From Oligoflexales bacterium (GTDB lineage: Bacteria; Myxococcota_A; UBA9042; DTJE01), in the NCBI GenBank assembly GCA_012840965.1, contig DUVQ01000171.1, forward strand, positions 1 through 32,970: 32,970 nucleotides of DNA, written 5' to 3'. Of the stretch, positions 1 through 32,970 are shown one piece after another (within the stretch, counting starts at the first letter, position 1; each line of letters opens with the position of its first letter). Both the position numbers and the translations under genes were made by a program. Below the pieces are notes generated by a model that did no database searches, was not told the DNA's origin, and saw nothing but the letters and a program-made list of their open reading frames with translations.

Positions 1-2
1 CC

Positions 3-680
3 GCCAAAGGCAGGATCGTCACCCTTGGCCTTCAACCAATAACTCCTGAAACTGGCTACGGATATATTCGATTTGGTGATTTCATTGGTGACACAGAGTC
101 AGTTAACCAAAAGTACAGAGCCCGAGCCATTCAGGCTTTTGTCGAAAAACCTGATCGCCAAACGGCTATGTCTTATTTAGAAGACACACGCTATTTGTGG
201 AACAGCGGAATCTTTGTTTTCAGGGCTGATACCATGCTTGAGCAGGTCAAAGAACATCTGCCAGACCTTGCCACATGTGTAAACGAACTTGAGAACATCA
301 ATCCTAAAGATTCTAAAGCTATAAAGAAATGCTGGGAGGCAATGCCTAGCATCTCAATCGATTATGGCGTTATGGAAAAAGCCCAGGGGTTGCTTGTAAT
401 TCCGTCATCTTTTGGCTGGAGCGACGTAGGCACCTGGAATGCCTTGGGGGCGTTTCCAAATGATGCTTCGGACAACTTTACACATGGCGATGTGATAGCG
501 ATTGATACCGCAAACAGTGTGCTTTACTGTGATGAAGGACTGTTAGTTACTTTAGGTATGGAAAACGTCGTGGTTGTTTCAACTAATCGTGTCGTCATGG
601 TTTGTCCGACTGATCGCACTCAGGAAGTCAGGAGAATTATTGATGAACTGAAGGCGCGAAACAAGGGCGAATATAGCTAA
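3..680 (+). CDS. manC: Mannose-1-phosphate guanylyltransferase, C-terminal part (5' end outside window)
   Basis: This is the 3' part of a gene that enters the window already open in frame 3; no start codon is visible and roughly the first third of the protein is missing. The enzyme makes GDP-mannose from mannose-1-phosphate and GTP in the cytoplasm, for polysaccharide or glycoprotein synthesis. The translation shows the family motifs PETGYGYI, FVEKPD, WNSGIFVF, SIDYGVMEKA and FGWSDVGTWNAL in the expected order. It stops after the guanylyltransferase domain, so it is the short form without the C-terminal cupin (isomerase) domain found in E. coli CpsB. The YchF-like gene follows after 25 bp and may be cotranscribed. 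The partner phosphomannomutase lies about 8.5 kb downstream on the same strand. Family assignment is firm; the symbol follows from family resemblance. Confidence 0.93.
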   Translation, partial: AKGRIVTLGLQPITPETGYGYIRFGDFIGDTESVNQKYRARAIQAFVEKPDRQTAMSYLEDTRYLWNSGIFVFRADTMLEQVKEHLPDLATCVNELENINPKDSKAIKKCWEAMPSISIDYGVMEKAQGLLVIPSSFGWSDVGTWNALGAFPNDASDNFTHGDVIAIDTANSVLYCDEGLLVTLGMENVVVVSTNRVVMVCPTDRTQEVRRIIDELKARNKGEYS

Positions 681-705
681 ATCATCAAAACAACGAGGAA
701 TATAG

Positions 706-1767
706 ATGAAGGTAGCCTTAATTGGTTTGCCCCAAAGCGGCAAAACTACAATGTTTCGCGCTTTGGTTGGGCCTGGTGTATCAAAGGAAAAAGGGTTGTT
801 AAACCTTGGCATTGTCAAGGTTCCAGATAAACGAGTTGAAAAGCTTGCCCAAATCTACAATCCAAAGCGGACGGTTTACGCCCAGATTGAGGTAGTTGAA
901 GCAACCGCAGTTCACAAGGGTGACAAAAAAGGTGGGCAGGGCTCAACTCTTGACCCAGCCTTGCTAAACTTGCTTAAACCAATGGACGCCTTTTTGTTGG
1001 TGACACGTGCCTTTGATGAAGAAGGCCTTTGTGAGCCCAGGGCAGATGTTGAAGCTATCATTGAAGAAATGATGCTTTCCGACCTTATGGTACTAGAGGC
1101 GCGACTTGAGCGAGATGAGCTTGACCGCAAGAAAGGAAAGTCTGTAATACCAGCAGAAGAACTTGATGCACTGACAAAATGCCGCGAATTGCTTGAAAGT
1201 GGCCGTTTGATTGCCGAGGCTCCAGATGTCGCAAATTTGGCGGAACTTCGCACTTATGCCTTTTTAACGGCTCGCCCAATCTTGGTAATAGCAAACGTGG
1301 CCGAGGCTGATGCTGGCACACCAATCGAAGAACTTTTAAAGCGTTATGACCTACCAGTTCGAGGGCTACAGACATTTGCATGTTGTGCGCAGATAGAGGC
1401 AGAGTTACAGGAATTACCAGATGACGAACGTCCAGATTTTATGGAGGCACTGGGAATAACCGAACCAGCGGTTAACATCGTCATTGAACAGGTTTACAAG
1501 GCCTTGGGCCTGATATCATTCCTGACCACCGGTGAAGACGAATGCCGAGCATGGACCATCAGAAAGGGCACTTTAGCACCTAAGGCCGCCGGAGTAGTTC
1601 ACAGTGACATTGAAAAAGGCTTTATCAGAGCCGAGGTAATCGCTTATGACGAGTTTGAAGCCCTAGGCTCTGAGCAAGCGGCAAAAAAGGCCGGAAAATA
1701 CCGCTTGGAAGGACGAGAATACGCAGTCCAAGACGGTGATATTATTCATTTTAGGTTTAACGTCTAG
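706..1767 (+). CDS. YchF/OLA1-like P-loop GTPase/ATPase with degenerate switch II
   Basis: This 353-residue protein is close to the usual YchF length (about 363). It has a Walker A motif GLPQSGKTT at residues 7-15 and an NVAE element where the YchF family carries its NxxE nucleotide-specificity motif. The C-terminal TGS/DUF933 region includes GLISFLTTGEDECRAWTIRK and ends DGDIIHFRFNV. YchF proteins bind ATP in preference to GTP and associate with ribosomes and stress responses. Here the G3 region, normally DxAGLVxGAS in the family, reads VVEATAVHKGDKKGG. The switch II aspartate and glycine are therefore absent, and hydrolysis may be altered. I read it as a divergent YchF-like paralogue rather than orthodox ychF, so no symbol is given. 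The start has a GAGGAATAT ribosome site. The 3' end overlaps the convergent HD gene by 11 bp. Confidence 0.85.
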   Translation: MKVALIGLPQSGKTTMFRALVGPGVSKEKGLLNLGIVKVPDKRVEKLAQIYNPKRTVYAQIEVVEATAVHKGDKKGGQGSTLDPALLNLLKPMDAFLLVTRAFDEEGLCEPRADVEAIIEEMMLSDLMVLEARLERDELDRKKGKSVIPAEELDALTKCRELLESGRLIAEAPDVANLAELRTYAFLTARPILVIANVAEADAGTPIEELLKRYDLPVRGLQTFACCAQIEAELQELPDDERPDFMEALGITEPAVNIVIEQVYKALGLISFLTTGEDECRAWTIRKGTLAPKAAGVVHSDIEKGFIRAEVIAYDEFEALGSEQAAKKAGKYRLEGREYAVQDGDIIHFRFNV

Positions 1768-2896
1768 CCCCTATATTGATTCCAAAACCACCCACCACAA
1801 ACCTTTGTTTATACAAAAGCAATCCAATAACGCCAGCCAAGGCCGTTGCATCCTTGTAGTACATGGCACTCTTCAACTCTTTATCTGTAAGCCCCAACTT
1901 AGCAAAAGTGGCCTTGCAAAACTCCAACTCCCGAGCCTCAACCTCATCCAGTGATACCGTGGCCTTTTTCAATTTACAGTCATACTTGAAAATGATGCCA
2001 TCAAACAACTCATAGATTGGGGAGCCAGGACCCAATTGGCTGTCGGTAACTGTTACCAAACGGTCCATTTCGTACAAATACTTTTGAAAGGCCAGGGAAA
2101 GATATGTAACCATTGGAAAAACATGATCTTTTATATTGACCGAATGAGCCAGACGCAAAAGCTCACGATAAGTGGCCTTCCCACACTTTTTAAAAAGCGT
2201 CACTATGGAATCCGCCGCTTCACGAGCCCTAGTGTCCCAGGCCATTCCAGTAACCATCACCTTTGCACTGTTCAATATGGATAAGTTCTTGTAACACTGG
2301 TAAATTTTGTCACTTGCCTCATAGTTATCAATAGTCAAAATGTTGTGCATTCGGTCAGCCATTTTAACCATGGCAGCAATATAGGCGACTTGTCTGTCTG
2401 CATTGTTAAAGACATCATTGATCGATTCGTAGTAATTGTCGCTCCTTTTTCTGGTAAGCGCATCGGTGGCGCCAACTATTAGTCTAGCTTCAGCTGGTCT
2501 TACGTCCACCTCATAGCACAAATCCGATATTTCTTGGCTAAAATGCATCCGAATTGGGTCAGAAGCATCAGGGTGAAGTTCCTGGTATTCGTTGAAAAAA
2601 TGGTCGGTTCTTTCCTCTGGCACATCGTGTAAAAGACCAATGGCAATAACGTATGGTTTGCATCCAGCCAGCTTTAAAAAACGGGCCACATTCGTTGGAT
2701 GGACAAAGGCTTGCTGACCATTTTTTCGCCTTCGCATCCTAGAGTAAAGCTCTTGTGCCAACTGGTAAACCCTTGTGATAAGCCCTATGTCTGTAGGATC
2801 TTCAATACCAGTCAGCAACTCTTCCAACGTCACAGGCTCTGGACGAGCGTGCCAAATCTCGAAAGGCTTGTATTGCTCCCTATTGTTTCTGTCCAT
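1757..2896 (-). CDS. RelA/SpoT-like HD-domain protein, second of a tandem pair
   Basis: The 379-residue protein has an N-terminal HD phosphohydrolase fold. FVHPTNVARFL (His66) is followed by GLLHDVPEER (His90-Asp91) and later MVKMADRMHNILT (Asp181), the same order as the hydrolase domain of Rel/SpoT alarmone enzymes. No synthetase, TGS or ACT domain is present. The roughly 150-residue C-terminal half is unrecognised but shared with the upstream paralogue (TYLSLAFQKY, ELFDGIIFKY, YYKDATALAGV). The start at 2896 was chosen because GGAGGG precedes it at good spacing and the N-terminus then aligns with the paralogue; an earlier in-frame start at 2932 lacks both. It overlaps the upstream HD gene by 17 bp, which implies translational coupling. 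The EE after HDxP replaces the ED pair needed for (p)ppGpp hydrolysis in Rel enzymes, so the substrate is uncertain. Confidence 0.8.
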   Translation of the reverse strand: MDRNNREQYKPFEIWHARPEPVTLEELLTGIEDPTDIGLITRVYQLAQELYSRMRRRKNGQQAFVHPTNVARFLKLAGCKPYVIAIGLLHDVPEERTDHFFNEYQELHPDASDPIRMHFSQEISDLCYEVDVRPAEARLIVGATDALTRKRSDNYYESINDVFNNADRQVAYIAAMVKMADRMHNILTIDNYEASDKIYQCYKNLSILNSAKVMVTGMAWDTRAREAADSIVTLFKKCGKATYRELLRLAHSVNIKDHVFPMVTYLSLAFQKYLYEMDRLVTVTDSQLGPGSPIYELFDGIIFKYDCKLKKATVSLDEVEARELEFCKATFAKLGLTDKELKSAMYYKDATALAGVIGLLLYKQRFVVGGFGINIGARR

Positions 2897-4055
2897 CAAA
2901 CCCTCCATCCCTGTGCAAACTGTCGACACCACTTACCACATACCCTTCCTTGTACAGCAACAATGCAACCACTTCACCAAGTGCCAAAGCGTCCTTGTAG
3001 TGAATCGCAACCAGCAACTCATCGTCAGTCAAATGCTCATTCGAAAAAATGTCTTTGCAGTATTCGAGTTCATTGTCCACAATTTTCTGGAACGCCTCGT
3101 GATCACGATAAAGTTTACGTTCGTACTTGTGAATGATCCCGTGGAAAAGATTGGGGATAGACACACCAATCTCCAAAGTTCCATCAGTTATCTCATCAAG
3201 CCCACCCTTTTGATGGTGGTATTTCTCAAGGCCCAAAGAAAGATAGGCGAGCACTGGAAATACATTACTATCGCTGCGTTCAGCATGCGTAAGGGATTGT
3301 AATACTTGGAAGGTTGCCTTCCCACACTTCTTAAAAAGCAGTTCAATCGCTTTGGTGATTTCATCATCTACAGATTTCAGCGGATGCTGGTGTCCTTTTG
3401 CCTTTATGTTTGTCAGTAACGCCTTGGCATAGTTCAGCAAAATCACATTCTTGAAACACTGATACAAGCGGTCTTCATCCACGTAGTTTTCAATTGTTCT
3501 TATGTTGTGCAGACGATCCGCAAGCTTGATTGCAACTGATATCAGCCTTACATCGTAGTCATAATGACTAAAAATCTCACCAATCCCTTCGTAAAATCGA
3601 TCCGCGTCTACGTGTGTTAAAACCAGCACAATTTTGTAGACAAGTTCCGCGAGATCACGGTCATAACCGGTCTCGTCTGTAGCTTTCAAAATCTCCCCAT
3701 GAACAAACTTTCCGAGTTCCTCCTTGTTGATCTCGGCATCCTTACCTTTCTCCTCAATCAGCAATCTGATGGGCTCGTCAACGGTGTCGTGCAGTATGGC
3801 CGCTGCAATAACATGCGGCTTACAGCCGGCCATTTTTACAAAGTGGGCGACGTTGGTTGGGTGGGTAAACCGCGACTCACCATTACGCCTTCTTTTTGAT
3901 TCCCTGACAATGCCCTGGGCAATCTCGTAACAAGCCTCGATAAATCGAACATCTGGCTCTGGCAACCCATCAGTCAGGATATTGACATCAACAGGTTCTG
4001 GTGAAGGTGGCCAGATATCGAATTTTTCAAAAACCTCAGCAGATCTATCAGGCAT
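2880..4055 (-). CDS. RelA/SpoT-like HD-domain protein, first of a tandem pair
   Basis: This 391-residue paralogue of the following gene has the HD-domain signature FTHPTNVAHFV (His65), AAILHDTVDEP (His89-Asp90) and AIKLADRLHNIRT (Asp180). These match the metal-binding positions of the Rel/SpoT hydrolase domain. The C-terminal half (AYLSLGLEKY, NLFHGIIHKYERKL, IHYKDALALGEVVALLLYK) is shared with the twin and not recognised otherwise. The ATG at 4055 is preferred because GGAGG lies 6 bases upstream; a TTG at 4061 would sit directly against that ribosome site. A terminator-like hairpin upstream (4109-4128) separates it from the lipoprotein gene, so the HD pair probably has its own promoter. Rel enzymes carry HDxxED; this protein has DE, so (p)ppGpp hydrolysis cannot be assumed. 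Confidence 0.8.
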   Translation of the reverse strand: MPDRSAEVFEKFDIWPPSPEPVDVNILTDGLPEPDVRFIEACYEIAQGIVRESKRRRNGESRFTHPTNVAHFVKMAGCKPHVIAAAILHDTVDEPIRLLIEEKGKDAEINKEELGKFVHGEILKATDETGYDRDLAELVYKIVLVLTHVDADRFYEGIGEIFSHYDYDVRLISVAIKLADRLHNIRTIENYVDEDRLYQCFKNVILLNYAKALLTNIKAKGHQHPLKSVDDEITKAIELLFKKCGKATFQVLQSLTHAERSDSNVFPVLAYLSLGLEKYHHQKGGLDEITDGTLEIGVSIPNLFHGIIHKYERKLYRDHEAFQKIVDNELEYCKDIFSNEHLTDDELLVAIHYKDALALGEVVALLLYKEGYVVSGVDSLHRDGGFDGQKQ

Positions 4056-4108
4056 TACCAACCTCCGTGAGCTTTTGATTTTGCTAATTGAATTTGAGAA
4101 TTACAAGC

Positions 4109-4128
4109 AAAAATGCGCCAACTGCGCA
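4109..4128 (-). terminator. Rho-independent terminator-like hairpin after the EEP lipoprotein gene
   Basis: On the minus strand the sequence reads TGCGC, a 5-base loop AGTTG, GCGCA, then five T. It sits about 37 bp past the stop of the lipoprotein gene and before the HD pair, in the right orientation to end that transcript. The stem is short, so termination may be partial. Confidence 0.6.
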
Positions 4129-4164
4129 GAAACCACCAAACCCTTTGAAAAACCAAAGGAATTG

Positions 4165-5265
4165 TTATTCAAATGGCACCTCTGCTATTACAGGAAAATG
4201 GTCCGATGGATAGCGACCATCATAGCTTGTGGTCACGACCTTTGTTTCTATTGTTGGGAGAAAACCGTTTTCAGAGCGCAAAACCCAGTCAATTCGCGCA
4301 CCCTCGGTGTTGCCGGTAAAGGCATGGTAGGTGCCAACATCCTCTTTTCCAACCTCAACCCAGGTATCAATCAATGGAAATTCAACGCCCTTGTCATTTG
4401 GAAGCTCACCAACCAAAATCTTCCACGCCTCGCTACCAGCTGCGATATTAAAGTCACCAGTCAGAATCACAGGCAAGCCATCTGCAACATCAGCAATGAT
4501 TTTCAAAGTGATTTCCGCAGAACGTTCCTGGATGCGATCTTTCGCAACATAGTCCCAGTGAGTATTTACAAACATGTACACCCGGTCATTTCCAACATAG
4601 CGCAGTTTGGCCCAAGTGATAATCCTAGGTATGAATTGCTCTTCAGATATTTTAACCAGCTGCTCTTCAGGGGTATCACTTAACGACCACGTCTTCGATT
4701 CGACCAGCTCAAACAGGTGTCGTTTAAACATAATCGCGTTTGTTTCCTCGATCTCAGTGCCGTTACGAGTCTCACCAACCCAGTCGTATTGTGGCAGGCG
4801 CTCAAGCATATGTTCGAGCTGAATGGGCCAGCTTTCCTGCGTTCCTATGATCATTGGGTTTTCCTCGGTGAGCATCTGCTCAATCAGCTCAATCCGGTTA
4901 AACCATTCGTTTTCGTCCGAGTCTCCAAAAAGAGTCCGAATGTTAAAGGTCATCACCTTCAGCACAGTTGGTGGTGGTTCCTGGATGTCAGCGTCTTCGC
5001 CATCCGGGCCTTCGGCGTCAGCATCTGGAACATCTAAATCGTCAGTGTCAGTATCCTGGTTGTCGGCGGCCTGGAGGTCGTCATCCTGGTTGTCGGGGGC
5101 CTGGACGTCGGTATCTGGCTGGTCAAAATCTTGGAGGTCGCCATCCTGGTTGTCCACCTCGTGAGTATCCACCTCTTGAGTGTCGGTATCCTGGACATCG
5201 CCGGTACCATTGCATCCAAGGCTAATTAAAAGCCCAAAAACCAAAGCAGCATAAAGCCTACTCAT
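4165..5265 (-). CDS. Secreted lipoprotein with endonuclease/exonuclease/phosphatase (EEP) domain
   Basis: The 366-residue product begins with a lipoprotein signal ending ISLGC (Cys18). A roughly 85-residue Asp/Gln-rich linker follows, made of loose DNQDxDLQ and DxQxPD units, and then an EEP-fold hydrolase. EEP catalytic motifs are all visible: MTFNIRT (Asn), GTQESW (Glu), VNTHWDY (His), LTGDFN (Asp/Asn) and the terminal SDHFPVIAE (Asp-His). Such domains cleave phosphodiesters in nucleic acids, phosphoinositides or sphingomyelin; the substrate here is unknown. It should be anchored in the cell envelope with the acidic linker as a tether. The ATG at 5265 is supported by GGAGGGAGC just upstream; a start at 5289 would add eight residues before the signal and lacks that site. 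It follows the pirin remnant by 25 bp. Confidence 0.86.
   Translation of the reverse strand: MSRLYAALVFGLLISLGCNGTGDVQDTDTQEVDTHEVDNQDGDLQDFDQPDTDVQAPDNQDDDLQAADNQDTDTDDLDVPDADAEGPDGEDADIQEPPPTVLKVMTFNIRTLFGDSDENEWFNRIELIEQMLTEENPMIIGTQESWPIQLEHMLERLPQYDWVGETRNGTEIEETNAIMFKRHLFELVESKTWSLSDTPEEQLVKISEEQFIPRIITWAKLRYVGNDRVYMFVNTHWDYVAKDRIQERSAEITLKIIADVADGLPVILTGDFNIAAGSEAWKILVGELPNDKGVEFPLIDTWVEVGKEDVGTYHAFTGNTEGARIDWVLRSENGFLPTIETKVVTTSYDGRYPSDHFPVIAEVPFE
5040..5190 (-). repeat. Imperfect Asp-rich coding repeat in EEP lipoprotein linker
   Basis: This stretch of the EEP lipoprotein gene is internally repetitive. Plus-strand words such as CCTGGTTGTC and GGCCTGGA recur with short periods and encode Asp-rich units of the type DNQDxDLQ and DTDVQAPD. 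Similar acidic linkers follow the lipobox in two unrelated lipoproteins of the window (12540-14855 and 22496-23878). Shadow frames across it also look repetitive and are not genes. Confidence 0.7.
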
Positions 5266-5290
5266 GCTCCCTCCATCAGCACCTTTCAAG

Positions 5291-5608
5291 CTAGCGCTTC
5301 AAAAAAGTGCCATCATGCAGTTTTTGGAAAGCTTGGACCAATTCTTCCTGGGTGTTCATAACGATTGGCCCTCGCCAAGCAACAGGTTCGCCTAAAGGCC
5401 TGCCAGAAACAAGTAAAAAACGCACTCCTTCGTCAGCTACCCCTATAATTTTCACCGCATCACCGTCACCAAAGCGCACAAGCGTTCTGTTGTCAGCCTC
5501 ACTTGCTCCAAATTTGCCAATGCCGTCATACACGTATGCAAACGCCGACTGAGCCCCAAAACACTCTGCCCAGCTTAAAACCTGTTTGAAAGTGACAAGA
5601 GGTTTCAT
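5291..5608 (-). CDS. Truncated pirin-family protein (C-terminal cupin remnant)
   Basis: The 105-residue reading frame matches only the C-terminal third of pirin: [45 protein letters not shown] and [10 protein letters not shown] in order. Full pirins are about 280-300 residues with two cupin domains, and the N-terminal metal-binding cupin is absent here. The first 15 or so residues look unrelated, and no convincing ribosome site precedes the ATG at 5608. Just beyond it, the 40-bp divergent gap already contains the ribosome site of the first tandem lipoprotein gene. The simplest reading is a gene broken when the lipoprotein block was joined here. It could still be translated as the head of an operon with the EEP lipoprotein gene. 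Confidence 0.72.
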
Positions 5609-5648
5609 TAACCTTACGCGTTAGTTTCTTAAAACTAGGGAGGTTATG

Positions 5649-6368
5649 ATGAACCAGGATTCAAAGCTTATGAAAAACGAAAGATTGCGTATTTCGACGG
5701 CAGTTATATTTGGCAGTGTTGCGTTTTATGTGGTCTGCACAAGTGGATGTACGTCAGATGTCGTCAGTGGGCCAGAGGCGATAGAGGCTTTGTGCAAACA
5801 ATTGGAAGCCTGTTCAATGCTTGATACATGGGATTATAAAAGCGTTGAGCATTGTAAAAGCAGTGAAGCTCGTGGATGGGACAAGTACGAAGGATGCCTA
5901 GACAAAATGACAACTGTTACCCTTTGTTATTCAAATCTTAAATGCGATCAACTTTCGTATGTGCGAGCGGCGGCACTGTGTCGGGAGCCAAGGACCGATC
6001 TTTACGATTGCATGGTAAAGCTCTACGAGGGTGAGGGCGATGACTCGGACGATCTCGGGCATGACTACTATGGATATGATGCCTCTGAGGATGAATTGGT
6101 TGATGGGTACTGCGAAACGCTTGAAAGCTGCGGCAACTTAAAATCCTGGGCTTTTGAATCTTTGGACGACTGCAAGGACCAACAATATGATAATTTTAGA
6201 CGCCTTGCCCCATGCAAAACTGAATTTGGGGCGGTGTTAAGCTGCTGGATGAGCCAAAGTTGCGAAGCACGAACTCCCGCCGAGTATCGGAACCATTGCC
6301 AAGACATTAAACAGGACCTTGATAATTGCATTAGGCAAGCTTCACTTGAGGGTAAATTGCCATCCTAG
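5649..6368 (+). CDS. Eight-cysteine-domain lipoprotein A (two domains)
   Basis: First of four tandem paralogues. A signal peptide ends VVCTSGC (lipid-attachment Cys34). It is followed by two copies of a domain with cysteine spacing C-x5-C-x13-C-x13-C-x9-C-x5-C-x11-C-x9-C, separated by an acidic Asp/Glu/Tyr linker. The mature protein is predicted to be envelope-anchored and, with eight cysteines per domain, probably disulfide-bonded. I do not recognise the family and assign no function. Of two adjacent ATGs (5646, 5649), the second is preferred: GGAGG lies 5 bases before it, and its N-terminus MNQDSKL then matches the MYQDSKL and MRQDSRL starts of paralogues C and D. It starts divergently 40 bp from the pirin remnant. 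Confidence 0.85.
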   Translation: MNQDSKLMKNERLRISTAVIFGSVAFYVVCTSGCTSDVVSGPEAIEALCKQLEACSMLDTWDYKSVEHCKSSEARGWDKYEGCLDKMTTVTLCYSNLKCDQLSYVRAAALCREPRTDLYDCMVKLYEGEGDDSDDLGHDYYGYDASEDELVDGYCETLESCGNLKSWAFESLDDCKDQQYDNFRRLAPCKTEFGAVLSCWMSQSCEARTPAEYRNHCQDIKQDLDNCIRQASLEGKLPS

Positions 6369-6515
6369 CCTAGCAAATCGGTAGGTTCGATTAGTCTGTG
6401 TTTGCACGTCTCGAATGGTTTTGTATTACCGCGTGATGATACGTCTTTGAGCGAACGTATGCGCTCGAACATGACCAACTCGAACATTATTGCAGTAGGG
6501 AAGGTCTAAGGATTC

Positions 6516-6542
6516 ATCCGTTGGCGGATTGTGATTTTTTTT
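6516..6542 (+). terminator. Short hairpin plus T-tract between lipoprotein genes A and B
   Basis: ATCCG, loop TTGG, CGGAT is followed within five bases by eight consecutive T. It lies at the end of the 212-bp gap after lipoprotein A and could end that transcript. It overlaps the proposed -35 of the lipoprotein B promoter. The stem is only 5 bp. Further upstream in the same gap (6449-6466) GAGCG/CGCTC forms another small inverted repeat; nothing else is recognised there. Confidence 0.4.
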
Positions 6543-6550
6543 GCTAGGCT
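6521..6550 (+). promoter_or_regulatory. Putative promoter of lipoprotein B (extended -10)
   Basis: TTGGCG, 18-bp spacer, then TAGGCT preceded by TGC, giving the extended -10 pattern TGnTAnnnT. It ends 30 bp before the GTG start of lipoprotein B. The same TGnTAG(G/T)CT word precedes lipoproteins C and D and the pyrophosphatase gene at similar distances, which is the main support. Confidence 0.5.
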
Positions 6551-6580
6551 TGCCTAGTGGCTCAATAATAGGAGGTTCTT

Positions 6581-7321
6581 GTGAGTCAAAAGTCAAAATT
6601 TAATGGAAACAGCAACTTGGCGATTCTTACAGCGGTTTTATTTATCAGCGTGGCCTTGTCTGGGTTCTGGACCACAGGGTGTGACACAAAAGAGGCCAGT
6701 GGAGACGAAGTTGTGGAAGTTTTGTGCAAAAAGCTTGAAAGCTGCTCGAAGCTTGGAGAGTGGAACTACGATAGCTATGGCGAATGCACGAAACATGAAC
6801 TAGAGTCATGGAACGAGTATGATGAATGCCATACCGAGATGGAGGACCTTGCTAATTGCGCTGCAGACCTCAAATGTGATCAATTGACTCTCGACCACTT
6901 GATAGTGCTATGTAAAGACGAGGGAAGAGCGCTTGGAGTCTGCATGGAAAAGGCTGATGAGGAAGACCAAGAAGATGCTGATGGGGATGACCAAGAAAGT
7001 CCCGAAGATGACACAAATAATCCTGAAGACACCCCCGAAAACGGCTTCTCGGACGAAGATTTGGCTGATGCCTTCTGCGGGAAGATTGATAGCTGCAGCG
7101 AATTCGAGTTGTGGGAATACACTTCCAAGTCTGATTGCTACCAGTCCATTATGTACGATTTTGAAGACGTTGGCCCATGCAGACCTGAATTTGTGGATGT
7201 ATTAACGTGTGCTGAAGAAGTTGTTTGTGAAGTATTGAGCCTTGATGAGCTTGATAATTATTGCTACAACGTAATGCAGAGTTTTGAAGATTGCTTGATT
7301 GATGCCGGGCTGGTGGAATAA
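6581..7321 (+). CDS. Eight-cysteine-domain lipoprotein B (two domains)
   Basis: Second tandem paralogue, 246 residues, starting with GTG after GGAGGTTCTT. The signal peptide ends FWTTGC (Cys34). Two domains follow with exactly the same spacing as in lipoprotein A (5, 13, 13, 9, 5, 11, 9 residues between successive cysteines). They are joined by a roughly 35-residue linker rich in Asp, Glu and Pro (EDQEDADGDDQ, PEDDTNNPEDT). Between cysteines the domain keeps features such as SCSKLGEWNY and a Trp/Phe-x2-Tyr/Val pattern before the fourth cysteine, and reads as mostly helical. Function is unknown. A 104-bp gap with its own promoter-like sequence precedes the next paralogue. Confidence 0.85.
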   Translation: MSQKSKFNGNSNLAILTAVLFISVALSGFWTTGCDTKEASGDEVVEVLCKKLESCSKLGEWNYDSYGECTKHELESWNEYDECHTEMEDLANCAADLKCDQLTLDHLIVLCKDEGRALGVCMEKADEEDQEDADGDDQESPEDDTNNPEDTPENGFSDEDLADAFCGKIDSCSEFELWEYTSKSDCYQSIMYDFEDVGPCRPEFVDVLTCAEEVVCEVLSLDELDNYCYNVMQSFEDCLIDAGLVE

Positions 7322-7360
7322 GCCTGGTCCAAAAAAACGAATCTTTTAGTAGTTATTCTA

Positions 7361-7390
7361 TTTACACCCCATGAACACTTCTGTTAGTCT
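7361..7390 (+). promoter_or_regulatory. Putative promoter of lipoprotein C
   Basis: TTTACA, 18-bp spacer, then TAGTCT with TGT before it (extended -10). The 14-mer ACTTCTGTTAGTCT containing the -10 recurs exactly upstream of lipoprotein D at nearly the same distance (35 versus 33 bp before the ATG). This suggests the paralogues are each driven by a copied promoter. Confidence 0.6.
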
Positions 7391-7425
7391 CTAGTTTCGA
7401 CAGTTTTGAGGCTAAGGAGGACCTA

Positions 7426-8682
7426 ATGTATCAGGATTCAAAGCTTATTAAGAGCACTGGCTTGTTGGTGGCAGCTGTTTTTTGCAGTTTGGCTTTGGTC
7501 TGGACCACTGGATGTGGTTCAGATGATGCTGCCAAGGGGGCAGAAGTAACGGAAACTATGTGCAACAAGCTGAAGACCTGTTCCAAGCTTGACGTCTGGG
7601 GTTATGAAAGCCTTGATCAGTGTACAGAGGATATTCAAGGGGTGTGGAACAAGTACAAAAAATGCCATGACGAAATTGAGGCCGTTGTCAAATGCGTTTC
7701 AGGTGTTGCTTGTGAAGAAGCTGAGCCCGAAAAACTGGCAGTTCCATGTGGGGCCAAATATAACGCACTTATGACCTGTATAGAAGAGGTTGATGCAGAG
7801 CCCGATGAGCAAGAACCGGACCCCAGACTAAATGACATGATGGAGGATATGTGCGACAGGATTGTCGACTGTTCAAAGCTTGATGTCTGGGATTACGCAG
7901 ACAGGAAACAATGCATGAGGGATAGTATGTGGTACTGGAGCCAGTATGGACAATGCATTGACTCCCTGGAAGCTGCAGCTAATTGTGCCCTGGGTCTTGA
8001 GTGTGAACAAATTGAGCCTCAACTAATCGGAGAGCAGTGTCCGCAATGGCAGGCAGTAGAGGACTGCGTGGCAGGGGGAGATGAAAATCCAGATGAGCAA
8101 GAACCGGACCCCAGACTGAATGCGATGATGGAGGCGATGTGTGACAAGATTGTGGACTGTTCAAAGCTTGATGTCTGGGATTATGCAGACAGAGAACAAT
8201 GCATGAGGGATAGTATGGGGTACTGGAGCCAGTATGGGCAATGCATAGACCCTCTGGCAGCTACTGCAGACTGTGTCCTAGATCTTGAGTGTGAATATGT
8301 TGAGCCTCATCTAATTGGAGAGCAGTGTCCGCAATGGGAGGCAGTAGAGGACTGCGTGGCAAAGGTTGATGAAAATCCACGGGAGCCAGACCCGGATCGT
8401 CCAGGGGATTTTGAGGTGGCTGAAGCTCTGTGCCATAAGCTTTATGGCTGTTCAAAGCTTGACACCTGGAGTTTTGAAAGCCTTGAACATTGCATTGACG
8501 ACAGTTTACAGCAGTGGACCCAGTACGAACAATGCCGACGTGAAATGGTAGCTGTTGGCGAATGCGCTGTAGGTGTTCCATGTGAGGAGATTGACCCTGA
8601 GCAATTAGTAACTCACTGTGGGGAACAGTGGGACATATTTTCGCGCTGCATGGAAAAGGTTGATGAGGACCGGAATCGGTAA
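7426..8682 (+). CDS. Eight-cysteine-domain lipoprotein C (four domains)
   Basis: Largest of the tandem set, 418 residues, with GGAGG before the ATG. The lipoprotein signal ends LVWTTGC (Cys30). Four eight-cysteine domains follow, separated by acidic Pro-rich linkers (DEQEPDPR). Spacing is 5, 13, 13, 9, 5, 11, 9; domains 2 and 3 have 8 instead of 9 in the last interval. Domains 2 and 3 come from a 288-bp duplication about 88% identical by hand count, so the array has expanded fairly recently. The conserved core around the second cysteine is CSKLDxWxY. It looks like a rod- or bead-like surface lipoprotein. I do not recognise the domain and infer no activity. Confidence 0.86.
   Translation: MYQDSKLIKSTGLLVAAVFCSLALVWTTGCGSDDAAKGAEVTETMCNKLKTCSKLDVWGYESLDQCTEDIQGVWNKYKKCHDEIEAVVKCVSGVACEEAEPEKLAVPCGAKYNALMTCIEEVDAEPDEQEPDPRLNDMMEDMCDRIVDCSKLDVWDYADRKQCMRDSMWYWSQYGQCIDSLEAAANCALGLECEQIEPQLIGEQCPQWQAVEDCVAGGDENPDEQEPDPRLNAMMEAMCDKIVDCSKLDVWDYADREQCMRDSMGYWSQYGQCIDPLAATADCVLDLECEYVEPHLIGEQCPQWEAVEDCVAKVDENPREPDPDRPGDFEVAEALCHKLYGCSKLDTWSFESLEHCIDDSLQQWTQYEQCRREMVAVGECAVGVPCEEIDPEQLVTHCGEQWDIFSRCMEKVDEDRNR
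7804..8379 (+). repeat. 288-bp in-frame tandem duplication inside lipoprotein C
   Basis: Two adjacent 288-bp (96-codon) units, 7804-8091 and 8092-8379, each begin GATGAGCAAGAACCGGACCC and end GATGAAAATCCA. Hand comparison gives about 35 differences, roughly 88% identity. Each unit encodes one linker plus one eight-cysteine domain, so duplication adds exactly one module without changing frame. Confidence 0.9.
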
Positions 8683-8728
8683 GAACTTGATGTTTTAGGG
8701 CGCGGTGTAGGGAAAGCCGCTAAATCTT

Positions 8729-8757
8729 TTGTAACCAATCAATACTTCTGTTAGTCT
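8729..8757 (+). promoter_or_regulatory. Putative promoter of lipoprotein D
   Basis: TTGTAA, 17-bp spacer, TAGTCT with TGT preceding. The 14-mer ACTTCTGTTAGTCT (8744-8757) is identical to the one upstream of lipoprotein C. GCTAAGGAGG before the start codon is also shared. Confidence 0.6.
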
Positions 8758-8790
8758 TCAGGCCTGGAATCTAAAGCTAAGGAGGCACAG

Positions 8791-9186
8791 ATGCGTCAGG
8801 ATTCAAGACTTAATAAGGGCGGCAAGATTAGGTTTTCAATTGCATTTTGCAGTGTGGCCATTTTTGCGATCTCGATTGCCGGATGTGGTTCAGATGGCGG
8901 CAAAATAGATGCTCTTTGCTCAAGGCTGGACACCTGTTCCAAGCTTGATCAACTGGGCTACACAAGTTATGACCACTGTGTAAGCTCAAACAAATTTATA
9001 TGGGATGGAGTTCCACAATGTAATGATGCAATGGCAGATTATATGAGCTGTGTTGCTGGTCTTGAATGTGAGCAGCTGACACAGATCCAACTTGTAGAGC
9101 TTTGCGAAGACGAGGTGCATGCATACATGAATTGTTCCCAGCCAGTTGCTGATGAACAAGATGAGGAGGAAGAGCATCTGGATTGA
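8791..9186 (+). CDS. Eight-cysteine-domain lipoprotein D (single domain)
   Basis: The shortest paralogue, 131 residues, with AAGGAGG before the ATG. The N-terminus MRQDSRLNK resembles those of A and C. The signal peptide ends SIAGC (Cys32), the best lipobox of the four. One eight-cysteine domain follows with the standard spacing 5, 13, 13, 9, 5, 11, 9. The protein then ends in an acidic tail DEQDEEEE that resembles a linker with no next domain. The phosphomannomutase gene starts 26 bp after the stop, so the two are probably cotranscribed; whether this has functional meaning is unclear. It could represent the minimal functional unit of the family. Confidence 0.83.
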   Translation: MRQDSRLNKGGKIRFSIAFCSVAIFAISIAGCGSDGGKIDALCSRLDTCSKLDQLGYTSYDHCVSSNKFIWDGVPQCNDAMADYMSCVAGLECEQLTQIQLVELCEDEVHAYMNCSQPVADEQDEEEEHLD

Positions 9187-9212
9187 CAACACCCTGCCCC
9201 ATGGAGACATCA

Positions 9213-10604
9213 ATGAAATTACCCGCCTGTTTTAAGGCTTATGATATTCGCGGACGTGTACCCGATGAACTAAACGAAGAACTGGCCTTTGGAATTGGCC
9301 AGGCCCTAGTCCAGCTGCTGCGGCACGATAGAAACGATGGTCTGGGAGAAGGCGAACGCAAAACGGGCGACCGAATCGTGGTCGCGGTTGGCAAAGACGT
9401 TCGCCTGACATCTGAAAGCATCAGCGCGGCTTTAATGGGCGGCATCACCACTGCTGGAGCCGACGTCATCGACATAGGCCTGTGTGGCACAGAGATGGTT
9501 TATTTTACCGTCTTTTCCAAGGGTTTGGACGGTGGTGTAATGGTAACTGCCAGCCACAATCCAATGGACTATAACGGCATGAAGCTGGTGAGGGTGGGTG
9601 CTAGGCCAATTTCTGGAGATACTGGACTCCATGAACTGGCCCGCGCTGCAGTTGCAGGGGGCTTTCAACCATCTGCCCAACCTGGTCAAGTTACAAAAAG
9701 TGACATCCTGGAAGATTATGTTGCTCATTTGAAGCAATACTATGATCCCGCGATCTTAAAGCCATTGAAAATCGTGTTTGATGCTGGGAATGGTTGTGCA
9801 GGCCCGGTGGTCAGGCGAATTTCGCAAGACCTACCATTTGAGGCTATTGAAACCCGTTTTGAACCAGATGGCACCTTTCCCAATGGCATTCCTAATCCGC
9901 TGCTTCCTGAAAATCGTGATTTTGCGGCAAAGGCCGTGATTAAGCACAAGGCTGACCTTGGAGTGGCCTTTGATGGCGATTTTGACAGGTGTTTCTTTTT
10001 TGATGAAACGGGCGAATTTGTTGAAGGATATTACATAGTTGGACTTCTGGCTAAGCAGGCCTTGAAAAAGGCACCTGGCAGCAAAATCATCCATGACCCA
10101 AGGACCATGTGGAACACTGTCGAGGTCGTAAAAAGAAACGGCGGACAACCAGTGTTATCAAAAACAGGTCACGCCTTCATCAAAGAGCGCATGCGCCAAG
10201 AAGACGCCTATTATGGAGGCGAAATCAGCGCACACCACTATTTTAGCCAGTTCAACTACTGTGATTCAGGCATGATTCCATGGCTTTTGATAGCGCAATC
10301 AGTATCTCAGGAGCCCTTATCATCGTCAGTGAACGCGATGATTGCCGCCTATCCATGCTCTGGAGAAATCAACAGTACGGTAGCTGATATTGCGGCGACC
10401 ACGGACAATATCGCAAAAGTGCTGATTCCACAAGCTATTTCAATAGACAGAACTGACGGTCTTAGCCTGGAATTTGAAAAATGGCGCATGAATTTAAGAG
10501 CTTCTAACACTGAGCCTTTACTGCGCCTAAACGTGGAAACTAGAGCAGACCCGGACTTGCTGGCACAAAAGACCGAAGAAGTGTTGGCCTTGATCAGAGG
10601 CTAA
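9213..10604 (+). CDS. manB: Phosphomannomutase (CpsG/ManB type)
   Basis: The 463-residue enzyme interconverts mannose-6-phosphate and mannose-1-phosphate, the step before ManC in GDP-mannose synthesis. It resembles E. coli CpsG along its length: CFKAYDIRGRVPDELNE at the N-terminus, the phosphoserine loop TASHNPMDYNGMKLV, the metal loop FDGDFDRCFFFDE, the sugar loop YGGEISAHHYF and the phosphate-binding RASNTEPLLRLNVE. The start at 9213 is chosen because GGAGA lies 6 bases upstream and the protein then begins MKLPACFKAYDIRG like its relatives. An earlier in-frame codon at 9183 would overlap the lipoprotein D stop. A variable insert at residues 43-54 (rich in Arg, Gly, Glu) follows the first helix. 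Phosphoglucomutase side activity is possible. Confidence 0.93.
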   Translation: MKLPACFKAYDIRGRVPDELNEELAFGIGQALVQLLRHDRNDGLGEGERKTGDRIVVAVGKDVRLTSESISAALMGGITTAGADVIDIGLCGTEMVYFTVFSKGLDGGVMVTASHNPMDYNGMKLVRVGARPISGDTGLHELARAAVAGGFQPSAQPGQVTKSDILEDYVAHLKQYYDPAILKPLKIVFDAGNGCAGPVVRRISQDLPFEAIETRFEPDGTFPNGIPNPLLPENRDFAAKAVIKHKADLGVAFDGDFDRCFFFDETGEFVEGYYIVGLLAKQALKKAPGSKIIHDPRTMWNTVEVVKRNGGQPVLSKTGHAFIKERMRQEDAYYGGEISAHHYFSQFNYCDSGMIPWLLIAQSVSQEPLSSSVNAMIAAYPCSGEINSTVADIAATTDNIAKVLIPQAISIDRTDGLSLEFEKWRMNLRASNTEPLLRLNVETRADPDLLAQKTEEVLALIRG

Positions 10605-10640
10605 TCTGTACTTTACGCTATCCGCAAAATTCCAACGAAA

Positions 10641-11666
10641 TCAGCCTTGAATCGGCAGTAGCTTCAAGACATACCACATTCCCATAGACACCAAAGCAGT
10701 TCCAGGGATGGTCAGGATCCAAGCCCCGACGATTCTTAGGGCCACGCCCCATCTGACGGCTGAAAACGAAGTTACCGACCCAACACCAATGATAGACCCA
10801 GTAATAACGTGAGTAGTTGAAACCGGAATCCCCCCAAGGGTTGATATCAGAATTGACGTGGCAGCAGCTGTTTCCGCGCAAAAACCGTGAACAGGCCTTA
10901 GCTTTGTCATTCGCATGCCCAACGTCTTAATTACGCGCCAACCACCAGCCATAGTTCCAAGTGAAATTGCAAGCGAGCTGGCCACAGCAACCTGCCAGGT
11001 GACTTGGAATTCAGCAAAGCCAAACCACTTTTCAAGATAACCTGTTGAAAACAACAAAACAGTAATAATTCCCATGGTTTTTTGAGCGTCATTCAGTCCA
11101 TGGCCAAGACTGTAAAAGGCGGCTGAAAGCAACTGAAGCTTGCGAAACCAATCGTTTACCTTTCTTGGGCGGGCCTTGCGAAACATCCACATCACCGCAA
11201 TCATGAAGATGTATCCCAGGATCCCCCCCATAACTGGGGCGACAACGATAAACAAGCCAATTAGCAAAATACCGCGTGGCATCAATGTGGAAAAACCGGA
11301 CGCTTGCGCTATGGCTGTTCCAATCAGGCCACCTACCAAAGCATGAGAAACGCTGATAGGTAAACCAAGTCGAGTACAAATCCAGGTCCAAAACACCGCA
11401 CCAAGCAAAGCTGAAAGAATGAAAACCGCATTGACGGTATCAGGGTCGACGATGCCCTTCCCTATCATTCCAGCTACTTTGAAGCCAAAAACCAGTCCAA
11501 TCCCAACGGCGAAGAAGTTAAAAAAGGCAGCCCACAACACAGCAAGCCTAGGACTTAATACTCGCGTGGAAACTATGGTCGCTATAGAGTTGGCCGCGTC
11601 GTTCATGCCGTTTAGAAAGTCAAACAGCAACGCCACAAAAACGGTCACAATTACCAGGGTAAGCAT
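10641..11666 (-). CDS. Inorganic phosphate transporter, Pit family
   Basis: This 341-residue integral membrane protein has about ten hydrophobic segments. It carries the two internal-repeat signatures of the PiT family: DFLNGMNDAANSIAT near the N-terminus and GHGLNDAQKTMGII in the middle, plus GLPISVSHALVGG and GIPVSTTHVITGS. Pit proteins import metal-phosphate by proton or sodium symport. Its partner, a DUF47 protein, lies immediately upstream (about 48 bp), the usual arrangement. The ATG at 11666 is preferred over a GTG at 11675, since GGAAGG lies at proper distance from the former and almost touches the latter. The 3' end faces manB with 36 bp between them. The symbol pitA is not given because the sodium or proton type cannot be told. 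Confidence 0.93.
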   Translation of the reverse strand: MLTLVIVTVFVALLFDFLNGMNDAANSIATIVSTRVLSPRLAVLWAAFFNFFAVGIGLVFGFKVAGMIGKGIVDPDTVNAVFILSALLGAVFWTWICTRLGLPISVSHALVGGLIGTAIAQASGFSTLMPRGILLIGLFIVVAPVMGGILGYIFMIAVMWMFRKARPRKVNDWFRKLQLLSAAFYSLGHGLNDAQKTMGIITVLLFSTGYLEKWFGFAEFQVTWQVAVASSLAISLGTMAGGWRVIKTLGMRMTKLRPVHGFCAETAAATSILISTLGGIPVSTTHVITGSIIGVGSVTSFSAVRWGVALRIVGAWILTIPGTALVSMGMWYVLKLLPIQG

Positions 11667-11714
11667 GTTAGGCACCTTCCCTTTGAATTAGAAATCGTCA
11701 GGGTCAAGCATAAA

Positions 11715-12338
11715 TCAGGTGTTTTCCAACACTATGCCCTCAAAGAGGTCAGCCGCATCCTCGGCCCTGTCGGTGGCCTCTTCAATCAATTCCAGGATTT
11801 CTTTCCATTTGATTAGCTCAAATGGGTCTTTTTCTTCCCTAAACAGCCTAGCCATGGCGCTTCGCCTGATGGCGTCGGCCTCATCCTCGTGGCGACGCAC
11901 CTCGCGACACATCTCTTCGATCTGCTCGGCATTCTTCTTCAGGTTGGGTAACGCCTGAGTCATCTTAAGCAACAGTCTGGCAGCATCTATGACCACCTGA
12001 GTTAATGCCGCAGCCTCAGAAATCATCTCATCCGGTATATAGAGTTCGATTCTTGACGCCGCCGCATCCATCAGGTCAACAACGTTATCCAGTTCCAGGA
12101 TCAGCGAGTGGATGTCACTGCGATCCAAGGGCGTGATAAAGCTACGATGCAGATGATCCATCATCGCTCGTACCGACCCATCGGCTTCGTGCTCTAATGC
12201 TTTGATCCTTCTGGATAATCTGGTTGCATCTCCGCCATTTACCAGATTCAACAGCTCTTCAGAGACCTCAACGCCAACCTTTGCAACCTCTTCAAGTTTT
12301 TCATAAAAAAGGTCATCCTGGGGTATAAGAAACTTCAT
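11715..12338 (-). CDS. DUF47 PhoU-like accessory protein of the Pit transporter
   Basis: The 207-residue, wholly helical, charged protein begins MKFLIPQDDLFYEKLEE and has the PhoU-like pattern of paired helices: ALEHEADGSVRAMMDHL with a metal-ligand type ExxxD, and VRRHEDEADAIRRSAMARLF. This is typical of DUF47 (YkaA/TIGR00153) proteins, which are encoded with PiT transporters and thought to regulate them. The ATG at 12338 follows GGAGGCAGGC; a TTG at 12350 falls inside the ribosome site. Upstream is a 200-bp AT-rich divergent region shared with the large lipoprotein gene. Assignment rests on fold-type motifs and on the adjacent transporter. Confidence 0.9.
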   Translation of the reverse strand: MKFLIPQDDLFYEKLEEVAKVGVEVSEELLNLVNGGDATRLSRRIKALEHEADGSVRAMMDHLHRSFITPLDRSDIHSLILELDNVVDLMDAAASRIELYIPDEMISEAAALTQVVIDAARLLLKMTQALPNLKKNAEQIEEMCREVRRHEDEADAIRRSAMARLFREEKDPFELIKWKEILELIEEATDRAEDAADLFEGIVLENT

Positions 12339-12539
12339 GCCTGCCTCCAAATAACCAAGGTCTGATGTAACTATGCAAAGTAAACTCCAACTGCGGTATT
12401 ATCTACACACAAAATAAATCCACAACTAAAAAATTTTGGTCAAAAATAATAAAAGAAAAAAATTAGCCAGTTGCACTCTAAAAAGGTGAACTTTTCGGGA
12501 TTAACGTGTAGGATTTCGCAGCTTGTATTGGAGGTGCCT

Positions 12540-14855
12540 GTGAAAAGACAATCTTTTAAAGCTTTTAGACTCGCGACAGCATTAACCATGGCTGTAGCCT
12601 GCGGTTTCGTTGCGTGTGGTGACGATGTTGATGACAAAACTGATGTCCTCAAACCTGATGCGGTTGGCGACTCTCACTTGGATTCGGAAACTCCGGGTGA
12701 AGACATAGATGACGTTGATAGGCCGGACACGGATGTAGAGCCCGACGATGGCGTAGAGCCTGATGACGGTGTGGAGGCTGGTGATGATGGCGAAGAAGTT
12801 GACGTTGAACCAGACATGGAAGAGCCTCCCATGCCAGAATTGCTCACCAAGGTACCACTTGTTGCAGTACCGGATCCATTGGCTGGCACTGATCTCGTCA
12901 GTTGCCCGGTTTATCTGGAGTCTAAAGAGGTAGTCAGTGAAGACCCGGAAGTGGCAGGGTACTATCTTTGCGACATCTACGACGCAAAAGTTGGTGAATT
13001 CGTTGACCCAGACCCATTGCTAGAAAGGGCCTATCTCTTTGATCGCTGGCGAGATCTTTACAACTCTCCGGTTGGCCAAGCCGTTGATCGGGACTTTAAC
13101 TCAGGTACTACGCCCGATATGCCTGAGGAAGAGTGGGCAACCCAAGAAAAGCTTTATGGCTATATGGGGTCTGGTGATGGCGGGATCTGGACTGGCTGGT
13201 CTACAGTAGCAGCCATCTTGCGATATTCCCAGACTGGGACAGAGGCCGACTATCAGCGCATGGAAAAACAGGTCTATGACATGTTGACGATGTATGAAGT
13301 AACCGGAATCCCAGGATATCTTTCACGTTACCATTTCCTTAAGGTCGCGGATAACGCACCAAGCACTAACGAGATTATTCTACGTCGCGAAAGTCAAATT
13401 GACCCTAATGATCATCACTACCGAACAATTCCGGAGTCTGCATTAAAGTACCTTCCAGATGAGTACCAGAATGGTTACACCGATGGCGAAGGAAATGTGT
13501 GGAAGGGTACACCCATGTGGAAAGGTCGCCCTTCCATTGACCAGAACACCGGCCCTATGACTTCCTTGCCTATGGCCTACCATCTGATCCGAGACCAGGA
13601 CATTAAGGACCGAATCGTCCATCACTTATCCTGTTATGCAAAGCGTTTGCAGCGCATTGAGATCATCAATATTCAATCAAATCCGGACCTGATTGCTGCA
13701 CTGATGGCTTACTTTGCCGCTGGCGAGCTCAGTATGGACGATGATGACATTGATTTAACCAAGCTGGACAAGGTCGTTGGTTATGTGTCCCGCCAAGTCA
13801 ACCCTGCCAACGAAGCTAAGTTTGACTTTGGCTGCCCAGAAACGATGCAGCTAGAACCTTGGCGCGTCATCGATGCTACAGCAGATGATTTCATGATAGA
13901 TTTGCTCAACTTGGTCCTAGACATGGGTACCAAAGATGGCCGTGAGGAGCAAATAGACCACTTCTACTGGCCGAGCATCCGTGGCGGCGATGCCATGCAC
14001 CTGATGCACCTAATGACAATGAACTACTACTTTACGGGTGACGAGCAATATCGTGAATTCCTCTATAAAGTGTTGATCAATGACATAAAGGCCGACCAAG
14101 TGATGCTGACAACCGGGGCCTTTTCTCTGCCCAAATACTGCAAATCATTCTACGGGGATCAAATCACCTACGGTCCGTGGTGGAGCTTTATTCATCTGCT
14201 TGATGACAGCCCTCTGCGAGACCAGGTGCAGCGAGCCTACCACGAGGAGATGTGGGACAAACTGGTTAAAGGCCACGCAAACTTAGACTTTGAGATCATG
14301 TATGCTGGGGCCCTAGAGCCAGAATTCGCCCTTGATAGGCAGGAGGCGCTGGATGAGGCACTTGCCTTGCTGCCATTCATGGGTGGTAATGGTTGGCTTG
14401 GTGGGAAACTGATTTTAGACGGGCCTCGACGCAATTACCCTCTAACACCCGATTTTGTGATGGAACACGCCCCAGAAGGCTACGAGGCAGTGTGTCCGAC
14501 CCAACACGAATACGATATTTGCACAGCCGAAGTCAACGTCATGGGTGTCAAGCTTCCAGCACTTGGTGTTGATCCCTTCGACTGTACTGGTAGCGACTGG
14601 GAATGCCCCCTTCCGGACGGGAAATGTACGGCCAAGATGACTAACAAGGCGCTGCCGCCACACCTGCGCCCTCACACGGATTTCCTATGGCAGCGCAATC
14701 CCTTTGCCATTGGCACATATCCAGGTGCTAACGGGGCCCGCCAGTACGCAGGATCGGACTATTCAGAGCCATACTGGAACGCAATGCGCTATGGATTCAT
14801 CACCGAAGGAATCGGACAAGTCCTAGCGTGGAAGAAGATACCAGTAGTCAAATAA
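12540..14855 (+). CDS. Large envelope lipoprotein of unknown function
   Basis: The 771-residue protein starts with GTG at 12540, placed by GGAGG 5 bases upstream. A start at 12471 would put 23 residues before the signal peptide. The signal sequence KRQSFKAFRLATALTMAVAC ends GFVAC, the likely lipid-attachment site. Next comes an acidic linker with VEPDDG repeats (residues about 55-100), and then about 650 residues rich in Trp, Tyr and Asp. Sequences such as LYGYMGSGDGGIWTGWSTVA, MEKQVYDMLTMYEVTG and GDAMHLMHLMTMNYYFTGDE look like paired helices, as in (alpha/alpha) toroid proteins including some glycosidases and lyases. That comparison is a weak inference; no catalytic motif is identified. Four cysteines cluster near the C-terminus (CPTQHEYDIC, CTGSDWECPLPDGKC). 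It stands alone, divergent from the Pit operon. Confidence 0.82.
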   Translation: MKRQSFKAFRLATALTMAVACGFVACGDDVDDKTDVLKPDAVGDSHLDSETPGEDIDDVDRPDTDVEPDDGVEPDDGVEAGDDGEEVDVEPDMEEPPMPELLTKVPLVAVPDPLAGTDLVSCPVYLESKEVVSEDPEVAGYYLCDIYDAKVGEFVDPDPLLERAYLFDRWRDLYNSPVGQAVDRDFNSGTTPDMPEEEWATQEKLYGYMGSGDGGIWTGWSTVAAILRYSQTGTEADYQRMEKQVYDMLTMYEVTGIPGYLSRYHFLKVADNAPSTNEIILRRESQIDPNDHHYRTIPESALKYLPDEYQNGYTDGEGNVWKGTPMWKGRPSIDQNTGPMTSLPMAYHLIRDQDIKDRIVHHLSCYAKRLQRIEIINIQSNPDLIAALMAYFAAGELSMDDDDIDLTKLDKVVGYVSRQVNPANEAKFDFGCPETMQLEPWRVIDATADDFMIDLLNLVLDMGTKDGREEQIDHFYWPSIRGGDAMHLMHLMTMNYYFTGDEQYREFLYKVLINDIKADQVMLTTGAFSLPKYCKSFYGDQITYGPWWSFIHLLDDSPLRDQVQRAYHEEMWDKLVKGHANLDFEIMYAGALEPEFALDRQEALDEALALLPFMGGNGWLGGKLILDGPRRNYPLTPDFVMEHAPEGYEAVCPTQHEYDICTAEVNVMGVKLPALGVDPFDCTGSDWECPLPDGKCTAKMTNKALPPHLRPHTDFLWQRNPFAIGTYPGANGARQYAGSDYSEPYWNAMRYGFITEGIGQVLAWKKIPVVK

Positions 14856-14895
14856 ACTAGTTTGCCCCTATTCCCCTCACCCTTCACACTTCACC

Positions 14896-16701
14896 CTACC
14901 CCTGCACCTTCTCCTCCAACTCCGCCCAGCGGGTGAATAGCGTGTCCACCTCTGCTTGGGCCTCTTCAACTGCAGTTGAACACTCGGCTAGTTTGATGGC
15001 ATTTGTTGCTATGCTTGGGTCGTGAAGTTTGTCCAAAAGTCTTGCTAGTTTTTCCTCGGCCAAGGCTATTCTTTCTTCGATGGTTTCATAATCACGCTGT
15101 TCCTTCCAGGTCAGCCTTTTTGGCCTGCTTGGCCTTTCACGAACAACCTTGGGCTCCTTTTCAGGCTCAGATTTGACAGCTATATCACGCTGCCACTGAG
15201 CGTAATCGCCATAAAACGCTGCCCCACCCTGCCCGTCTAATCCCAAAACTGTAGTTGCAATCTTATCAAGCATGTATCGATCATGAGTCACCAAAATGAT
15301 CGCGCCTGGAAAATCTAATAGGCTGTCTTCCAAGACCTCCAAAGTAGCCAAATCCAAGTCGTTGGTGGGCTCGTCTAAAAGCAAGATATCCGCAGGCGTG
15401 GTGACCAGTTTTGCGATCATCACCCTGGCTCGTTCACCACCAGACAGGGCCCTAAGCGGCGTTGTCAGTTGGTCCTGGCGAAACAAAAATCGCTTGGCCC
15501 AGCTGGAAATATGCACCTGAGCGCCTCGATAACTGACGGCATCACCATCAGGGGCAAGCGCCTGACGTAGCGTTTGGTCCAGATCCAGCTTTTGCAACCG
15601 TTGGTCAAAATAAACCACCTTCAATCCGTCGGCGCTTTCGATACGGCCGCTATCCGGCTCAAGTTCATTGGCCAAAATCCGAAGCAAAGTCGTTTTGCCA
15701 CTTCCATTAGCGCCAACCAAAGCTACTCGCACTCCAGGGCTAAGCACAAAATTCAACGACTTAAATAGCTCCCTTTCCCCCAATGTTTTTGCCAAGTTGC
15801 GAACGGTCATCAAGCGTTTTGTACGCCTTGCAGTTGCCCCAAAATCAAATTTAACGGTTGCAGTCGTGTTCCTGGACGTGACTTCATCCAAAGCGTCCAA
15901 CAGGGCGTGCGCCGCATCTATTCGATATTGAGCCTTTGTAGCCCTGGCCTTGGGACCTCGTTTTAACCATTCAACCTCACGACGCACCTTGTTTTCCAAG
16001 GTCTGCTGCTCTTTAGCCTGGTTTTCCAAAAAAAGCTGGCGGGCTTCTAAAAAGTCGCTGTATGGTCCAGTTGCAGCCAAGGTTCCTTGTGGATACACCT
16101 TGTTCAGTTCAATCATTCTGGTCGCCACATTTTCCAAAAACCAGCGGTCGTGACTGACGATTAATGAGGCAAATCTTGAGCGCCGCAGCAGGTCTTCTAG
16201 CCAGGTTAAGCCTGGTAAATCCAAATGGTTTGTCGGCTCATCCAACAGCAAAACATCAGGATCCAACACAAGTTCCTTGGCGATAGATAGCCTTTTTAGC
16301 CATCCACCAGACATAGTTGAAACCGGCTGTTCCAGGTCTTCAAACCCAGTTTTCCCAAGAGTTTCGCCTATTAAAGCTTCAAGCTCATTTGGCATGAAGT
16401 TTCTGCCAGTTGCCATCAACGCCTGATGCAAAACCGAGCGGGCAGTTAAACCAGGCTCAAAAGTTGCCTCCTGTGGGACGTACCCCAACTTGACGTCGCG
16501 GCGAGTCACCACCAAACCCGAATCTGGCACCTCATGCCCAGCTAAAATCCTAAGCAAAGTCGTTTTTCCAGAACCGTTAGGACCAATGATTCCAAGTCGA
16601 TCACCAGGAAAAAGATTGAATGACACCTGTTCAAAGAGAGCCTGAGCCCCAAAAGATTTCGATACCTCCGAAACCCCAGCCAAAGGACCTATATCTGCCA
16701 C
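14896..16701 (-). CDS. uup: ABC-F family ATPase, Uup type
   Basis: The 601-residue soluble protein has two ABC ATPase domains and no membrane segments. Domain 1 has Walker A GPNGSGKTT (40-48), signature MSGGWLKRLSIAKEL and Walker B LLLDEPTNHLDL. Domain 2 has GANGSGKTT, LSGGERARVMIAKL and LLLDEPTNDLDL. A linker between them includes WLKRGPKARATKAQYRI. The last 80 residues form a basic then heptad-like tail (TWKEQRDYETIEERI to ELEEKVQG), the coiled-coil extension that marks Uup/EttA-like proteins with DNA- or ribosome-binding roles. It starts with GTG at 16701 behind GAGGGTTAA. The gene is convergent with the large lipoprotein and divergent from ppa. The Uup call rests on the C-terminal coil and could be another ABC-F subtype. 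Confidence 0.88.
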   Translation of the reverse strand: MADIGPLAGVSEVSKSFGAQALFEQVSFNLFPGDRLGIIGPNGSGKTTLLRILAGHEVPDSGLVVTRRDVKLGYVPQEATFEPGLTARSVLHQALMATGRNFMPNELEALIGETLGKTGFEDLEQPVSTMSGGWLKRLSIAKELVLDPDVLLLDEPTNHLDLPGLTWLEDLLRRSRFASLIVSHDRWFLENVATRMIELNKVYPQGTLAATGPYSDFLEARQLFLENQAKEQQTLENKVRREVEWLKRGPKARATKAQYRIDAAHALLDALDEVTSRNTTATVKFDFGATARRTKRLMTVRNLAKTLGERELFKSLNFVLSPGVRVALVGANGSGKTTLLRILANELEPDSGRIESADGLKVVYFDQRLQKLDLDQTLRQALAPDGDAVSYRGAQVHISSWAKRFLFRQDQLTTPLRALSGGERARVMIAKLVTTPADILLLDEPTNDLDLATLEVLEDSLLDFPGAIILVTHDRYMLDKIATTVLGLDGQGGAAFYGDYAQWQRDIAVKSEPEKEPKVVRERPSRPKRLTWKEQRDYETIEERIALAEEKLARLLDKLHDPSIATNAIKLAECSTAVEEAQAEVDTLFTRWAELEEKVQG

Positions 16702-16859
16702 TTAACCCTCACAAGCCAAAGCCAACATACCAAAGCACCCAAAAAGGCCAGAACGAAACAGCTCTTTACCATAACACTTAAGTAAATGCGAAAAAGCGTC
16801 CAACAAGCCCGTCGAACCACAAAAAAGCAAAATACAGCTGATCAATAAATGGCCTTTCG

Positions 16860-16868
16860 TGGTAGGCT
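16860..16868 (+). promoter_or_regulatory. Putative extended -10 of the pyrophosphatase gene
   Basis: TGGTAGGCT fits TGnTAnnnT and matches the -10 word found before lipoproteins B, C and D. It ends 26 bp before the ATG. The -35 is weak (TGATCA at 16839-16844, 18-bp spacing). The rest of the 193-bp uup-ppa divergent gap shows nothing I can name. Confidence 0.4.
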
Positions 16869-16894
16869 TTGTCGGTTTTTAGTTGGAGCGCTAA

Positions 16895-17449
16895 ATGCAT
16901 CCTTGGCACGAAGTAAGCATTGGGCCTGATGCCCCTGAAGAATTACAAGCGGTTATAGAGATCCCAAAGGGCAGCAAGGTAAAGTACGAACTGGATAAAG
17001 AAAACGGCCTCATCCGTGTAGATCGGGTGCTTTATTCATCGGTTATCTATCCTGCAAACTACGGATTTTTTCCTCAAACCCTTGGCGAAGACCACGACCC
17101 ATTGGACCTTTTAGTGTTGATGCAGGAGCAAGTCGTCCCGCTTTCTATCTTAAGGGTCCGCCCCATCGGCATGATGAACATGTTGGATCAGGGTGAAAAC
17201 GATGAAAAAATCATCTGCATTCACCTAGACGACCCGGAATATCGAGAAATTACCCACATTAGTCAGTTGGCGACCCATCGACTGAACGAACTAAAACGTT
17301 TCTTTGAAGATTACAAGAAGCTAGAAAAAAAGGACGTCATAGTTGAAGATTTTCTTGGACCAGAGGATGCCAAACGCGTGATTAGAAAGAGCATGGATCT
17401 GTACCAGAAAATGTTCAGCTATCTAACCAGGGGTAACCACCCAAGGTGA
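16895..17449 (+). CDS. ppa: Inorganic pyrophosphatase (family I)
   Basis: The 184-residue cytoplasmic enzyme hydrolyses pyrophosphate to phosphate, pulling biosynthetic reactions forward. The sequence has the family I core: [18 protein letters not shown], the motif [12 protein letters not shown], and the metal-binding [11 protein letters not shown] (DxDPxD-like with His in place of the first Asp-flanking residue). [19 protein letters not shown] is followed by a C-terminal helix around [12 protein letters not shown]. Length is typical. GGAG precedes the ATG by seven bases. The MaoC-like gene follows after 27 bp and is probably cotranscribed. Confidence 0.95.
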
Positions 17450-17476
17450 AAAGATTTTCAGGATTTAGGGGGTATC

Positions 17477-18340
17477 ATGTCTACACCGATTAAGCTTGAA
17501 TTTGCCAAAATTCCCAGTATGGGGTCTGGCTACAGGCGCGCTTTGTTTCCCAAAAAACGTGGGCTGCATATCAAAGAAACACTGCCAGCCTTTGAAGCCA
17601 CTGTTCAAGGGGTAAAAATCGATCCCCAAAAGTTGGCTGCTTATAGGGAAGTTTGTGGTTTTCACCCTGATGCAGGGGTGCCAATCACGTATCCTCAGGT
17701 GTTGGCTGGTCCACTTCACATACAATTGTTTACGCATCCTAAGTTTCCGATTCCAGCGCTTGGCATCGTCCACATGCGAAATGTGATAGTCCAACACGAA
17801 CCCATTTCTCCTGAAGCCTCAATTGATTTCGAGGTCAAGATCGAGGGCAACAGATGGGCGAAAAAGGGCGTCGAATTTGATGTGATTACAGACGCCTTTG
17901 TTGACAGAAAAAAGGTGTGGGAATCAACCATGACCATCTTTTCGCGCCAGCGTGTCCCTGAAGGGTCGGAAACTAAGTATCCCAAGGACGATCTGCCCAA
18001 GCCAGAGAGTTTTGAAACGTGGAAAGTCCCGCCGGATCAAGGCAGGGCATATGCCAAGGTATCTGGCGATTACAACCTGATTCATCTTTATCCTTGGACA
18101 GCTAAGCTGTTTGGCTTCAAACGCCAGATTGTCCATGGAATGTGGTCGCTGGCTAGATGCGCAGCCGCCATGACTGAACCTCAGTTGCCTTCCAAGCTTT
18201 CAGTATCGTTTCGACGCCCAATAATGCTGCCAGCTACGGTGCGTTATGGCGACCAAAAGCTCGAAGATGGCGCGGCCTTTGCGATTATGAAAAGAGACGA
18301 GGACAAGCCTTACCTTACCGGATCTTGGACTAAAGCTTAA
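17477..18340 (+). CDS. MaoC-like hotdog-fold (R)-specific dehydratase/hydratase domain protein
   Basis: The 287-residue protein has two hotdog-type halves. The second carries the hydratase-2 signature SGDYNLIHLYPWTAKLFGF followed by IVHGMWSLARC, with the catalytic Asp and His of MaoC-family enzymes present. The first half (ITYPQVLAGPLHIQLFTHP) looks like the degenerate N-terminal hotdog seen in double-hotdog hydratases. Such enzymes hydrate 2-enoyl-CoA or act in fatty-acid or polyketide metabolism; the substrate is not evident. The ATG at 17477 has GGGGG five bases upstream. The neighbour ppa gives no obvious functional link. A hairpin-T terminator sits downstream at 18568-18588, past a G-rich tract and a dispersed repeat. 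Confidence 0.82.
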   Translation: MSTPIKLEFAKIPSMGSGYRRALFPKKRGLHIKETLPAFEATVQGVKIDPQKLAAYREVCGFHPDAGVPITYPQVLAGPLHIQLFTHPKFPIPALGIVHMRNVIVQHEPISPEASIDFEVKIEGNRWAKKGVEFDVITDAFVDRKKVWESTMTIFSRQRVPEGSETKYPKDDLPKPESFETWKVPPDQGRAYAKVSGDYNLIHLYPWTAKLFGFKRQIVHGMWSLARCAAAMTEPQLPSKLSVSFRRPIMLPATVRYGDQKLEDGAAFAIMKRDEDKPYLTGSWTKA

Positions 18341-18373
18341 TCCACACTTACCATCAAAACACCCTTATAAGAC

Positions 18374-18437
18374 CGGGACAGGGGACAGGAGGCAGGGACG
18401 GGGACAGGGGACAGGGGCGGGGACAGGGGCGGGGCCA
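18374..18437 (+). repeat. G-rich GGGGACA-type tract
   Basis: A 64-bp run of short degenerate units GGGGACA, GGGACGG and GGGGCGG in the convergent gap between the MaoC-like gene and ackA. It directly abuts a copy of the 103-bp dispersed repeat. Spacing of G-runs would allow G-quadruplex formation. Confidence 0.8.
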
Positions 18438-18540
18438 GGAAGACGATTGTGCTGTTTAGCAGGATTTGGAGCTAAAAAGAGGTCGAGAGGGCACCCTGCA
18501 ACATGGTCCGGGGGCAATCCTGGAGGGCGCTATCGGGAGT
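18438..18540 (+). repeat. 103-bp dispersed repeat, copy 1
   Basis: Begins GGAAGACGATTGTGCTG and ends GCGCTATCGGGAGT. It matches 30596-30698 at 101 of 103 positions, same orientation. It contains the left arm AACATGGTCCGGGGGC of the hairpin that is complete in copy 2; here the right arm is missing because the sequences diverge at 18541. The element is non-coding as far as I can tell and is preceded, as in copy 2, by a G-rich tract. Confidence 0.93.
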
Positions 18541-18567
18541 CAGAACAAGCTAATTAGCTGGATCCGG

Positions 18568-18588
18568 GACAGAGGCTGTCTATTTTTT
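18568..18588 (+). terminator. Hairpin-T terminator between the MaoC-like gene and ackA
   Basis: GACAG, loop AGG, CTGTC, then TATTTTTT on the plus strand. It is oriented to end transcripts from ppa and the MaoC-like gene and overlaps the last codons of the convergent ackA. Confidence 0.6.
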
Positions 18589-19926
18589 GGGGATCTTGGC
18601 TTCTATGTCACGCATGTACGGTTTTTTCTCGCACTCACGCTCGAATTCCTCTACACGTTGGCGGTTTTGATAATCGGCCTTTTGGAAAGGATACTCAAAG
18701 CGCATGTGCTCGTCGTAGGTACCGTTAAGCAGGGCAACGACATCCTCGATGATGACCCGCTCTTCATCAGTCGGAATGATGAAGACCTTGATCGCCGAGT
18801 CAGCCGCGGAAATGTCCAATTCAGCGTTTCTGGTGCGAGAAACCTTGTTCTTTTCATGGTCGATTCTAATGCCCATGAACTCAAGCCCCTCAACGGCCTT
18901 GGCCCTGATGGTAGCCGACATCTCCCCAACACCAGCAGTAAATACAATAGCGTCAATGCCACCAATGGCGGCTGCATAGGCGCCGATGTATTTCTTTAAC
19001 CGGTAGGATTCCATTTCAATGGCTAACTTGGCGAGTTCATTACCTTCATTAGCAGCCATTTCAACATCTCGACGGTCGGCCCATTGACCATCAGTGATTC
19101 CAAGGATTCCAGACTGCTTGTTTAGGATATTTGACATCTCCTTGGCCGTCTTACCCTCGGCTTGCATCATGTGCAATGGGATGGCCAAGTCAGCGTCACC
19201 AGACCTTGTACCCATGACTAGGCCTTCAAGTGGGGTCAGCCCCATAGAGGTGTCAAAGGACAAACCGTTTTTTACCGCGTTGGCCGAAACACCATTTCCT
19301 ATGTGCAAAATCACGACGTTTGTCTGAAATGGGTCTTTGCCCAAAAGCACGGCCGCACGTTTTGCACAGTAAAGCAGCGAAGTCCCATGGAAACCATATC
19401 TTCTGATGTTGTGTTTGGTATACCAGTTTCTTGGCAGCGCATACATGAAGACTTCAGGATGCATGGTCTGATGCCAAGCTGTATCCAAAACCGCCATGTG
19501 AGGAATGCCAGGCATGACTTCCATAGCAGCCTCAATACCAAGAACATTCGCAGGGTTATGAAGCGGCGCCAGATCAAACAGGTCTTTAAGAGTCTCGATG
19601 GTCTCTTTGGTGATGATTACGGATTTGCGAAACTTTTCGCCACCGTGGACCACTCGATGCCCAACCGCCGCGATCGATGAAAGGTCTTTCAAAACGCCGG
19701 TTTTTTCATTGGTGATGGCATTTAAAATCAACTTGATGGCTTCCTTGTGGTCAGGACACTCATGCTCTTGCTTGATGGACTCGCCACCATAATTGGAGTA
19801 CTTGATAAAACTGCCACCGATTGTAACTCGCTCGACTATACCAGTGGACATGGTCTCGTGCTTTTCATAATCATAAAGCTGGAATTTCAGAGAAGAACTG
19901 CCAGAGTTCAAAGACAGAATAATCAT
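18580..19926 (-). CDS. ackA: Acetate kinase
   Basis: The 448-residue enzyme interconverts acetyl phosphate + ADP and acetate + ATP. It shows the family signatures ILSLNSGSSSLKFQLYD at the N-terminus, GHRVVHGGEKF, DTAWHQTM, RRYGFHGTSLLY, LHIGNGVSANAVKNG, DTSMGLTPLEGLVMGTRSGD and FTAGVGEMSATIR. All main substrate and catalytic positions (Asn, Arg, His, Asp, Glu) are therefore present. Usual length is about 400, and this protein has a roughly 45-residue charged C-terminal extension after DEHMRFEYPFQKADYQNR. Gene order on the minus strand is pta then ackA with 35 bp between, the classic acetate operon. AGGAGGC precedes the start. Confidence 0.96.
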   Translation of the reverse strand: MIILSLNSGSSSLKFQLYDYEKHETMSTGIVERVTIGGSFIKYSNYGGESIKQEHECPDHKEAIKLILNAITNEKTGVLKDLSSIAAVGHRVVHGGEKFRKSVIITKETIETLKDLFDLAPLHNPANVLGIEAAMEVMPGIPHMAVLDTAWHQTMHPEVFMYALPRNWYTKHNIRRYGFHGTSLLYCAKRAAVLLGKDPFQTNVVILHIGNGVSANAVKNGLSFDTSMGLTPLEGLVMGTRSGDADLAIPLHMMQAEGKTAKEMSNILNKQSGILGITDGQWADRRDVEMAANEGNELAKLAIEMESYRLKKYIGAYAAAIGGIDAIVFTAGVGEMSATIRAKAVEGLEFMGIRIDHEKNKVSRTRNAELDISAADSAIKVFIIPTDEERVIIEDVVALLNGTYDEHMRFEYPFQKADYQNRQRVEEFERECEKKPYMRDIEAKIPKK

Positions 19927-19961
19927 TCTTAAAGCCTCCTATCCATGGAAAATGATGCTAC

Positions 19962-20969
19962 TTAGCTTGCCGCCGCCTGGACAGCCGTAATGGTCACGAC
20001 ATTAACGATATCCTCAACACTACAACCGCGAGAAAGGTCGTTGACCGGCTTGTTTAAGCCCTGCAAAACGGGCCCGATAGCAGCAGCGCGAGCCAAGCGC
20101 TCGACCAATTTGTAGCCGGCGTTCCCAGACTGCAGGTCGGGGAAGACTAACACGTTGGCCCTGCCTGCAACTGGGCTGTTGGGTGCCTTTTTCTGGCCGA
20201 CAGAAGGCACAATCGCGGCGTCAACCTGGAACTCACCGTCAATCATCAAGTCTGGAGCAAGTTCCTTGGCGATGGCAGTAGCCTGCTTCACCTTATCAGC
20301 CAATTCGTGCTTGGCGCTGCCCATGGTGGAAAATGAAAGCATTGCCACCCTAGGTTCCATGTTGCATAAAACCTTCGCGTTTTTGGCAGAAGACAACGCT
20401 ATGGCTGCCATTTCTTCAGCGTTTGGATTTGGGTTTACAGCACAGTCGGCAAAGATAAACAGTCCATCGTCACCAAAAGTGCAATCTGGGACAACCATGA
20501 TGAAGGCGCTGGAAACGATCTTGATTCCAGGGGCAGTTTTAATAATCTGCAGCGCCGGGCGAATAGTGTCGGCAGTCGAGTGCTCCGCGCCTGAAACCAG
20601 CCCGTCCGCGTCACCCATCTGAACCATCATGGTGGCAAAATACACAGGGTCAGCCACTGTATTTGCGGCCTGTTCGCGGTTTATACCCTTAGAGCGACGC
20701 ATCTCATAAAAGGCCTCAACATACGCCTCATATCTGCCTGATTTCACGGGGTTGATTATTTCCACACCCTTTAAATCAGCCTTTTGCTGCGCCGCGACGG
20801 CCCTGATGGCATCCTCATCGCCGATCAAAATGACTTGCGCCAGATTACCCTCAGCGATTAAGCCAGCTGCCTTGACAGTCCTGGGTTCTGTACCCTCTGG
20901 TAAAACAATCCGTTTTTTGGCCCTACGAGCCGTGGCCCTAAAAGCATTCATTAATTCATGAACTTGCAC
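19962..20969 (-). CDS. pta: Phosphate acetyltransferase
   Basis: The 335-residue single-domain enzyme exchanges acetyl-CoA and phosphate for acetyl phosphate and CoA, and pairs with the adjacent ackA. It has the short PTA_PTB form without the N-terminal DRTGG-type domain: KKRIVLPEGTEPRTVKAA, MMVQMGDADGLVSGAEHSTA, VPDCTFGDDGLFIFADCAVN, MLSFSTMGSAKHE, VDAAIVPSVGQKKAPNSPVA and FPDLQSGNAGYKL. The GTG at 20969 is chosen as start because GGAGGG lies just upstream and the protein then begins (M)QVHELMNAF as is common for short Ptas. A start at 20996 would place that ribosome site inside the gene. The start-proximal 229-bp divergent gap to the RNase D gene contains two inverted repeats. Confidence 0.94.
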   Translation of the reverse strand: MQVHELMNAFRATARRAKKRIVLPEGTEPRTVKAAGLIAEGNLAQVILIGDEDAIRAVAAQQKADLKGVEIINPVKSGRYEAYVEAFYEMRRSKGINREQAANTVADPVYFATMMVQMGDADGLVSGAEHSTADTIRPALQIIKTAPGIKIVSSAFIMVVPDCTFGDDGLFIFADCAVNPNPNAEEMAAIALSSAKNAKVLCNMEPRVAMLSFSTMGSAKHELADKVKQATAIAKELAPDLMIDGEFQVDAAIVPSVGQKKAPNSPVAGRANVLVFPDLQSGNAGYKLVERLARAAAIGPVLQGLNKPVNDLSRGCSVEDIVNVVTITAVQAAAS

Positions 20970-21053
20970 GATCCCTCCTTTGTACGGGAACATCACAAAA
21001 CGCTTGGGCTCTAGCCTCAGCGACTGGCCAAAGCGAACCGCGCAGTATCTTAT

Positions 21054-21070
21054 CAGAACATCACGTTCTG
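21054..21070. promoter_or_regulatory. Palindromic operator-like site between pta and rnd
   Basis: CAGAAC-ATCAC-GTTCTG is a perfect 6-bp inverted repeat with 5-bp spacer, of the shape bound by dimeric repressors. The half-site recalls LexA-type GAAC/GTTC boxes but does not match a specific known consensus. It sits 85 bp upstream of the pta start and about 130 bp before rnd. Confidence 0.4.
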
Positions 21071-21080
21071 GTCCTTAAGT

Positions 21081-21112
21081 TTTTGGTCGATCTAGGTCTG
21101 GAGGGACCAAAA
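21081..21112. repeat. Inverted repeat in pta-rnd divergent region
   Basis: TTTTGGTC and GACCAAAA are perfect 8-bp arms around a 16-base centre. No T-tract follows in either direction beyond the arm itself, so it is not an obvious terminator. It could be an operator or an untranslated-leader hairpin. Confidence 0.4.
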
Positions 21113-21198
21113 GCTGGCTTTAGCGTAAAGTCATGCTCCTTAATTAGGCTGAACTCAGGTAACCTATTCGACGGTGGTGCGTTTGTCGTCAAGGTGAA

Positions 21199-22368
21199 AT
21201 GTCAGCGTCTGATTCAACAGCACCTGCGTTAATCGATAGGCCAGAACAAGTTGGACAGCTAGCTAGCACATTAAAGCACCAGCGCTTGATTGCCTTGGAT
21301 ACCGAGGCAGATAGCCTGTATCACTATTGGGAAAAAACGTGCTTGATCCAGATAGGGATAGCTAGTGGCCAGACCTTCTTGATTGACCCGCTTGCCCCAC
21401 GCATGAATTTGGCGCCTCTTGGCCCGATTTTGGCCGATCCATCCATCACAACCGTGGTGCATGCCGCCGGACTTGAAGTCAGGGGACTTTTCAAAGACTT
21501 CAACTTTCGCATTGGTGGCCTGTTTGACACCATGCTTGCAAGCCAATTTTTGGGGCATCCACAAACTGGATTGGCGGCCAATCTGGAACGGGAATTCGAC
21601 ATCAAAATCAGCAAAAAGGCGCAACGTGCAAACTGGTCAGCAAGGCCTTTGGACAAGGCAATGCTGGCTTATGCTTCAAATGATGTCGCCATGTTAATCC
21701 CTCTTTACTATAGACTTCGAAAGCACTTGAAAGAGATTGGACGCCTTTCATGGGTTGAAGAGGAAAGCCAAGCGTTGGCCCTGGCGCCTGTGTCGTTTGA
21801 GCCTCCTGTCATTCCCAAAATCAACGGCACTGCCGACCTTTCACCAAGACAGATGGCAGTGCTAGACGCCTTGGTAGCTCATCGAGAACTGGTGGCGTCC
21901 TCAAAAGACACCCCAAGGTTCAAGGTAATTGGCGACGCTGCTATTTTAAGATTGGCACAAGAAATGCCTATGAATTATGAGGCGTTGAAGGCGATTCCAG
22001 GGATTCCACGACCTATCCTGTATCACTCGCGGGAGTGGCTGGAAATCATTAGGAAGCCTCCGAAGCTGGCCTCAAAAGAGCCAGAAGTCCCATTTTCGCC
22101 ACCTCCGCCACCAAACCCAGCAGTTGCCACACGTATCAACAGGTTGAGGCTGTGGAGGTCTGAAACTGCAGAAAAACTAGGCTTGAAAACAGGACTTTTG
22201 CTACCCCAGCGTCTGTTAAATCCGATTGCGGTTATGGGGCCATCCACAATTGAGGAGTTGGCTAATATCGAAGGAATAATGAATTGGCGCGTTCAAAACT
22301 TTGGCGTAAGTATACTGCAGGCACTTGAAATTACGGACCTATCATTAATCAATAATGCTAATCAGTAG
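21199..22368 (+). CDS. rnd: Ribonuclease D family 3'-5' exonuclease with HRDC domains
   Basis: The 389-residue protein has an N-terminal DEDDy exonuclease domain: IALDTEADSLYHYW (Asp34, Glu36), VVHAAGLEVRGL and YASNDVAML (Tyr157, Asp161). Two helical HRDC-like regions follow, from SPRQMAVLDALVAHRE with IPGIPRPI, and from INRLRLWRSETAEKLG with NIEGIMNWR. RNase D trims the 3' ends of tRNAs and small RNAs. Length and layout match E. coli RNase D (375). At the second catalytic position, Asp85 in E. coli (HAGSEDLEVF), this protein has Glu93, a substitution that may lower or change activity. A Pro-rich linker (FSPPPPPNPAV) separates the HRDC regions. AAGGTGAA precedes the ATG. A terminator hairpin overlaps the stop. 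Confidence 0.88.
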   Translation: MSASDSTAPALIDRPEQVGQLASTLKHQRLIALDTEADSLYHYWEKTCLIQIGIASGQTFLIDPLAPRMNLAPLGPILADPSITTVVHAAGLEVRGLFKDFNFRIGGLFDTMLASQFLGHPQTGLAANLEREFDIKISKKAQRANWSARPLDKAMLAYASNDVAMLIPLYYRLRKHLKEIGRLSWVEEESQALALAPVSFEPPVIPKINGTADLSPRQMAVLDALVAHRELVASSKDTPRFKVIGDAAILRLAQEMPMNYEALKAIPGIPRPILYHSREWLEIIRKPPKLASKEPEVPFSPPPPPNPAVATRINRLRLWRSETAEKLGLKTGLLLPQRLLNPIAVMGPSTIEELANIEGIMNWRVQNFGVSILQALEITDLSLINNANQ

Positions 22369-22386
22369 GATTAGTCGGTGTTTTTT
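22358..22386 (+). terminator. Terminator overlapping the rnd stop codon
   Basis: CTAATC, loop AGTAG, GATTAG, then TCGGTG and six T. The TAG stop of rnd lies in the loop, so transcription ends almost immediately after translation. The stem is A/T-rich and of moderate strength. Confidence 0.55.
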
Positions 22387-22411
22387 GGTCGCCCAAATTC
22401 TAAGTTCTCCC

Positions 22412-22417
22412 TATAAT
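22412..22417 (+). promoter_or_regulatory. Possible -10 box of the alpha/beta hydrolase gene
   Basis: A perfect TATAAT lies 78 bp before the start codon and after the rnd terminator. No good -35 is seen at 16-18 bp (TCGCCC at 17). Only a tentative promoter. Confidence 0.35.
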
Positions 22418-22495
22418 CCCATCCAGAGCTTTTTTGGCCTAGCTCACTTTGGGGCTAAAAAGGCGTGATCAGTCTTGTTCGAAAGGAGACACACC

Positions 22496-23878
22496 ATGAA
22501 GTTTTACCGCCTTGGAGTCATTCTAATTGCAGCAGTTTGGCTTAGCTGTTCTGATTCTCCAACACCACCAGACGACACTGACGCCAAAACATCCGAAGAT
22601 TCCACTTCAGATGTGTCAACAGAGGACAGCACTGAACCTAGTGAGGACGTCACAGATCCGCAAGAAGACGTCACAGACCCGCAAGAAGACGTCACCGAAA
22701 CTGGGGACGAAACCACAGATCCTGAAGAAGTCGAAGAGCCAGACCCAGGCATCCCATGTGTAGACGATTTTTGCGCGGCAGGTCCGGATAGCGCTCCAGA
22801 TCCGTCAAAACCAGGACCATTCCCAGTTGGAATCAAGACTGCAATCTATACCGACTATGAACACCCAAACGTGGATGATGAAACCCCTAGAATCTTGAAA
22901 ACTGAGATCTGGTATCCCACTACCGAAGAATTTCGAAACGCTGATCGTTATGCCTATGATCCCAAGGCGGATGGAACTGATGATCTGAGGGAAAAATATG
23001 CCGACATAGACCTGGGGATTTTCCCATGTGATGGTGTGTATGACGCCCCAGTTCTACGAAACCACGGCAAATTCCCGTTGCTGATCTTTAGTCATGGTGC
23101 CTTTGGTATTAGATATCAGAGCGTCTACCACACTATTCATATGGCATCTCATGGCTACATAGTTGCTGCCCCAGACCACCAGTACAACACCCTTTATGAA
23201 ATCATGGTCAGGGGTTGGTCTGGTACAGAACTCCCCGCCTCAGCAATGGCCCGCCCAAGAGATATCGAGTTCCTGATCAACGTGTTTACCGAACGAAATG
23301 CCGACCCAGATGACGAACTATACAATCTGATTGACTTGGATAACATCGCTGTTACGGGACATTCGTTTGGAGGTTTGACTGCCTACCTGGCTTTGTTTGA
23401 CAAACGAGTTAAGGCAATCGTTCCCATGGCCCCTGAAGGAACCATGATAGACCTTTTATCAAGCGCCTTTTCAGGTCCTAAAGTATATGAGATTGACACC
23501 CCAACCCTAATGATGGGTGGCCGGCTGGACAGGACCTTGAGATATAAAGAATCCATGGCAGACATCTTTGAACAACAGGGCCCACCAAAGTGGTTTTTGA
23601 CCGTAAACCGTGGAGGGCATTACACCTTTACTGACATGTGCCGCATGAATCTCGAAGAACTTCAGGAACGATGGGGTGACGCCAAGGATGCCTTAAAGGA
23701 CGGTTGCGATCCCGAAAACAACTGGGATTACCGCGAAGCTCAAAAGGCGATCAACCTGTATACCGCTGCCTTCTTAAACACTTTCATCCGCCACAGCCCA
23801 GGCTCTGCCCAGTGGCTAACACCTGAAGCCGGAGCTGAATTTGGAGATGAAATCGAGTTTGTAGCAGTCCCTGAATAG
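22496..23878 (+). CDS. Alpha/beta-hydrolase lipoprotein (PAF-acetylhydrolase/dienelactone hydrolase-like)
   Basis: The 460-residue protein starts at the ATG after GGAGACACACC; an in-frame ATG at 22475 would add seven residues and lacks such a site. The signal peptide ends AVWLSC (Cys18). A 60-residue acidic linker with EDVTDPQ repeats follows, then an alpha/beta-hydrolase fold of about 370 residues. The oxyanion strand FPLLIFSHGAFG, nucleophile elbow VTGHSFGGLTAY (Ser), acid GGRLDRT and base NRGGHYTF give a full catalytic triad in the usual order. The arrangement resembles bacterial PAF-acetylhydrolase-like esterases, which cleave short acyl esters. It should be anchored in the envelope. Cysteines near the start of the domain (PCVDDFCAAG) and later (MCRMNL, DGCDPEN) may form disulfides. 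The substrate is unknown. Confidence 0.87.
   Translation: MKFYRLGVILIAAVWLSCSDSPTPPDDTDAKTSEDSTSDVSTEDSTEPSEDVTDPQEDVTDPQEDVTETGDETTDPEEVEEPDPGIPCVDDFCAAGPDSAPDPSKPGPFPVGIKTAIYTDYEHPNVDDETPRILKTEIWYPTTEEFRNADRYAYDPKADGTDDLREKYADIDLGIFPCDGVYDAPVLRNHGKFPLLIFSHGAFGIRYQSVYHTIHMASHGYIVAAPDHQYNTLYEIMVRGWSGTELPASAMARPRDIEFLINVFTERNADPDDELYNLIDLDNIAVTGHSFGGLTAYLALFDKRVKAIVPMAPEGTMIDLLSSAFSGPKVYEIDTPTLMMGGRLDRTLRYKESMADIFEQQGPPKWFLTVNRGGHYTFTDMCRMNLEELQERWGDAKDALKDGCDPENNWDYREAQKAINLYTAAFLNTFIRHSPGSAQWLTPEAGAEFGDEIEFVAVPE
22643..22699 (+). repeat. 21-bp coding repeats (EDVTDPQ) in hydrolase lipoprotein linker
   Basis: Two full units and a partial third of a 21-bp repeat beginning GA(G/A)GACGTCAC. They encode EDVTDPQ twice, then EDVTE. 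The units differ at very few bases, so copy number is likely to vary between strains. Confidence 0.85.
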
Positions 23879-23911
23879 CCCCCGTCCCTGCCCCTGCTCC
23901 CGCCCCTGCCC
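23879..23911. repeat. C-rich tract (complement of the G-rich family)
   Basis: The convergent gap between the hydrolase lipoprotein and the thioredoxin-like gene is made almost wholly of CCCGTCCCTGCCCCTG-type units. This is the same motif family as at 18374, 30566, 32036 and 32914 but on the other strand. Confidence 0.75.
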
Positions 23912-24463
23912 CTACTCCACCCACTTAATCGAACAACCCATGGCTGGCCGTTGGTCCTCAGCGATCACAGTCCCGCTGCCAAGTGCCTTCACAGCCTCCA
24001 GCAACTCCTGACGGGTAACCTTTGCTTCATCCTGCCAGTTGTCATCCAAGCGACCATGATAGACCAAAATGTTTTGACTGTTGTACAAGAAGAACTCAGG
24101 GGTACAAACTGCCCCAAGTTCCCTGGCAACGCTCTGATCCTCATCAACCAGATAAGGGAAATTGATTCCACGTATTTTTATCTCAGCCTTCATCGCCTCG
24201 GGCGAATCATCCGGATAGGCTGGGTTTAGATTTGGATTGATTGCAACTGTTTTAATCCCAAGTGACAGCGCCTGCGCGGCAATATCAATTAAACGCCCCC
24301 ACACTGCCTTGGCATAAGGACAGTGATTACAGGTGACGCCAATCAACAACCCTTTGGGGCCGGCTAGTTCGTTCGATGCATAACTGTTACCAAAAGGGTC
24401 GTTCAACTTGAATTCAGGCAAAGTCTGTCCTAAGGCTCCCGGTTTAGATTCTAGTAAAGCCAT
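23912..24463 (-). CDS. Thioredoxin-fold (AhpC/TSA-like) protein with CNHCP motif
   Basis: The 183-residue cytoplasmic-looking protein has a peroxiredoxin/ResA-type thioredoxin fold: GQTLPEFKLNDPFGNSY, then GLLIGVTCNHCPYAKAVW with the redox pair Cys45-Cys48, INPNLNPAYPDDSPEAMK, and the cis-Pro segment GAVCTPEFFLYN. CNHCPYA is characteristic of a widespread family annotated only as thioredoxin family protein. It has no signal peptide. The ATG at 24463 is supported by GGAGG five bases upstream; an earlier in-frame ATG at 24475 overlaps that site. A further cysteine near the C-terminus (AMGCSIKWVE) is also typical. The role is presumably thiol-disulfide exchange or peroxide reduction, with unknown partner. 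Confidence 0.86.
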   Translation of the reverse strand: MALLESKPGALGQTLPEFKLNDPFGNSYASNELAGPKGLLIGVTCNHCPYAKAVWGRLIDIAAQALSLGIKTVAINPNLNPAYPDDSPEAMKAEIKIRGINFPYLVDEDQSVARELGAVCTPEFFLYNSQNILVYHGRLDDNWQDEAKVTRQELLEAVKALGSGTVIAEDQRPAMGCSIKWVE

Positions 24464-24532
24464 TATTTCCTCCATGTTAAGTACAAGTGCACCTAAAAAA
24501 TGAACAAAGTCCCTACCAAAGTGGGTATTTAG

Positions 24533-24561
24533 CTGACAAAGGCAAGTCTATTGAATAAACT
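24533..24561 (+). promoter_or_regulatory. Putative sigma70-type promoter of the M6 protease gene
   Basis: CTGACA, 17-bp spacer, TAAACT. The -10 is identical to that of the cysK promoter. It ends 26 bp before the TTG start codon, leaving room for the GGGGAG ribosome site. Confidence 0.6.
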
Positions 24562-24587
24562 CTGCCCGACTTTCAGGGGAGCGCTCC

Positions 24588-27179
24588 TTGCTTAATTTGA
24601 ATTTCATCCAAGGCAAAGGGACTAGCTTGGCAAGCTGGACTGTAGCAGTTTTCTTGCTGGCATCAGGGCTTCTAAAACCTGCCCTAGCCGCACCAATATT
24701 TAACTATCCTGTCACTGAAACCCAACCTGATGGGACGGTTGTGCATCTGTTAGCCAGCGGTGATGAGTTCTTTAACCGACTGCATGATGCCAACGGTTTT
24801 ACCATCTTGCGGGATCCAACTAATGGAAAGCTGGTCTACGCCGACAAGATTGGTGAGGCCCTGGTTCCAACCGACCTGCTTGTGGGTCATTCTGATCCAA
24901 TAAAGGTTGGATTGAGACCGAATTTGCTGCCATCCCCAAGATTGATCCAACAAAAGCGGATGAATCTTGAACCTGCCGTACCCATGCAGCTAAGGTCCGC
25001 ACCACTAACTGGCATTCTTAATAACGTGGTTGTATTTGTCAGATTTGCCGATGAAGACGAATTCGTTGAGCCCATGTCAGTGTTTGAAAGAATGTTTAAC
25101 GACATGGAAGGAGCTCCGTCTGTTCGAGCCTATTACCGTGAGGTTTCTTACCAAAAGCTTGATGTTGTCACCCACTTTTTTCCAAAACCTGAAGGTGACC
25201 AGATATTTAGTTATCAATCACAGCATCCAAGGTCCTACTATCGACCATACAATGTGATTACCAACCCAAATGGCTATAAGGATGAGGTCGAAGCGGTATT
25301 AAGGGAACAAAATCTGGTCCGGCTTGCTCTGGAAGAGATCTCCCATCTAATCACTCCTGACCTGAACCTCGATGGAGATAACGATGGTTTTGTAGATAAT
25401 GTCGTTGTAATTACAACTGGAGGGCCTGATGGTTGGTCTGAACTCTTGTGGCCCCACATGTCGGTGCTTCTTGCTGATCCTATGCGTATAAATGATTTGT
25501 ATGTCTTCTCCTATAACTGGCTAATGGCTGACTATCTCGATAATGGCAAAGAAGTCGGCGTGTTATGCCACGAACTCTTTCACACCCTGGGCGCCCCCGA
25601 TCTCTATCATTACAACCACGACGGATTTAGACCTGTTGGCCCATGGGACTTAATGGAATGGGACGCCTCTACACCACAACACATGAGCGCATGGATGAAG
25701 CACCGCTATGGCGGATGGATAGATGACATCCCCGAAATAACAACTAGTGGCAGATACACTCTTAATCCGCTGGTCGAACCAACAGGCCAAGCCTACAAAG
25801 TCGCCGTTCCTAGTGACAAGAGGCAATTTTTCATTTTGGAATATCGTTTGGCTGAAGGCTTGTTTGAATCTTCACTACCTGGTTCTGGGCTTTTGGTACA
25901 CCGGATAAACTCCAGGTATATGGGAAATGCTGATGGACCTCCTGACGAAGTTTACACGCTGCGGCCAGGTGGTTCTCCGAGCAATGACGGCGACATTAAC
26001 GATGCGGCGTTTTCAGCGGATAAAGGTCGAACCGCATTAAATTCAGAAACCGACCCCTATCCCTTCTTGTCGGACGGCCAAACAGTTGCTTTAGACATCT
26101 CCAACATCTCAGAGATCGGTGAAACCATCTCATTTGACATCTGCCTTCGTTTCCAGGCCTGCTACCAAAAAAACTGCGGCGACGATGGCTGTGGGGGAAC
26201 ATGTGGAGAGTGCGAGCCTGCTCAAGTATGTGACGAAGGCGTATGCAGTGATGAACAAGGTTGTGGCACTGCCCACGCCTGCCTTTCACAATGCGGACAG
26301 GATGATGCTGAATGCAAAGATTGGTGCCTTAGAGTGCCGGCTGTATGCCCCGCCCCTGAAAAGTGTCACGATGAGGGAACCTGCAACCTAGACACCGGCC
26401 TTTGTGAGTACCCAGTTCACAAGGACCACACCCCTTGTGACGACAAAAACGCCTGCACTCGCTTGGATGAATGCATAGATGGCGTTTGTGTTGGATTGGA
26501 CCCGGTGATATGTCCGGGAGAAGATCAATGTGTCAACGAAGGCAAGTGCAATCGTAGAACAGGTGAGTGCTCGAAGCCCTTGAAAGACCGAGGCACCCCT
26601 TGTGATGACGGAAACGCTTGTACCAAGGATGACAAGTGCGACCGCAAAGGTGTTTGCATCGGAACCGAATACAGCTGTGATGACCGCCAATGTCATACGG
26701 TGGCCTGTGGTGGTGAAGACGGCTGTATTTACACCCCATCCGACGAAGGCGCTCAGTGCGATGATGGAGACCCATGCACTGTGGATGACAAGTGTAATGA
26801 CGGAGAATGTGTTGGGGTGCCAATGAGTTGCGAATCGTCTGAATGTGCTGATGGCGTTTGCAAAGACGGAGAATGTCTGTTGGATTATTTTGAACCAGGA
26901 ACAGCCTGTGACGATGGAAATCCCTGTACTGTAGATGACCGTTGCAATTCTGAGGGCGTCTGTGTTGGGACCGAGCGTGACTGCGGCGGCACTGACGCGA
27001 TTGATGATGTGGGGGAACAAGAAGACTCGGCAGAGCCGGAAGCAGACACCAACGATGAGCCAGCCAAGAAATCTTCATCTTGCATGGCGACTTCAAATGT
27101 AACTGGCCCGTGGGCAACTACAGCACTTTTGGTACTTTTAGCGCTGGTAATTGTGTCACGCCGCAAAAACCCCGTTTAA
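24588..27179 (+). CDS. Secreted M6-family metalloprotease with Cys-rich repeats and C-terminal sorting tail
   Basis: The 863-residue protein starts at TTG with GGGGAG six bases before it. The Sec signal ends KPALA, with cleavage about residue 34. A propeptide region typical of immune-inhibitor-A-like M6 proteases follows (YPVTETQPDGTVV, GDEFFNRLHDANGFTI). The zinc site is HELFHTLGAPDLYH (residues 328-341). From about residue 524 come Cys-rich modules: CGDDGCGGTCGEC and four repeats of the type CDDGNPCTVDDRCNSEGVCVG. An acidic spacer leads to SSSCMATSNVTGPW, a hydrophobic stretch LLVLLALVIV and SRRKNPV. That Cys-TM-basic tail matches the MYXO-CTERM style of signal cut by myxosortases; no such sortase is encoded in the window. 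Expected to be a surface-attached or released protease. Confidence 0.92.
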   Translation: MLNLNFIQGKGTSLASWTVAVFLLASGLLKPALAAPIFNYPVTETQPDGTVVHLLASGDEFFNRLHDANGFTILRDPTNGKLVYADKIGEALVPTDLLVGHSDPIKVGLRPNLLPSPRLIQQKRMNLEPAVPMQLRSAPLTGILNNVVVFVRFADEDEFVEPMSVFERMFNDMEGAPSVRAYYREVSYQKLDVVTHFFPKPEGDQIFSYQSQHPRSYYRPYNVITNPNGYKDEVEAVLREQNLVRLALEEISHLITPDLNLDGDNDGFVDNVVVITTGGPDGWSELLWPHMSVLLADPMRINDLYVFSYNWLMADYLDNGKEVGVLCHELFHTLGAPDLYHYNHDGFRPVGPWDLMEWDASTPQHMSAWMKHRYGGWIDDIPEITTSGRYTLNPLVEPTGQAYKVAVPSDKRQFFILEYRLAEGLFESSLPGSGLLVHRINSRYMGNADGPPDEVYTLRPGGSPSNDGDINDAAFSADKGRTALNSETDPYPFLSDGQTVALDISNISEIGETISFDICLRFQACYQKNCGDDGCGGTCGECEPAQVCDEGVCSDEQGCGTAHACLSQCGQDDAECKDWCLRVPAVCPAPEKCHDEGTCNLDTGLCEYPVHKDHTPCDDKNACTRLDECIDGVCVGLDPVICPGEDQCVNEGKCNRRTGECSKPLKDRGTPCDDGNACTKDDKCDRKGVCIGTEYSCDDRQCHTVACGGEDGCIYTPSDEGAQCDDGDPCTVDDKCNDGECVGVPMSCESSECADGVCKDGECLLDYFEPGTACDDGNPCTVDDRCNSEGVCVGTERDCGGTDAIDDVGEQEDSAEPEADTNDEPAKKSSSCMATSNVTGPWATTALLVLLALVIVSRRKNPV

Positions 27180-27213
27180 GAGGCTGAAATCCTAACTTTT
27201 TTGATCCAGCATC

Positions 27214-27242
27214 TCGACCTTACGACAAATTCCTGCTATTAA
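27214..27242 (+). promoter_or_regulatory. Putative promoter of glgC
   Basis: TCGACC, 17-bp spacer, TATTAA with TGC before it (extended -10). It lies about 30 bp before the ATG. Confidence 0.45.
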
Positions 27243-27272
27243 AGGGGCTGGTAATAACTGGAGCCCCCCAAA

Positions 27273-28559
27273 ATGAAACACAACACTATCGCACTGATTC
27301 TAGGTGGAGGTCGTGGTACCAGGCTGCATCCGCTGACCGCTGTCAGGTCAAAACCTGCTGTTGGCGTCGCAGGCAAGTATCGACTGATCGACATCACCGT
27401 TTCGAACTGCATCCATTCGGGGATCAATAAGATCTTTGTAATCACGCAGTTCCAATCCACCAGTCTGCACAGGCACCTGATGCAGACTTATCGCTTTGAT
27501 GCGTTTTCAAACGGCATCGTTGAGATCCTGGCGGCTGAGCAGACCCAGGAAAGCGAATCTTGGTTCCAAGGAACTGCAGACGCCGTTCGAGGCTCGCTGC
27601 ACCATGCGTTGGATTATAATCCTGACACTGTCTTGATTTTGTCTGGCGACCATCTTTACAGGATGGACTACGAACTGATGCTTGCGCAGCACTGGGCGAA
27701 TAATGCCGACATAACAGTTGCAGTGCAGCCAGTTCCACGAGTTGATGCTCCAAGAATGGGTTTACTTAGGGCTGATGAAGATAGAAACGTCGTTGAATTT
27801 GTTGAAAAACCCCAGGATCCGGCGATATTGGAAAAATTCAGGGCACCAGAAAACCTTTTGAGCGCCAGCGATAAAAGCTCAGGTGAAGAGCGGTTCTTGG
27901 CCTCTATGGGAATCTACGCCTTCAGGCCACAGACTTTGATTGAGGCCTTGTCAGACAAAACCATCATGGATTTTGGCAAAGAGGTTCTGCCACAGTCCGT
28001 TGGTGTCCGCAAACTGCAGGCCTATCCTTTCAGCGGGCATTGGGAGGACATTGGAACCATCAGGTCATTCTTTGATGCACACATGGCGATGGTCCAGCCA
28101 GATCCGCCATTTGCTTTGTACACCCCAAAATGGCCAATCTTTACAAGAACTAGGTCACTGCCACCGGCCCAGATTATCGAATCGCAGATTCGCAACAGCA
28201 TGGTTTCCGAGGGGTCACGCATAATTGGGGCGATAATTGAGGATTCAGTAATTGGGCTGAGATCCAAGGTGCGCAAGGGGGCCAAGCTTAAAAGAGTTGT
28301 CATGCAGGGCGCCGACTACTTTGATGGAGAGCGGGTAAAACCTGGAGCCGAGAACGATAGTCCGGGCATCGATCTTGGGGTGGGCGAAAATTCGATTTTG
28401 GAAGATGTAATCATTGATAAAAACGCCAGAATTGGCAGCAATGTCATTATTACCAGCAAAAGCGGCCATCCCGATTACAAGGGTGACAGCTACTACATCC
28501 GAGATGGCATCGTGGTTATCCCAAGAGACGCCGTGATACCTGATGGCACCATAATCTAG
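27273..28559 (+). CDS. glgC: Glucose-1-phosphate adenylyltransferase
   Basis: The 428-residue enzyme makes ADP-glucose from glucose-1-phosphate and ATP, the committed step of bacterial glycogen synthesis. It shows ILGGGRGTRLHPLTAVRSKP, the allosteric/structural element VGVAGKYRLIDITVSNC, WFQGTADAVR, VLILSGDHLYRMDY and VEFVEKP in the N-terminal nucleotidyltransferase domain. A left-handed beta-helix C-terminal domain follows (SQIRNSMVSEGSRIIGAIIE, LGVGENSILEDVIIDKNARI). GGAG precedes the ATG. No glycogen synthase or branching enzyme is nearby. The PIG-L type gene follows after 17 bp and is probably cotranscribed. Confidence 0.95.
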   Translation: MKHNTIALILGGGRGTRLHPLTAVRSKPAVGVAGKYRLIDITVSNCIHSGINKIFVITQFQSTSLHRHLMQTYRFDAFSNGIVEILAAEQTQESESWFQGTADAVRGSLHHALDYNPDTVLILSGDHLYRMDYELMLAQHWANNADITVAVQPVPRVDAPRMGLLRADEDRNVVEFVEKPQDPAILEKFRAPENLLSASDKSSGEERFLASMGIYAFRPQTLIEALSDKTIMDFGKEVLPQSVGVRKLQAYPFSGHWEDIGTIRSFFDAHMAMVQPDPPFALYTPKWPIFTRTRSLPPAQIIESQIRNSMVSEGSRIIGAIIEDSVIGLRSKVRKGAKLKRVVMQGADYFDGERVKPGAENDSPGIDLGVGENSILEDVIIDKNARIGSNVIITSKSGHPDYKGDSYYIRDGIVVIPRDAVIPDGTII

Positions 28560-28576
28560 CTTAGCAGGAGACAATC

Positions 28577-29491
28577 ATGTCCAGAAGTGATCCGTTTAGG
28601 GCTGGTGAGCAGTTCATGGCCCAAATTTCCCAATTTGAGCGACCACTATTTCTTTTGGCTCACCACGATGACGAAATCCCCACCGCTGGATTACTGCAGC
28701 GACTGCAGGGCGACAAACGGGTGCTTTGGGTTACAAACAGTGACGGCTTGTATTTTGAAAGCGATAAATCGCCGCACGATTACGGGGAAATCCGCAAACA
28801 GGAAGGGGTGAATTCAGTTGCTTTGGCTGGGGTGCCACAATCTTCGATTGGCTGCTTGGATGTTTCAGAGGTGGAAACATATCGATGGATGAGCCGCGTT
28901 AATTCAGGTGATGCTTCACTTGGTGAAGCGATGCCATATTTCCGTAATATTCGGGATCGGGTCATCGATGCTGTTCTACAAGTGCGCCCAGACGCCGTTT
29001 TCACCCTGGCTTGGCAAGGAGGGCATCCAGAACACGACATCACCCATGTATGTGCCAAGTTGGCGGTTGACCGCTTGGCGCTGGAAACTGGTAAGCGGCC
29101 CGCCTTTTACCACATGCCTGCCTACGAGTACATGATTTTGGTGGCCATGCGTTTTCACCCTCTGTACAAAGGGCAACGCATCAAGCTGCGCCTGACCCAG
29201 CAAGAGTTGGACATCAAAATGGCGATGATCGATGAGTATCCTTCTCAGGTAAAATTATTCAATGATTTTCGCAAGGTGTTCAAACTTGTTGGGATGTTCA
29301 AACGGCTAGGGGCTCCACCCAATGCCGAGGCTTACATTTCCGTCGAGGAATTTGGGCCGGTACCTTTAATAAACTACAGCAAAAATACCCATACCTTCGA
29401 TTACTTCACCTATATGTGGGAGGATTTTGAAGGAGAGCCTGTGACGTTTAACAAAGCTGTTAAGCCCATTGTGATGAGTTTACTAGGTTAA
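28577..29491 (+). CDS. PIG-L/LmbE-family deacetylase-like protein
   Basis: The 304-residue protein carries the zinc-binding pattern of the PIG-L family: AHHDDE (residues 28-33; family consensus AHPDDE) and HPEHD (150-154). Members remove acetyl groups from N-acetylglucosamine derivatives, as in GPI, mycothiol, bacillithiol or antibiotic sugars. The N-terminal sequence (RPLFLLAHHDDEIPTAGLLQRL) and WVTNSDGLYF are typical. The C-terminal third (LINYSKNTHTFDYFTYMW) is unrecognised. GGAG precedes the ATG. It is 17 bp behind glgC, so the substrate may be a sugar or sugar-nucleotide, but this is inference only. No signal peptide is seen. Confidence 0.85.
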   Translation: MSRSDPFRAGEQFMAQISQFERPLFLLAHHDDEIPTAGLLQRLQGDKRVLWVTNSDGLYFESDKSPHDYGEIRKQEGVNSVALAGVPQSSIGCLDVSEVETYRWMSRVNSGDASLGEAMPYFRNIRDRVIDAVLQVRPDAVFTLAWQGGHPEHDITHVCAKLAVDRLALETGKRPAFYHMPAYEYMILVAMRFHPLYKGQRIKLRLTQQELDIKMAMIDEYPSQVKLFNDFRKVFKLVGMFKRLGAPPNAEAYISVEEFGPVPLINYSKNTHTFDYFTYMWEDFEGEPVTFNKAVKPIVMSLLG

Positions 29492-29525
29492 CTACGCGAA
29501 TCGATTGATGTTTGCAGCTGTGTTA

Positions 29526-29554
29526 TTGACAGGAAATTACAGCAAAAATAAACT
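29526..29554 (+). promoter_or_regulatory. Strong sigma70-type promoter of cysK
   Basis: TTGACA, 17-bp spacer, TAAACT, the best promoter in the window. The predicted transcription start is near 29561, just before the palindromic operator. Confidence 0.7.
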
Positions 29555-29562
29555 TTACTGAC

Positions 29563-29579
29563 TTGACCATTTGGGTCAA
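29563..29579 (+). promoter_or_regulatory. Palindromic operator overlapping the cysK transcription start
   Basis: TTGACC-ATTTG-GGTCAA is a 6-bp inverted repeat (17 bp in all), placed just downstream of the cysK -10. A bound repressor there would block initiation. The shape resembles sites of Rrf2-family regulators (CymR/IscR-like), known to control cysteine genes, but the regulator is not in the window. Confidence 0.5.
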
Positions 29580-29602
29580 TTATATCTAACTAGGAGTTAA
29601 TG

Positions 29603-30565
29603 ATGAGCCAGATTTTTACAGACAATTCACTGTCAATCGGCAAGACACCACTTGTTCAGTTAAATCGCGTTGTTGGAGACACCACGGCAAAGGTTTTGGC
29701 AAAGATTGAAAGCCGCAATCCAGCATTTTCGGTCAAGTGCCGCGTTGGCGCATCTTTGATCTGGGATGCCGAAAAAAGCGGCAAGCTTAAGCAAGGAATC
29801 GAAATCGTAGAGCCCACTTCTGGCAATACTGGGATTGCACTGGCCTTTGTTGCTGCTTCCAGGGGCTACAAGATCACGATTACTATGCCAGATTCCATGA
29901 GCTTAGAAAGGCGCAGGCTGCTAAAGGTGCTTGGGGCAAACCTGGTTTTAACGCCGGCTGCGCTTGGAATGAAAGGTGCCATCGAAGCGGCGCACGAAAT
30001 CGTCAAGGCCAATCCTGAACGGACCTTCATGCCAGACCAATTTTCAAACCCTGCCAATCCAGCGATCCACCGAGCGACTACAGGGCCAGAGATCTGGAAC
30101 GACACCCAAGGCGAGGTTGACGTCTATGTCAGCGGCATCGGCACCGGTGGATCTTTTACCGGGGTTTCAAGGTATCTAAAACTGGACCAAAAGAAGTCAG
30201 TACACTGTGTTGCAGTCGAACCAGAGGAAAGCCCAGTAATCAGCCAGACTTTAGCCAATCAAAAACTGGAACCCGCCCCCCATAAAATCCAAGGGATTGG
30301 AGCTGGATTTGTACCAAAGAATCTGGATCTGCCCCTGATTGACCAGGTCATGACTGTGTCAAGCGATGAGGCAATGGAAATGGCGCGACGCTTGGCCAAG
30401 GAAGAAGGCATCCTAGCCGGAATCTCAAGCGGAGCGGCCACCGCAGCAGCAATAAAGCTAGCCTATGAGCCCAGGTTCGCAAACAAAACCATCGTGGTAA
30501 TCCTGCCAGACTCCGGTGAACGTTACCTAAGCAGCGCCCTGTTTGAAGGCTTATTGGATGATTGA
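29603..30565 (+). CDS. cysK: Cysteine synthase A (O-acetylserine sulfhydrylase)
   Basis: The 320-residue PLP enzyme forms cysteine from O-acetylserine and sulfide. It closely resembles E. coli CysK along its length: [28 protein letters not shown] with the PLP lysine Lys45, the substrate loop [13 protein letters not shown], the phosphate-cradle [27 protein letters not shown] and the C-terminal [10 protein letters not shown] and [13 protein letters not shown]. Two ATGs are adjacent; the second (29603) sits at better distance from GGAG and gives [10 protein letters not shown] like the family. The upstream promoter and overlapping palindrome point to specific repression, perhaps by sulfur or cysteine status. 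It stands alone, without cysE. Confidence 0.95.
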
Positions 30566-30595
30566 GGCGGGGGCTTGGGGGCAGGAGGTAGGGAT
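30566..30595 (+). repeat. G-rich tract after cysK
   Basis: GGCGGGGGCTTGGGGGCAGG and following bases form a short member of the G-rich intergenic family, abutting copy 2 of the 103-bp repeat exactly as the tract at 18374 abuts copy 1. Confidence 0.7.
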
Positions 30596-30698
30596 GGAAG
30601 ACGATTGTGCTGTTTAGCAGAATTTGGAGCTAAAAAGAGGTCGAGAGGGCACCCAGCAACATGGTCCGGGGGCAATCCTGGAGGGCGCTATCGGGAGT
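30596..30698 (+). repeat. 103-bp dispersed repeat, copy 2
   Basis: Nearly identical (101/103) and same orientation as 18438-18540. It occupies the first part of the 292-bp convergent gap between cysK and the Fic gene. Similarity appears to resume briefly at 30807-30817 (AGGAGCCAGAACA versus GGGAGTCAGAACA at the end of copy 1). Copy 1 may therefore be an internal deletion derivative of a longer element. Confidence 0.93.
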
Positions 30699-30762
30699 TG
30701 CCGACAGTCGGGGTGGCTACGGGAGATTTTGGGTCCGGAAGGATGCCCCCGGACATGTTTTT
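30658..30762 (+). repeat. Long hairpin extending from repeat copy 2
   Basis: The arm at 30658-30679 and the arm at 30740-30759 pair over 20 bp (AACATG/CATGTT, TCCGGGGGC/GCCCCCGGA, ATCCT/AGGAT) with two single-base bulges on the left. The roughly 60-base loop holds a small hairpin CCGACAGTCGG (30701-30711). The right arm runs into TTTTT, so it may act as a terminator for cysK or belong to a structured RNA. The rest of the gap to 30857 has no recognised feature. Confidence 0.7.
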
Positions 30763-30857
30763 AAACTGTAACGAAGAGATAAAACGCAGAAAAGATCGAA
30801 CAATCAGGAGCCAGAACAGATGTACTAGCAGGGTCAGGTTCAGGGACAGGGCCGGGG

Positions 30858-31985
30858 TTATGGAAGTTCTGCCAGCAAGTAGCTGGTGCTGCGTCCTTTT
30901 TCCTTTGATATTTGCAGGATTCCAAGGGATACCAAGTCGTTGATATCGCGCAACGCAGTGTCTTGAGAGCACTTGTTGATGATTGCCCATTTGCTGGTAG
31001 TCAGCTTACCCTTAAAGCCTTCCAACAGCATATTTAACATCTTGATTTGACGTGCATTTAGCCGGGGCGAAACTAATGCCCAATGCTGCCAGAACCTGGC
31101 CTTTGTCAAAACAGACTCAAGATCGGCAAATGCGCCCGCGATGGCCTTGTTCAATGTGTCTAAAAACCAAAAAAGCCAGTTTGTTACATCCATCGAACCC
31201 TTTTGAGTAGACTCCAAAATATCGTAGTAACTTTTACGCTCACGTTGGATTTGGCTTGAAAGGCTGTAAAAACGATGCGGGCTATTGTCCGCCCGCGCAA
31301 GCAGCATATCCCCAATCGCCCTAGCGATCCTGCCATTGCCATCCTCAAAGGGATGCAAAGTCACAAACCAAAGATGCCCCAAACCAGCTTTGATTAGTGG
31401 ATGAAGCCCCTGTTCGCTATTAACCCAGTCAAGAAACTGTTGGATTTCGACCTCTAAACGTTCTGCAGGCGGTGCCTCAAAATGCACTCTTTGCCTTCCC
31501 ACCGGACCAGACACCACCTGCATAGGGCCAGTCACATCCTTACGAAATGCACCAACAGTAATTTTGAACATCCCGGAATAGCCAGAGGGAAACAAGGCTC
31601 GATGCCAACCAAGCAGCCTTTCCAAAGTAAGTGCCTCCATATAGTTGCTGGTTGCATCCAAAACCATGTCAACGACGCCATCAGTGTATTTGTCACTCGG
31701 TGCCAGTGCACCTATGTCCACCCCAAGTTTCAAGGCAATCGAAGAACGAACCGACTGAATATCAAGCCGTACCCCCTCAATTTCACTGGATTTAACAACC
31801 TCATTCGTCAGAATTTCCAAATCAGCCTGCTTTTGCAAACCCAAGCCAACACCAGCCAATCGCCCCAACAATCGGCCCTGCAAAAGACTAACCTCGGCCA
31901 GCGGACCAGCAACCGCAGCCAAATCAAACTGCCAATCAGGCCAATCCTTACTCTGCCAGATGTAAAAACAATCACCGCAAATCAT
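30858..31985 (-). CDS. Fic-domain protein (class II, DUF4172-type N-terminus, C-terminal winged helix)
   Basis: The 375-residue protein has an N-terminal YIWQSKDWPDWQFD element typical of DUF4172-Fic proteins. The inhibitory helix motif SSEIEG (S-x3-E-G) at about residues 66-71 is followed by the Fic core with the complete active-site loop HPFEDGNGRIAR (from residue 211). A winged-helix-like C-terminus (ARQIKMLNMLLEG, ALRDINDLVSLGIL) completes it. Fic enzymes transfer AMP or other nucleotide moieties to hydroxyl groups of target proteins; the intact inhibitory motif suggests self-restraint (class II). No separate antitoxin gene is adjacent. The start is uncertain: ATG at 31985 or GTG at 32009, neither with a clear ribosome site. 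The upstream extension would add eight residues including a Cys. Confidence 0.9.
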   Translation of the reverse strand: MICGDCFYIWQSKDWPDWQFDLAAVAGPLAEVSLLQGRLLGRLAGVGLGLQKQADLEILTNEVVKSSEIEGVRLDIQSVRSSIALKLGVDIGALAPSDKYTDGVVDMVLDATSNYMEALTLERLLGWHRALFPSGYSGMFKITVGAFRKDVTGPMQVVSGPVGRQRVHFEAPPAERLEVEIQQFLDWVNSEQGLHPLIKAGLGHLWFVTLHPFEDGNGRIARAIGDMLLARADNSPHRFYSLSSQIQRERKSYYDILESTQKGSMDVTNWLFWFLDTLNKAIAGAFADLESVLTKARFWQHWALVSPRLNARQIKMLNMLLEGFKGKLTTSKWAIINKCSQDTALRDINDLVSLGILQISKEKGRSTSYLLAELP

Positions 31986-32035
31986 GCAGCGATTATGCCA
32001 ACTATTCACCGCAAGTGCAAGGCCGTATGGTTGGG

Positions 32036-32080
32036 CAGGAGGCGGGGGCAGGAGCTGGTGGGACAGGGACAGGGGCAGGA
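32036..32080 (+). repeat. G-rich tract upstream of the Fic and peroxiredoxin genes
   Basis: GCAGGAGGCGGGGGCAGG and GGGACAGGGACAGGGGCAGG, members of the same G-rich family, here in a divergent gap rather than a convergent one. Confidence 0.7.
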
Positions 32081-32096
32081 AAATTTGTTTGAGCTA

Positions 32097-32127
32097 TTGA
32101 CAAGTTCAGTGGGGGTGCCAATTATAG
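32097..32127 (+). promoter_or_regulatory. Possible promoter of the peroxiredoxin gene
   Basis: A perfect TTGACA -35 is followed after 19 bp by TTATAG. The spacing is long for sigma70, so the exact -10 is uncertain. It lies about 75 bp before the start codon. Confidence 0.4.
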
Positions 32128-32200
32128 GGAAGCCGTTTGATAGTCACCTTCATTGGTGAAGGCAATATTTTGTTTTTATTTGAATATTGGAGGATGAAAC

Positions 32201-32848
32201 ATGTCTGATCTGCAAGAAACCTTGGTTTTCCCTCAACTGAATAAACCAGCTCCAGATTTTAGTGCCAACACTACCCATGGTCCCAAAACTTTGGCGGACT
32301 ATAAAGGCAAATGGCTGGTGCTGTTTTCACATCCAGCGGACTTTACCCCTGTCTGCACAACCGAGTTTATCGCCTTTGCAAAGGCTTATCCTCAGTTCCA
32401 GAAGCTGAACACAGAGCTGCTTGGTCTGTCAATTGACAGTGTGCATTCCCACGTTGCATGGGTTCGCACCATCAAGGAAAAATTTGGCGTTGAGATCAAC
32501 TTCCCAATCATTGATGACTTGTCGATGCGCATTGCTCAGTCCTACGGAATGATTCAGCCTGGTGCCAGTAACACATCTGCTGTTCGTGCCACCTTTATCA
32601 TTGATGATAAGGGCATCCTGCGAGCCATGGTCTATTATCCGATGTCCAATGGCCGTTCAATTCCGGAGTTCCTGCGCTTGGTCGAGGCTCTGCAGACTTC
32701 CGACAAGCACGCAGTGGCAACCCCAGAGGGCTGGAAGCCTGGCGACAAGGTCATCGTTCCCCCGCCAGCGACCGTAGCCGGCGCCGAAGCCAGAATGAAA
32801 GAAGGCTACGAGTGCACCGACTGGTTCTTCTGTAAAAAATCCCTGTAA
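32201..32848 (+). CDS. Peroxiredoxin, Prx6/archaeal type
   Basis: The 215-residue thiol peroxidase reduces hydrogen peroxide and organic peroxides. The peroxidatic cysteine lies in HPADFTPVCTTEF (Cys52). Other features are LLGLSIDSVHSHVAWV, FPIIDD, SAVRATFIIDDKGILRAMVY and a long C-terminal arm with PEGWKPGDKVIVPPP. Two further cysteines in YECTDWFFCKKSL (Cys205, Cys211) match the layout of archaeal-style Prx6 enzymes, in which one acts as resolving cysteine. GGAGGATGAAAC precedes the ATG. It stands alone, with a perfect 11-bp inverted repeat just downstream. Electron donor unknown; the thioredoxin-fold protein at 23912-24463 is not clearly linked. Confidence 0.94.
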   Translation: MSDLQETLVFPQLNKPAPDFSANTTHGPKTLADYKGKWLVLFSHPADFTPVCTTEFIAFAKAYPQFQKLNTELLGLSIDSVHSHVAWVRTIKEKFGVEINFPIIDDLSMRIAQSYGMIQPGASNTSAVRATFIIDDKGILRAMVYYPMSNGRSIPEFLRLVEALQTSDKHAVATPEGWKPGDKVIVPPPATVAGAEARMKEGYECTDWFFCKKSL

Positions 32849-32859
32849 ACCCAACGTTC

Positions 32860-32900
32860 CCACCCTGTTCCTTACAGCCTAAGCAAAGTGAACAGGGTGG
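32860..32900 (+). terminator. Strong hairpin after the peroxiredoxin gene
   Basis: CCACCCTGTTC and GAACAGGGTGG are perfect 11-bp arms with a 19-base loop, starting 12 bp after the stop. No T-tract follows (CAAATCTGATC), so it may be a transcript-stabilising or bidirectional hairpin rather than a classic Rho-independent terminator. Confidence 0.5.
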
Positions 32901-32913
32901 CAAATCTGATCTC

Positions 32914-32970
32914 TCCCCCTGCCCCCGTCCCTGTCCCCCCTGCCCCTGCCCCTGCCCCTGACCCAGGCCC
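32914..32970. repeat. C-rich tract at the window's right edge
   Basis: CCCCTGCCCCCGTCCCTG and several CCCCTG hexamers in a row, the complement of the G-rich intergenic family. It runs to the end of the window and probably beyond. Confidence 0.75.

Follow-up and report, generated by a model that had tools for sequence, protein, structure and literature searches.

A cluster of four genes in the window (the whole 32,970-nucleotide stretch of DNA that was analysed) appears to encode lipid-anchored envelope proteins that carry disulfide-locked four-helix binding modules on acidic tethers. We give this explanation as a whole a probability of roughly one half. Its structural part is highly probable. 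The binding role of the modules is a tentative assignment, a little short of even odds.

All four genes are on the forward strand. g1 (5646..6368) encodes two eight-cysteine domains, and its likely lipidated cysteine is at 5748-5750. g2 (6581..7321) also encodes two, joined by a long acidic linker between g2a and g2b (6959..7051), with the likely lipidated cysteine at 6680-6682. g3 (7426..8682) encodes four (likely lipidated cysteine at 7513-7515). g4 (8791..9186) encodes one domain followed by an acidic C-terminal tail (likely lipidated cysteine at 8884-8886). The open reading frames confirm the original prediction of four consecutive lipoproteins with 2, 2, 4 and 1 domain copies, and the acidic linkers that it described are present in the sequence. 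Two small corrections are that g1 could start at 5646 and that the start codon of g2 is GTG. Each gene is preceded by a good ribosome site. Each protein contains a hydrophobic N-terminal segment and then a lipobox-like cysteine (TSGC in g1, TTGC in g2 and g3, IAGC in g4), which is the N-terminal signal by which bacterial lipoproteins are recognised. The lipobox was read by eye, and Thr at -3 in three of the genes is a weaker fit. Among the Myxococcota relatives described below, 57 of 71 domain-bearing ORFs satisfied a simple lipobox rule. The products of g1 to g4 are probably lipidated.

An element of the form [TC]GnTAGnnT lies 27 to 44 nt upstream of the start in all four genes, against about 0.016 per gene expected from the window background; the motif was picked by eye first and counted afterwards. 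It occurs as a -10-like element 5' of g1 (CGTTAGTTT, 5619..5627, +) and as extended -10-like elements 5' of g2 (TGCTAGGCT, 6542..6550, +), g3 (TGTTAGTCT, 7382..7390, +) and g4 (TGTTAGTCT, 8749..8757, +). The g3 copy is within a 14-bp word common to g4, which may just have been co-duplicated with the genes. The count against background makes a separate promoter per gene, as had been proposed, plausible. A terminator scan and a sigma-70 scan gave results that did not exceed chance. The DNA between g1 and g2 contains a dispersed repeat (6448-6509) that ends in GTGGGGAAGGTCTAA and is also found at L002, L003, L004, L005, L007 and L008. Its 29-bp core has seven genomic copies, and some loci have an inverted GGGAAGGTCTAA end close by. 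It is possibly a MITE or an insertion-sequence end. A frame running past the stop of g1 was considered as coding and rejected, as its end is this dispersed repeat.

The nine domains, all located by profile search, are g1a (5769..6026), g1b (6087..6344), g2a (6701..6958), g2b (7052..7309), g3a (7537..7794), g3b (7828..8082), g3c (8116..8370), g3d (8407..8664) and g4a (8893..9150), all on the + strand. The predicted cysteine gaps, 5-13-13-9-5-11-9, were seen in seven of the nine, and the adjacent g3b and g3c have 5-13-13-9-5-11-8. Pairwise identity outside the cysteines is mostly 6 to 38% (78% for g3b/g3c). Because it is so low, g3b/g3c excepted, the fixed spacing is best read as constraint and not recent copying, and it supports the proposed structural selection on the cysteines. 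The claim of strict spacing is right inside the window cluster but fails in relatives. Those keep C1-x5-C2 and C4-x9-C5-x5/6-C6, and their loop lengths vary.

Models built with AlphaFold2 bear out the suggestion of a helical fold, as they are all-helical and of high confidence. The g3d model (36 sequences) had a pLDDT of 94.8 and a pTM of 0.81. It contains five helices (residues 2-14, 26-39, 41-55, 64-70 and 72-85), of which the last two are nearly continuous. The model of a ten-cysteine relative had a pLDDT of 91.7, a pTM of 0.81 and four helices. On these models, we are confident that the domain is a small four-helix fold. Foldseek against the PDB retrieved nothing significant (best E 5.0 for the g3d model and 3.3 for the ten-cysteine relative), and a search of a viral structure library gave no match.

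Natural variation in the cysteines suggests how they pair. The ten-cysteine relatives have an extra cysteine four residues before C1 (C0) and another four residues after C3 (C3+4). By raw counts, which disregard shared ancestry, of 76 distinct domains, 13 have both, 63 have neither and none has just one. A first count had four apparent exceptions, which were misassignments of C3 and disappeared when a changed tie-break rule was applied uniformly. Three further domains contain C0 but lack C1 and have one helix-2 cysteine, whose distance to C4 fits the C3+4 position and is also compatible with C3 itself. Given an antiparallel helix pair, the co-occurrence of C0 and C3+4 implies C1-C3 pairing, and this variation supports a C1-C3 disulfide. 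The two CX9C arms were 9 with 8 to 11 residues in 71 of the 76 domains, 12 with 11 or 12 in four, and 10 with 11 in one. Since both arms lengthen together, C4-C8 and C5-C7 fit. They are supported more weakly than C1-C3; the co-variation comes from few lineages, and the 12-residue arms are mostly from one subfamily. C2-C6 would be the remaining pair, by elimination. We infer the actual disulfides from these co-varying cysteines.

The original prediction did not recognise the domain, and searches with the proteins, single domains and relatives likewise found no significant match in Pfam, NCBIfam or the PDB. The literature search retrieved no description of this domain and no mention of DUF6184, the Pfam family to which it is compared below. 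We searched 379 Myxococcota genomes with a broad family profile (A3, E 1e-4), seeded partly from those same genomes, and found matches in 55, roughly a seventh. The matches are mostly lipoproteins with variable loops. The reversed profile gave none in the Myxococcota genomes, even at a laxer E of 1e-3. On these profile matches, the domain is a Myxococcota-wide superfamily and is not isolated to the window. Single-domain relatives are common, and acidic or low-complexity S/T/D/E/G tethers recur. Similar arrays, whose presence in related genomes had been suggested as a check, were found. Tandem genes or multi-domain proteins occur at L109 (several adjacent genes), L110, L111, L114 and L118, and one 402-residue protein (L112) carries several domain copies, so that tandem duplication is recurrent. 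At L019 (3-1277, -), in a same-family genome, the single-domain lipoprotein is close to an ORF whose product carries thioredoxin-like CPFGVKALNAM motifs.

The genome that contains the window encodes, by profile search, the nine window domains and one distant single-domain lipoprotein. The latter is on contig C19, near unrelated sugar-pathway genes. A scan of the genome contigs with a g3-only alignment found no relative. A search of one congener (G001, 87% complete) gave no copy of the domain, and tblastn against plasmids gave no match.

The neighbours of the cluster encode HD-domain proteins, an endonuclease/exonuclease/phosphatase lipoprotein, a pirin-type cupin, a phosphomannomutase and a phosphate transporter with its PhoU-like partner. 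Those scanned are housekeeping genes, and no functional link to the cluster was found among them. Two adjacent, slightly overlapping ORFs (1757-2932 and 2880-4061, -) both have HD_4 domain matches. The putative lipoprotein (4165-5289, -) combines its endonuclease/exonuclease/phosphatase domain with a D/Q-rich acidic tether. A 794-residue ORF (12471-14855, +) had no Pfam match at E 0.001. An 863-residue protein (24588-27179, +) matches peptidase M6 weakly, and its C-terminal part is Cys-rich, of CDDGNACTKDDKC type. Elsewhere, the genome (G000) contains two VKOR matches (C159:5936-7138 and C131:48556-48999) and several DsbA-like (Thioredoxin_4) matches, which makes oxidation of exported cysteines feasible. 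On C159, the VKOR and a DsbA-like domain appear to be within one 447-codon open frame, likely a disulfide-forming fusion.

In the explanation that we prefer, the cluster would produce four lipid-anchored envelope proteins, each displaying one to four small four-helix modules via flexible acidic tethers. Four disulfides would probably lock each module. C1-C3 would hold helices 1 and 2 together. C4-C8 and C5-C7 would do so for helices 3 and 4, which form a twin-CX9C hairpin, and the two halves would be connected by C2-C6. The cell's VKOR/DsbA-type oxidation system would probably form them. Located either in the periplasm or on the cell surface, the modules would probably act in binding as rigid units that resist proteases, and their valency would be altered through duplication of units and genes. 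We infer the surface location and the binding function from these features.

The modules could instead be spacers or linkers in structural envelope lipoproteins that connect the outer membrane to another layer and have no specific ligand. The acidic tethers, the modular repeats, the lack of a genomic partner and the purifying selection described next all agree with such a role. It is unlikely; single-domain relatives, whose short length leaves little room for spacing, are common.

The original prediction had proposed a surface system that diversifies. Its rapid form would be a recognition, adhesion or decoy system whose copy number and sequence are pressed by phages, predators or prey. The tandem genes, the one to four domains per protein, the low identity among copies, the patchy distribution with its absence from the one congener searched, and the recurrent arrays elsewhere favour it. 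The latest duplication is against it. A 288-bp repeat unit of linker and g3b (7795..8082, +) is 86% identical to the following unit of linker and g3c (8083..8370, +), which by nucleotide comparison is the most recent duplication. For g3b/g3c, dN is ~0.10, dS is ~0.41 and dN/dS is ~0.25, based on 35 changes. This latest duplicate is under purifying selection. The CSKLDxWxY segment is retained in most copies, and no recombinase or defence genes were seen among the neighbours scanned. Rapid diversification is thus unsupported and, as an explanation, quite improbable. The recurring tethers and the low dN relative to dS favour rigid tethered binding modules over a rapidly diversifying decoy. The domain tree, which included duplicated outgroup rows, was poorly resolved; it weakly paired g1a with g2a and g1b with g2b, as expected from a two-domain ancestor.

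The domain might also be a bacterial relative of the mitochondrial twin-CX9C (CHCH) proteins and of small-Tim-like proteins, and serve in the periplasm as a scaffold or chaperone. In the predicted model, C4-x9-C5 is in helix 3 and C7-x9-C8 is in helix 4, so that the C-terminal half reads C-x9-C...C-x9/10-C, the twin C-x9(10)-C pattern. The first arm is x9 in 71 of the 76 domains, and the ten-cysteine variants add a twin-CX3C hairpin. With an E limit of 5, profile A3 against PDB sequences gave 24 hits, almost all of them to CHCH-type proteins of mitochondria. The best was Mdm35 (E 0.0047), and others were QCR6, NDUFS5, TRIAP1 and CHCHD5. The result from a second, overlapping alignment was in agreement. 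One column-permuted and one reversed profile gave no PDB hits, so spacing or composition alone is insufficient for them. The best Foldseek hit of the window domain was a complex I chain (5xtc_u), which was insignificant. In Pfam, weak hits below the cut-off cluster in the CHCH clan (Cmc1, CX9C, CHCH, COX6B and COX17), judged so wherever curated cut-offs were shown.

Against this relationship, the E-values are marginal, with a Foldseek E of 5, and the match spans one hairpin, of a kind that can converge. No CHCH-clan model scored above its gathering score for the window domain or its relatives. The Pfam CHCH model, used in turn to reach family members, gave no match above its cut-off, and known prokaryotic intermediates were not found. 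We consider a role as a bacterial CHCH relative distinctly unlikely. We do not assign the domain to the CHCH family, and on the sequences convergence appears likelier than homology. True homology of the bacterial domain to the mitochondrial twin-CX9C and twin-CX3C proteins, with both hairpins in one module, is highly improbable. If it held, the proteins that fold through the Mia40 relay would have relatives among prokaryotes, in Myxococcota.

Redox sensing or metal binding in place of structural disulfides would suit highly acidic proteins with eight cysteines per 86 residues, but it is very unlikely given cysteines gained in pairs at facing helix positions, no conserved His or CXXC in the nine copies, an export signal and VKOR in the genome.

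The rigid binding modules that we favour would belong to a domain family that is lacking in Pfam and NCBIfam and is found in about one-seventh of the sampled Myxococcota genomes. Its fold is predicted with confidence, and its proposed disulfide map can be tested. A family model would annotate many lipoproteins that now have no domain. The likeness to mitochondrial twin-CX9C hairpins opens to test a question on how that fold originated or evolved convergently.

Three known systems resemble the domain. DUF6184 (PF19682) also comprises Myxococcota lipoproteins of unknown function and similar size with eight cysteines. Its match to the domain family covers just 27 N-terminal columns (C-x5-C...YxSxxxC), in the first hairpin (hhalign score 22.3, P 4e-4, probability 34%; at most 3% in eight permuted controls). 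Unlike the window domain, its second half has cysteine spacings of about x12, x8, x13 and x5. No window protein reaches its Pfam cut-off, and the genome has no DUF6184 match. One remote relative (L021) is a DUF6184 member by Pfam search. Five small Myxococcota lipoproteins (L044, L045, L046, L047 and L063) have gaps of about 5-13-13-10-8-10. Their first half is window-like and their second half is more DUF6184-like, and they are possible intermediates. Small Tim proteins are twin CX3C proteins (PMC7909247). The ten-cysteine relatives similarly have C-x3-C in helix 1 and in helix 2; this CX3C occurs in relatives only and is absent from the window domains, and no sequence match to small Tim proteins was found. 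Two helices with C-x9-C and C-x9/10-C are the pattern of CX9C-CX10C proteins (PMC7909247). The mitochondrial twin-CX9C proteins (CHCH; Mdm35, TRIAP1, COX6B and QCR6) share these two CX9C/CX10C helices with the window domain. Unlike them, the window domain is part of a bacterial lipoprotein and has one helical hairpin more and, probably, two additional disulfides. In place of the Mia40 route, the window proteins have a lipoprotein signal, and their genome contains VKOR/DsbA-type genes.
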